The notes beneath the pieces were generated by a model. It ran no database searches, was not told the DNA's origin, and saw only the letters and a list, made by a program, of their open reading frames with translations. 45,569 bases of DNA from Thermoplasmatales archaeon SW_10_69_26 (GTDB lineage: Archaea > Thermoplasmatota > SW-10-69-26). The stretch lies in assembly GCA_003009755.1 (NCBI GenBank), contig PXUB01000006.1, positions 1 to 45,569 of the forward strand, written 5' to 3'. Of this stretch, positions 1 through 45,569 are shown piece by piece; positions within the stretch are counted from its first letter, which is position 1, and each line of letters begins with the position of its first letter. Position numbers and translations under genes: made by a program.

Positions 1-120
1 AAGGCGTTGCGGGGTCTTGTCCAAGTGGGGCGGGTGACGCGCGAGCAGTTGAAGGGTGGGGCGGAGGCGGAGTTATATTGAAAGCCCACGGTCAGCACCC
101 TCGACAGAGACCGCTGCGAG

Positions 121-259
121 GTGTCCACGAGGTCTGCGATGGCGAGCGGTCTCTGGCGATTCGACACGGCCTCGGTGGTATCCACGGTCGGCCGTGCTCT
201 CGCCAGAGACCACCTTGACGTGTCCACGAGGTCCCCGACGGTGCCCGGTCTCTGGCGAT
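121..259. repeat. Direct repeat, two units 99 bp apart
   Basis: GTGTCCACGAGGTC occurs at 121-134 and 220-233, and each is followed at the same spacing by GGTCTCTGGCGAT (148-160 and 247-259). The two roughly 40-bp units are similar along their length, so this looks like an old tandem duplication. Confidence 0.75.
148..211. repeat. 12-bp perfect inverted repeat
   Basis: GGTCTCTGGCGA (148-159) is matched by its exact reverse complement at 200-211. A second inverted pair, AGAGACCGCT (106-115) and AGCGGTCTCT (145-154), overlaps it, so alternative stem-loops are possible. The GGTCTCTG core recurs in the hairpin at 27825-27864. Confidence 0.75.
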
Positions 260-263
260 CCAG

Positions 264-334
264 CCGGATCGAAGATCCGGTCTCTGTTCGTGTACGCGAT
301 CTTAAATCCACTGTCGGTACACGATGGCGCGACG
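264..334. repeat. Copy A of the cox3 3'-tail repeat
   Basis: These 71 bases match 525-596 with about five substitutions and one indel. The copy begins with the hairpin CCGGATC-GAA-GATCCGG (264-280) and runs through a sequence corresponding to the final codons of cox3. It lies 261 bp beyond the real gene end and is not part of a gene. Confidence 0.8.
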
Positions 335-420
335 CGAGCATCGAGCCTCACGGTGGCTGCGAGGCTAGCGATGCTCGCGATTCGGACGAGCTCTCTCGCG
401 GTTTCCCCAGCTCGTCCTCT

Positions 421-468
421 CTACGCGATCGTCGTTATATCCATTGGAGGTAGACGATCGCGTAGACG
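421..468. repeat. Copy C, diverged cox3 3'-tail repeat with 11-bp inverted repeat
   Basis: CTACGCGATCG (421-431) and CGATCGCGTAG (455-465) form a perfect 11-bp inverted repeat. The whole segment aligns loosely with the cox3 end (554-596), so it appears to be a third, older copy. Confidence 0.6.
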
Positions 469-524
469 CTGTCACGCGACCATCGGACGAGCGCTCGACA
501 CCGTCAGCGATGGTCGCGATTCGG

Positions 525-596
525 CCGGATCGAAGATCCGGCCTCTGTTCGTGTACGCGATCTTAGATCCACTGTAGGTACACGATCGCGTAGACG
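525..596 (-). terminator. Hairpins at the end of cox3, copy B of the repeat (possible terminator)
   Basis: TACGCGATC (554-562) and GATCGCGTA (584-592) pair across the cox3 stop codon, and the perfect hairpin CCGGATC-GAA-GATCCGG (525-541) follows just downstream on the cox strand. There is no long T-run, so the terminator role is inferred from position only. The same block is repeated at 264-334. Confidence 0.45.
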
Positions 597-1363
597 AACA
601 CCCAAACCAGGTCAACGAAGTGCCAGTAGATCGCGGCGGCTTCGAGGAGCACGTGGCGTTCGGCGTCGAACTGGTCGTGCACGAACGCCCGCCAGGTGAC
701 GACGCCGAGCACGAACAGGCCGGCGAGCACGTGCAAGCCGTGGGTGCCGGTGAGCAGGTAGAAGGTCGTGCCGAACGGGTGCGTGGTGAGGGTCAGGCCC
801 TCGTGGACCAGGTGGTAGTACTCCATCCCCTGGCCGACCATGAAGATGCCACCCAGCAGGAGCGTGAGCAGCATGTGGCCCTTGAACGCGCTCCGATTGC
901 CGATCCGGAGGGCGCTGTGGGCCCAGTGCATCGTGGCGCCGCTGAACAGCAGAACGATCGTGAACATGCCCGTCGTCCCGATCGGGAGATGCGGCGTGCC
1001 TTCCGGTGGCCACATCGCGGCCGTGTCCGCGAAGTTGTAGTACGTCGCGAACAGCGAGCCGAAGATCATGATCTCGCTGCCGATGAACAACAGCACGCCC
1101 CATCGGCCGACGCGGGGGCCGGTGCCGACGCGGTCGTCGAACCACTCGACGTCCTCCCGAAGCCAGCCGAGCCCGGAGACGGCGAACGCGAGGAACCCGA
1201 CGATCAGCATCGGACCGATGCGCAGCTCGCCCAGGCCCGGGTCCCACACGGTCGGGCCGGGCACGATCAGGCCGAGGCCAAGCAGCACGACCCCGAGGCC
1301 GAAGGCCAGCGGCCACCAGCTCTGGTGCGGGAGCTCGTAGGCTTGGGTCTCGGCGTCAGCCAT
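563..1363 (-). CDS. coxC: Cytochrome c oxidase subunit III
   Basis: Subunit III of the heme-copper oxidase, an integral membrane subunit that stabilises the catalytic core. The 266-aa protein is almost entirely hydrophobic with about seven membrane segments. It carries family hallmarks: the segment around SEIMIFGSLFATYYNF, the TGTHGLHVLAG motif and the C-terminal YWHFVDLVWVFVY motif. It starts with ATG directly abutting the cox1 stop codon, with no bases between, so it is co-transcribed with and probably translationally coupled to cox1. Its last codons lie inside a repeated hairpin block. Confidence 0.95.
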   Translation of the reverse strand: MADAETQAYELPHQSWWPLAFGLGVVLLGLGLIVPGPTVWDPGLGELRIGPMLIVGFLAFAVSGLGWLREDVEWFDDRVGTGPRVGRWGVLLFIGSEIMIFGSLFATYYNFADTAAMWPPEGTPHLPIGTTGMFTIVLLFSGATMHWAHSALRIGNRSAFKGHMLLTLLLGGIFMVGQGMEYYHLVHEGLTLTTHPFGTTFYLLTGTHGLHVLAGLFVLGVVTWRAFVHDQFDAERHVLLEAAAIYWHFVDLVWVFVYAIVYLQWI

Positions 1364-2947
1364 CTAGGACGCCTCCTCGGCTTGGACAGCCGGGGTCCCA
1401 GGGCCCGGGCTCTCGGGAACCCAGTCGTCTTGCTCCCACTCGGGCCGCTGTTCGCCGCCCCACGGGTCCTCGTGCACGACCGGTCCGGCCGTGAAGGACC
1501 AGAGAGCGTTGATCATGAACACGAGGATGCCGGCTCCGATCAGGAAGCCGCCGACCGTGGACGCCTGGTTCATGCCGGTCCACCCGGCGCCCGCGGCGTA
1601 GTCGAAGATGCGTCGCCGCATCCCCTGCAGCCCGAGGACGAACTGCGGGAAGAAGGCAACGTTGAACCCGATGAACATGAGCCAGAAGTGGATCTTCGCC
1701 ATCGCCATGTTGTACATCTTGCCGGAGAACATCCGCGGCCACCAGTAGTACAGGGCCGCGAAGATGCCGAACATGGCGCCGCCCACCATCGTGTAGTGGA
1801 AGTGAGCGACGACGAAGTACGTGTCGTGAACGTGCAGATCGAAGGGGACGGCGGCCAACATCACGCCGGTGATGCCGCCGATCACGAACAGCCAGATGAA
1901 GCCCATCGCGTGCAGCATCGGTGGCTTCAGGTCGATGACGCCGCCCCACATCGTCGCCAGCCAGTTGAACACCTTGATTCCGGTGGGGACGGCGATCACC
2001 AAGCTCATCGCCATGAACCCGAGATCTGCGGCGGGGTTCATGCCGGTCGTGAACATGTGGTGGGCCCAGACGAGGAACCCGAGCGAGGCGATGGCGATGA
2101 TCGCGTACGCCATCGAGTGGTACCCGAAGATCGGGCGGTTGCTGAACTTCGACACGACCTCGCTCAAGATCCCGAACGCCGGTAAGATCAACACGTAGAC
2201 TTCGGGATGCCCGAAGAACCAGAACAGGTGTTGGTACAAGATCGGGTCGCCACCTGGCCCGGTGAAGAAGGTGGTGCCGAGGTTGCGGTCGAACAGCAGG
2301 AAGGTGAAAGCGATCGTGACGACGGGCAGCGAGAACAGCAACAGCAGCGAGGTGGCCATCTGCGCCCAGCAGAACAGAGGCATGTTGTGGATCTCGACGT
2401 CCTCGCCACGCATGCCGAAGATCGTGGCCAGGAAGTTCACGCTACCGAGCGTGCTCGCCACGCCCAGCAAGATCAGCCCCATCAGCCACAGGTCCAGCCC
2501 GGTGTTGGGGTCGGCGACGGACAAGGGCGGGTAGCCGGTCCAGCCGACGTTGACGGTCGTGATGCCCGGCACGATGAGCCCAGCCGAGATCATCAGCCCG
2601 GCCGGTGGGATCAACCAGAACGAGAGCGCGTTCACGCGCGGGAACGCCATGTCCGGGGCTTCGAGCATCAACGGCACGAAGTAGTTCGCGAACCCGGCCA
2701 GTGCTGGCTGGATCCACAGGAAGATCATCAGCGTGCCGTGGAGGCTGAACAGCTCGTTGTACGTGCCCCCACTCATGATGTCCTGACCCGGGAAGAACAG
2801 CTCCATCCGAACGAGGAGCGCCGCGACCCCACCGATGATGAAGAACGCGAAGGCAGCCCAGAAGTACAGCAGACCGATGTCCTTGTGGTCGACGGTGGTG
2901 AGCCACCGCTTGATGCCCTCGGGGTTCTCGTGGGCGTCCTCGGCCAT
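1364..2947 (-). CDS. coxA: Cytochrome c oxidase subunit I (aa3-type, A1 family)
   Basis: Catalytic subunit that reduces O2 to water at a heme/CuB site and pumps protons. It has 527 aa and 12 membrane helices. Visible ligands: H70 and H384 (low-spin heme), H382 (high-spin heme), and H247, H296, H297 (CuB), with the cross-linking Tyr251 in GHPEVY. Proton-channel residues of the A1 type are present: D99 in APDMAFPR, E249 in GHPEVY, and K325 in PTGIKVFNW. The ATG start lies 27 bases from a TATA-like box, giving a leaderless or nearly leaderless mRNA. It is divergent from cox2 and first in the cox1-cox3 unit. Confidence 0.98.
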   Translation of the reverse strand: MAEDAHENPEGIKRWLTTVDHKDIGLLYFWAAFAFFIIGGVAALLVRMELFFPGQDIMSGGTYNELFSLHGTLMIFLWIQPALAGFANYFVPLMLEAPDMAFPRVNALSFWLIPPAGLMISAGLIVPGITTVNVGWTGYPPLSVADPNTGLDLWLMGLILLGVASTLGSVNFLATIFGMRGEDVEIHNMPLFCWAQMATSLLLLFSLPVVTIAFTFLLFDRNLGTTFFTGPGGDPILYQHLFWFFGHPEVYVLILPAFGILSEVVSKFSNRPIFGYHSMAYAIIAIASLGFLVWAHHMFTTGMNPAADLGFMAMSLVIAVPTGIKVFNWLATMWGGVIDLKPPMLHAMGFIWLFVIGGITGVMLAAVPFDLHVHDTYFVVAHFHYTMVGGAMFGIFAALYYWWPRMFSGKMYNMAMAKIHFWLMFIGFNVAFFPQFVLGLQGMRRRIFDYAAGAGWTGMNQASTVGGFLIGAGILVFMINALWSFTAGPVVHEDPWGGEQRPEWEQDDWVPESPGPGTPAVQAEEAS

Positions 2948-2968
2948 CGAGAAGCGGAGAAGGACACC

Positions 2969-2980
2969 CCTTAGAAAACC
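2969..2980 (-). promoter_or_regulatory. cox1-cox3 promoter (TATA-like box)
   Basis: On the minus strand the box reads GGTTTTCTAAGG, centred about 27 bases before the cox1 ATG. This is the usual archaeal spacing for a leaderless transcript. Confidence 0.6.
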
Positions 2981-3036
2981 TTACCGATGGCGGGTCGCCG
3001 CATGGGTCCTCCGGCCATCCCATCGGAGCGCGCAAG

Positions 3037-3046
3037 GCTTTTCAAC
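3037..3046 (+). promoter_or_regulatory. cox2 promoter (TATA-like box)
   Basis: GCTTTTCAAC is centred about 33 bases upstream of the ATG at 3075. It resembles the boxes before several other genes in the window, and together with the cox1 box it makes a compact divergent promoter. Confidence 0.5.
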
Positions 3047-3074
3047 AGGTCCACGGCTGGCTCGCCGAGCCCGT

Positions 3075-4382
3075 ATGCGCTGGGCCTCTCTCGCCTCGAT
3101 CGTCGCGCTCGTGGTGATCGCTCCCGAGACCCTCGCCTCCTGGGGGATGCCGGACGCGGTCAACGAACGGATGCAGACCATCGAGTCGATCTACCTGCAG
3201 TTGTTGCTCATCGGCGCGGTCGTCTTCCTCGTCGTGTTCGGCTGGCTGGGTTACAACCTCGTCAAGTTCCGTCCCGGTGGCGAGGGTGAACCCTCCTACG
3301 AGGAGCACCGCGGGAACATCAAGGCCGAGGTCATCTGGACCGCGATCCCGATCCTGATCGTCGCCTGGGTGGGCTTCATCAGCTTCGACGGCTTCCAGCA
3401 GTTGCAAGCCGAGCCCGAGGAGCCCGCCGCCGAGATCCAGATGGAGGGCTTCCAGTGGTTCTGGCAGGCGCGCTACAGCGGGGACGTCAGCCTCTCCCAG
3501 CAACCCGGCGACGCCGGCAGCCTCGAGGGCGAGGATCCGTTCCTCATCCCCGCCAACGAACCGGTGGTGGTCAACGTCACCTCCGGCGACGTGCAGCACG
3601 CCTTCGCGATCCCCGAGCTGGGCGTCAAGGCTGATGCCTACCCCGGCGAGACGAACACCGTCTCGTTCACCGCACCCGAGGGCGAGTACATCATCCAGTG
3701 CGCCGAGCTCTGCGGGAACCCCGGGCACGCCTACATGCGCGCCAAGCTGCACGCCGTCCCCCAAGACCAGTACGAGGACTGGATCGCCGAACAGGAGCGC
3801 CAAGCCCAGCTCAGCGGGCAGGCCATCGGGGTGAACATCACGGCTGGGGGCCTGCAGCCCTCCGAGCTCACCGGCTTCGCGGGCGTCCCCACCGATCTCG
3901 TCGTCACCAACCAGGCCGACGAAGCCCGTTCGCTCAGCGTCGAGGGCGTCGAGGACGCCACGACCGACGACATCGAACCGGGCGAGTCCGCTCGACTACC
4001 GGTGAACCTCGAGGCCGGCGAGTACACGCTCGACAGCCAGGGCGACACGGCCACGCTCGACGTGCGCGAGGTCGAGTCGGTGTCCGTCGAGCTCGACGAG
4101 TGGGCGATCCGTGGCGACCGCACGGAGTTCGAGGCCGGCCAAGCCTACCTGTTGAACGTGGAGAACGTCGGCAACAGCGTGCACAACCTCTTGATCGGTA
4201 CCCCCGAAGAGGAGGGCAGCGAGGACGAGGTGGTCTGGCAGACGGAGAACCTCGACCCCGGCGCCTCGACGACGCTGTTGATCCAACCCTCCGAGGACCA
4301 GGTGGGCGACTGGACGTGGTGGTGCGACATCTCCGGCCACTACGCCCAAGGCATGCGCGGCGACATCACCGTCGTCGAGTAG
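3075..4382 (+). CDS. coxB: Cytochrome c oxidase subunit II with fused C-terminal blue-copper domain
   Basis: Subunit II receives electrons at the CuA centre and passes them to subunit I. Residues 1-22 look like a signal peptide; helices lie near 41-63 and 85-105. The first cupredoxin domain (about 115-230) has CuA ligands H175, C209, C213, H218 and M221, plus W128 in the QWFWQ motif. A second cupredoxin-like segment (about 250-332) has no copper ligands. A third domain (about 335-435) has a type-1 copper set: H370, then C417-x4-H422-x4-M427. The usual subunit II ends after the CuA domain, so at 435 aa this is a fusion with a plastocyanin/sulfocyanin-like module, comparable in logic to cytochrome c fusions in caa3 oxidases. 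The ATG at 3075 fits the signal peptide and TATA spacing; the open frame extends upstream without coding character. Confidence 0.93.
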   Translation: MRWASLASIVALVVIAPETLASWGMPDAVNERMQTIESIYLQLLLIGAVVFLVVFGWLGYNLVKFRPGGEGEPSYEEHRGNIKAEVIWTAIPILIVAWVGFISFDGFQQLQAEPEEPAAEIQMEGFQWFWQARYSGDVSLSQQPGDAGSLEGEDPFLIPANEPVVVNVTSGDVQHAFAIPELGVKADAYPGETNTVSFTAPEGEYIIQCAELCGNPGHAYMRAKLHAVPQDQYEDWIAEQERQAQLSGQAIGVNITAGGLQPSELTGFAGVPTDLVVTNQADEARSLSVEGVEDATTDDIEPGESARLPVNLEAGEYTLDSQGDTATLDVREVESVSVELDEWAIRGDRTEFEAGQAYLLNVENVGNSVHNLLIGTPEEEGSEDEVVWQTENLDPGASTTLLIQPSEDQVGDWTWWCDISGHYAQGMRGDITVVE

Positions 4383-4419
4383 GGCGAAGCCTTCTTGACG
4401 GGGACCCGGCTACTCGCCT

Positions 4420-4887
4420 GTGATGGTCACGTACTGGGGCCTGGCCGCGATCGTCACCGGGATCGTCGCCCTCGTCGCGATCACCGTCGTCGCCAGTCAA
4501 CTGTTCCTCACCTACGGCGAGCGCGCCCGGTGCTCGCGATGCGGGGCCACGCTCGCCGAGGAAGGCGAGGACTGCACCGTGTGCGAGGCTCCGATGGCCC
4601 AGCCCCAGCCCACGGGGACCGAGGGGAACGGCCGCGGCACGATCGAGGTCGACGAGTCCCAGCTCCCGACCAAGGACCCCGAGGCCGGCGCGTTGAACCC
4701 CGGCGTCTCCGAGCGCATGGTGCGCTGGGCGCTGATCGTGATGTTCGCCGGCATCGGCGTGCGCCTGCTCGGCATGCTGGAACCCGTTGGCCTGGACGTG
4801 GGCCTGTCCCAGACCGTCATGGCGACGTTCACCGTCATCGGCGGGATCGCGATGTTCCTGGCGTTCGTTGTGCTCGACCTGGCGTGA
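4420..4887 (+). CDS. Zinc-ribbon membrane protein next to cox2
   Basis: I do not recognise a named family. The 155-aa protein has one N-terminal membrane helix (about 5-28), a cytoplasmic-looking zinc ribbon CSRC...CTVC (about 38-55), a polar linker, and two C-terminal helices (about 100-118 and 130-153). It follows cox2 by 37 bases on the same strand, so an accessory or assembly role for the oxidase is plausible but only inferred. The start is GTG at 4420, immediately followed by an ATG at 4423 that would serve equally well. Confidence 0.75.
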   Translation: MMVTYWGLAAIVTGIVALVAITVVASQLFLTYGERARCSRCGATLAEEGEDCTVCEAPMAQPQPTGTEGNGRGTIEVDESQLPTKDPEAGALNPGVSERMVRWALIVMFAGIGVRLLGMLEPVGLDVGLSQTVMATFTVIGGIAMFLAFVVLDLA

Positions 4888-4926
4888 GCCACCGCTCGCC
4901 GGCTCCCGATCGACGCGGCGCCGCGT

Positions 4927-6279
4927 CTATCCGCCGCCTCGCCTCCGGCGGAGGAGGGCCACGCCGGCGAGGAGGAGCGCCACGGCAGCCAGCGACGGCG
5001 CCGGAACCATCGTGCGCATGCCGGTCTGCTCGTCGTGCATCGCGATGGTCCAGCCCGTCGCATCCTCGCTGAGCGCCGTGAACCGGATCTCGTCGCCCGG
5101 CGAGACGTGGCCGTCGCCGTCGACGTCCTCGTAGACGAGCTTGGCATCCGCGGTCGTCGTGGCCCCGGTCTCTGCCGGCAATGCCAGCACCGGGTCCTCG
5201 GTCCGCGGGCGGTTGTCGAGCAGGTGGACCTCGGCCTCCTCGAGCGAGACCATCCCTGGCTGGTGGGAGGGCTGCACGGTGCGCGTGCGGGTGTCGTTCA
5301 CCTCGTAGGACGGGCTGCCCAGCGTGCCCTCGGTGTCCTCGGGCGTCAAGATCGCCATCGAAGCCAACCGATGGAGATCCTCCTCGTAGCGGTGGTGGAC
5401 CTCGTCCTCGTACCCGAACGTGGCGTCGATGCGGGCCCCGTCGTCGAAGGGCGGTTCCCCGTCGGCTTCCTCGACCGTGCCGTTCATCGCTAGCAGCCGC
5501 TCGGTGTCTTGGGCGAGCACGAACCGGAGATCCAGCGAGGTCGTCGCGTTGTCGTGCTGGACGTGGATCTCGCGAGCGGGATCGCCCTCGTAGGTGATCG
5601 TCCGATCGCTCACGGTGGCCTCGTCGGGCATGTCTTCGAGCTCACCCGTCAGGTTGTGGGCCAGCTGCTGAGGGGACAGACTGTCACTGGTGGAGCTGGA
5701 ACTGGAGGTCAGACTCATCTCATCCTCGAGATCGGTGAGGTTGCTCGCGGATTCGTTCCAATCCGCCGACTCATTGTACACGGTGATGGCCGAGGATGGG
5801 GTCCCCACGAACGTGGTCTGGTGGATCTGGCCGAACAGGATGCCGTCCATGTCTCCGACCAGGTTCTGGCTGGCGGCCGCCTCTTCGTCGGCGTCGGAGG
5901 GTTGGATCTGGCTGAGGCCCTCGAAGCTGACGATCGCCGTTCGATCGGCGGGATCGAACAGGACCCCCATGTGGAAGGTCCCCTCGCCGTCGAGCGGTTC
6001 CATCGTGATCGACGCGGATCGGCGAGGGATCTCTTCCTGGGCTTGGTCCACCTCGACGAAGGACGAGCCCACGGCTTGCTCGACCTCGGTGACCTCGACC
6101 TCGTCCGCCGGCTCGGTGTCGGCCGCGTCGGCGTCGGCCTCCTTGGTGGTGGGGGAACCATCGGTGACCACGTCTTGGGTGGCTTCCCCGATCGGTTCCA
6201 GGCAGCCGGACAACGGGGCCAACAGCAACAGGCTGGCCACGATCGCTCCACGCCAGTCGGACCTCGCAGCATCGAACAC
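4927..6279 (-). CDS. Secreted lipoprotein with C-terminal sorting-signal-like tail
   Basis: A 450-aa surface protein of unknown function. The N-terminus has a hydrophobic stretch ending in LLAPLSGC, a lipobox with Cys at about residue 26, followed by a Thr/Asp/Glu-rich linker. Near the C-terminus is an acidic, EF-hand-like loop, DVDGDGHVSPGDE. The last residues are VPAPS, a hydrophobic helix, then RRRR, resembling archaeosortase tripartite tails. Carrying both a lipobox and a C-terminal tail would anchor it at both ends. The start is GTG at 6279; an alternative is possible. An AT-rich box at about 6313-6325 may be its promoter. Confidence 0.75.
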   Translation of the reverse strand: MFDAARSDWRGAIVASLLLLAPLSGCLEPIGEATQDVVTDGSPTTKEADADAADTEPADEVEVTEVEQAVGSSFVEVDQAQEEIPRRSASITMEPLDGEGTFHMGVLFDPADRTAIVSFEGLSQIQPSDADEEAAASQNLVGDMDGILFGQIHQTTFVGTPSSAITVYNESADWNESASNLTDLEDEMSLTSSSSSTSDSLSPQQLAHNLTGELEDMPDEATVSDRTITYEGDPAREIHVQHDNATTSLDLRFVLAQDTERLLAMNGTVEEADGEPPFDDGARIDATFGYEDEVHHRYEEDLHRLASMAILTPEDTEGTLGSPSYEVNDTRTRTVQPSHQPGMVSLEEAEVHLLDNRPRTEDPVLALPAETGATTTADAKLVYEDVDGDGHVSPGDEIRFTALSEDATGWTIAMHDEQTGMRTMVPAPSLAAVALLLAGVALLRRRRGGG

Positions 6280-6370
6280 GGTGAGCCACGCCCCACCGGC
6301 TCGACCGAGGGGGACTCATATCGTTTGGGTCAGCGCACGGCCCGGCCCGCCGACGGCGCGAGCACCGCGT

Positions 6371-7921
6371 CTACAGCGGGATGTTGCCGTGCTTGCGCGA
6401 GGGGCGGTCGGCGCGCTTGTCCTCGAGCATGTCGAGCGCGTCGATCAGCCTCGGGCGCGTCTCCTCCGGCATGATGACGTCGTCGAGGTAGCCGCGCGCG
6501 GCGGCCTTGTAGGGGTGGGCGAACTCCTCGCGGTACTCGTCGACGAGCTCGGTCGTCTTGGCGTCTCGATCGTCGGCGTCCTCGAGTTCGTCGCGGTAGA
6601 GGATCTGCACGGCGCCATCGGGGCCCATCACGGCCAGCTCGGCCCCGGGCCAGGCGACGTTGTAGTCGGCGCGGATGTGCTTGGAGTTCATCACGTCGTA
6701 GGCGCCGCCGTAGGCTTTGCGCAGGATGACGGTCAGCTTGGGCACGGTGGCCTCGGCGAAGGCGTACAGCAGCTTGGCGCCGTGATCGATGATGCCGTTC
6801 CACTCCTGCTCGGTGCCGGGCAGGAACCCGGGCACGTCCTCGAAGGTGACGAGCGGGATGTTGAACGCGTCGCAGAACCGGACGAAGCGGGCTCCCTTGC
6901 GGGAGGCCTCGATGTCGAGGGTGCCGGCAAGCACCTTGGGCTGGTTGGCGACGACGCCGACCGGCTTGCCGTCGAGGCGGGCGAACCCGCACACGATGTT
7001 GTCGGCGAAGTCCTCGTGCACCTCGTAGAAGAAGCCCTCGTCGACGACCTTGCGGATGACCTCCTTGACGTCGTAGGGCTTCTCGGGGTCGTCGGGCACG
7101 ATCTCGCGCAGATCCTCGTCGGTGCGGTCGACCTCGTCGTCGACCTCGGCCTCGGGCGGCTGCTCGCGGTTGCTGGCCGGCAGGAACTGCAGCAGCTCGC
7201 GCACGTTCCACAGGGCTTCCTCCTCGCTTTCGACCGTCTTGTGCGCGACGCCGGACTTCTCGGCGTGCGTGGAGGCGCCGCCGAGCTCCTCGAAGGTGAC
7301 GTCCTCGTTGGTGACCTGCTTGATCACGTCGGGACCGGTGATGAACATGTGGCTGGTGTCCTCGACCATGATCGTGAAGTCCGTGATCGCGGGCGAGTAC
7401 ACCGCGCCGCCGGCGCAGGGTCCCATGATGACGCTGATCTGCGGCACGACGCCGCTGGCGTTCGTGTTGCGCCAGAAGATCTCGGCGTAGCCGCCGAGCG
7501 CGTCGACGCCCTCCTGGATGCGCGCGCCGCCGCTGTCGTTGAGGCCGACGACCGGGGCGCCGGTCTCGACGGCCATGTCCATGATCTTGCAGATCTTCTC
7601 GGCGTGCGCCTCGCCCAGGGAGCCACCGAACACGGTGAAGTCCTGCGCGAAGACGAAGATCTTGCGTCCGTTGACCTCGCCCCAGCCGGTGACGACGCCG
7701 TCGCCGGGGACCTTGTTATCCTCCATCCCGAACTGGGTCGCCCGGTGCTCCTTGAACGGGTCGACCTCGTGGAAGGTGCCCTCGTCGAGCAGGATCTCGA
7801 TGCGTTCGCGAGCGGTGAGCTTGCCGGCCTTGTGTTGCTTGGCGATGCGCTCCTCGCCGCCGCCCTTGCGGGCGTCCTCGCGACGCTCCTCGAGCTCCTC
7901 GATCCGGTCCTCGGCCGTCAT
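6371..7921 (-). CDS. pccB: Acyl-CoA carboxylase carboxyltransferase (propionyl-CoA carboxylase beta / MmdA family)
   Basis: This 516-aa protein is the biotin-dependent carboxyltransferase that moves CO2 from carboxybiotin to an acyl-CoA such as propionyl-CoA. It has the N-terminal crotonase-like half with [12 protein letters not shown] and [12 protein letters not shown], and the C-terminal half with [17 protein letters not shown] and [11 protein letters not shown], both family signatures. The length is normal. The ATG at 7921 ([14 protein letters not shown]) matches the usual N-terminus and lies 26 bases from a TATA-like box; the longer open frame upstream overlaps the divergent GAF gene. No biotin carboxylase or biotin carrier is nearby, so those subunits must be elsewhere. 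Confidence 0.93.
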
Positions 7922-7941
7922 CGCCGGGGGAAGACGGGAGG

Positions 7942-7953
7942 CCAACAAGAACC
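7942..7953 (-). promoter_or_regulatory. Promoter of the carboxyltransferase gene
   Basis: The minus strand reads GGTTCTTGTTGG, centred about 26 bases before the ATG at 7921. It supports the short start. Confidence 0.4.
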
Positions 7954-8007
7954 TGGCGGCCACACGAGCGGCCGAGCGAGACCGAGGGTCGGTCCCGAAG
8001 TCCCAAC

Positions 8008-8018
8008 GGTTTTCAAAC
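8008..8018 (+). promoter_or_regulatory. Promoter of the first GAF gene
   Basis: GGTTTTCAAAC is centred 29 bases upstream of the ATG at 8042. Confidence 0.55.
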
Positions 8019-8041
8019 GGTCCCGGTGAGCATCGTTGGGA

Positions 8042-8566
8042 ATGCAGGCTCCGCCGACCGCCGACGACGAGGAATCCCGCTTGCGGGCGCTGGAACGCTT
8101 CGACCTGGACGCGCCCGGTTGCCGTCGGGAGCTGGACGAATCCGCCCGGCTGGCCAGCTACGTGACCGGCGCCTCGGTGGGGTTGGTCACGGTGATCGGG
8201 GAGGATGAGCTGGGGATCAAGGCCTCGCGGAACTTCCCGCAGGGCACCGTCGACCGCGCGGCGACGATGTGTGCCCACCTGCTCTCCGACCCGGGCGAGC
8301 TGCTGGTCGTCCCGGACGCTCGCGAGGACCCACGGTTCGCCGACCACCCGGCGGTGACCGAGCTGGGCCTGCGGTTCTACGCCGGCGCCCCGTTGACCAC
8401 CGCCGAAGATCACGTCATCGGGTCGCTTTGCGCCTTCGACACCGAGCCCCGGGAGCTGGACCAGGAGCAGCGCGATCTGTTGGCCACGCTGGCTCGCCAG
8501 GCCATGCGTCGCGTGGTGGCGCGCCACCGGTTGCGTCAACTGGACGAGCAGATCGAGGCGCTGTGA
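8042..8566 (+). CDS. Stand-alone GAF-domain protein 1
   Basis: A 174-aa soluble protein consisting essentially of one GAF domain (about residues 20-150). Such domains bind small ligands or chromophores, or respond to redox state. The family pattern is clear: [27 protein letters not shown], then RFYAGAPL and [11 protein letters not shown] (each quoted in part). A charged helical C-terminus (about 145-174) could be a coiled coil. No output domain is present. It is a paralogue of the next gene. I chose the ATG at 8042 because of the TATA spacing; a TTG at 8036 is in frame. This sequence type usually forms the N-terminal sensor of bacterial signalling proteins, so transfer from bacteria is possible. 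Confidence 0.85.
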
Positions 8567-8594
8567 GGCGCGGCGGGAGGAGAAACAAGCCAAC

Positions 8595-8604
8595 GGTTTT
8601 TACG
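8595..8604 (+). promoter_or_regulatory. Promoter of the second GAF gene
   Basis: GGTTTTTACG is centred about 28 bases upstream of the ATG at 8628 and only 19 upstream of the alternative ATG at 8619. Confidence 0.5.
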
Positions 8605-8627
8605 CGGGGCTGGCAGAGATGACCTCG

Positions 8628-9191
8628 ATGCGCATCCCTCCTCGATCGGATCGCGAGCCGCAGCGCCTCGAGGCGCTCCGAGAGCACGGGATCCTGGACA
8701 CCGATCCCGAGCGCTCCTACGACGACCTGGTCGAGATCGCTTCCTACGTGGCGGAAACGCCCGCCGCGCTGATCACGCTCGTGGACGAGGACCGGCAGTG
8801 GGTGAAGGCCGCCGACGGTGTCCCGCGGAGCGAGCTTCCGCGAGAGATCTCCTTCTGCGCCCACCAGATCTCCGATCCCGACGAGATGCTGATCGTCGAG
8901 GACGCGCGGGAAGACCCACGCTTCGAGAACAACCCGCTGGTCGAGGACGAACCCCACATCCGGTTCTACGCCGGGCAACCGCTGCGGACCGAGGAGGGCC
9001 ACGTGCTGGGGTCGCTTTGCGTCATCGACTACGAGCCTCGCGACCTGGGGGAGGACCAACGAACGGCGCTGGAGGCGTTGGGGCGGCAAGCCAGCATCAA
9101 CCTGGACCAGCGCCGGGAGCGGCAACGCCTCGAGGAGCGCATCGAGACCCTCGAAGACCAACTCGAGGACAGCGGGCTCGGCCGCGTGTGA
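8628..9191 (+). CDS. Stand-alone GAF-domain protein 2
   Basis: A 187-aa paralogue of the preceding gene, from which it is separated by 61 bases with its own promoter. It begins with the helix EPQRLEALREHGILDTDPE that typically leads into this GAF subtype, followed by the core ALITLVDEDRQWVKAADG, FCAHQISDPDEMLIVEDA, HIRFYAGQPL and GSLCVIDYEPR. The C-terminal ERQRLEERIETLEDQLED is a likely coiled coil for dimerisation. No enzymatic output is attached, so it probably acts through a partner. The start could be ATG 8619 (three residues longer); the promoter spacing favours 8628. Confidence 0.85.
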   Translation: MRIPPRSDREPQRLEALREHGILDTDPERSYDDLVEIASYVAETPAALITLVDEDRQWVKAADGVPRSELPREISFCAHQISDPDEMLIVEDAREDPRFENNPLVEDEPHIRFYAGQPLRTEEGHVLGSLCVIDYEPRDLGEDQRTALEALGRQASINLDQRRERQRLEERIETLEDQLEDSGLGRV

Positions 9192-9195
9192 TCAG

Positions 9196-10026
9196 CTAGC
9201 TCTCGTCTGCCCGCGGTTCGGTCGGGTCCTCGCGCGGGAGGAACTGGATCCTGATGTCATCCCCGACCTCGATCCCGTGGCGGTCGGCGAAGCTCTCCTC
9301 CCGCATGGCGAGCTCGGCGAACCCCGCCGATCCGATCACGAGCGTCGGCTCGTCGGGCTCGGCGTGGCGGTAGGTCCGATGCAGGGCCGCCTCCAGGCGC
9401 AGATCCTTCGTCTCGACGACGGCGGTGGCTCCCCACGCGGCCTCGTCGAGCACGGTGCCACCCTGGATGTTCGTGGTCACGTTCCCGAACCGGTCGACGT
9501 GCACGGCTTCCGTCGTCCACGTGCCATCCTCGATCCAGGGCTCGCCGAAGGACAGATCCACGAGCTCGTCCTCCCGCAGCTCGCGCCCGAGATCGGCCAG
9601 GTCCACGCCGACGTTCAGGTGGGCGCCCACGGGGGCGAACACGTCGCGCCCGTGGAAGGTCCGGGAGATGTCCTCGTTGACGTACTTGTCCTCGGTCAGC
9701 TCGACGACGCGATCGATGCCGCCGAGCTTGCGCGCCACGGGCCGGAGCACGCCGTTGTCGGGTCCCACGAACGTGTGGCCGCCGGCCTCGAGGGCGATCC
9801 CGCGACGGTCGGTCCCCACGCCCGGGTCCACGACGACGATGTGCGTGGCTCCCTCAGGGTAGTAGGGGACCGCGCTGAACAAAGCGAAGGCGCCCGAGCG
9901 CACGTCGTGGGGCGGGACCCCGTGCGTGAGATCCACGATGCGGGCCTCGGGATCGATGGCGAGGATCGAACCGCGCACGGCGCCCACGTAGCCCGAGTCC
10001 CCGAAGTCGGTCGTGAGGGTGAGCAT
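9196..10026 (-). CDS. SAM hydroxide adenosyltransferase (DUF62 family)
   Basis: Enzymes of this family hydrolyse S-adenosylmethionine to adenosine and methionine. The 276-aa protein has the typical N-terminus LTLTTDFGDSGYVGAVRG, the VVDPGVGTDRRG loop, FVGPDNGVL and FHGRDVFAP; the conserved Asp, Arg and His of the water-activating site lie in these motifs. A C-terminal barrel (from about residue 165) contains DRFGNVTTNI. The length is normal. It starts 9 bases after the stop of the 847-aa secreted-protein gene and is probably co-transcribed with it, although no functional link is obvious. Confidence 0.92.
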   Translation of the reverse strand: MLTLTTDFGDSGYVGAVRGSILAIDPEARIVDLTHGVPPHDVRSGAFALFSAVPYYPEGATHIVVVDPGVGTDRRGIALEAGGHTFVGPDNGVLRPVARKLGGIDRVVELTEDKYVNEDISRTFHGRDVFAPVGAHLNVGVDLADLGRELREDELVDLSFGEPWIEDGTWTTEAVHVDRFGNVTTNIQGGTVLDEAAWGATAVVETKDLRLEAALHRTYRHAEPDEPTLVIGSAGFAELAMREESFADRHGIEVGDDIRIQFLPREDPTEPRADES

Positions 10027-10035
10027 GGCGACGGA

Positions 10036-12579
10036 CTAGTCTCGCTCGGGGTTAAGGGTCTTGCTCCAGCCGATTTCGGGGGCGGAGGAGGCGGCTCGAT
10101 CCCCGAGGGCGGCCGCGACCAAGGAAGCGACGACGACCGCGGCCGGCCCGACCGAGGGCGTGGGCTGCCTCGTCGGGGTCCCGGACTCGTTCACCGCCAC
10201 GACGGAGACGTTCCGGAGGTCCACGGCCGTCTGCCGGGCATCCCGGACCTCGAGCCCGAGCGTGTACGGCCCGGGGTCGAATCCGGTCGTGTTCCACGTC
10301 GCGGCCCACCTCTGCTCCCCCTCCCTCGTCGTCTCGAGTAACTCGACCGCGGACCACTCCCGGCTTCCGTTCCCCTCGCGGAGGACCAACAACCGGAGCC
10401 GGGACGGCTCGGAGTTCCCGTTCCCGGCCCTCGTCTCGACGAGGACCTCTCCGGACACGGTCTCGTTCTCCTCGGGGGAGAGGATCTCGGCGACGGGAGC
10501 CTTCGAGGGATCCGGGACGACCACGGTCTTCTCGGCCCGGCTCGTCCGGTGGCCGTTGTCCGCCTCGACGCGCACGAGGTACCGGCCGGGATCGGCACCG
10601 GTGGCGTTCCACGTCGCCGTCAACGTGTGCTCGCCGGACCGTTCCAGCGGCGGCCGCGCGACGGTTCGACGCTGGTCCCCGTCGAGGGCGAAGATGGTCA
10701 GGTTGACCGTGGACGTGCTCGGATCGGCGTTGTAGACGTCGACCTCGATCGGGACCTGTCCCGTCGCGGTCGCGTTATCCCCGGGCGGGAAGATCTGGAT
10801 CTGGGGGGCCTTCGCCTCGGCCTCGAAGCGGTGGCGGAACGTCGCGTTCGCGTCGTGGACGCTGATCGACGGGGAGACCGACGAGCCCTGGCGGTGGCCC
10901 GTCGGGAGGTGGTGGAGGGTTGCTTGAGGGGTCAGGTTCAGCCAGACGGGCATCGCGACGGACAGGGCGTCGGCCATCGTCCGCTCTGCGAAGGCGACCG
11001 TGAGGTTCGCGGGTGTTCGCGAGCGCCACGTCAGCCGCTCGGGCGACACCTCGCCTTCCCCGTCGGCGAGCCGCGGGGTCGCCGTGTAGTCGCCCTCGAA
11101 GGCGAAGCGGACGGTCCAGTTCTCGCCGAGATGGACGGATTTGGTCGTGTCGTTCCCCAGCCACGCCTGCGTCTCGATGACTCGCGTCCCTTGGACCTCT
11201 TCGTCGGGGCAACACGGCGGCGAGAGTTCGTAGCGCAGGGTGGTGGTCTGAACGGCGCGGTCGATGCGGACGGGGACCGTGACCGGTTCGCCGGTGGGGA
11301 TCTCGTACCGGTCGATGCGCCAGGCGGCACGGACCGAGGTCTCCATCGTCAGGTTCACGTCCGGGCCGTCGGGGAAGAGGTCGCCGCTCTCCGGCGCTCT
11401 TACGTCCTGGACTGGGTGCAGCTTGCGGATGTCGTAGCCGGGGTCGGCGATGTGGCGGGAGTCGTAGCGGACGTCGAGGGTCTCCCCCGTCGCCGCGTTT
11501 TGGAGGCTCGAGGCTGGGAAGAAGCCGCCGCGGCCCTGAGTGGCCTGGTCGATCTCATGCGAGCGACCGCCCTCCCCGTCCTCGATCTTCCAGGCGTAGG
11601 CGGCCGTGGGCAACACCGTGTCGGGGGAAGGGTGGACGAGGACGAGCTGGGGGCCCGTAAGCTCTTGGAAGGTAACGTTCCGCGCATCGAGCGATCGCGC
11701 GGCCTGGACCCTCAGATCGTCGGGAGCCGTGAGGTCCAGGTCCTTGGCGTCGATCCAGGGCCCACTGCGGACTCCGAGGATCTCGTCGTCGGGCGAGACG
11801 ATGACCTCGGCGTGGTTCAGCCAGCTGAACCGCTCCGCGACCTCGACGCCCTCGGGGAGCCTGTCGGGGGTCTGCCCGGCGACGAAGGCGGTGCATTCGC
11901 AACGTAGGAAGGTCCGTCGTCCGTGGAGGCAACCGTAGGCGGTGCAGGTCTCGTCGCGGGTGTAGAGGTGGACGGATCCCGAGGAGGTGCGGGTCCAATC
12001 GTCTGGGGAGGTGGCTGGGATCCCCAGCCGGCCGGCGAGGTCCGCGACGCGCTGGGAGGCGTTGGTTCCCTCGAGCGGGGGGCTTCCCGGCGGGAAGACG
12101 AGGTCGACGACCGGTTCGCCTCGGTCGATGTCGTCCCTCACGGTGACGCCGGTGTGGGCCGGCAGCGCTTCGGCAGGACGTTCGGGGTCGGGCGTGTGGA
12201 GGACAGCTCCCGGGCTCAGGTGTTCGGGCTCGAGGTACGTGTTGTGGGGGATCCCCCGCATGGGGATGGTGGATTGCCGCCAGGTGCGGTTGGCTGGGTC
12301 GGGCGCTGTGACGTCGAACCGGAGCGTGGTCTCGTCGGTGATCGTCCCGACGAGGTGGGAGCGGTTGGACAGGCCCAGCACCCAGTCCATCTCAAGCCCC
12401 GTGGCGGCCTCCAGGTGGTCGACGAGGCCGTCGGCGTCGCGGGCCTCCGGCGGTGGGAACACCAGGGCCTCGTCCATGCCGCTGGGCGAGTCGGCGGCCG
12501 ACACCGCCGGCACGAGGGCGAGGAGGCCGAGGAGGGCGACGAGCCAGCAAGCCGTCCGGGAGGGCCTCGTCCTGAACAC
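10036..12579 (-). CDS. Large secreted surface protein with Ig-like domains
   Basis: An 847-aa exported protein of unknown function. A signal peptide (about 1-28, ending VPAVSA) precedes a long N-terminal region with a small Cys cluster (ETCTAYGC...FLRCECTAF, about residues 210-235). Two similar Ig-like beta domains follow, near 600-700 and 700-800, each opening with a PxxxIxxPxxNxTxxG-type strand and closing with GRYLVRVEA or GPYTLGLEV. N-x-S/T sequons are numerous, as expected for an N-glycosylated archaeal surface protein. The C-terminus is a Thr/Pro linker and one hydrophobic helix, but ends in about 20 polar residues rather than an Arg cluster, so it looks membrane-anchored rather than sortase-processed. 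The start is GTG. Confidence 0.8.
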   Translation of the reverse strand: MFRTRPSRTACWLVALLGLLALVPAVSAADSPSGMDEALVFPPPEARDADGLVDHLEAATGLEMDWVLGLSNRSHLVGTITDETTLRFDVTAPDPANRTWRQSTIPMRGIPHNTYLEPEHLSPGAVLHTPDPERPAEALPAHTGVTVRDDIDRGEPVVDLVFPPGSPPLEGTNASQRVADLAGRLGIPATSPDDWTRTSSGSVHLYTRDETCTAYGCLHGRRTFLRCECTAFVAGQTPDRLPEGVEVAERFSWLNHAEVIVSPDDEILGVRSGPWIDAKDLDLTAPDDLRVQAARSLDARNVTFQELTGPQLVLVHPSPDTVLPTAAYAWKIEDGEGGRSHEIDQATQGRGGFFPASSLQNAATGETLDVRYDSRHIADPGYDIRKLHPVQDVRAPESGDLFPDGPDVNLTMETSVRAAWRIDRYEIPTGEPVTVPVRIDRAVQTTTLRYELSPPCCPDEEVQGTRVIETQAWLGNDTTKSVHLGENWTVRFAFEGDYTATPRLADGEGEVSPERLTWRSRTPANLTVAFAERTMADALSVAMPVWLNLTPQATLHHLPTGHRQGSSVSPSISVHDANATFRHRFEAEAKAPQIQIFPPGDNATATGQVPIEVDVYNADPSTSTVNLTIFALDGDQRRTVARPPLERSGEHTLTATWNATGADPGRYLVRVEADNGHRTSRAEKTVVVPDPSKAPVAEILSPEENETVSGEVLVETRAGNGNSEPSRLRLLVLREGNGSREWSAVELLETTREGEQRWAATWNTTGFDPGPYTLGLEVRDARQTAVDLRNVSVVAVNESGTPTRQPTPSVGPAAVVVASLVAAALGDRAASSAPEIGWSKTLNPERD

Positions 12580-12661
12580 TGTCTCGTCCTTCCCAATGGA
12601 CGAGAGGGTCCTCAGTGCTTGGATTCTGTTGGGCGAGGACCGCCTTCAGGGGGAGGGGCGG

Positions 12662-13771
12662 TTACGGGTCTTCACCGACCACGTCGTGCTCCAGCTCCAC
12701 CGCGTCCTCGTGCTCGTGCGGGGCCGGCTTGGTGCCTTTGAACTCGTCGAAGATGTAGTCCTCCCACGAGCGCTTGCCGACGACGATCTCGAGCTCTTGG
12801 GGGGTGATCATCGGGGCGTCGTAGCGGGCGTAGTCGTCGGTGGTGATGCGCGGGCAGGCGGTGTTGACGAACGCGCCCATGTGGCGGAAGCTCTTCAACG
12901 CCTCCGGCGAGAAGTAGTCCATCGCGATCAGGTGGGCCTCGAACCCCTTGCGCTCGCACAGCGTGACGAGGCCCTTGGCGTACTTGACGCGTTGTTGGCC
13001 CACGCGGGTGCCGACGAGGATGCCGATCTCGTCGGCCTCCTTCGCGTTCGCGATCGCGGCGTGGCGCTGTTTCATCAGCTCCTCGATGCGGTCGTTGACC
13101 TGGCGGACCTCGCTCGTCATCGGGTCGGCCACGTACAGCGGCAGCTCCTTGAGGCCCCAGGCGGCCGCGATCGGGTGGAAATCGCCCGAGCCGATGTAGA
13201 GGAACGCGTCGGACTGCTCGGCGATCGTGCGGGCCGCGGTGAAGTTGCATCCCAGCAGCTGGCCCGGGTTGATGACGCGGTTGTCGCCGTACCCGACGAG
13301 CGGGTCCACGCCCTCGTCCTCGAGCGCCTCGCAGACGTCGTCGAGGCGTTGGGCGTGCTGGGCGGTGGTGAGCAGGCCGACCGTCTTGCCTTCGAGGTGC
13401 TGGGCGGCCTTGCGGACGACGGGTTCGACGGGTGCCTTGCTGTAGGTGGGAACGAAGATCACGTCGAAGGCGTCGATGCCGTCGATCGAGGGCATCGGGC
13501 TGTGCCCGAAGTGCACGAGCAGGTCGACGCCGATGTGCTCGAGCTGGAGGGCGAGGTCGCAGGCGCCGAAGCTCGGGTCGCCGCTGATGACGCAATCGAT
13601 GCCGGTCTGCTCCTCGATGGCGTCGGCGATGGCGGGTCCGTAGTCGCGGATGCCGTCGGGGAACTGCAGGCCGACGAGCTCGGGGTCGCGGTCCTCGATC
13701 TTCGCGGCGAGGCCGTCGAGCTCGATGTCGTGGTTCTTGCGCAGTTCGTCAAGCCCGTAGGATGCGACCAT
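12662..13771 (-). CDS. dph2: Diphthamide synthase Dph2 (2-(3-amino-3-carboxypropyl)histidine synthase)
   Basis: A radical [4Fe-4S] enzyme that transfers the 3-amino-3-carboxypropyl group of SAM to a histidine of elongation factor 2, the first step of diphthamide synthesis in archaea and eukaryotes. The 369-aa protein has the three conserved cluster cysteines, C71 (FGACDLA), C175 (LLGCNFTAA) and C306 (NTACPRITTDD), one in each of the three related domains. The C-terminal 30 residues are acidic and His-rich. The ATG overlaps the end of the upstream decarboxylase gene by 23 bases, so the two form an operon. Confidence 0.96.
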   Translation of the reverse strand: MVASYGLDELRKNHDIELDGLAAKIEDRDPELVGLQFPDGIRDYGPAIADAIEEQTGIDCVISGDPSFGACDLALQLEHIGVDLLVHFGHSPMPSIDGIDAFDVIFVPTYSKAPVEPVVRKAAQHLEGKTVGLLTTAQHAQRLDDVCEALEDEGVDPLVGYGDNRVINPGQLLGCNFTAARTIAEQSDAFLYIGSGDFHPIAAAWGLKELPLYVADPMTSEVRQVNDRIEELMKQRHAAIANAKEADEIGILVGTRVGQQRVKYAKGLVTLCERKGFEAHLIAMDYFSPEALKSFRHMGAFVNTACPRITTDDYARYDAPMITPQELEIVVGKRSWEDYIFDEFKGTKPAPHEHEDAVELEHDVVGEDP

Positions 13772-14909
13772 CGTCCACCTCCAGGCGGTTCGGCAGCTCG
13801 CGCGCGAACTCGGTGAGGCGCTCGGCCGTGACGTGGGGCATGCACACGATGCGGATGCCGGGCACGAGCGTCGTCAAGGACACCTTCCAGCCCCTCTCGG
13901 CGAGCTGGGCGCGCACCTGTTCGTTGTGTTCGACCTCGATCGCCAGGATGCCCAGCGAAGGGTCGCGGGCGAGCGAGGCGCCCTTGTTCTCGAGGACACC
14001 GGCGAACCACTCGGCCACCTCGACGGCGGCGCGAGCCTGCGTCTGGTAGCCGTCCTGACCCAGCGCGTGCATGCTGGCCCAGGCTCCGGCCGCAGCCGCG
14101 CCGGGCCGGGTCGACAGCAGGCCGGCTTGCTCGTCCGTGGACACGTAGGGCGTCTCTGTGGCGCCGGGGGACAGCTTGTCCTCGTGGTCGACGAGCAGGC
14201 CCCCCGCCGGGACCGGGGCTCGGCCCATCTTGTGGGGATCGATCGTGACGCTGTCGACGCCGTCCACGTCGAGTCCGAAGGGGTCGCCGTCGGGCAGGAA
14301 CGGGAGCACGAAGCCGCCGTAGGCGGCGTCGACGTGCGTCCAAGCGCCGACCTCGTCCCCGATCTCGGCGATCGCGGGGATGTCGTCGACGGCGCCGAAC
14401 TCGGTGTTGCCGGCGACGCCGACCACGCAGGCCGTGTCCTCGGTGACGGCCTCGTTCATCGCCTCGACGTCGGCGGCGAACCCATCCGTCACGGGCGTCC
14501 TCGTGACGGTGAGACCGAGCGCGTGGGCGGCCTTCTCGAAGGAGAAGTGGGCCGTCTCGGGCATCACGACCTCGTCGCGGCCGGTACGGTCGCGTGCCAG
14601 GCGCAGCGCGGTGACGTTGGCTTCGGTGCCTCCGGACACGAACAGGCCATCGGCCTCGGGACCGCCACCGGCGATCGAGCACAGGACGTCGACGACCTCG
14701 TCCTCGAGCTCGGCGGCGCCGGGGTTGATCAACGGGTCGCCGAGGTTGGCGTCGGCGAACACCTGCCAGGCTTGCAGCCCGGCCGGGTGGGGGGCCGTGC
14801 ACATCGAGCCGAGCACGTGGCCCGAGAGGAACGGCGTGTCCTTCTGGCGGGCCTCCCCGATGCGACGACCGAGCTCTTCCTCGGGCAGACCCTCGTCCGG
14901 GAGGTCCAT
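13749..14909 (-). CDS. mfnA: PLP-dependent L-aspartate/L-tyrosine decarboxylase (MfnA family)
   Basis: A group II pyridoxal-phosphate decarboxylase of 386 aa. In archaea this family makes beta-alanine from aspartate for coenzyme A, or tyramine for methanofuran; with no methanogenesis genes in view the first role is more likely here. Visible signatures are FVSGGTEANVTALRLAR (cofactor phosphate loop), THVDAAYGGFVLPF, and the PLP lysine in IDPHKMG. The ATG at 14909 lies 28 bases from a TATA-like box. It is the first gene of an operon with dph2. Confidence 0.9.
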   Translation of the reverse strand: MDLPDEGLPEEELGRRIGEARQKDTPFLSGHVLGSMCTAPHPAGLQAWQVFADANLGDPLINPGAAELEDEVVDVLCSIAGGGPEADGLFVSGGTEANVTALRLARDRTGRDEVVMPETAHFSFEKAAHALGLTVTRTPVTDGFAADVEAMNEAVTEDTACVVGVAGNTEFGAVDDIPAIAEIGDEVGAWTHVDAAYGGFVLPFLPDGDPFGLDVDGVDSVTIDPHKMGRAPVPAGGLLVDHEDKLSPGATETPYVSTDEQAGLLSTRPGAAAAGAWASMHALGQDGYQTQARAAVEVAEWFAGVLENKGASLARDPSLGILAIEVEHNEQVRAQLAERGWKVSLTTLVPGIRIVCMPHVTAERLTEFARELPNRLEVDDGRILRA

Positions 14910-14930
14910 CGCCGACAGCACTGGCCCCGG

Positions 14931-14941
14931 GTAGTTAAACG
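14931..14941 (-). promoter_or_regulatory. mfnA-dph2 promoter
   Basis: The minus strand reads CGTTTAACTAC, centred 27-28 bases before the ATG at 14909. It is the most TATA-like box of the set. Confidence 0.6.
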
Positions 14942-14973
14942 ATTCCCACCTGCCCGTCGGGGCCAACGGGGGC

Positions 14974-15894
14974 TCAGGCGGCCTCCTCGGCGGGTCGGAG
15001 GGATTCGATCGCGGGCAACAGCAGCCCCCAGAAGACGAGCACGAGCACCAGGAACAGGACCCAGCCGGCGTGCGCGTGCACCGTCTGGAGGGCGGAGCCT
15101 CCCCAGCGGTAGCCGACCAGGGCCAAGGCGACGAGGCGGACGAGGTTCATCAGGTACACGCCCAGCAGGCCCAACGTCAACAGCACGACCGCTCGTCCCG
15201 GGGGTGTGGGTTCTCGCCAGGTGTGCAGGCCGAGCACGCCGAGGAAGAGGATGCCGGGCTGCAGGCCCGCGCACACCAGGCCGACCGTGAGGAACAACGA
15301 GCCCCGCGGCGTGCCGAGCTCGACGGTCTGGCCACGGTAGACGACGTCGAACCCGAGCACGTCCAAGGAAGCCGTCATCGGGGGCACGAGCACGTGGCGG
15401 ATGAACGCGTCCAGCGGCGAGCTGCCGACGCCGGCGTCGAGGGCGGCATCGAAGGCGTACACGCCCAGCGGGGCCGCGACGAGCGGCAGGCTCCAGGCCA
15501 CGACCTCGTGGACCGGGACCCCGCGGACCTCGCGCTCGAGGTGGCCGGCGGCGAGCACGAGCATGGCCCCGTAGGCGACGATCGCCAGCTCGGGCAGGCT
15601 GAGCCCGGACCCGGCCCACGCGTTGTACCCGGTGACGCCGGCCAGACACACGAGGCCGAGCCCGACCGTGGCCCACCGCCGGGCGGGGGAGGGGCCCTGG
15701 GCCGCGGTCGACGGTTCCTGCCTCGGTGACGCCCCGGTGGCGGTGAGGCCGACGAGGGCCCCGCCGGCGAGGAGGAGGCCGATCGCCACGAGCTTGGACT
15801 CGTGGGCGAGCACGTCGAGGAGCACGAGCGCGCCGTACCCGGCCAACAGGACGCCGGCCGTGAACGCCAGGCCCCGTCTGCGAGCGCGCTTCAC
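14974..15894 (-). CDS. Archaeosortase/exosortase-family transpeptidase
   Basis: A polytopic membrane protein of 306 aa with about eight helices. Archaeosortases remove the C-terminal helix of surface proteins and attach them to lipid. The signature residues of the family are visible: a cysteine in GLVCAGLQPG (C208), an arginine in YLMNLVRLVAL (R253), and histidines in TVHAHAGWVLF (H273/H275), all at the outer ends of helices. The GTG start is preceded by a GGAGG-rich stretch. The gene lies 31 bases downstream of a secreted fibronectin-like protein with a sorting-type tail, which is the likely substrate. I cannot assign the subtype (A, B, C...) from sequence alone. Confidence 0.88.
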   Translation of the reverse strand: MKRARRRGLAFTAGVLLAGYGALVLLDVLAHESKLVAIGLLLAGGALVGLTATGASPRQEPSTAAQGPSPARRWATVGLGLVCLAGVTGYNAWAGSGLSLPELAIVAYGAMLVLAAGHLEREVRGVPVHEVVAWSLPLVAAPLGVYAFDAALDAGVGSSPLDAFIRHVLVPPMTASLDVLGFDVVYRGQTVELGTPRGSLFLTVGLVCAGLQPGILFLGVLGLHTWREPTPPGRAVVLLTLGLLGVYLMNLVRLVALALVGYRWGGSALQTVHAHAGWVLFLVLVLVFWGLLLPAIESLRPAEEAA

Positions 15895-15925
15895 GGGGGC
15901 CCCCCTCCGGTGGACGGGCTCATGG

Positions 15926-17029
15926 TCACCCTCGCCGGCGGGCCAGCGCCAGGCAGGCCACCGAGCCCACGATGGCGAACCCGACGGTGGCCGTGGTGGG
16001 GAACGTGGGGATGGCGGTGGCCTCGAGGATCGGGCAGTCCTCGGATTCGCCGTCCTCGTCGGCGCCGACGACGCGGTAGCGGTACGTCTGGTCCTCCTCG
16101 GTGTTCTCGTCGACGTAGCCGGGCTCCTGGACGCTTTGGATCTTGCCGAGGGAGCCGTTGCCGGTGGCGCGGTAGATCTTGTAGGCGTCGGCCTGGGCGG
16201 AGCCGCTCCAGGCGAGCTCGATGGCGCCGCCCTCCTGGGGCTGGGCTTGCACGTCGCTCGGGCACGGCGGCGGGCGCGTGTCGCGGGCGGTGATCTGGAC
16301 GTGGTCGCAGGGTCGACCGGGGTCGCCGTCCTCGTCGAGCACGGTCACGATGTAGGTGTAGGTGGTGCCCTTGTCGACGTTGGCGTCGCGGTGGTCGGTC
16401 TCGTCTTGGTCGAGCTGGGCGATCGTGGTGAAGTTGCGTTCGCCCTGGACCGACCGGTTGACGAGGTAGCCGTCGGCGTCGTCTTGGAAGCCCCAGTGCA
16501 CGACGATGGCGAGCCCGTCGTGGTAGGCGTCCACCTCGGGTGGACCATCGCACGGCTCGGAGCTCTCGCCCGGCAGCGGCTCCTCGTCGGCCGGCGTTTC
16601 CTCGCAGGCCGTGTGGTTCACCGCGTAGGCCTGTGTGGAGTGGTTGCCGGAGAGGTTGGCCTGCAGCCAGGCCTGGCCGGCGTCGTGATCGTGGTGGGAG
16701 AGGGGACCGAGGTGGAAGCGGTCGGTCCCGTTGGCGCTCCAGTTCGCGACCGTGTGCGTGTGGTTGCCGTCGCCGTCGTGCGTGATCGCGAGGGTGCCGT
16801 TCGTGGCTTCGAAACCCTCCGCTCGGACCCAGAACTCGCACGACAGCGAGCGCGTGGCGTCGCCGTCCTGCTCGTCGTGGAACGTCAGCTCGCCGTGCTC
16901 GTCGCTGGCGTGCGCGGCGACGCCGGCGGCCAAGAGGACGAGCCCGGCGACCAACGCCAGCCAGGGCAACCGTCCGTTGGTCTCCCCCCGTCGACGGAAG
17001 CGATCGGGCCGATCCATCCAGGGCACCAT
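15926..17029 (-). CDS. Secreted fibronectin-type-III-like protein with PEF-like C-terminal sorting tail
   Basis: A 367-aa exported protein. A signal peptide (about 1-40, hydrophobic WLALVAGLVLLAAGVAAHA) is followed by a His-rich N-terminal domain with many N-x-S/T sequons, then two fibronectin-III-like modules, each with a strand like ADGYLVNRSVQG or ADAYKIYRATGN and a TYTYIVTVLDEDG or TYRYRVVGADEDG strand. The tail IPTFPT, a hydrophobic helix, then ARRRG, resembles the PEF-CTERM archaeosortase signal (IPEFPT type). It is the first gene of a two-gene unit with the archaeosortase. The ATG at 17029 is placed by the TATA-like box 28 bases upstream; ATG 17017 is an alternative. Confidence 0.85.
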   Translation of the reverse strand: MVPWMDRPDRFRRRGETNGRLPWLALVAGLVLLAAGVAAHASDEHGELTFHDEQDGDATRSLSCEFWVRAEGFEATNGTLAITHDGDGNHTHTVANWSANGTDRFHLGPLSHHDHDAGQAWLQANLSGNHSTQAYAVNHTACEETPADEEPLPGESSEPCDGPPEVDAYHDGLAIVVHWGFQDDADGYLVNRSVQGERNFTTIAQLDQDETDHRDANVDKGTTYTYIVTVLDEDGDPGRPCDHVQITARDTRPPPCPSDVQAQPQEGGAIELAWSGSAQADAYKIYRATGNGSLGKIQSVQEPGYVDENTEEDQTYRYRVVGADEDGESEDCPILEATAIPTFPTTATVGFAIVGSVACLALARRRG

Positions 17030-17052
17030 TCGGACCTCGTTTCGGGCGGTGA

Positions 17053-17063
17053 CGGTAAGTCGG
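17053..17063 (-). promoter_or_regulatory. Promoter of the FN3-protein/archaeosortase pair
   Basis: A weak box, CCGACTTACCG on the minus strand, is centred 28 bases before the ATG at 17029. Confidence 0.35.
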
Positions 17064-17214
17064 TTGAGGGACATCCTCGGGCCCGTCGCTCACCGGTCCC
17101 GCTGAGCCCCGAACACGTGCACCAGGCCGGCGCCAGCGATGGCGGGATGGCCAGCGCCACCTGCCGGGTCGACGCATCGACGACCGCACGCGAACCCTCT
17201 TCCTGCAGAGCGGT

Positions 17215-17223
17215 CCCCTTTAG
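17215..17223 (+). promoter_or_regulatory. herA promoter
   Basis: CCCCTTTAG is centred about 29 bases before the ATG at 17249. It is too close to the ATG at 17231 to serve it as a leaderless start. Confidence 0.4.
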
Positions 17224-17248
17224 GGGAGGCATGGCATCCCAACTTGCG

Positions 17249-19081
17249 ATGACGGATCAGCGGGTGGGCTCGATCGTCGGCGACGTCACTACGAGCGCGT
17301 TCCGGTTCGGGGTGGAGGACACCGACCTCAACGCGACCCAGTACATCTCCTTCGACCACGAGGAGGACACCTACCTTGCGCAGGTCATCCAGATCGAGCG
17401 CGAGGTCGACGGCTCCGATGAGGGGGCCGACGGCGACCTGCTCGCCGAGGCCCAGATCGTGGGGCGTCGCGATGACAAGGACCGGCTCACGATGCCCTCG
17501 ACCCCGCCCAAGCCCGGCACGCCGGTCCGGGATGCCGAGACCGAGCTCGTGCGCTCGGCGTTGAACATGGAGGACGAGGGCGCCTTCCTCGGCCAGCTGC
17601 GCGGCCTCGAGCTGCCCGTGCACCTTGACGTGAACGGGCTCGTGCAGAAGCACTGCTCGATCCTGGCGAAAACAGGCGCCGGCAAATCCTACGCGCTGGG
17701 CGTCCTGATGGAGGAGATGCTCAAACACGATGTCCCGGTCGTCGTCGTGGATCCCCACGGCGAGCACGCCTCGCTGCAGGCGCCCAACAGCAGCGACCAC
17801 GACATCCCGCTGATGCGGCGCTTCGAGGTGAAGCCGACGAGCTTCGAGGACAGCGTGGTCGAGTTCGCGCCCGACCAGGACGCCGTGCCCGATGCCGAGC
17901 CCTTCCGCCTGGACGAGCGCAACCTGTCGGCCCGCGACATCAAGGAGCTGCTCGAGGACGGCCTCACGAGCGCCCAGACCGGGACCCTTCACCAGGCGAT
18001 CCGCGAGATCGACGACGACACGTACGGGCTCGAGGATGTCATCGCGAGCGTCGAGAACCAGTCCGGCGCCAGCAAGTGGCCGGTGCTGCACGCGCTCGAG
18101 GACCTGCAGGATCTGGGCATCCTGTCCTCGGAGCCGACACCGATCGAGGAGCTCGTCGACGAGGGCCAAGCCTCGATCTTGAACCTCAAGGGCCTGGCAC
18201 CGGGCGTCCAGCAGCTGGTCGTCGGCTCGATCGCTCAACGGTTGTTCGAGGCGCGCAAGACCGGGCTCGTGCCTCCCCACCTGTTCGTGCTCGAGGAGGC
18301 GCACAACTTCTGCCCCGAACGCCACCTCTCGCAGGCGGCCAGCGGGGAGATCATCCAGACGATCGCCAGCGAGGGACGCAAGTTCGGCATGGGGCTGTCC
18401 GTCGTCAGTCAACGCCCGGCCAAGGTCGACAAGAACGTCCTCTCGCAGTGCAATACGCAGATCATCCTCAAGGTCACCAACGCCAACGACCTGAAGACGA
18501 TCTCCAAAAGCGTCGAGAACCTGCCCGAGGGCATCGAGGAGGAGATCCGAGCTCTCCAGGTCGGGACGGCGCTCGTCAGCGAGCCCAGCTTCGCGATGCC
18601 GTTGTTCTGCGAGATCCGGCCCCGCCAGACCCGGCACGGCGGCTCCAGCATCCAGGTCGTCCGCGAGGACGTCCCCGAGGGCGCCGAGCCGGCGCTGGAG
18701 ACCGAGGCGACCGAGGACGAGGAGGTGGCCTTGGCCGAGACCGCCGAGCCCGAGTCGGCGCCCGAGCCCGAGGACCCGGTCGACGGGACCCAAAATCCGG
18801 CCATGGAGGCCGAACCCGAGGACCCCGAGCCCGAGCCGGCCGAGGAGCCCCCGACGGTGCTGATCGAGGTGGCTCGGGCGGAGGAGGAGCTGGCCGAGGC
18901 CGAGCTCGCGGACCTCTCGCCCGGCTTGCTTGAACGGTTGCTGGTCCAGATCGAGACCCTGATGCGCGTGCTCGACGAGCGGGCCACCGACGCCGAGGCC
19001 GACCAAGCGCGCATCGCCGGGCTCCGCTCGGGCCTGAAAGCCCAGCACCGTCGCGTCCGCGAGCGCCTCGAGCAAGCCTGA
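17249..19081 (+). CDS. herA: HerA-family ATPase/helicase
   Basis: A hexameric DNA-translocating ATPase of the HerA/FtsK group, which in archaea works with the NurA nuclease in end resection. The 610-aa protein has an N-terminal HAS-barrel-like region (RVGSIVGDV...), Walker A AKTGAGKSYALG at about residues 139-150, VVVDPHGEHASL, Walker B LFVLEEAHNF, and the late motif VVSQRPAKVDKNVLSQCNTQ. After the ATPase core comes an acidic Glu/Pro-rich extension of about 130 aa ending in a helical segment, which is longer than in typical HerA. No nurA, mre11 or rad50 is adjacent. ATG 17231 is an in-frame alternative but has a GGAGG only one base away. Confidence 0.93.
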   Translation: MTDQRVGSIVGDVTTSAFRFGVEDTDLNATQYISFDHEEDTYLAQVIQIEREVDGSDEGADGDLLAEAQIVGRRDDKDRLTMPSTPPKPGTPVRDAETELVRSALNMEDEGAFLGQLRGLELPVHLDVNGLVQKHCSILAKTGAGKSYALGVLMEEMLKHDVPVVVVDPHGEHASLQAPNSSDHDIPLMRRFEVKPTSFEDSVVEFAPDQDAVPDAEPFRLDERNLSARDIKELLEDGLTSAQTGTLHQAIREIDDDTYGLEDVIASVENQSGASKWPVLHALEDLQDLGILSSEPTPIEELVDEGQASILNLKGLAPGVQQLVVGSIAQRLFEARKTGLVPPHLFVLEEAHNFCPERHLSQAASGEIIQTIASEGRKFGMGLSVVSQRPAKVDKNVLSQCNTQIILKVTNANDLKTISKSVENLPEGIEEEIRALQVGTALVSEPSFAMPLFCEIRPRQTRHGGSSIQVVREDVPEGAEPALETEATEDEEVALAETAEPESAPEPEDPVDGTQNPAMEAEPEDPEPEPAEEPPTVLIEVARAEEELAEAELADLSPGLLERLLVQIETLMRVLDERATDAEADQARIAGLRSGLKAQHRRVRERLEQA

Positions 19082-19125
19082 GCCCGCCCCACGAGCGCCC
19101 ACCCGGCCGAGGGGAGGGACCGTCG

Positions 19126-19136
19126 AACATTTCAAC
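19126..19136 (+). promoter_or_regulatory. Promoter of the YdjM-like gene
   Basis: AACATTTCAAC is centred about 27 bases before the GTG at 19158. Confidence 0.5.
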
Positions 19137-19157
19137 CGGACGCGGATAGCGGAGGCC

Positions 19158-19721
19158 GTGTTCGTCCTGGGCCACCTCGGGTTCACCCTCATCGGAGCCC
19201 GCCTGTTGGCGCCCGCGCTCCGCCGAGGAGCCAGCTTCCCCGTGGGCTTCTTGCTCGTGGGCGCCCTGCTGCCCGACCTCGTCGACAAACCCCTCGGCCA
19301 CGTGATCCTGCCGTGGGACAACGGCCGGCTGTGGGCCCACACGCTGTTGTTCACGGTGCTGCTCGCGGCCCTCGCTTGGGGGACCGCCTCCCGCCGGCTG
19401 GGCGCCACGAGCCTCGGCGTGGGCTTCCACCAACTGCTCGACCAGATCCCCTGGCAGGACCCCGGCGCGTGGCTGTGGCCGCTGGGCTCCTTCCCTCGTG
19501 AGGTCAGCGCGGGCGTGCCCGACTGGTGGGCGGCCCTCCTCACCGACCCCTACCTGTGGACGACCGAGACGATCGGTCTGCTGGCCGTCGCGAGCCTGCT
19601 CGTGTTGCCCATGCTGGGGTGGCGCCCGGCCTGGTGGCGGGGACCCGCGTCCGACGCGTCCGCTCCGGGACCGGTGCCGGTGCCGGTGCGGCCCGGCGCG
19701 GAGGGCGAGACCGACCCCTAG
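19158..19721 (+). CDS. YdjM-like membrane-bound metal-dependent hydrolase
   Basis: An integral membrane protein of 187 aa with four or five helices. The pattern GHLGFTLIGARLL at the N-terminus, LLPDLVDKPLG, RLWAHTLLF and FHQLLDQIPW places conserved Asp and His residues at membrane edges as in the YdjM/DUF457 family, which is annotated as putative metal-dependent hydrolases; no substrate is known to me. The C-terminus is a Pro-rich tail. The start is GTG, supported by the TATA spacing and by a GGAGG just upstream. Confidence 0.75.
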   Translation: MFVLGHLGFTLIGARLLAPALRRGASFPVGFLLVGALLPDLVDKPLGHVILPWDNGRLWAHTLLFTVLLAALAWGTASRRLGATSLGVGFHQLLDQIPWQDPGAWLWPLGSFPREVSAGVPDWWAALLTDPYLWTTETIGLLAVASLLVLPMLGWRPAWWRGPASDASAPGPVPVPVRPGAEGETDP

Positions 19722-19725
19722 CGAA

Positions 19726-19736
19726 GGGCTTTTCCC
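19726..19736 (+). promoter_or_regulatory. ccmE promoter
   Basis: GGGCTTTTCCC is centred 28 bases before the GTG at 19759 and overlaps the end of the preceding gene region. Confidence 0.5.
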
Positions 19737-19758
19737 GTCGGGAACGTCCCTTGTCCCT

Positions 19759-20097
19759 GTGAACGGTCGCCTGGCGCTGGCGTTGGTGTTCCTCGTCGGC
19801 GGGGCCACGGTGGCCTTCGCCGGCGCCCAGCCGCAAGCCTCCGCCACGCCCACCCAAGCGCTCGAGGCCGGCGAGGGACCAACCCGCGTCAAGGGCGTCG
19901 TCGCCGACGTCGACCACGCCAACGACACGTTCGCGCTCACCGGCGAGGACGCCGACCTGCCGGTCGAGGCCGACCGGATGCCGGCCGCGGTTCGCGAGGG
20001 CAAGGCCCTGCTGGCGGAGGGCGAGATCGTCGTCGCCGACGGCCAGCCGGTGCTCGTGGCGGAGACAATCCAGATGGGCTGCCCGTCGACATACTGA
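19759..20097 (+). CDS. ccmE: CcmE-like heme chaperone with CxxxY motif
   Basis: CcmE carries heme across to apocytochrome c in the system I maturation pathway. The 112-aa protein has an N-terminal membrane anchor/signal (about 2-22), then an OB-fold: RVKGVVADVD, LPVEADRMPAAVREGKALLAEGEIV and the closing strand ETIQMG. It ends CPSTY, i.e. CxxxY; bacterial CcmE usually has HxxxY, while a CxxxY form is known from archaea and some sulfate reducers, with Cys binding the heme. The start is GTG by promoter spacing. No other ccm genes are in the window. Confidence 0.82.
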   Translation: MNGRLALALVFLVGGATVAFAGAQPQASATPTQALEAGEGPTRVKGVVADVDHANDTFALTGEDADLPVEADRMPAAVREGKALLAEGEIVVADGQPVLVAETIQMGCPSTY

Positions 20098-20124
20098 GGC
20101 CGGCTCCCGTCGCCGGACCCTCAC

Positions 20125-20134
20125 GGTTTTCTTC
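20125..20134 (+). promoter_or_regulatory. Promoter of the 123-aa Cys-rich gene
   Basis: GGTTTTCTTC is centred 28 bases before the ATG at 20158. Confidence 0.5.
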
Positions 20135-20157
20135 CGGGCCCGGGTTGGGGGTCCACG

Positions 20158-20529
20158 ATGTGCCGGGACTGTACCGCTGACGTGCGCGAGGTGCTCGAGG
20201 AGCCGGGTCGGTTCGAGGGATCGAACCGGCAGATCGTCGAGGTCGAGGAGATCGACGGCGACGACGTGCACCTGGCCAACCACGAACCGAACCCGGCCTT
20301 CCACGTCAGCCACGTCGGCGAGCTGCTGCACTGGTTGCGGGACGATCACTTCATCTGCGGCGTCTCCAGCGGCACGACGGCGATCATGACGCTCGTCGGC
20401 GAGGGCAAGCGGGCCGAGTGCAGCCGCTGCGCGCAGAACGCCAGCCAGATCTGGGCCGTGTTGAACGCGTTGCCGGACGTGCAACGCGACGGTCAGTCCG
20501 GGCTGGCGCCGAACCCGCAGGGTCAGTGA
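20158..20529 (+). CDS. Unknown small protein with two CxxC pairs
   Basis: I do not recognise this 123-aa protein. It has CRDC at its very start (residues 2-5) and CSRC near residue 84, which together could bind one zinc. The middle is acidic, with a His/Trp-containing stretch (FHVSHVGELLHWLRDDHF). It is soluble, with no signal peptide. It has its own promoter and follows ccmE by about 60 bases; no functional link is visible. Confidence 0.7.
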   Translation: MCRDCTADVREVLEEPGRFEGSNRQIVEVEEIDGDDVHLANHEPNPAFHVSHVGELLHWLRDDHFICGVSSGTTAIMTLVGEGKRAECSRCAQNASQIWAVLNALPDVQRDGQSGLAPNPQGQ

Positions 20530-20532
20530 GGC

Positions 20533-21048
20533 TCACAGACCGGGCGCGTTGGGCTCGTGATCCTCGGCCTCTCGACGGATCGCCTCGAGCCCGGTCTCGA
20601 GCTCGTCGAGCAAGCCGGCGATTCCAGCCGAGGGGTCGTCGATCGCGTGCTCGGTGATGCGACCCCCGTCGACGCGGGTGCGGGCGGCGTCGGCCGACAG
20701 CTCGATCTCGTTGCCGGTCGACATCAAAAACGGCAGCCCGAGCTCGGTCAGGTCCAGGTCGTGCTCGTGCGTGGCCGTCAGGGCTTGCTCGTGCTCGACG
20801 GTGCCATCCTCGTCGACGGACTCGGGCCCGAACTCGACGGCGAGATCGGGGAAGGCCCGATGCATCGCGTCCACGAGCTCGATGTACTCCTCCTTGCCGA
20901 GTTCGTGGGAGAGACCCTCCTGTTCGAAGACGAAGCCCTCGTCCATGCACTCGGCCAACGTCTCCGTGTCCCCTTCCTTGTGGGCCCTCGCCCACCGTTC
21001 CAAGATGCCGGTATCCATGCGTTCGTCCCCCGCGAGAGGACGTCCCAT
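20533..21048 (-). CDS. NTF2/SnoaL-like domain protein
   Basis: A 171-aa soluble acidic protein. The pattern LERWARAHKEGDTETLAECMDEGF, then YIELVDAMHRAFPDLAVEF, is that of the SnoaL/NTF2-like cone fold, a family with varied enzymatic and binding roles, so no substrate can be assigned. The C-terminal 40 residues are a charged helix. Start uncertain: ATG 21048 is used here, ATG 21018 (ten residues shorter) is also reasonable, and the longer open frame runs into repeat DNA and is not believable. Confidence 0.75.
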   Translation of the reverse strand: MGRPLAGDERMDTGILERWARAHKEGDTETLAECMDEGFVFEQEGLSHELGKEEYIELVDAMHRAFPDLAVEFGPESVDEDGTVEHEQALTATHEHDLDLTELGLPFLMSTGNEIELSADAARTRVDGGRITEHAIDDPSAGIAGLLDELETGLEAIRREAEDHEPNAPGL

Positions 21049-21129
21049 GTGTGGGTCCTGGTACTTGAGGCTGCGGGTGGGGGAACCCCGCGCTGTAAGG
21101 ATAAGAACGGGGGGGACCACCAAGTACGC

Positions 21130-21387
21130 GAAGGGACACCAGGGCACAAACGAGAGCAGCTGCCGTGACAAAGCCGCCCGGCGGCGAGTCACAGGCCCTT
21201 CGTGGCCTTGGCGATCCCTCGTATCCTTCGCGGCCCCTGCTTAACCAGACAGCCCGACGTGAGGGGACGCCAGGGCACAACGGGGAGCAGCTGCTGTGAC
21301 AAAGCCGCCCGGCGGCGAGTCACAGGGCCTTCGTGGCCTTGGCGATCCTTCGTGTCCTTCGCGGCCCCTGCTTAACGAGACAGCCCG
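21130..21387. repeat. Tandem duplication of a palindromic intergenic element (131-bp period)
   Basis: Copy 1 (21130-21256) and copy 2 (21261-21387) are about 90% identical. Each holds the central hairpin GTGAC...GCCGCCCGGCGGC...GTCAC and ends with CCTTCGTGTCCTTCGCGG-type repeats that are roughly inverted relative to the GCGAAGGGACAC at the start of copy 1. The CCTTCGTGT-type tract is a form I know from intergenic repeats in many environmental genomes. No transposase is present. The open frames across it are not genes. Confidence 0.8.
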
Positions 21388-21410
21388 GGGGAACCCGGCG
21401 GTCGCCGATC

Positions 21411-22181
21411 TCAGGCCAGCTGCTGGACGAGCAGGGCCAACAGGACCGCGACGAGGACGCTGGCGAGCGTGCCGACGAGGAAGTACTCGGCGAAGGGTCG
21501 GCTTTTGAGCTCCTCGAACCGGGCCAGCGATTTGGCCCCGACGACGAGCACGATCGCCTCCCACTGGCCGGCGAAGGCGAGCACGAGCACGATCCAGCGT
21601 TCCAGCATCCCGATCGTTCCGCCGGCGCCCAGATCCTCGTTCGTATCGGGGGCGTCGATCGAGGCCATCGCCCGCCGGGGCAGCAAGCCCTGCACGATCG
21701 CGTTCCCGCCGTGGCCGGCGAACACGAACGCGGAGACGTACAGGCTGCCGGTCGCAAGCAGCGACCACGCCTGGAAGGGCAGCCCGTCCAACGCCTGGAC
21801 GACAGGTGAGCCCGTCCAGGCCTGGCTGGGGATCTGGGTCCAGACGACGAGCAGGACGAGCACGTGGACCAGCTGGTCGCCGGCGAACAGGCCCAGCGAG
21901 GCCTCCGCGGGGTCGCCCAGCCGGGCTTTGACCCCGTCGACGAGGACGTGGGTGAGGCCGATGGCGAGCACGAGCCCGGCGACGGAGACGGTCAGCATCG
22001 GGGCGAGCACGAGCAGATGCACGAGGGTCACGACGAGCCCGTGGGCGAGCAACGGCCCCCAGCGGTGCTTGTGGGCGACCATGCGGTCGGTCTGGAGCGC
22101 GAAGTCGGCCAGGACGTGACCGAGCAAGAGCAAGGCCAACGCCGCGCCCTGGGGACCCATGCCGGCGAGCGCTCCGCTCAC
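21411..22181 (-). CDS. DUF3307 family membrane protein
   Basis: A 256-aa polytopic membrane protein of unknown function. The N-terminal helix with GHVLADFALQTDRMVAHK and the following LLAHGLVVTLVHLL are diagnostic of DUF3307. At least seven hydrophobic segments are visible. It overlaps the upstream SatD-like gene by 4 bases (ATGA). DUF3307 and SatD genes are often neighbours in bacteria, so this is a conserved pair rather than a chance arrangement. Confidence 0.85.
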   Translation of the reverse strand: MSGALAGMGPQGAALALLLLGHVLADFALQTDRMVAHKHRWGPLLAHGLVVTLVHLLVLAPMLTVSVAGLVLAIGLTHVLVDGVKARLGDPAEASLGLFAGDQLVHVLVLLVVWTQIPSQAWTGSPVVQALDGLPFQAWSLLATGSLYVSAFVFAGHGGNAIVQGLLPRRAMASIDAPDTNEDLGAGGTIGMLERWIVLVLAFAGQWEAIVLVVGAKSLARFEELKSRPFAEYFLVGTLASVLVAVLLALLVQQLA

Positions 22182-22819
22182 GGCGCGTCCTCCCCGGGTT
22201 CGCGGTCAAGGTAGGTGCCCACCTGGGTCTCGGCGGCGTGGACCTCGCGGGCGTGGGCCGCCGACAGGCTCTCGGAGACCGAGGACTTGGATCGTTGGAA
22301 GGCCTCGGCGACGGCTTGCTGTGTGTCGGCATCGCGGACGGCCAAGGCGTACCGGCACTGGACCTGGGTCCAGTCCGAGCGCGTGGCTTGCACGAGGCCG
22401 AGCATCGCGGAGGCGTGGGCGTCGGGCTCGGTGCCGAAGCCGCGGACCTCGACGCCGGCCGGCGTCGGGTCGGCGGCCTCGATCGCGGCCCGGGCACGGT
22501 GGAAGCAGGGTCCGTCCATGCCGATGGCCTCGGGTTCGAGCGAGGTCTCCAGGCCGCCTCGACCGAGGCCGAAGGCGAAGGACAGCTCGGCCAACCGCTC
22601 GTCGAGCCGGCCCAGGGCCTCGACGGCCGCCGAGGGCACGTGGAACAGGCCCTGGAACTCGTCGCCGGTCGTGATCACCATCTCGGCCGCCAGCGAGGCT
22701 GCCAGATCCTCGTTGACCTCCCCGAGCGCCGAGGCGAGCTCCTGCTGGACGCCGGCGCGGTCCTCGAGCTCGCGCGAGCCGCGGATGTCGCCGATCAACG
22801 CCGTGTAGATCCCGTCCAT
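22178..22819 (-). CDS. SatD family protein with C-terminal helix-turn-helix
   Basis: A 213-aa soluble protein matching the SatD pattern: YTALIGDIRGSRELEDR at residues 5-21, VITTGDEFQGLF at 48-59 and FGLGRGGLET at about 83-92. The C-terminal part, AVAEAFQRSKSSVSESL (about 169-185), reads as a helix-turn-helix, so it may bind DNA. It is the first gene of a two-gene operon with DUF3307. Three 20-bp operator-like boxes lie immediately upstream, one at the predicted transcription start and one over the TATA-like box, suggesting autoregulation (inference). Confidence 0.82.
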   Translation of the reverse strand: MDGIYTALIGDIRGSRELEDRAGVQQELASALGEVNEDLAASLAAEMVITTGDEFQGLFHVPSAAVEALGRLDERLAELSFAFGLGRGGLETSLEPEAIGMDGPCFHRARAAIEAADPTPAGVEVRGFGTEPDAHASAMLGLVQATRSDWTQVQCRYALAVRDADTQQAVAEAFQRSKSSVSESLSAAHAREVHAAETQVGTYLDREPGEDAP

Positions 22820-22822
22820 GTC

Positions 22823-22901
22823 GTTCGGTCGCCTGTCCGAACCTCGGACCGGTTCGGTTTATGAGTCGAACACATCTAAAGGTTCGGTGTAGGCGTCGAA
22901 C
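22823..22901 (-). promoter_or_regulatory. Three-box operator array over the satD promoter
   Basis: GTTCGGTCGCCTGTCCGAAC (22823-22842), GTTCGGTTTATGAGTCGAAC (22852-22871) and GTTCGGTGTAGGCGTCGAAC (22882-22901) share the inverted arms GTTCG...CGAAC and lie 29 and 30 bp apart. The middle box contains the TATA-like TCATAAACC on the minus strand. The first box ends four bases before the ATG. This is the layout of a repressor-controlled archaeal promoter. Confidence 0.7.
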
Positions 22902-22965
22902 GCCGAAGGCGGCGGTGCCGGTGTCCCCCAAGCTTCATCCCAGCCGCGGGCGCACAATCGGCCCG

Positions 22966-23148
22966 GTGGCGCCCATGTCCGAGGAGACCGACGAGCAAGA
23001 GAAACGCGAGCTCACGCAGGACCCCGAGAACCTGCTCGACGAGGAGACCGACGACGAGGACGTCGAGCAAGCCCGCGAAGAGGGGGGCCTGCGCAAGGAC
23101 CCAGAGGACAAGGCCGAGGACACGGAGAACAAGCACCAGCCCTCCTGA
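22966..23148 (+). CDS. Small highly acidic protein
   Basis: A 60-aa hydrophilic protein, Glu/Asp-rich and ending NKHQPS, with no hydrophobic core and therefore probably disordered. I know no family for it. A box GCTTCATC at 22932-22939 is centred about 30 bases before the GTG at 22966; ATG 22975 is an alternative start. It is followed by a hairpin, GGCTCCTCG (23157-23165) and CGAGGAGCC (23183-23191), that may terminate it. Confidence 0.55.
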   Translation: MAPMSEETDEQEKRELTQDPENLLDEETDDEDVEQAREEGGLRKDPEDKAEDTENKHQPS

Positions 23149-23156
23149 GCGGAAGC

Positions 23157-23191
23157 GGCTCCTCGAGGCGGTACGTCGACCACGAGGAGCC
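23157..23191 (+). terminator. 9-bp inverted repeat after the small acidic gene
   Basis: GGCTCCTCG (23157-23165) pairs perfectly with CGAGGAGCC (23183-23191). It lies 8 bases beyond the stop codon. There is no T-run directly after it, so the terminator function is tentative. Confidence 0.35.
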
Positions 23192-23280
23192 CGGGCCGAG
23201 CCCGCGAGGGCGGACGAAATGCCGCCGATCGGAGCTCCTGCCTGATCGGGCCGGGCCGCCGGCCCACCTCGCTTGTCTTT

Positions 23281-23691
23281 TCAATCGCTGACGACGGGGC
23301 CGAACTTGTACCCGTAGTGGACGACGCCGGACTCGCTGGCTTCGCCCAGCTTGCGGAACCGGGATTCCAGCTCCATGCCGATCTCGACCTCCTCGGGATC
23401 GAGGTCGACGATCTGGGCGGTGACGCGGGGGCCCTCGTCGAGCTCGACGATGCCCATCAGGTAGGGCGTCTCGAGTTCGCGGTCGGACAGGGCCTCGTGG
23501 ACGCGCGTCCAGGTGACGAGCTCGCCGGTGCCCTCGAAGCGGACCTCCTCCATCTGGCCCTGGGACTCGTGGCGGCAATCGGGGCAAAGCGAGCGGCGCG
23601 GGAACACGCGCAGCCCGCAGTTGTTGCACTTGCTGCCGACGAGCTTGTAGCGTTCGCTCTGCTCGCGCCAGTAACGGGGAACCTGCATCAC
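23281..23691 (-). CDS. DUF35 zinc-ribbon/OB-fold protein of the thiolase-HMGS complex
   Basis: A 136-aa protein. Residues 20-45 hold the rubredoxin-like zinc ribbon CNNCGLRVFPRRSLCPDC; the rest is the OB-fold (GELVTWTRVHEA, PYLMGIVELDEGPRV). In archaea the DUF35 protein bridges acetoacetyl-CoA thiolase and HMG-CoA synthase, so that the intermediate is passed through a shared CoA site. It is the last gene of the cluster. The start is either GTG 23691 or the ATG at 23688 that overlaps the thiolase stop as TGATG. Confidence 0.92.
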   Translation of the reverse strand: MMQVPRYWREQSERYKLVGSKCNNCGLRVFPRRSLCPDCRHESQGQMEEVRFEGTGELVTWTRVHEALSDRELETPYLMGIVELDEGPRVTAQIVDLDPEEVEIGMELESRFRKLGEASESGVVHYGYKFGPVVSD

Positions 23692-24863
23692 AGCTCACCT
23701 CCGCCTTCGAGGACGTGGACGATCGAGGTCCCGCCGGTGCCGGCCACCGCCTGCGTGAGGCCGACCTGGGCGTCCTCGACCTGCCGTTCGCCCGCATCCC
23801 GTCGGATCTGGGCCGCCACCTCGGCGGCCTGGGCGAGGCCGGTCGCGCCGAGAGCGTGCCCGCGAGCCTTCAGTCCGCCCGAGGGGTTGACGACGAGGTC
23901 GCCGCCGTGCGTGGTGCGGCCCTTGACGGTGGCGGTTGCGGCCATGCCGGGCTCGTAGAAGCCCAGCGATTCGAGCGAGATCAGCTCGGCGATCGTGTAC
24001 ACGTCGTGCAGCTCGGCCAGGTCGACGTCCTCGGGGCCGTGGTCGGTCTCGGCGAAGGCTTCCTCGGCGGCGGCCTGGCTGCTGGCGAGCTCGGTGATCG
24101 CGTCGCGACGGTGCAAGGCCAGCGCGTCGCTGGCTTGCGCGGTCGCCGTGATCTGGACGCGGGGGCCGCCGAGCTGTTCGGCGGTGTCGCGGTCGGCGAG
24201 CACGAGCGCGGCCGCCCCGTCGACGGGGCTGGCACAGTCGAACATGCGGATCGGGTCGCTGACCGGCGGACTGCCCTTGACGCTCTCGAGGCTCGTCGTG
24301 AACGGGAACGCGGCGTCGGGGTTGTCGGCGCCGTGCTCGTGGTTCTTGACGGCCACGTGGGCCAGCTGGTCGCGCGTGGTGCCATGCTCGGCGGCGTGCG
24401 AGCGCGCCATCATGGCGTACAGCGCCGGCAGCGTGGCCCCGAAGAAGCCCTCCCACTCCATGTCGGCGCTCGAGGCCAGCGCGCGGGTCGCATCGTCCTC
24501 GAGCACGTCGGTCATCTTCTCGACGCCACCGGCGACGACCACGTCGTGGGCGCCGGAGGCGACGGCGAGCGCGGCCGATCGCAGGGCCGCAGCCCCGCTC
24601 GCGTCGCCCGCTTCGATGCGGGTGGCGGGCACGTGGTGGCCGGCCAGGCCCGCCTCGTCGAGCGCGAGCACGCCCAGCTGTTGCTGGCCGAGCAACCGGC
24701 CGGCGCTGGCCGAGGCGACGTACATCGCGTCGATGTCCGGGCCACGGACGCCAGCGTCTTGGACGGCCTCGAGCCCGGCCTCGGTGATCAGCTCGCGGAG
24801 AGCCTTCTCCCACAGCTCGCCGAACTCGGTCATGCCGACGCCGACGATGAACACATCACGCAT
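23688..24863 (-). CDS. Archaeal acetoacetyl-CoA thiolase-like protein (nucleophile position is Asp)
   Basis: A 391-aa thiolase-fold protein of the archaeal SCP2-like branch, expected to condense two acetyl-CoA for the mevalonate pathway. Matches include [30 protein letters not shown], the His in ELHDVYTIAEL and GLKARGHALGATGLAQ. The usual nucleophile motif (C-A-S-G) reads ATRIEAGDASG: residue 87 is Asp, encoded by GAC. The only other notable Cys is in FDCASP. It sits between the 30-aa peptide gene (8-base overlap) and DUF35 (TGATG overlap), so the context still supports a role with HMG-CoA synthase. Confidence 0.9.
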   Translation of the reverse strand: MRDVFIVGVGMTEFGELWEKALRELITEAGLEAVQDAGVRGPDIDAMYVASASAGRLLGQQQLGVLALDEAGLAGHHVPATRIEAGDASGAAALRSAALAVASGAHDVVVAGGVEKMTDVLEDDATRALASSADMEWEGFFGATLPALYAMMARSHAAEHGTTRDQLAHVAVKNHEHGADNPDAAFPFTTSLESVKGSPPVSDPIRMFDCASPVDGAAALVLADRDTAEQLGGPRVQITATAQASDALALHRRDAITELASSQAAAEEAFAETDHGPEDVDLAELHDVYTIAELISLESLGFYEPGMAATATVKGRTTHGGDLVVNPSGGLKARGHALGATGLAQAAEVAAQIRRDAGERQVEDAQVGLTQAVAGTGGTSIVHVLEGGGEL

Positions 24864-24948
24864 ACGGATCGCCTCCCTCGTGGGGCATCTTGGTGTGCCG
24901 GGTGCGGTAGCGCCACAAGATCGCGATGATCGTGAGCGCGACGATCAT
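24856..24948 (-). CDS. 30-aa single-helix membrane peptide between HMGS and thiolase
   Basis: A short gene not previously listed. It reads [12 protein letters not shown], then RYRTRHTK, then a short polar tail ending GGDPYA: one hydrophobic N-terminal helix followed by a basic stretch, which would place the C-terminus in the cytoplasm. Its ATG overlaps the HMG-CoA synthase stop codon (ATGA) and is preceded by GGAGGTGA at good spacing. Its TGA overlaps the first codons of the thiolase gene, and it contains that gene's GGAGG ribosome site. I infer translation coupled to both neighbours. It may tether the thiolase/HMGS complex to the membrane, or only serve coupling. Confidence 0.6.
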
Positions 24949-26003
24949 GCCGTCACCTCCCCTTCATCGATCTTGCCGCGGAACTTCGCGTACGTGGCGT
25001 AGTCGATCTCCTTGCGGTCGTCGACCAGATCGCGCACGGTCGGCGAGCTCCGGCGGTAGTCGGCCATCTCCTCGGTGACCGTCAGGTCGAAGGCGTCGGA
25101 GCCGGCGCCCGAGCCGTAGCCGCACACGAAGATGCGGCTGCCGGGCCGGGCGACGTCGAGGATGGCGGACAAGCCGATCAGGACGGCCCCGGAGTAGGTG
25201 TTGCCGATGACGGGCGCCAGAAGGCCGGTCTCCGTCTGCTTGTCGGAGAAGCCCAGCTGCTTGGCGGCGCGCACCGGGAACTTGCCGTTGGGCTGGTGGA
25301 AGACGGCGTAATCGTAGTCCTCGGGCTCGGTGCCCGCCTCCTCCAACAGCTGGTTGCTGCAGTTGAGCGTGTGCCGGTAGTAGGCGGGTTCGCCCGTGAA
25401 GCGGGCGGCGTGGGAGGGGTACTTCTCGCCCTCGCGCCGCCAGAAGTCGGGGGTGTCGGTCGTGTAGCTGACGGTGTGATCGATCTCGGCGATGATGTCA
25501 TCGTCGTCAGTGCCGATCTGGAAGGCGGCCGCGCCCGCGCTGGCGGCGTACTCGAGCGCGTCGCCGGGGGCGCCCTGGCTCGTGTCGGCGCCGATGGCGA
25601 GCGCGGTGTCAACCATGCCGGAGGACACCATGCCCAGCGAGGACTGGATCGCGGCCGTGCCGGCCTTGCAGGCGAACTCGAAGTCGGCGGCCGTCATGCG
25701 CGGCGAGGCGCCGATGGCCTCGGCCACGATCGTCGCCGTCGGTTTGACGGCGTAGACGTGGCTCTCGGAGCCGATGTAGATCGCGCCCAGCGCGTCGGGG
25801 CCGCGATCCGAGCGGCGCAGCGCTTGTCGGGCAGCCTCGACGGACAGCGTCGTCGTGTCCTCGTCGGGGCCGGGGACGGACTTCTCTTGCACGTTGAGGC
25901 CCTTGGCGACGGAGTTGTCCTCCTTGCCCCACACGCGGGAGATCTCCTCGGTGGTGATCCGGTAGCGCGGGATCCAGGCCCCGTAGCTGACGATGCCGAC
26001 CAT
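24945..26003 (-). CDS. hmgS: Hydroxymethylglutaryl-CoA synthase (archaeal type)
   Basis: It condenses acetoacetyl-CoA with acetyl-CoA to HMG-CoA, the entry step of isoprenoid lipid synthesis. The 352-aa protein carries the catalytic Cys in [12 protein letters not shown], the His in [10 protein letters not shown] and the Glu-containing [12 protein letters not shown], and the N-terminus [15 protein letters not shown] is typical. The ATG at 26003 follows the regulator's stop by two bases and is preceded by a GGAAGGTG ribosome site. The stop overlaps the next ATG by four bases. The whole unit is regulator, HMGS, 30-aa peptide, thiolase and DUF35. Confidence 0.95.
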
Positions 26004-26005
26004 GC

Positions 26006-26695
26006 TTACACCTTCCTCAGGTCTTCGATCATGCTCTCGAGTCCGACGGTCGTCGAGACCAGCGGGATGCCTTCCATGCCGGCCAGCTTGGTCGCGAGAT
26101 CGTCCACGCTCTTGGGCTGGTGGTAGACGACCATCGCCGGCTTCATCGGGTGAACGCGCACGGCCACCATCGGGCTGCGTCCGTACGTGATGCCGGTGAA
26201 GATGAGCGCTCGCTCGCTCGACCACCCGTACATCTTGAGGTAGTCGAAGCTGGACAGCTCGGTGATCGCCTTCAACGAGTCGACGACCGTGTAGCCTTTC
26301 AGCTCGCGGTCGAGGTCGTCCTCGGCGGCGAGCACGTCCCCGTCCAGCGTCTCGACGATGTCGCGCGCCGGCACGGGCTCGTACAGTTCGCGGATGTCCA
26401 AGATCGCCCCAGGCGTGTCCCGCAGCGAGGAGTACTTCCGCAACACGGAGCCACCCTGGGCTTCGTCGATGTCCAGCAGGGCTTGCACCATGCGGCGCAC
26501 GGTCTTCGTGCCCGGGCTCTCGCGGCGACCGGACTCGTAGTCGGAGATCACGCTGGGGGAGACGTCCAGTTGTTCGGCGAGATCCGTCTGCGAGACGCCG
26601 AACGTCCCCCGCCACTTCTTGATCGTCTGGCCGGGATTCTCGGACAGCGAGATCTCGCCGGCCATCTTCTCCGCGAGCACCGCCCGGGTCTGCAT
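26006..26695 (-). CDS. XRE-family transcriptional regulator of the mevalonate cluster
   Basis: A 229-aa regulator. Residues 20-60 contain the Cro/C1-type helix-turn-helix: [31 protein letters not shown]. The remaining 150 residues form a separate domain of mixed alpha/beta character ([17 protein letters not shown]-like region, then [22 protein letters not shown]), possibly a ligand sensor. Genes of this type sit at the head of HMG-CoA synthase operons in several archaea, so it probably senses lipid-pathway status (inference). The ATG is 29 bases from a TATA-like box. Confidence 0.88.
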
Positions 26696-26718
26696 CCACC
26701 CCGGACAGCACCCTCTCC

Positions 26719-26730
26719 CTCATAACTGTT
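26719..26730 (-). promoter_or_regulatory. Promoter of the mevalonate cluster
   Basis: AACAGTTATGAG on the minus strand is centred 29 bases before the regulator's ATG at 26695. Confidence 0.55.
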
Positions 26731-26825
26731 GCCGATTCCGGGTACGTCGGACGTCGAAGGGAACCGTTCATCCGGGGGTTGCCCCCGAACGCGCGATTCG
26801 TCCTCTGACGCTCGGGGCAACCGAA

Positions 26826-26835
26826 GGCTTATCCC
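26826..26835 (+). promoter_or_regulatory. Promoter of the small zinc-finger gene
   Basis: GGCTTATCCC is centred about 35 bases before the GTG at 26865, leaving a leader of only a few bases. Confidence 0.45.
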
Positions 26836-26864
26836 TGAGCCGGCTCGCACCCATCAGACCCGCC

Positions 26865-26993
26865 GTGGAGACGCGAACCTGCGATCGCTGCGACGCCGAA
26901 CGAAGCGTGGCCGCCGTCTGGTACCTCGTGAACACCGACCGAGGCCGCTTCGTGTGCGGCCCCTGTCACCAAGACCAGCCCGCCGAGCCCTAA
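26865..26993 (+). CDS. Small zinc-finger protein (42 aa)
   Basis: A 42-aa protein with CDRC (residues 6-9) and CGPC (residues 31-34) flanking a short beta-type stretch, AAVWYLVNTDRGRFV: the outline of a treble-clef or ribbon zinc site. It has its own TATA-like box and a GTG start. No family name can be given; similar tiny CxxC proteins are common in euryarchaea. Confidence 0.6.
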   Translation: METRTCDRCDAERSVAAVWYLVNTDRGRFVCGPCHQDQPAEP

Positions 26994-27020
26994 ACCCCCA
27001 CGTAGCCGTTCGCGGGCGAG

Positions 27021-27030
27021 AGCTTTCAAC
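27021..27030 (+). promoter_or_regulatory. Promoter of the Nudix gene
   Basis: AGCTTTCAAC is centred 28 bases before the ATG at 27053. Confidence 0.55.
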
Positions 27031-27052
27031 GACCAGCTACACTGGCGTCCCC

Positions 27053-27493
27053 ATGCCCACGAACGAGCGAGGTTACGAGGTACCCACGCTCGCCACCGAC
27101 GCCGTCCTCATCGAAGACGGCCAGGTCCTGTTGATCCGCCGCGGCAAGGACCCAGCCGAGGGCCAGTGGGCCCTGCCTGGCGGTTTCGTCGAGGTGGGTG
27201 AGACCATCGAGCAGGCTTGCGTGCGCGAGCTGGCCGAGGAGACCGGCATCGAGGCCGAGCCCGTCGAGCTCGTCGGCGTCTACAGCGACCCCGACCGCGA
27301 CCCGCGCGGGCACATCATCTCCACCCCGTTCGTCGTTCGACGAACCACCGAGGCCGAAGGCATCGACGCCGCCGGCGCCGACGACGCCGCCGAAGCCGCA
27401 TGGTTCGACCTCGTCGACCTGCCCGCGATGGCGTTCGACCACGGCCAGATCCTCGACGACGCGAAAGGACGGATCGAAGCCGCAAGGCGGTGA
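27053..27493 (+). CDS. Nudix hydrolase (ADP-ribose pyrophosphatase-like)
   Basis: A 146-aa Nudix enzyme, cleaving a nucleoside diphosphate linked to another moiety. The full Nudix box is present at about residues 42-64: GGFVEVGETIEQACVRELAEE followed by TGIE. Upstream, VLIRRGKDPAEGQWALPGG and downstream VGVYSDPDRDPRGHIIS resemble ADP-ribose pyrophosphatases, though substrate cannot be read from sequence. The ATG is set by the TATA box, and the transcript would be leaderless. Confidence 0.93.
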   Translation: MPTNERGYEVPTLATDAVLIEDGQVLLIRRGKDPAEGQWALPGGFVEVGETIEQACVRELAEETGIEAEPVELVGVYSDPDRDPRGHIISTPFVVRRTTEAEGIDAAGADDAAEAAWFDLVDLPAMAFDHGQILDDAKGRIEAARR

Positions 27494-27824
27494 AGCGGTC
27501 GACCGCGTCGCCGTCCCGACCTGGGAGGAGTCGCTTGCCCGAACCGCCGCCGGCCCTCACGATGGCCACCGATCGCGACCGGGATGGACGTGCTGAAGCT
27601 GGATTAGGCTTCGAGAAGAGGACGACGCCGGACGGAGAGGGTCGACAGGCACGTAGCGAGGGCGGTATCGATGGGACGGTGGGAGAAAAGCGGAGGAGAT
27701 CGCGGAAGGCAACGAAACGAAGCAGAGGCCAACGGGGACGGAGATGTGGCCGAAACGGCGAGGGCGTCGACCCGGTCAACGCTGCTGTGGTGCAATCAGG
27801 GTCTATGGGCGAGGGTCTGCAAGA

Positions 27825-27864
27825 TCAGAGACCGCCATGGCGCAATGTTCGCGGCGGTCTCTGA
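27825..27864. repeat. 12-bp perfect inverted repeat
   Basis: TCAGAGACCGCC (27825-27836) and GGCGGTCTCTGA (27853-27864) with a 16-base loop. The GGTCTCTG core is shared with the hairpins at 148-259. Confidence 0.8.
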
Positions 27865-27868
27865 CTTC

Positions 27869-27909
27869 ACCCGAACGCTCGTCACCGCCGTATCCGCGAG
27901 CGTTCGGGT
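27869..27909. repeat. 13-bp perfect inverted repeat
   Basis: ACCCGAACGCTCG (27869-27881) and CGAGCGTTCGGGT (27897-27909) with a 15-base loop. It follows the previous inverted repeat after four bases. Confidence 0.8.
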
Positions 27910-27911
27910 TC

Positions 27912-27975
27912 GTTCAAATCCGGTCAGGCGCCGCTATGGCGTAGTAGAAGACTATGGGCGAGACCGGATTTGAAC
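27912..27975. repeat. Inverted copy of the tRNA-Ile T-arm
   Basis: GTTCAAATCCGGTC at 27912-27925 is the exact reverse complement of 27962-27975, which is the T-arm of the tRNA. A 14-base perfect match suggests a displaced tRNA fragment or a remnant of an integration site. Confidence 0.7.
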
Positions 27976-28029
27976 CGGCGACCTCCCGGTTATCAGCCGG
28001 GTGCTCCAGCCTGGCTAAGCTACTCGCCC
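27956..28029 (-). tRNA. tRNA-Ile (anticodon GAU)
   Basis: Read on the minus strand, the 74 bases fold as a full cloverleaf: acceptor GGGCGAG/CTCGCCC, a D-arm beginning GCTTAGCC, the anticodon arm CCCGG-CTGATAA-CCGGG with anticodon GAT, a five-base variable loop and the T-arm GCCGG-TTCAAAT-CCGGT. CCA is not encoded. There is no intron. Confidence 0.95.
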
Positions 28030-28055
28030 GGACGGGGCGGCGCTATCCAACTTCT

Positions 28056-28065
28056 CCTATAAGAG
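28056..28065 (-). promoter_or_regulatory. tRNA-Ile promoter
   Basis: CTCTTATAGG on the minus strand, a good archaeal TATA box, is centred about 31 bases before the mature tRNA 5' end. Confidence 0.6.
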
Positions 28066-28066
28066 C

Positions 28067-28607
28067 GTGGTTGATGGTGCGTCGGCGTTGCACGGGTCCG
28101 ACGCGGCGCCGGAAGACACCCAGGGTTTTGACCGGCGCCTCGTGATGGTTCAGGGGTGGCAACGAGCAGAGCGGACCGGCTGGGAGTCGCAGGCTCGGCA
28201 AGCCTCGATCGTCGGCGTCGAGCCCGCGGTGGCCGGCATCGCGCCCGCCGTGGGGGGACAGGCTGTCGACGAACCGCGAACGGCAACGGTCCCGGCCGAG
28301 GGAGACGGCGCGATCTGCGGCTTCGTGTACGAGGGGATCGCGACCGAGGACAACGGGGGCGATGCCCAAGTGCTCGCCATCGGCCATAGCGGCGTCGTTG
28401 TCGCGACGAACGACACGGTCGGTGACGATGGCAACTACCGCCTGGAGGAGCTCTCGGGTAGCACCTACGACGTGGTCGCCGTGCTCCAAGAGCCCCGTCT
28501 GCTACCCAACCAGGAGACAGGTGTCGATCGGGGAAAGGGTCGAGTTCGTCACGTTCACCCTGAGCGATGAAACCTGGCTGGGTCATCACCCTGGCGGGAC
28601 AAGTTGA
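28067..28607 (+). pseudogene. Frameshifted fragment with carboxypeptidase-regulatory-like domain
   Basis: From about 28310 the frame reads a beta-sandwich segment, ICGFVYEGIATEDNGG, then DDGNYRLEELSGSTYDVVAV, typical of carboxypeptidase-regulatory-like domains in secreted proteins. At about 28517 the coding signal jumps by one base into another frame reading VSIGERVEFVTFTLSDE, which ends at 28605-28607. The 5' part has no signal peptide or recognisable sequence. I read it as a truncated, decayed surface-protein gene; a single sequencing error would explain the shift but not the missing front part. Confidence 0.5.
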
Positions 28608-28771
28608 GCGTGTCGTTCTCCCTCAAAGGAGAGTTACCGGGGCAGTCCGGAGGGAGCCTCCCGCGGCCACCAGTCCCCGTCACCGTCCATCACTGGAGTT
28701 CCGCCACCCGACCTGCTCGAAGTCCTCGTCGAACCCGAACGCCGCATCCACCCCGAGCCGTTGAGCCGGCT

Positions 28772-28805
28772 GTCGGTCCGTACATGTACGGTCCACCGGA
28801 CCGAC
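28772..28805. promoter_or_regulatory. Nested palindromes upstream of the F420-oxidoreductase-like gene
   Basis: CCGTACATGTACGG (28778-28791) is a perfect 14-bp palindrome, lying inside a 9-bp inverted repeat GTCGGTCCG (28772-28780) / CGGACCGAC (28797-28805). It is 38 bases upstream of the ATG at 28843, where an operator or promoter element would be expected. No clear TATA box is visible. Confidence 0.45.
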
Positions 28806-28842
28806 TTCCCAGGCGGCAGGCTACCAGCCACCGGTGACATCC

Positions 28843-29433
28843 ATGACGAACGTAGCGATCATCGGTCAGGGGAACGTAGGCTTCGCGCTCGAGGAAGGGC
28901 TGGAACCGAGCGAGCACGACGTGAAGACGGTCGGCCACCAGGCCGACGAGGTCCACGACACCGCCGACTGGGGGGAGATCGTCGTCCTCGCCGTCCCGTT
29001 CGACGAACGCGAGAACGCCGTCGAGGAGATGGGCAACACCATCGAGGGCAAGACGCTCGTCGACGTCACGAACGCCATCACCGACGACAACGAGTACGCC
29101 TCGAGCACCGAGAAGTCCGGCGCCGAGGAGCTGCAGGAGATGGCCTCCGAGGCCAACGTCGTAAAGGCGTTCAACACCGTGTTCGCCGAGCAGATGAGCC
29201 AAGGCAACTCGCACGGCGAACCGCTGACGGTGTTCGTGGCCGGCGACAACGACACCGCCCGCCAGCACACCTCCTCGCTGGCCGAGGACATCGGGTTCGA
29301 GACGGCCGACACCGGCCCCCTCGAGAACGCCCGCTGGCTCGAAGGGATGGGCTACCTGCACGTCAAGCTCGCCTACGAGCAGGGGATGGGCGACGAGATC
29401 GGGTTCCACCTCGTCAACCCGAGGGGGAGCTAG
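28843..29433 (+). CDS. F420-dependent NADP oxidoreductase-like protein
   Basis: A 196-aa Rossmann-fold protein of the NADP/F420 oxidoreductase family. The dinucleotide loop VAIIGQGNVG is at residues 4-13; NVVKAFNTVFAEQM (about 108-121) and TVFVAGDNDTAR fit the same family. Enzymes of this type pass hydride between F420H2 and NADP, but many members have other roles, and residues fixing F420 use cannot be confirmed by eye. The ATG at 28843 is used; a GTG at 28834 is in frame. It is the only intact gene between the tRNA and the amino-sugar operon. Confidence 0.82.
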   Translation: MTNVAIIGQGNVGFALEEGLEPSEHDVKTVGHQADEVHDTADWGEIVVLAVPFDERENAVEEMGNTIEGKTLVDVTNAITDDNEYASSTEKSGAEELQEMASEANVVKAFNTVFAEQMSQGNSHGEPLTVFVAGDNDTARQHTSSLAEDIGFETADTGPLENARWLEGMGYLHVKLAYEQGMGDEIGFHLVNPRGS

Positions 29434-29796
29434 GCCGCCCACCGACCACGGCGAGGCCAACGACCACAGGCCGCCGGGAACGGCGGCGGAGGCAGGCGCC
29501 GGCCCGCCGGCCGACACCCCTCCTTGCTCGCCTTCCCGGGCGACCGGGGTTAAGCGCGGGCGTGGACGTACATCGAGCTCGAACGGTCAACCTCGAGTTG
29601 GGCCAGGCTCCCCACCGGATCCGCCGGATCCGTGCGGTCGGCGAGGTCACGGGCCAGCCGGATCGGGTCCTCGTGGAGACCTTCACGGCGTTCTCGAACG
29701 CCCACCCTGAGTCCACGATCCTCGAGGATCCCGCGGACCTCACGTTCTCCACCGACCCATTACCAGTGGTGGCCTGGTTACTGGTTAGGCGTCCCG
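29434..29796 (+). other. Gene-free stretch with a possible coding remnant
   Basis: A segment from about 29562 (GTG) to 29770 has strong codon bias and reads a plausible peptide (LELGQAPHRIRRIRAVGEV, then RVLVETFTAFSNAHPES), but the frame then runs on without a stop through the antisense of the next gene. I treat it as a remnant of an unknown gene. The rest shows nothing recognisable apart from Gly/Arg-coding GC-rich DNA. Confidence 0.3.
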
Positions 29797-30077
29797 TCAC
29801 CGCCGTCGCCGCTTACCGAAGAGCCCGACGGCGTCCACACCGTCCTCGATGCCCGCCATCATCCGGCCCGTTTGGGCACCGTGTGAGTCGGATCCAACGT
29901 CCACGTTGTCGTCCGCCGGGGAGTTGGAGCTGGTCGAAGGAGATCCTCGTCGAGCTCGTAGGAGGAGTGCTGGCCGGCGCGGAGGATGAAGACGTCCAGA
30001 CCTCGGTCCTCCCAGCTCGGATGACTGGGGTTCATCTTGATGATCTCCGGCCGGGTGCCGGGCACGATGCCGATCAC
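29797..30077 (-). pseudogene. wecB: Truncated, frameshifted UDP-GlcNAc 2-epimerase (wecB)
   Basis: The minus strand begins with GTG at 30077 and reads VIGIVPGTRPEIIKMNP, then GLDVFILRAGQHSSYELDE, the WecB N-terminus. Near 29930 the reading shifts frame and continues as ADDNVDVGSDSHGAQTGRMM, again WecB. After about 90 codons the homology stops; the usual protein is about 360-380 aa. The start overlaps the stop of the formyltransferase gene (GTGA), so it was the last gene of that operon. The product would have converted UDP-GlcNAc to UDP-ManNAc. Confidence 0.8.
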
Positions 30078-30877
30078 AGGAACCGCCCTCCTTGGTCTCG
30101 GAACGCCTTCCCGTCCTGTGTTCGCGGCGACTGGGAGGGACGACTTTTGCGAACGACGGGCCGGCGGTCGACGGTGCCTTCGTCGATGTCGCGAAGCGTA
30201 CCGATGAGGAGCTCGGCTCCGTACGGTGAGAACCGGCGACGCAGCGAATCCCACGATTCCGATTCACGGATCGGAACGTGCCCTTGGGCGAGGATCGGCC
30301 CGATCTCGGTCCCCTCGGCGACCTCGTGCACGGTGACCGTCGCCTCGTCTTCTCCGTTCTTGAGGGCCCAGAACCCGGGGTTCGATTCCTGCAGATCCCC
30401 GTGTTGGAGGGTCAGGCAGGCTTCGTTCGGTGCGTCCAGCAGATCCGAGCCGAACGGCTCCTCGGTGCCCAGCGAGACGACGACGTCGACGTCCTCCTGG
30501 CGCAGGAACCGGACGTGCTCGGGGTGGTTGACCCGATCGAACCCGAGGACGGGGACGTCGTGATCTCGGGCCACACTGGAGACCGTCTGCGGGGAGTTCA
30601 CGAGGTCCAGCAGCTTTCGCTTGCCGACCTGGAAGCCGAACCAGAGGGAAGCATACGGACCCAGGAAGTCCAGGTAGTAGCCGGCGTTGTCGAGCCGCGA
30701 AGACTCCCTCTCGAGCGGGAGCACGCCTCGCACGTCCACGTTCTCAGGCAGCTCGGTCAGCAAGTAGTCGGCCATCTCGGGCGTGTAGAGCACCGATTCC
30801 TCTGCGACGATCGTCACCCGCATCGCGTCGGTGCTCTCGTCCTCCGGCTCCTGCAGCTCCTGTAACTCCTCGGTCAT
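30074..30877 (-). CDS. Formyltransferase-family protein (probable sugar N-formyltransferase)
   Basis: A 267-aa protein with the formyltransferase fold: N-terminal MRVTIVAEE strand, then HPEHVRFLRQEDVDVVVSLG, and the active region LQHGDLQESNPGFWALKNGE...TVTVHEVAEGTEIGPILAQ. In the canonical site Asn-x-His and a distal Asp act together; here the His is kept, the Asn position is Leu or Thr and the Asp is Glu (in TEIG), so activity may differ. The setting among glmS and sugar genes suggests an amino sugar rather than Met-tRNA. The ATG at 30877 overlaps the glmS stop (ATGA); an internal Met at 30823 would skip the acidic extension. Confidence 0.78.
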   Translation of the reverse strand: MTEELQELQEPEDESTDAMRVTIVAEESVLYTPEMADYLLTELPENVDVRGVLPLERESSRLDNAGYYLDFLGPYASLWFGFQVGKRKLLDLVNSPQTVSSVARDHDVPVLGFDRVNHPEHVRFLRQEDVDVVVSLGTEEPFGSDLLDAPNEACLTLQHGDLQESNPGFWALKNGEDEATVTVHEVAEGTEIGPILAQGHVPIRESESWDSLRRRFSPYGAELLIGTLRDIDEGTVDRRPVVRKSRPSQSPRTQDGKAFRDQGGRFL

Positions 30878-32730
30878 TCGACGGTCACGCTCTTCGCCAG
30901 GTTGCGCGGCTTGTCCACGTTGCAGCCCCGCTCGACGGCGCACTGGTAGGCGATCCGTTGGCCTTGGACGAGCGCGCTGTAGACGAACCCGGCCTCGGTC
31001 TTCGAGGCGACGGGCACGGTCTGGAAGCCCCGCTCCTCGATCGGTTGCGGCTCGTCGGTGATGGCGATGACGTCGGCGCCGCGGGCAGCGACCTCGCTCA
31101 TCGACGAGATCATCGCCTCAGGATCCTCGGCCGTCCGCGGAGCCAGGGCCAGGACGGGCGTGCCCTCCTCGACGAGGGCGAGCGGTCCGTGCTTGAGCTC
31201 GCCGGCGGGGAAGGCCTCGGCGTGGACGTAGCTGATCTCCTTGATCTTGAGCGCGATCTCCTCGGCCAACGGGTGGTTGGGGCCGGAGCCGAGGACGAAG
31301 CAGCGGTCGTGGTCGGCCAGGCGTTGGCCGACGGCGTTGGCGGGGCCGGCCTCGTCGAGCGTAGCCTGGACCTGCGTGGGCACGTCCTGCAGGTGGTCCA
31401 GCTCCTCGCGGACCCGGGGATCGGGCGTGAACCCGCGCAGGTGGGCCAGGTGGGCGGCCAGGTTGTGCAGGACGGCCAGCTGGCTGGCGAACGTCTTCGT
31501 GGCCGCGACGCTGATCTCGGGCCCGGCGCGGATCGGGACCCAACCGTGCGCGGTGCGCGTGGCCGTGGACCCGTTCGTGTTCGTGACGGCCAACGTCGTG
31601 AACCCGGCCTGCTTGGCGGCCTCGAGCGCGCGAAGCGTGTCGGCGGTCTCGCCGGATTGCGTGACGGCGACGACGGCGGCGCGGTCGGTCTGCCAGGGGT
31701 TGGGTTCGTACTCGCTGGCGCGCTCGACGCGGGCCTCGATGCCGGCCAGTTGCTCGAACTCGTGCGCGGCGGCGAGGGCGGCGTTGTACGAGGAGCCGCA
31801 GGCGATGAAGATCAGTTGGTCGTGGTCGGCGACCTGGGCGAGATCGATGCCGCGGTCCCGCGCGGTCTCGTTCGACGGCGAGCAGGTCGGGGTGTCGCCG
31901 TCGTTGAGCTCGATGGAGCCAGGCTGGGTGCGGCCGGTGAGCGCCTCGCGCAAGGCGCGGGGCTGCTCGTGCATCTCCTTGAGCATGAAGTGCGGGAACC
32001 CGGCCTTGGTGGCGTCCTCGAGATCCCAGGCGACCTGCTCGGCTTGGACGGGCTCGGTCCGCTGGCCGTCGACGATCAGGCCTTGGGGGGTCAGGCGGAC
32101 GAGATCGCCGTCCTCGAGGTGGACGACGCGGTCGGTGTGCTCGCGGAAGGCCACGATGTCGGAGGCCAGGTACAACGCGCCGTCGTCGATGCCGACGACG
32201 AGCGGGGACTCATGCCGGGTGCCGACGACGAGGTTGGGCTCGTCGGCGTGCACAGCCAGGATGGCGTAGGAGCCCTCCAGCCGATGGCGGGCCTGGCGCA
32301 GGGCTTGGCCCAGGTCGCCGGTGGCCTGGTAGGCGTCCTCGATGAGGTGGGCGATGACCTCGGTGTCCGTCGTGGAGGTGAACGCGTGACCGTCTTGGCG
32401 GAGCTGTTGGCGCAGCTCGTCGTGGTTCTCGATGATGCCGTTGTGCGCGATGGCGATGCGCCCGGCACAGTCAGTGTGCGGGTGGGCGTTGGCCTCGTTG
32501 GGCTCGCCATGCGTGGCCCAGCGCGTGTGGGCGAGGCCGAACGTGGAGTGCGGGATGTGCGTGGGCTCGATCGCTTCCACACGGCCGGCGGTCTTGTCGA
32601 CTTGGATATCGCCCTCGTGGGCGACGGCGATCCCGGCCGAGTCGTAGCCGCGGTACTCGAGCCGTTTGAGGCCATCGTGCAGGACTTGGGCGGCGTCCTC
32701 GACGCCGATGCAGCCCAGGATCCCGCACAT
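30874..32730 (-). CDS. glmS: Glutamine-fructose-6-phosphate aminotransferase
   Basis: It makes glucosamine-6-phosphate from fructose-6-phosphate and glutamine, the entry to amino-sugar nucleotides. The 618-aa protein starts MCGILGCIG with the N-terminal nucleophile Cys2; the glutaminase domain has EYRGYDSAGIA, HTRWATHGEPNEANAHPH and AHNGIIENH. Two SIS domains follow (FIACGSSYNA, TQSGETADT, then FVLGSGPNHPLAEE), and it ends with the usual LAKSVTVE. The start is preceded by a 21-codon upstream ORF that ends on the first base of this gene. It is followed by the formyltransferase and a wecB remnant. Confidence 0.97.
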   Translation of the reverse strand: MCGILGCIGVEDAAQVLHDGLKRLEYRGYDSAGIAVAHEGDIQVDKTAGRVEAIEPTHIPHSTFGLAHTRWATHGEPNEANAHPHTDCAGRIAIAHNGIIENHDELRQQLRQDGHAFTSTTDTEVIAHLIEDAYQATGDLGQALRQARHRLEGSYAILAVHADEPNLVVGTRHESPLVVGIDDGALYLASDIVAFREHTDRVVHLEDGDLVRLTPQGLIVDGQRTEPVQAEQVAWDLEDATKAGFPHFMLKEMHEQPRALREALTGRTQPGSIELNDGDTPTCSPSNETARDRGIDLAQVADHDQLIFIACGSSYNAALAAAHEFEQLAGIEARVERASEYEPNPWQTDRAAVVAVTQSGETADTLRALEAAKQAGFTTLAVTNTNGSTATRTAHGWVPIRAGPEISVAATKTFASQLAVLHNLAAHLAHLRGFTPDPRVREELDHLQDVPTQVQATLDEAGPANAVGQRLADHDRCFVLGSGPNHPLAEEIALKIKEISYVHAEAFPAGELKHGPLALVEEGTPVLALAPRTAEDPEAMISSMSEVAARGADVIAITDEPQPIEERGFQTVPVASKTEAGFVYSALVQGQRIAYQCAVERGCNVDKPRNLAKSVTVE

Positions 32731-32795
32731 CAGTCGATCGGCCTCCCTCGGCTGGCTCCGGTCCTCCGGGTTGGGTTGTGCCTGCACGTCCGCAT
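32730..32795 (-). CDS. 21-codon upstream ORF in the glmS leader
   Basis: On the minus strand an ATG at 32795 follows AGGAGG (32802-32807) with ideal six-base spacing. The peptide is MRTCRHNPTRRTGASRGRP plus two residues: six arginines in 21 residues, unlike the acidic proteins around it. Its TGA overlaps the glmS ATG as TGATG. It lies inside a leader of about 100 bases if the TATA-like box at 32851-32863 is used, which is unusual in this mostly leaderless window. A regulatory leader peptide is an inference. Confidence 0.45.
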   Translation of the reverse strand: MRTCRHNPTRRTGASRGRPID

Positions 32796-32850
32796 GATCA
32801 GCCTCCTGTCCCCCACGGTCGGGCGGGACCCGAATGCGGCAGAGGGAAAG

Positions 32851-32863
32851 CAAATAGTTTTCG
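32851..32863 (-). promoter_or_regulatory. glmS promoter
   Basis: CGAAAACTATTTG on the minus strand is the most AT-rich element between the two genes. It lies about 127 bases before the glmS ATG and about 62 before the upstream ORF, predicting a leader of about 100 bases. Confidence 0.5.
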
Positions 32864-32911
32864 ATGTGACGGCGAACGACGCTGGCCACGCTTCCCCGTG
32901 GTCGATCGCGC

Positions 32912-34078
32912 TCACGTGACCCAGCCTCCGTCGGGGATGCGGCCGGTGAGGCGGGCGCCGGCGGCGATCTCGGCGTTGGCGCCCACGATCGTCCCTGGCT
33001 CCAGCGTGGCGCCGGGCCCGATCTCGACGCCGGGTCCCACGATGGCGCCGAACCGGGGCAGCTGGTGGGCCTGGCCGTCCTCGGCGATGACCTCGGCTTC
33101 GGCGGCGCCGATCGTGACGTCGGCGCCGATCGTGGCGGCCTCGCCGACGACGCTGTCCTCGACGACGGCGCCGCGGCCGATCTTGACGCCCTCCAACAGG
33201 AGGGCCGAGCTGACCTGGGCGTGGGCGCCCAGGCGGGTGTTGGCGCTGAGGCTGGTGGGGCCCTCGACGACGGCTTGGGGGCCCAACCGGCAGCCCTCGT
33301 CGAACTGCACCTGACCGACGTGCGTGGCCGTCGGGTGGGCATCGAGGGTGTCGGGGTCGGCCGGTTGGTGCAGGTGGAGCAGGTGCTCGGTCATCGGGAC
33401 CAGGTCCCACGGGTAGACGGCGTCGTGCCATCGCCCCGTGGTGAGGCTGGCCTCGATCGTGTGGCCCTCCGCGAGGATGCTGGCCAGGACCTCGGGGAGG
33501 TCGGTGGTGCCCTCGCGCACGAGCCGCGTGACGGGGTCGAGGGCTTGGCGGCTGAGCAGGTAGACGCCGGTGCTGATCAGGGCCTGGCCCTCGACGAGCG
33601 GTTTCTCGCGCAGGGAGGTGATGACGTCGCCGTCGAGCTCGACGACGCCGTAGCGGGAGGGGATGTTGGACTTGGTTACCCCGATGGCATCGGGCCCGGT
33701 GGCGATCAGGTCCTCGAGCAAGGCGGGCTCGATCACGTTGTCGGCGCCGAGCACGAGCGCCGAGGAGGGCAGCCCCTGGGCTTCCAGCGCCTCGGAGAGC
33801 GCGTGCGCGCTGCCGAGCTGGGGTTGCTGGTGGACGTAGTCGAGCTCGAGACCGATGTCCTTGCCGTCCTGGAGGTGGGCTTGGATCTTCTCGGCCTGGT
33901 GACCGACGACGATCGTGGCCCGATCGAGACCGGCCTCCCGCAGGCTGTGCAGGCACCACTCGATCATCGGGCGCCCGGCGACGGGCACCATCGGCTTGGG
34001 ACGCGATCGCGTCAGCGGCCGAAGGCGCGAGCCGCGGCCACCGGCGAGCACGATCGGGATCGGAGATTTCTGAGGCAT
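32912..34078 (-). CDS. Sugar-1-phosphate nucleotidyltransferase with left-handed beta-helix (GlmU-like)
   Basis: A 388-aa protein with an N-terminal nucleotidyltransferase domain, signature LAGGRGSRLRPLTRSRPKP, followed by VGHQAEKI, LGADNVI and RWHDAVYPWDL. From about residue 245 hexapeptide repeats (FDEGCRLGPQAVVEG, VKIGRGAVVEDSVVG, IGADVTIG, VEIGPGATLEPG) build a left-handed beta-helix, as in archaeal bifunctional enzymes that make UDP-GlcNAc from GlcN-1-P. Location 181 bases upstream of glmS on the same strand supports that role, but glucose-1-phosphate thymidylyl- or uridylyltransferase is possible. ATG 34078 is used; a GTG at 34090 is in frame. Confidence 0.88.
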   Translation of the reverse strand: MPQKSPIPIVLAGGRGSRLRPLTRSRPKPMVPVAGRPMIEWCLHSLREAGLDRATIVVGHQAEKIQAHLQDGKDIGLELDYVHQQPQLGSAHALSEALEAQGLPSSALVLGADNVIEPALLEDLIATGPDAIGVTKSNIPSRYGVVELDGDVITSLREKPLVEGQALISTGVYLLSRQALDPVTRLVREGTTDLPEVLASILAEGHTIEASLTTGRWHDAVYPWDLVPMTEHLLHLHQPADPDTLDAHPTATHVGQVQFDEGCRLGPQAVVEGPTSLSANTRLGAHAQVSSALLLEGVKIGRGAVVEDSVVGEAATIGADVTIGAAEAEVIAEDGQAHQLPRFGAIVGPGVEIGPGATLEPGTIVGANAEIAAGARLTGRIPDGGWVT

Positions 34079-34887
34079 GGTGGGACCCACCGAAACGACA
34101 GCAGGGACCCTGTCAGCACGGGCGACCCCGATGAGTCCTGCGGTCGTCGGTCGACCTCGGAGGGGTCTCCTGGTCGGTGGGTTACCTCCCGTCGGGGATC
34201 TCCTCCGGCGGGAGCGGCTGGGGCAGTCGGGATCGAGCCTCGTCGAGGCGGCGGGCGCCCTCGGTGGCTTGCCCGTTCTCGTGACCGTTGGCCTTGCTGT
34301 GGCCGTTGGCGGCAGCGACCCCGCGGCCGTCCGCCGGATCGATCAGACCCGCGAGGAGGCCCCGGTTCGCCGGCGCCGATCCGCGGCGGGCTCCCGCTGC
34401 TGGGCGTACTCGTCCTCCAGCAGGTTGACGCCGGCCACCGTTCGACTGCGAGGGCACCGCCAGCGGCGAGCAAGCCTGCGAGGACGAGACGTGGAAGACC
34501 GGCGACTCGTTACAGTGACCGTGACCGCCCGCGGCCTGGATGCCCAGATCGACGGACAGTCCGTCACCTGGGACACCCCACGCTCGGAGACGCTGACCGT
34601 CGAGTAGCGCGTCCACCCCAGGGCCGGCGCCACCGGCCCCTCCCCCCTTCCTTTCCCTTTCTCTTCTCCCCCCGCCAGCCCGAGCCTTGTCCCTGTTCCT
34701 CCGACATGTCTGCGCCTCCGAGCCCTTAGGGCCGACGAGCTGCGAAGGACAAGACCGAGGCGGCCGGTCTCGCCCAGGAGGAGCCTTCCCTGTCGTCCAC
34801 GCACTCGCTCGCGAACGTCCACGCCTGCTCGAGGTCCCACCGACCGGCAAGCGGCTGCCCGTGGGGACGAACGCGCGAGGAGGTCGG
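34079..34887. other. Long intergenic region with possible decayed coding remnants
   Basis: No intact gene is convincing here. Two stretches have coding-like composition: on the plus strand 34500-34607 ends with VTVTARGLDAQIDGQSVTWD and a TAG stop, like the last strand of a secreted beta protein; on the minus strand about 34190-34440 reads segments such as NLLEDEYAQQREPAADRRR and, in another frame, LIDPADGRGVAAANGHSKAN. A pyrimidine-only tract runs from 34637 to 34673. The region separates the amino-sugar operon from the divergent glycan operon and must hold both promoters. Confidence 0.45.
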
Positions 34888-36114
34888 GTGAGCCCCGTGC
34901 AGGCGCGCCCCCAGGCCCCCCAGACGGTCGAGCCCTACACCCCACAGGGCGAGGAGCTGGCGATCGGGTTCGTCTCGGACGTGATGTACCCCTTCCACGT
35001 CGGCGGCGCCGAGAAGCGCATCTACGAGATCGGGCGCCGCCTGTCCGAGAACCACGAGGTCCACCTGTTCACGATGGGGTGGGGCCAGGACGGCGCCGAC
35101 GAGATGCTCGACGGCATGCACATGCACAAGGTCGGGCCCGTGCGGTCGGTGTACGCCGACGGCGACGGCCGGCGCAGCACCCGCTCCTCGCTCTTGTTCG
35201 CCAAAGACTGTCTGCGAGCGATCCCGACGAACGAGTTCGACGTGCTCGACTTCACCCAGGCCCCCTACCTGCACTTCCTGGCCCACCGGCTGTTCAAGCC
35301 CTGGGACTTCACGCCGACGATCTTCACGGTGCACGACACCTGGTGGCCCCACTGGGACGACTACCTGTCGAACCCGATCCAACGCCAGCTGGCGCGCTGG
35401 GTGGAGAAGACATCCTACCAGCTGGCCGACGAGATCCTGGCCGTCTCCCAGACGACCGCCTACGGCATCCGGCAGACCGGCGTGGACCCCGACAAGATCC
35501 ACGTCGCCCCCAACGGCGTGGACTTCGAGCAGCTGGCCAACTCCACCCCGGACGAGGACGGCTACGACATCGTCTACACCGGCCGCCTCAACGGGTACAA
35601 GAACGTCGACCTGCTCGTCCAGGCCGTCAAGTGCTTGGAGGCCTGGGGCCACGACGTCTGCGCCGGCATCGTCGGCCAAGGCCCCGAGCGCGAGCACCTC
35701 GAGGAGCTCGTGCACGATCAGCACCTCGAGGACCGCGTCGAGCTGCTGGGCTATCTGCCGGACATCGAGGACGTCTACGGCCTCATGAAGGCCTCCAACG
35801 TGCTCGTGCAACCCTCGAACGTGGAGGGGTTCGGCATCGTGGCCCTCGAAGCCCTCTCGACGGGGACGCCGGTGTTGACCCTGGATTCGGCCACGAACGC
35901 CACGACCGAGCTCGTGCTCGACGACGAGCTGGGCGACACCTTCGGGCCGCCCGCCACGAACCTGGCCGCCAAGCTCGAGCGCTGGATCTACCGGGACGAG
36001 GACCCGCGCAAGAAGACCGTGCGCCAGCAGTTCGGCCGCGTGCTGGATTGGAACCGCGTGGCCGAGCGCGTCGACCGCTTGTACCATGACGTCGCCGAGC
36101 GAGGCGCGCCATGA
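34888..36114 (+). CDS. Glycosyltransferase family 4 (first)
   Basis: A retaining GT-B glycosyltransferase of 408 aa. The N-terminal domain begins IGFVSDVMYPFHVGGAEKRI with the GGAE acceptor-side loop; the C-terminal domain has VYTGRLNGYKNVDLLVQAV and the family's E-x7-E motif in NVEGFGIVALEALSTGTPV. Sugar and acceptor are unknown. The GTG at 34888 is favoured by a GAGGAGGT ribosome site; the open frame continues upstream without coding character. It is the first gene of the plus-strand glycan operon and overlaps the next by four bases. Confidence 0.92.
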   Translation: MSPVQARPQAPQTVEPYTPQGEELAIGFVSDVMYPFHVGGAEKRIYEIGRRLSENHEVHLFTMGWGQDGADEMLDGMHMHKVGPVRSVYADGDGRRSTRSSLLFAKDCLRAIPTNEFDVLDFTQAPYLHFLAHRLFKPWDFTPTIFTVHDTWWPHWDDYLSNPIQRQLARWVEKTSYQLADEILAVSQTTAYGIRQTGVDPDKIHVAPNGVDFEQLANSTPDEDGYDIVYTGRLNGYKNVDLLVQAVKCLEAWGHDVCAGIVGQGPEREHLEELVHDQHLEDRVELLGYLPDIEDVYGLMKASNVLVQPSNVEGFGIVALEALSTGTPVLTLDSATNATTELVLDDELGDTFGPPATNLAAKLERWIYRDEDPRKKTVRQQFGRVLDWNRVAERVDRLYHDVAERGAP

Positions 36115-37286
36115 GCCCGTCCACGACGGGCCGCTCCACCTTGCGGGTGCTCAACGCCGCCCCCTACTACTGGCCGGAGGTCGGCGGCCTGGAGAACGTG
36201 GCCAAGCAGATCACCGACCGGTTGAACGCGCGAGAGGGCTTCGAGGTCGTGCCCGTGGCCAGCTGCTCGTGCAAAGACGTGAACCAGGCCCACCGACTGG
36301 ACGGCGGCACCGTGCACCTGCCGACGCTGGCGCGGCTGTTCCACACCCCGGTCGGCGCCCGGTGGCGCTCGCAGCTCGCGGAGCTCATCGCCGACGAGGA
36401 CGCCGACCTCGTGCTCACGCACACGCCCGTGCCCGGCATGGCCGACGCCGCCGTCCGCGCCGCCCACAGCCAGGGCGTTCCCTCGGTCCTGTTCCACCAC
36501 AACGACCTCGACCCCCGGCACACCCTGCACCGCACGGCGATCGCCGCCTACCGCTGGGCGCTGGGCGAACGCACACTGGCGCTGGCCGACCGGATCCTCG
36601 TCACCTCCGACGCCTACGCCGCCTCCAGCGACGAGCTGGCCCCCCACCGGGGCAAGACCGAAGCCGTCCCGCCGGGCGTCGACACGGACCGCTACCACCC
36701 CGCCAACGCCGCCGAGGCCACCCCACCCGAGATCGTGTTCGTCGGCCGCCTGGACCACACCAGCTCGCACAAGGGCCTGCCCGTCCTCTTCGAAGCGTTC
36801 GCCCGCCTGGCCGCGAACCACGAGGCCCGCCTCTCGGTCGTCGGCGACGGCGACCGCCGGGCCAGCTACGAGCAGATGACGCGCGAGCTCGGGATCGAGG
36901 ACCGGTGCACCTTCCACGGGTTCGTCGCCGACGACAAGCTGGCCGAGATCTACGCCCGAGCTCGCACCGTGTGCCTGCCCAGCACCACGCGCTCGGAGGG
37001 CTTCGGTCTCGTGTTGCTAGAGGGTCAAGCCTCCGGCACCCCGGTCGTGGGCTCCAACGTCGGCGGCATCCCGCAAGCCATCGAGGAGCCGCGCACCGGG
37101 TACCTCGTGCCCCCGGGTGACCCCGACGGGCTGGCGGCCAAGCTGGCGCGCCTGATCGAGGACCCCCAGCGGGCTCGCGAGATGGGCCACGCCGGCCGCC
37201 AGCGCGTCGTGGAGCGCTTCTCGTGGGACGCCGCGATAGAGACTTTGGTGGAAACCCTCCATCTCTACAGCCGTTCTCACGTGTAG
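36111..37286 (+). CDS. Glycosyltransferase family 4 (second)
   Basis: A GT-B enzyme of 391 aa. Matches are YYWPEVGGLENVAKQI at the N-terminus, VFVGRLDHTSSHKGLPVLFEA and SVVGDGDRRASYE in the donor domain, and E-x7-E in RSEGFGLVLLEGQASGTPV. Its ATG overlaps the previous stop (ATGA), so the two are translated together. The two GT4 proteins are only distantly alike, suggesting successive different linkages rather than a recent duplication. Confidence 0.92.
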   Translation: MSPSTTGRSTLRVLNAAPYYWPEVGGLENVAKQITDRLNAREGFEVVPVASCSCKDVNQAHRLDGGTVHLPTLARLFHTPVGARWRSQLAELIADEDADLVLTHTPVPGMADAAVRAAHSQGVPSVLFHHNDLDPRHTLHRTAIAAYRWALGERTLALADRILVTSDAYAASSDELAPHRGKTEAVPPGVDTDRYHPANAAEATPPEIVFVGRLDHTSSHKGLPVLFEAFARLAANHEARLSVVGDGDRRASYEQMTRELGIEDRCTFHGFVADDKLAEIYARARTVCLPSTTRSEGFGLVLLEGQASGTPVVGSNVGGIPQAIEEPRTGYLVPPGDPDGLAAKLARLIEDPQRAREMGHAGRQRVVERFSWDAAIETLVETLHLYSRSHV

Positions 37287-37330
37287 GGGTCGAGTCACGT
37301 TGAGTTGGGTGACCTCCAGAACCAGGTTCC

Positions 37331-38059
37331 ATGCAACCCAGCCACCGGATCAAGCTCGCCGTGCGGGCCTCGCCCCCGCTGTGGAGCGCCTACGTGGCTG
37401 CGAGGTTCCCGTCACAGCGCTGGAAGCGAGCACGTGATGCGGTGTGCCTGCCCCACCACGATCTGGTCCTCGACGGCTACCCGCGCTCGGCGAACTCGTA
37501 CATGTTCAACTTCGCGGCCCGGTTCCTCGACGGCCACCGCATCGTGCATCACAGTCACGCGAGCGCGACGCTCAAGATGGCTCGCCGCTTCGGCGTGCCG
37601 ACGTTCGTCCTCGTGCGCGACCCGATGGATGCGGTCACCTCCAACGTCATCCGCTCAGGTGGCAACCTGCCCTACCACGAGGCCCACTACGCCCAGTACC
37701 ACCGCTACGTCGACGACCACCGGGAGGCCTTCACCGTCGTCCCGTTCCAGACGGCGATCGAGGATCCCACGCGCGTCCTGGCCGAGATCGAGACCTCCCT
37801 GGGCCAAGAGCCCTCACGGCCCTCGCCGGAGGCCGTGGCCGAGGCCGAGGCGGCGATCTCGGCCCACCTGGAGCGGTTGGCCGAGGACAAGTACGGCGAC
37901 AAGGCCGACGCCAAGAAGGCGGTGCCGGACGAGGACCGCGAGCAGCAGAAGGCTCGCGTGCGGGAGACGGTGCGCGAGCGCGGACCGGTCGCCGAGCTCG
38001 ACGCCCTCTACGAGGCGCTGGTGGGCGATGCCCCCCTGGCGCGGCAAGCGCCCGCGTGA
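37331..38059 (+). CDS. Sulfotransferase-like protein
   Basis: A 242-aa protein with the two PAPS-binding signatures of sulfotransferases: LDGYPRSANSYMFNF at residues 47-61 (5'-phosphosulfate loop, usual form YPKSGTTW) and VLVRDPMDAVTSNVIRSGG at 93-111 (3'-phosphate loop, R96 and S104). The second half is helical and very charged. It sits among glycosyltransferases, so it probably sulfates the surface glycan. Sulfated N-glycans are known in archaea such as halophiles. The ATG is 44 bases after the previous gene. Confidence 0.82.
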   Translation: MQPSHRIKLAVRASPPLWSAYVAARFPSQRWKRARDAVCLPHHDLVLDGYPRSANSYMFNFAARFLDGHRIVHHSHASATLKMARRFGVPTFVLVRDPMDAVTSNVIRSGGNLPYHEAHYAQYHRYVDDHREAFTVVPFQTAIEDPTRVLAEIETSLGQEPSRPSPEAVAEAEAAISAHLERLAEDKYGDKADAKKAVPDEDREQQKARVRETVRERGPVAELDALYEALVGDAPLARQAPA

Positions 38060-38237
38060 GCCATATGTCGGGCACACGCGGCCCCTTTTGGCCTCTCAGC
38101 CCCCCTAGTCCTCCCGGGCCCCCGGCCCAGGAGGACGCCTCGTCGGTGCTCTTGCAACCTGATCGTCGTCGGCCTGTCTTGCCCGTTCGGGAAGCGAACG
38201 AGCGACCGCTGCTTCGGTTCGACCGAGGGCCAGCCCC

Positions 38238-39407
38238 GTGCGGGTCCTGATCGTCGCCGCGGCCGACCCGGCCCGCCACACCGGCGGTGCCGAACGCGTG
38301 GCCGCCTGCTTGGCCGAGGGCTTGGGCCACGAGCACGAGGTGACCGTGCTCAGCCTCGCCGACGAGGCCCCCGACCCGGGCCCGGTGCCCTGGACGAGGC
38401 TCACCGTTCCACTCCAGGCGCCCTATCACCCGGCCGAGGCCGAGGGGGCCTCGATCGTCGAGCAAGGGGTCTGGCACGTCAAGGAGCTGCACGGCGAGGG
38501 CATGCGAGACCGCCTGGACAGGGCGCTGGCCGAGACCGGGCCCTTCGACGTGGCCTCGGTCCACAACATCCAGGGCTTGGGGTTCGGCGTGTTCGACGCC
38601 TTGGCCGCGCACGGGATCGCGACCGTGTACACGGCGCACGATTTCAAGCTGGCCTCCCCCGTCCTCAACCGCCGGCCCGAGGGCATCGGCCGCGTGGCCG
38701 CGGCTCTGGAACCGGCCTACCAGGCCTGGGTGCGCCGTCGCACCCGATCCCTCGACCGCGTCGTCACGCCCTCACGCTACCTCGGGCGTGAGCTCGTCGA
38801 CGAGGGGGTCGTCGAACCCGACGAGCTAGCGATCGTGCCCAACGGCGTCCCGACCGACGTCGACCACGTGCTCGATAGCCCCGATCCGCGGTTGACGATG
38901 TACGGCGCCCTCGCCGAGCACAAGGGCGTGCTCGCCTTCGTCGAGGCCTTCGCCGCCTCGAGCGCCGACCTCGACCTCGACGTCGCCGGCACCGGTCCCC
39001 TCGCCGAGGAGATCCAGGCGATCACCGAGACCGATCCCCGCATCGATCACCTCGGGTTCGTCGACGAGGAGCAGCTGGCCACCCAGGTCGCCAACAGCCT
39101 GGCGACCGTCGTGCCCTCCCGCTGGCCGGAGAACTGCCCGATGGTCGTCCTCGAGAGCCTCGCCGCCGGCACGCCCGTCGTGCACACCGCCCGCGGCGGG
39201 TTGGCCGAGATCTGCCCGCCCGGCGAGCTCGGCGTGCGCCTGCCCGAGCACCCCGTCGACTGGAACGACGCGATCGAGACCCTGAACGAGGAGCGGTTGA
39301 TCGCGATGCGGCCGCGGTGCCGCAAGGTCGCCGAGCAGCGCTACTCGGTCCCCCGCATGGTGGAGGCTTACGAGCACCAGTTCCGAGACGTCACGGGAGG
39401 GAGCTGA
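38238..39407 (+). CDS. Glycosyltransferase family 4 (third)
   Basis: A GT-B enzyme of 389 aa. It starts VRVLIVAAADPARHTGGAERVAACL (GTG start) with the GGAE loop, has AHDFKLASPVLNRR and VVTPSRYLGREL in the N-terminal domain, then MYGALAEHKGVLAFVEAFA and the E-x7-E motif in PENCPMVVLESLAAGTPVV. It is preceded by 178 bases with no gene. It ends three bases before the next gene's start, so those two are coupled. Confidence 0.92.
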   Translation: MRVLIVAAADPARHTGGAERVAACLAEGLGHEHEVTVLSLADEAPDPGPVPWTRLTVPLQAPYHPAEAEGASIVEQGVWHVKELHGEGMRDRLDRALAETGPFDVASVHNIQGLGFGVFDALAAHGIATVYTAHDFKLASPVLNRRPEGIGRVAAALEPAYQAWVRRRTRSLDRVVTPSRYLGRELVDEGVVEPDELAIVPNGVPTDVDHVLDSPDPRLTMYGALAEHKGVLAFVEAFAASSADLDLDVAGTGPLAEEIQAITETDPRIDHLGFVDEEQLATQVANSLATVVPSRWPENCPMVVLESLAAGTPVVHTARGGLAEICPPGELGVRLPEHPVDWNDAIETLNEERLIAMRPRCRKVAEQRYSVPRMVEAYEHQFRDVTGGS

Positions 39408-39410
39408 CCC

Positions 39411-41318
39411 GTGGCGATCGATCACGCCCGCCGGCCGGCCGCCAGGGTCGACCGAGGCTCGGGCTGGCTGGTGGCGACGGCGCTGGCTGCCCTCGCCGTG
39501 GCCGTGGTCGCCAAAGCCCTCGGATCGGCCCCCTACCTCGTCGTGATCGGCGGCCTCGCCTTGGGCGCGGTGGCCTTGGCCGTGCACGCCTGGCTGGTCG
39601 GCTCCCGGGTCGATCCCTACGCGGGGCCGATCGCGTTCAAACTGGCGATCTTGGCCGTCACGATCTTCCTCCAGCCGAGCCTCGTCGGGCGCGATCCCCA
39701 CTTCGAGGTCGCCGTCACCGAGCGGTTGCTGGCCTCGGGCACGTGGGAGCCGGGCCTAGGGTTCGTCTCCCAGAAGGCCACCGGGTACGCCCACTACCCG
39801 GGGTTGAGCTTCGTGACCGGCACCCTGGCCGCCCTGACGGGGGTCGAGGTGCAGGCGCTGGCTCGCCTGGTGCCCCCGGCGTTGACGTTGACCGCGCTCG
39901 TCATCGTGGTCACGCTGGCGCGCGAGGTGCTGGCCGACGACCGGCTGGCCGCCTGGGTCGGTCTCGCCTGGGCGGCGTTCTCGTTGACGAACGTCTTCCA
40001 GGCGATGTACGTCCACGAGTCGCTGGGGTTCGTGTTCTTCCTGGCGGGCATCCTGTTCCTGTTCCGCTACGCCCGCCGCCACGATCCCGTCTTCTTGGCC
40101 GCGTTCGTGCTCGTGGCCGCCGCGTTGGTGTTCACCCACCACCTCAGCACCGCGTTCCTGTTGACCTTCCTGATCCTGTTCGTCCTCAGCCACCACGCGC
40201 TCGAGGGCGTAGGCTTGGGCTCGGGCGTCTCGAGCGCCTGGCTGCCGGTGCCGGTGAGCGTGTTCGCCGTGTTCGCCGTCGGCTACACCGTCGTGTTCGG
40301 CGATCCCAGCGTGCTCGGCCAGTTCGACTCCCTGTTCGACACGATCACCAGCCCGATTGGTGACCCGGCAGGCCAGCCGCCGCCGGATCCGGTCGCCAAC
40401 GGCTCGAGCGCGAGCGCAGGCGCCGACGGCTCCGCGAACGCCTCGACCGGTGACACGCCGGACCCGAACGTGCAGGAGGCGGTGTTCTACGAGCGCCAGG
40501 GCCGGGACGTGTTCATCTTCAACACGCGCGCCGTGCTCACCGTCGCGCTCGTCGCCTTCGGCCTGCTCAACGTGGCCTGGCGGGCCGTGCACGGCACGCT
40601 CGACGGTCGGCGGGTGTCGCTGCTGGCGTGGTCGGGCGTCTTGCTCGGCATCATGCTCGCGGTCTACGTCACGAACGTGACCGTCGGCCTCGACGCTCCC
40701 CGCATGCTGCCCTGGGGCTACGTGTTCTTGCTCGTGCTGGCCGCCGACGTGCCCTCCCGGGAGTCGGTGTTCGCCTCGGCGCGGGAACGGTTGGCTCCGA
40801 TCCGCGACAAGATCGGCGACGTGGCCGCGCTCGTGCCCAGCCCCCGCCCGGTGCTGGCCGTCGTCGGCGCCCTGCTGGTCGTCTTCGCCACCTTCCAGTT
40901 GTACACGCTGTCGCCCCACCTGCTCAGCGACGACCGCGAGCCCGCCCACTACCGCAGCCAGGTGCGGATGTACTACGCGACCGACGAGCAAGCGATGGCC
41001 GACTGGGTCGACGAGGAGCTCGACGACGGCACCGTCGTGTACGGCGACCTGACCACCCACGAGTTGGTGGGTCCGATGGCGCACGGCGAGGTGCACGCCA
41101 CCGGGTCCTACGTGTACAGCGGCGACGGCGAACCCGTCGGCGAGACCTACATCCTCTGGCGCGAGGAGATGACCGACCTCTACTTGGGCCTGGACAAGAG
41201 CCTCTCGTTGGTGTTCTTCCCCGTCGACGAGGACCAGCGCCGCACGTTCGCGACCTCCCCCGCCTACGCGAAACTGTACGACACGCCCAACACGGGAGCC
41301 TACGTCTATGCCGAGTGA
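39411..41318 (+). CDS. Polytopic membrane protein, probable GT-C-type glycosyltransferase
   Basis: A 635-aa membrane protein with about a dozen helices. The first large loop contains VGRDPHFEVAVTERLLASG, an acidic RDPHFE motif placed where GT-C enzymes bind their lipid-phosphate sugar donor with a metal. A polar Ser/Asn/Asp-rich insert lies near residues 320-355. The C-terminal part (from about 510) is a soluble extracellular domain. The family is not certain: a lipid-linked oligosaccharide transferase or polymerase is the best guess. GTG start, with GGGAGGG about ten bases before it. Confidence 0.7.
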   Translation: MAIDHARRPAARVDRGSGWLVATALAALAVAVVAKALGSAPYLVVIGGLALGAVALAVHAWLVGSRVDPYAGPIAFKLAILAVTIFLQPSLVGRDPHFEVAVTERLLASGTWEPGLGFVSQKATGYAHYPGLSFVTGTLAALTGVEVQALARLVPPALTLTALVIVVTLAREVLADDRLAAWVGLAWAAFSLTNVFQAMYVHESLGFVFFLAGILFLFRYARRHDPVFLAAFVLVAAALVFTHHLSTAFLLTFLILFVLSHHALEGVGLGSGVSSAWLPVPVSVFAVFAVGYTVVFGDPSVLGQFDSLFDTITSPIGDPAGQPPPDPVANGSSASAGADGSANASTGDTPDPNVQEAVFYERQGRDVFIFNTRAVLTVALVAFGLLNVAWRAVHGTLDGRRVSLLAWSGVLLGIMLAVYVTNVTVGLDAPRMLPWGYVFLLVLAADVPSRESVFASARERLAPIRDKIGDVAALVPSPRPVLAVVGALLVVFATFQLYTLSPHLLSDDREPAHYRSQVRMYYATDEQAMADWVDEELDDGTVVYGDLTTHELVGPMAHGEVHATGSYVYSGDGEPVGETYILWREEMTDLYLGLDKSLSLVFFPVDEDQRRTFATSPAYAKLYDTPNTGAYVYAE

Positions 41319-41365
41319 CACTACCACGCACCGAGCCGCGAGGAGCGCCGGGAGGGGCCCGCCGG

Positions 41366-42130
41366 ATGGCTAGCTTGACCTCCTGGCTGTTGCTGGTGAT
41401 CGTGGGCCCGGTCCTGTTGCTGGCGCCCGGCTACCTGGCCCTGTCGATCACGCGGGCCTGCGGCTGGATGGGGGTCGACACGAGCAGCCTCTACGAGACG
41501 CTCGGGCTCTCGGCGGCCCTCAGCCTGTCCGCGATCGTGCTCGTCGGGTTCGCGCTCTCGCAGACCCTCGGGCTGTCCCGGCAGACCCTGCTCGTCACCC
41601 ACCTGGTCCTGCTCGGGGGACTGGCCCTGGGAGCCACGCAGGCCGGGGCGGACCAGGCGCGCGCCGACGAGGCCCCGACCGAGCCTGGGCCCTCGCCGGC
41701 GAGCCCGACCTCGGCCGTCGTGATCGGGGTCGCCCTGGTCGTCGTCGCCCTCGGAGCCGGCCTCTACGACGGGACCGACCCCTACACGGAAGCCCACTAC
41801 GCCAACGCCTCGGAGGTCGACCCGATCGCGCACGTCGCCCCCGAGCAGCCGATCGCGTGGACCCTGACCGTCGAGAACCACGAGCAGCGCACGGTCACCT
41901 ACACCCTAGAGACGCGGCTGTTCCCCGAGAACGCGACGAACACCTCGCGCGAGGCCGGCTGGCCGGTGCACGAGGACCAGCTGAGGCTCGCGGACGGCGA
42001 GCAGGCCCAGGTGGACGTGTCGTTCTCGGCGCCCTCGTGTTGTCTGTGGACGGCTCGCACCTACGTCGACCTCGACCACCGCGAGGAGCCGTTGACGATG
42101 CACCGCTGGGTCGAGGTCCACACGGGCTGA
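41366..42130 (+). CDS. DUF1616-like membrane protein
   Basis: A 254-aa protein with four helices (near 8-28, 45-65, 75-92 and 118-136) followed by an extracellular beta domain, WTLTVENHEQRTVTYTLETR and then AQVDVSFSAPSCCLW, like the CARDB-type domain of DUF1616 proteins. Such proteins are typical members of archaeal surface-glycan clusters, but their function is unknown. The ATG at 41366 has GGAGGGG upstream. Its stop is one base from the stop of the convergent flippase gene. Confidence 0.75.
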   Translation: MASLTSWLLLVIVGPVLLLAPGYLALSITRACGWMGVDTSSLYETLGLSAALSLSAIVLVGFALSQTLGLSRQTLLVTHLVLLGGLALGATQAGADQARADEAPTEPGPSPASPTSAVVIGVALVVVALGAGLYDGTDPYTEAHYANASEVDPIAHVAPEQPIAWTLTVENHEQRTVTYTLETRLFPENATNTSREAGWPVHEDQLRLADGEQAQVDVSFSAPSCCLWTARTYVDLDHREEPLTMHRWVEVHTG

Positions 42131-42131
42131 G

Positions 42132-43553
42132 TTACACCTCGCCCTCGGGCTCGCCGATATCGGGCAGCTCGGGCTGCCAGACGATCCACAACACGACGAG
42201 GTAGACCAAGGCCGCCCCCGAGACCGCGCCGGCCAGACCCACGTAGCCTTCCAACCGGGGCAGGGCGAGCAGGCTGGCCGCCATCGCGCCCGTCCCCAGA
42301 CCCACGCCGACCCACAACCGCCCGTCGTTGACGATGGCGAAGGCTCCACCCACGCGGTAGGCCTTCAACGCGAACGTCAACGCGTACGTGACGACGGTCG
42401 TGGCGGCGGCGCCGAGCACGCCCCAGATCGGGATCGCGGCGAGGTTGGCGAGGAGGTTGACGCCGGCGCCGGCGGCGTGGATCACGGACAACGGGCGAGT
42501 CGACTCCTCGAGCTGGTAGGCGCGGTTGAACGAGAACTCCTGGAAACCGAGCAGGAAGGCACCGCTGGCGACGAAGGGCACCAGCACGCGGCCGACCTCC
42601 GCGTAGGCTGGATCCAGCAGGATGCGGGTCAGATCGCCGGCGACGAGGCTGAGCCCCACGGTGGCGGGGACGCCCAAGGCCACGAGGTAGTTGACGTTCT
42701 CCTCGAGGATCTCGACGACGCGGCCCGCAAGCTGGCCCTCGTAGGCCGCGACGGCGCGCGGGAAGTAGGACAGGCTGACCGCCATCAACGGCACGAAGAT
42801 GGCCTGCTGGGCGATGTCGTAGCTGACCGCGTACACGCCGGCCGCGCCCGAGTCCACGAGCACGCCCAACAGGATGCGGTCGATCTGCGCCATCACGTAC
42901 GTGAACACGAACATCGCGGCCAAGGGCAGCCCGTAGGTGCGCAGCCGTCGGCGATCGTCCCCGTCCAGGGCCGGCCCCTCGTCGGTGGGGATGCCCACCG
43001 CCAGCAGACCGGCTCCAGCGAGGAAGCCGGCCGCCACGCCGGCCAAGGGACCCACGAAGGTGCCCAACGTCAACGCCAGCCCGCCGCCGAGGCCGAGCAT
43101 GGCCACGGCTTTCGTGACCAGCCCGGCCGCGTAGCGGGCCGAGTCCTCGACGCTTCGCCGGTACTCGAGGTGCAGCTCGAACAGGCCCTGGCAGGCCAGC
43201 ACGGCCGCGACGCCCGCGGCCAGGATCGCGGCTCGGGCGTCGAGCCAGACGTAGGCGCCCGCGGCGGCCAGCAAGCCCACCACGACCACCAGCCCGACGA
43301 GGGCGGCGTACCGGCGGCGGGCGTGGGCCAGCACCGCGAACCGCTGGGGGTCGTCCCCGGTGCTGAACCGCAGCACGAAGTGCTTGATCCAGTTGAAGAA
43401 GACGGCGTTGCCCAGCGCGGCCGTGGCGAGCCCGATCGCGTACAGCCCGTACTCGCTGGGCGGCAGAAGCCGGCTGAACACGACCAAGGCACCGAACTGC
43501 AGCAGGCTGTAGGTGCCTCGCCCGCCGACGTAAACCAGCGTGTCCCGGTCCAC
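42132..43553 (-). CDS. Wzx-like polysaccharide flippase
   Basis: A 473-aa membrane protein with 12-14 helices of the MOP/PST exporter type. The N-terminus VYVGGRGTYSLLQFGALVVFSRLLPPSEYGLYAI is the usual first helix-loop, and GIYAVSYDIAQQ-like and FQEFSFNRAYQLEESTRPLSV segments fit the family. It would flip the lipid-linked glycan across the membrane. GTG start. It lies 43 bases downstream of the pyruvyl transferase gene on the minus strand and converges on the plus-strand glycan genes. Confidence 0.9.
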   Translation of the reverse strand: MDRDTLVYVGGRGTYSLLQFGALVVFSRLLPPSEYGLYAIGLATAALGNAVFFNWIKHFVLRFSTGDDPQRFAVLAHARRRYAALVGLVVVVGLLAAAGAYVWLDARAAILAAGVAAVLACQGLFELHLEYRRSVEDSARYAAGLVTKAVAMLGLGGGLALTLGTFVGPLAGVAAGFLAGAGLLAVGIPTDEGPALDGDDRRRLRTYGLPLAAMFVFTYVMAQIDRILLGVLVDSGAAGVYAVSYDIAQQAIFVPLMAVSLSYFPRAVAAYEGQLAGRVVEILEENVNYLVALGVPATVGLSLVAGDLTRILLDPAYAEVGRVLVPFVASGAFLLGFQEFSFNRAYQLEESTRPLSVIHAAGAGVNLLANLAAIPIWGVLGAAATTVVTYALTFALKAYRVGGAFAIVNDGRLWVGVGLGTGAMAASLLALPRLEGYVGLAGAVSGAALVYLVVLWIVWQPELPDIGEPEGEV

Positions 43554-43596
43554 GCCGCCTAGCCCCCCCGTAGGTGGCGTGCTGCCGGCGTGGGGG

Positions 43597-44871
43597 TCAT
43601 CGCGACGCCGGGGTGGGGGCCAGCTGGGCGTCCAGCACGTCCCGGGCCGGTTGGCGGGCCCGGGTCTGGACCTCGGGCATCCGCGCCGCCAACCGCTGGG
43701 CGTAGCCCTGCCGGGCGCGCATCAGGCGCTGGAACCCGTCGCGGAGCTTGTGAGGGGTCAGCTCGGCGATGTCCAGCACCCAGTCCTCGAGGCCGAACAT
43801 CTCCATGATGCCGTCCGTCTTCGGCAGGTAGGAGACGGCCAACGTCGGGACGCGCCCGCACAGCGCGAACACGTTGGAGTGCATGCGGGTGCCGACGAAG
43901 GCGTCCATCCGGGCGATGGCGGCGATCAGCTCCCGGGGGGTCAGCTCGGGGTCGAGGCTGTGCACGTTGGCCGGCCGATCGGACCAGTCCATCAGCTCCT
44001 CGAGGTCCGCCAGCGCGATCCGGTCATCGTCGTCGCCGGGCCCGGTGACCTGTGGGACGAACACGAAATCCACGTCCTCGTGGTCGCGGAACAGGTCCCC
44101 GTAGGCGGCCAGGTAGCGCTCGTAGCGGGCCTGGGTCTGGTCCAAGCCGGGGAAGTGCCACCGACGGACCGTGAACCCGACGACGGGGGGCTCCAGCTGG
44201 TGCACCGCGTCGATCGCCTCGCGAGCCGCGGACGTGGGGTCGGCCTCGAGAGCGAACGCAGGGTCGGGGGCCAGGGTGAGGGGGGCGTCGACGTCGAGGT
44301 GCTGCACGAAGCTTTCGGAAACGGGTTCACGGACGTAGACGTGCTCGGCGCGGGCCAGGGTGCGGGCGAGCAGGCGGCGTTCGATGCCGCTGGCCGGGCC
44401 GATCGATTGCGGCAACAGGTGGACGTCCAGCCCGGCGCGGTCGGCCAGCCACAGCTGGGCCAGGTGCACGTACAGGCCCATCCGGAAGGAATCGTGCAGG
44501 TAGCCGCCGCCGCAAGCCAGCGCCAGGTCGGCCTCGCGGGCTCGGGCCAGAAACCGGCGAGCCTCGGGCGAGGCCCAGCGGCCGTCCCCGCGGGCCCCGG
44601 CCCACGAGGTTGGGAACCGCCACAACAGCTGGGCGAGCCAGTGCCGGGCCTGAGCGGCCTTGCCGGCCTCGGGGTCGGGCACCGGGACGGGGGCCTCGAT
44701 CACCTCGATCCGGGGATCGGTGTAGTAGGCGCGGTCCGCCTGCGGGTCCAGGGACACGAGCGTGAACCCCACGTCCTCGTCGACCGCCCAGAACGAGGAC
44801 AGGATGCCCTGCACGATGCCGCCATCGCCCTTGTTCCGGTGGCTGTAGGTGTTCGTCAGCAGGATCTGCAT
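43597..44871 (-). CDS. Polysaccharide pyruvyl transferase family protein
   Basis: A 424-aa protein of the CsaB/polysaccharide pyruvyl transferase family, which adds ketal pyruvate to sugars in surface polymers. Diagnostic stretches are MQILLTNTYSHRNKGDGGIVQGIL, LALACGGGYLHDSF, LLPQSIGPASG, YVREPVSESFV, and FVGTRMHSNVFALCGRVP with the conserved R-x-H. The ATG at 44871 matches the family N-terminus. It is the first gene of a two-gene unit with the flippase. Confidence 0.9.
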   Translation of the reverse strand: MQILLTNTYSHRNKGDGGIVQGILSSFWAVDEDVGFTLVSLDPQADRAYYTDPRIEVIEAPVPVPDPEAGKAAQARHWLAQLLWRFPTSWAGARGDGRWASPEARRFLARAREADLALACGGGYLHDSFRMGLYVHLAQLWLADRAGLDVHLLPQSIGPASGIERRLLARTLARAEHVYVREPVSESFVQHLDVDAPLTLAPDPAFALEADPTSAAREAIDAVHQLEPPVVGFTVRRWHFPGLDQTQARYERYLAAYGDLFRDHEDVDFVFVPQVTGPGDDDDRIALADLEELMDWSDRPANVHSLDPELTPRELIAAIARMDAFVGTRMHSNVFALCGRVPTLAVSYLPKTDGIMEMFGLEDWVLDIAELTPHKLRDGFQRLMRARQGYAQRLAARMPEVQTRARQPARDVLDAQLAPTPASR

Positions 44872-45078
44872 GGGCCGACCTCCGGTCACCGCTCGCCGAG
44901 GCAAGCGGCGACCCAGCGCCACATCCGGGTCGAGGGATTCGGTTTCGGTGAAGCGCCTGTTGGGCGGGACCAACAGCCTCCCGACGGTGCGAGCCCTCGC
45001 TTGCCGCCGGCCGTGGCCCCGCTGGGGAAGACCTTCGCGTCAACCCCCTTGCCGGTCCCCGCGCCTGTCGCGCTCGCC
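44872..45078. other. Spacer between divergent genes
   Basis: No gene is seen. A perfect 7-bp inverted repeat, CTGTTGG / CCAACAG with a six-base loop, lies near 44957-44976. Promoters for both neighbours should be here, but no clear TATA box stands out. Confidence 0.4.
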
Positions 45079-45338
45079 ATGGTCGACCAGCGCACCGTCG
45101 CCAAGACGTTCGGCTACGTGTTCGTGGCCATCGGCGTGCTCGGCTTCGTCCCGAACCCGCTCGTGAGCGCGGACGGGCTGTTCCAGGTGAACGCCACGCA
45201 CAACATCGTGCACCTGCTGTCCGGCATCGTCGCCCTCGTCGCCGGGTACGAGCGGGAATCCCACGCCCGCACCTACAACTCGGTTTCGGGGCCGTGTACG
45301 GTCTCGTCACCGCGCTCGGGTTCCTCGGCGTCTCCTAG
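45079..45338 (+). pseudogene. Frameshifted, truncated DUF4383-like membrane protein
   Basis: From the ATG at 45079 the frame reads TVAKTFGYVFVAIGVLGFV, then THNIVHLLSGIVALVAGYER and HARTYN, a DUF4383 pattern. At about 45278 one base appears to be missing: the family sequence resumes in the next frame as LGFGAVYGLVTALGFLGVS and meets TAG at 45336-45338. Even after repair the protein would be about 86 aa, while family members are usually 120-150 aa with four helices, so the 3' half is also gone. A programmed shift or sequencing error cannot be excluded. Confidence 0.65.
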
Positions 45339-45496
45339 ACTGCCGGACATGCTTGGGTTAAGCTCTCGCCGTGAGGGGGGGTCACGGAGACCGCTCCCCC
45401 TCGATTTGGTGAACATTTTCTGGCCGACCGCTCGTAGGGGGAGACCGTGGGACCGGAAATGTTCTGGTGCGCCGGTCTGAGGCGGGCAATCTTGCT

Positions 45497-45517
45497 GTAC
45501 GGATCGAAGATCCGTAC
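45497..45517. repeat. Perfect hairpin GTACGGATC-GAA-GATCCGTAC
   Basis: A 9-bp stem with a GAA loop. Its core GGATCGAAGATCC is identical to the hairpins at 264-280 and 525-541 at the other end of the window. Confidence 0.85.
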
Positions 45518-45520
45518 GCA

Positions 45521-45556
45521 GCCGAGACCGGTCTGCGTGGCAGACCGGTGCTCGGC
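45521..45556. repeat. 15-bp stem-loop with one bulge
   Basis: GCCGAG + ACCGGTCTG pairs with CAGACCGGT + CTCGGC across a CGTGG loop, with one bulged G. It follows the previous hairpin after three bases. Confidence 0.85.
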
Positions 45557-45569
45557 CGTTGTCGCCCCC

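Follow-up and report, generated by a model that had tools for sequence, protein, structure and literature searches.

A predicted type-1 copper domain fused behind the CuA domain of an archaeal cytochrome c oxidase subunit II

Already known are a halocyanin fused to the oxidase subunit CbaD, a haem c domain fused to subunit II (Cox2) of caa3 oxidases, cupredoxins fused to nitrite reductases and, in the archaeal phylum considered here, separate blue-copper donors. According to a published survey, no member of the Thermoplasmatota has a cytochrome c of PF00034 or PF01322, and blue-copper proteins are believed to serve instead (PMC9287336); in the complex III of Angelarchaeales a small blue-copper gene lies upstream of the Rieske gene (PMC9038741). 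The original prediction on the present locus drew a link to such small archaeal blue-copper donors, and this fits the literature (PMC9287336, PMC9038741, PMC8305020). No published fusion with a type-1 domain inside subunit II was found in the open-access papers searched.

The window, i.e. the whole stretch of 45,569 nucleotides that was analysed, contains at 3075..4382 (plus strand) a cox2 (coxB) gene, encoding a cytochrome c oxidase subunit II of 435 amino acids with two extra C-terminal cupredoxin domains. The reading frame, its length and all residue numbers had been predicted correctly, except that H175 was omitted from the list of CuA ligands. The product scores above the NCBIfam cut-off for CoxB and starts with a transmembrane domain (residues 22-104, 3138..3386, plus strand; Pfam COX2_TM) with two membrane helices, modelled at residues 31-64 and 82-111. 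These two helices, the invariant CuA ligands (His, Cys-x3-Cys, His, Met) and the haem-copper oxidase subunit I encoded alongside identify the protein as a CoxB. Subunit I is of the A-type and is encoded by cox1 (1364..2947, minus strand; COX1, 538 bits), divergent from cox2 with 128 bases between the two start codons; residues of the D-, E- and K-channel motifs were recognised by eye in its product, and cox3 (563..1363, minus strand; COX3, 131 bits) lies directly downstream. COX1 and COX2 were each found once in the genome (G000; 2.8 Mb, 95% complete), which has no other haem-copper oxidase. On the other side of cox2, positions 4420-4887 (plus strand) encode a small membrane protein that has two CxxC pairs and a counterpart of which adjoins cox2 in G001 too (39%, L073:13372-13848). 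An assembly or frameshift artefact was ruled out by an independent full-length relative with 51% identity, which comes from this same genome G001 (PWVY01000133, Thermoplasmata archaeon isolate CSSed11_322R1, an isolate name that we take to denote soda-lake sediment).

The CuA domain (residues 121-225, 3435..3749, plus strand) matches Pfam COX2 with 68.7 bits and resembles subunit II of Paracoccus in fold (1ar1/7atn). Its first histidine ligand, H175 (3597..3599, plus strand), is invariant in both alignments, and the ligand loop C209-x3-C213-x4-H218-x2-M221 (3699..3737, plus strand) is one residue above the usual length. It reads CAELCGNPGH, i.e. C-x3-C-x4-H, and a C-x3-C-x3-H spacing is found in 38 of the 42 distinct CuA loops compared; the confidence of the model falls in this region (residues 211-220, mean pLDDT 62). 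Loops of the longer, NPGH type occur only in G000, G001, G151 and G062 (L003, L040, L043 and the window). According to the alignment, the fused Cox2 proteins keep the CuA ligands, and the position of the QW-motif tryptophan (W128) holds Trp in eight and Phe in three of the eleven. With the ligands and this tryptophan kept, CuA should still accept electrons.

The CuA domain is followed by a middle cupredoxin domain (residues 236-330, 3780..4064, plus strand), modelled as β-strands with high pLDDT. It matches Cupredoxin_1 at 29.3 bits (cut-off 27) and contains not a single Cys, His or Met, in agreement with the ligand-free cupredoxin-like segment that had been predicted after CuA. Six of the eleven fusions have a middle domain (G000, G001, G151, G062, G004 and G213); in the other five (G002, G003, G005, G042 and G076) a linker joins the CuA domain to the type-1 domain. 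The middle domain is therefore dispensable. A role as required spacer is ruled out on the same grounds, and the view of it as a spacer, taken in the original prediction, does not apply generally.

The third domain (residues 331-435, 4065..4379, plus strand) is a predicted type-1 (blue) copper cupredoxin. Taken alone it stays below the Pfam cut-off (Copper-bind, 17.6 versus 21.2 bits). An AlphaFold2 model based on 11 sequences has a pLDDT of 95.4 and a pTM of 0.86, and its best Foldseek matches are the auracyanin of Roseiflexus (6kol, 1.6e-7) and AcoP (7z3b, 4e-7), the 50 matches listed all being cupredoxins or multicopper oxidases. When compared with solved structures, a profile of third-domain relatives finds type-1 copper domains with E-values down to about 1e-16. 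The best match is the N-terminal tethered cupredoxin of the Hyphomicrobium nitrite reductase (2dv6/6tfd, 8e-17), and further matches include auracyanin B (3e-11), rusticyanin (6e-8) and 1ov8. Membership of a non-copper family was ruled out by these profile and Foldseek matches. The window protein itself does not match the sulfocyanin family SoxE (PF06525), which is matched by two of the eleven fused members (best E 0.0076). Among the NCBIfam matches listed for the window protein there is no NirK family, and no relative exceeds 18 of 296 bits against the NirK model. A CxxCH haem c domain, as in caa3 oxidases, is likewise lacking, the only three cysteines of the window Cox2 (209, 213 and 417) being at CuA or type-1 positions.

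The putative copper ligands of the third domain are H370 (4182..4184, plus strand) and C417-x4-H422-x4-M427 (4323..4355, plus strand), with W416 just before the cysteine. In the profile alignments these H, C, H and M residues are in register with those of the Hyphomicrobium nitrite reductase domain. H370, C417, G421, H422 and G426 are invariant in all eleven fused Cox2 proteins and M427 is kept in ten, the exception being G042 (L012), in which Leu replaces the axial Met, possibly giving a type-1 site of high potential. An aromatic residue directly precedes the ligand cysteine in ten of eleven, a position that we take to be that of Tyr83 in plastocyanin. The type-1 pattern originally described is thus conserved over the eleven fusions, and a chance motif was ruled out by this conservation. 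Given the predicted β-sandwich and the matching register of its ligands (two His, one Cys and, as a rule, a Met), the fold and type-1 copper site are well supported by prediction; to judge from the profile register and the fold, the ligands would converge on one site, and the domain presumably binds copper. The full-length model (pLDDT 86, pTM 0.65) has a fold match in Paracoccus Cox2 and, over its whole extent, in laccases and three-domain copper nitrite reductases, but leaves the relative placement of the domains uncertain.

A profile search over 390 genomes of the phylum gave matches in 203 genomes, of which few reach into the third domain. Inspection of the candidates showed fusions of Cox2 to a blue-copper domain in eleven genomes, so that the fusion is not an assembly artefact. 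By its one named relative (G001), the phylum is that of Thermoplasmata/Thermoplasmatota. The other fused Cox2 proteins share 26–51% identity with that of the window, and the match coordinates place cox1 and cox2 in divergent orientation in nine of the eleven genomes, the exceptions being G042 and G213. In four fusions (G002, G004, G042 and G076) the C-terminus is formed by a hydrophobic stretch and then basic residues, which from its sequence looks like a membrane anchor; NCBIfam did not find the PGF-CTERM-type signal that was suspected at the C-terminal tail of some fusions. The C-terminal tail of the one haloarchaeal CoxB examined, from Natronorubrum, has no type-1 motif, and among 534 matching records in a search for plasmid-borne Cox2 none had at least 80% of the query covered by one place.

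It is plausible that the fused protein arose from neighbouring genes, because separate blue-copper genes adjoin cox2 both in family f7 (G009, G089, G333 and G378), where an unfused cox2 has a free-standing type-1 copper reading frame next to it, and in Angelarchaeales, where a two-domain blue-copper gene directly follows coxB (PMC9038741). A tree of 19 short domains is poorly resolved and compatible with one or several fusions. That one phylum contains separate neighbouring genes, fusions that include a middle domain and fusions that lack it suggests a carrier in the course of capture by its enzyme.

Contig C42 of the same genome carries an operon for a membrane blue-copper protein (P0002, G000:C42:62177-62953) with a C-x4-H-x4-M motif, a Rieske-like protein, recognised by a TAT signal and a weak NCBIfam match, as well as cytochrome b6 and a subunit IV. 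Homologues of the Rieske protein and of the blue-copper protein, with its copper motif, are likewise found together in G001, G003, G006 and G213. The counterparts of this blue-copper protein in G002, G004, G042 and G076 (L088, L090, L094 and L089) are without a type-1 motif; that of G002 is a choice-of-anchor V domain, and for G042 the match was confined to the membrane segment, the short stretch examined showing neither Rieske nor cytochrome b. Three of these motif-less counterparts, those of G002, G004 and G042, contain C-x-C-H (CTCH, CSCH, CHCH), for which a haem link is conceivable, and that of G076 has only TCH. Contig C42 also encodes a protein of 615 amino acids (L070:3087-4934, minus strand) with weak matches to glucose/sorbosone dehydrogenase and NHL and, at its C-terminus, a plastocyanin-type domain that exceeds the Copper-bind cut-off, which on its domain matches is another enzyme–blue copper fusion in this organism.

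With positive controls in both searches, no PF00034 cytochrome c was found in 17 genomes of the phylum and no PF13442 match above the cut-off in 12 genomes; the genome of the present oxidase has neither. Cytochrome c assembly genes (PF01578) are present in all of 12 genomes (G000:C4:34102-38210 and 11 others), so that there may be an unrecognised c-type haem protein of another kind; within 19 kb around the PF01578 genes there is no CxxCH reading frame of at least 80 amino acids.

The claim of the original prediction that the oxidase and a blue-copper donor have become one by fusion draws support from the fold, the profiles, the eleven genomes, the absence of PF00034 and PF13442 matches, and the complex III operon. 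In the reading that we consider probable, the protein is a subunit II of an A-type (aa3-like) oxidase with a built-in carrier, on a route from Rieske/cytochrome b via a blue-copper protein to the fused type-1 copper, CuA, the haems and O2. The cytochrome b/Rieske complex would oxidise quinol and pass the electron to the membrane-anchored blue-copper protein of its own operon, likely the immediate donor in the source organism. The type-1 copper of the third domain would then receive the electron and hand it to CuA within one Cox2 chain, from where it would reach the haems and O2; in this order of transfer the fused domain would functionally replace cytochrome c, like the fused haem domain of caa3 oxidases. 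In relatives without a blue-copper protein in the complex III operon, transfer to the fused domain would be more direct. In some conformation, at least, the third domain would come close to CuA. A tether is no guarantee of direct transfer, since the copper of the tethered cupredoxin in the Hyphomicrobium nitrite reductase is ~24 Å away from the core copper (PMC7201279).

More tentatively, the chain may work without any diffusing cytochrome c, the anchored blue copper of complex III passing electrons to the fused blue copper of the oxidase with no soluble shuttle, and the longer CuA loop may, in its two families, be adapted to a copper donor.

The complex III operon encodes a membrane blue-copper protein of its own, and CuA and its entry tryptophan are retained; this could also mean that the free protein feeds CuA directly, and that the fused domain binds copper but acts as a docking or recruitment module, holding the blue-copper protein of complex III or building a supercomplex; the tethered cupredoxin of nitrite reductases indeed has roles past simple donation (PMC7201279). 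We regard this as unlikely: a docking module does not need copper ligands, yet these persist across eleven divergent fusions, in contrast to the middle domain, whose ligands are all gone, and the fusions of G002, G004, G042 and G076 keep them (with Leu for Met in G042) although a type-1 motif is missing from the corresponding operon protein. The domain might instead carry no electrons and store or sense copper, or load CuA as a chaperone during assembly; this would agree with tethering beside CuA and with a weak profile similarity to CopI copper-resistance cupredoxins. Such a role seems very improbable, for both the ligands and the loop are of the kind found in type-1 sites that transfer electrons, the third domain of the window has no further His, Met or Cys for copper loading, and with no PF00034 or PF13442 cytochrome c found the oxidase needs another donor. 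It is hardly credible that the third domain is a cupredoxin in decay that no longer binds copper, since, even though the middle domain shows that ligand loss happens in Cox2 and G042 has Leu at the axial Met, the ligands are invariant in all other fusions. An axial Leu or Phe also occurs in working type-1 sites, e.g. those of fungal laccases. The retention of ligands in the third domain and their loss from the middle one makes docking, copper loading and a dead cupredoxin all less likely than a built-in carrier.

A subunit II with a built-in carrier would be a copper counterpart of caa3 oxidase, in which the donor of complex IV is part of subunit II and blue copper stands in for haem c. It bears on the link between complex III and oxygen in archaea without recognisable cytochrome c, and offers a single-chain system in which transfer from type-1 copper to CuA can be measured. 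In the caa3 oxidase of Thermus (2yev) the donor is likewise C-terminal to the CuA domain of Cox2, but it is a haem c, whereas here it would be a type-1 copper domain, in six of the eleven fusions with a ligand-free cupredoxin in between. The halocyanin-CbaD fusion of the ba3-type oxidase of Halobacterium and Haloarcula (OE_4073R) also places an archaeal blue copper on an oxidase subunit (PMC3128077, PMC8305020), and like the window Cox2 it uses a blue-copper carrier, halocyanin, and not cytochrome c. That oxidase, however, is of the B-type and the halocyanin is N-terminal on the single-helix subunit IIa, whereas here the domain stands behind CuA, within subunit II, and the oxidase is of the A-type. 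In three-domain copper nitrite reductases (Hyphomicrobium 2dv6/6tfd; TsNirK of Thermus scotoductus) a cupredoxin donor is similarly tethered to a copper enzyme, but these contain T1 and T2 copper and, unlike the oxidase, neither CuA nor haem. Auracyanin, rusticyanin and AcoP share the fold of the third domain but are free proteins; the C-x4-H-x4-M spacing is the same in rusticyanin (Cys138/His143/Met148; PMC10654088). In the SoxM supercomplex of Sulfolobus, with sulfocyanin SoxE, and in the chains of Thermoplasmatota, it is likewise blue copper, and not cytochrome c, that links complex III to the oxidase. The donors in those chains are separate polypeptides, encoded by an adjacent gene in several orders (PMC9287336, PMC9038741), whereas in the window the putative donor domain is fused to the oxidase subunit itself.
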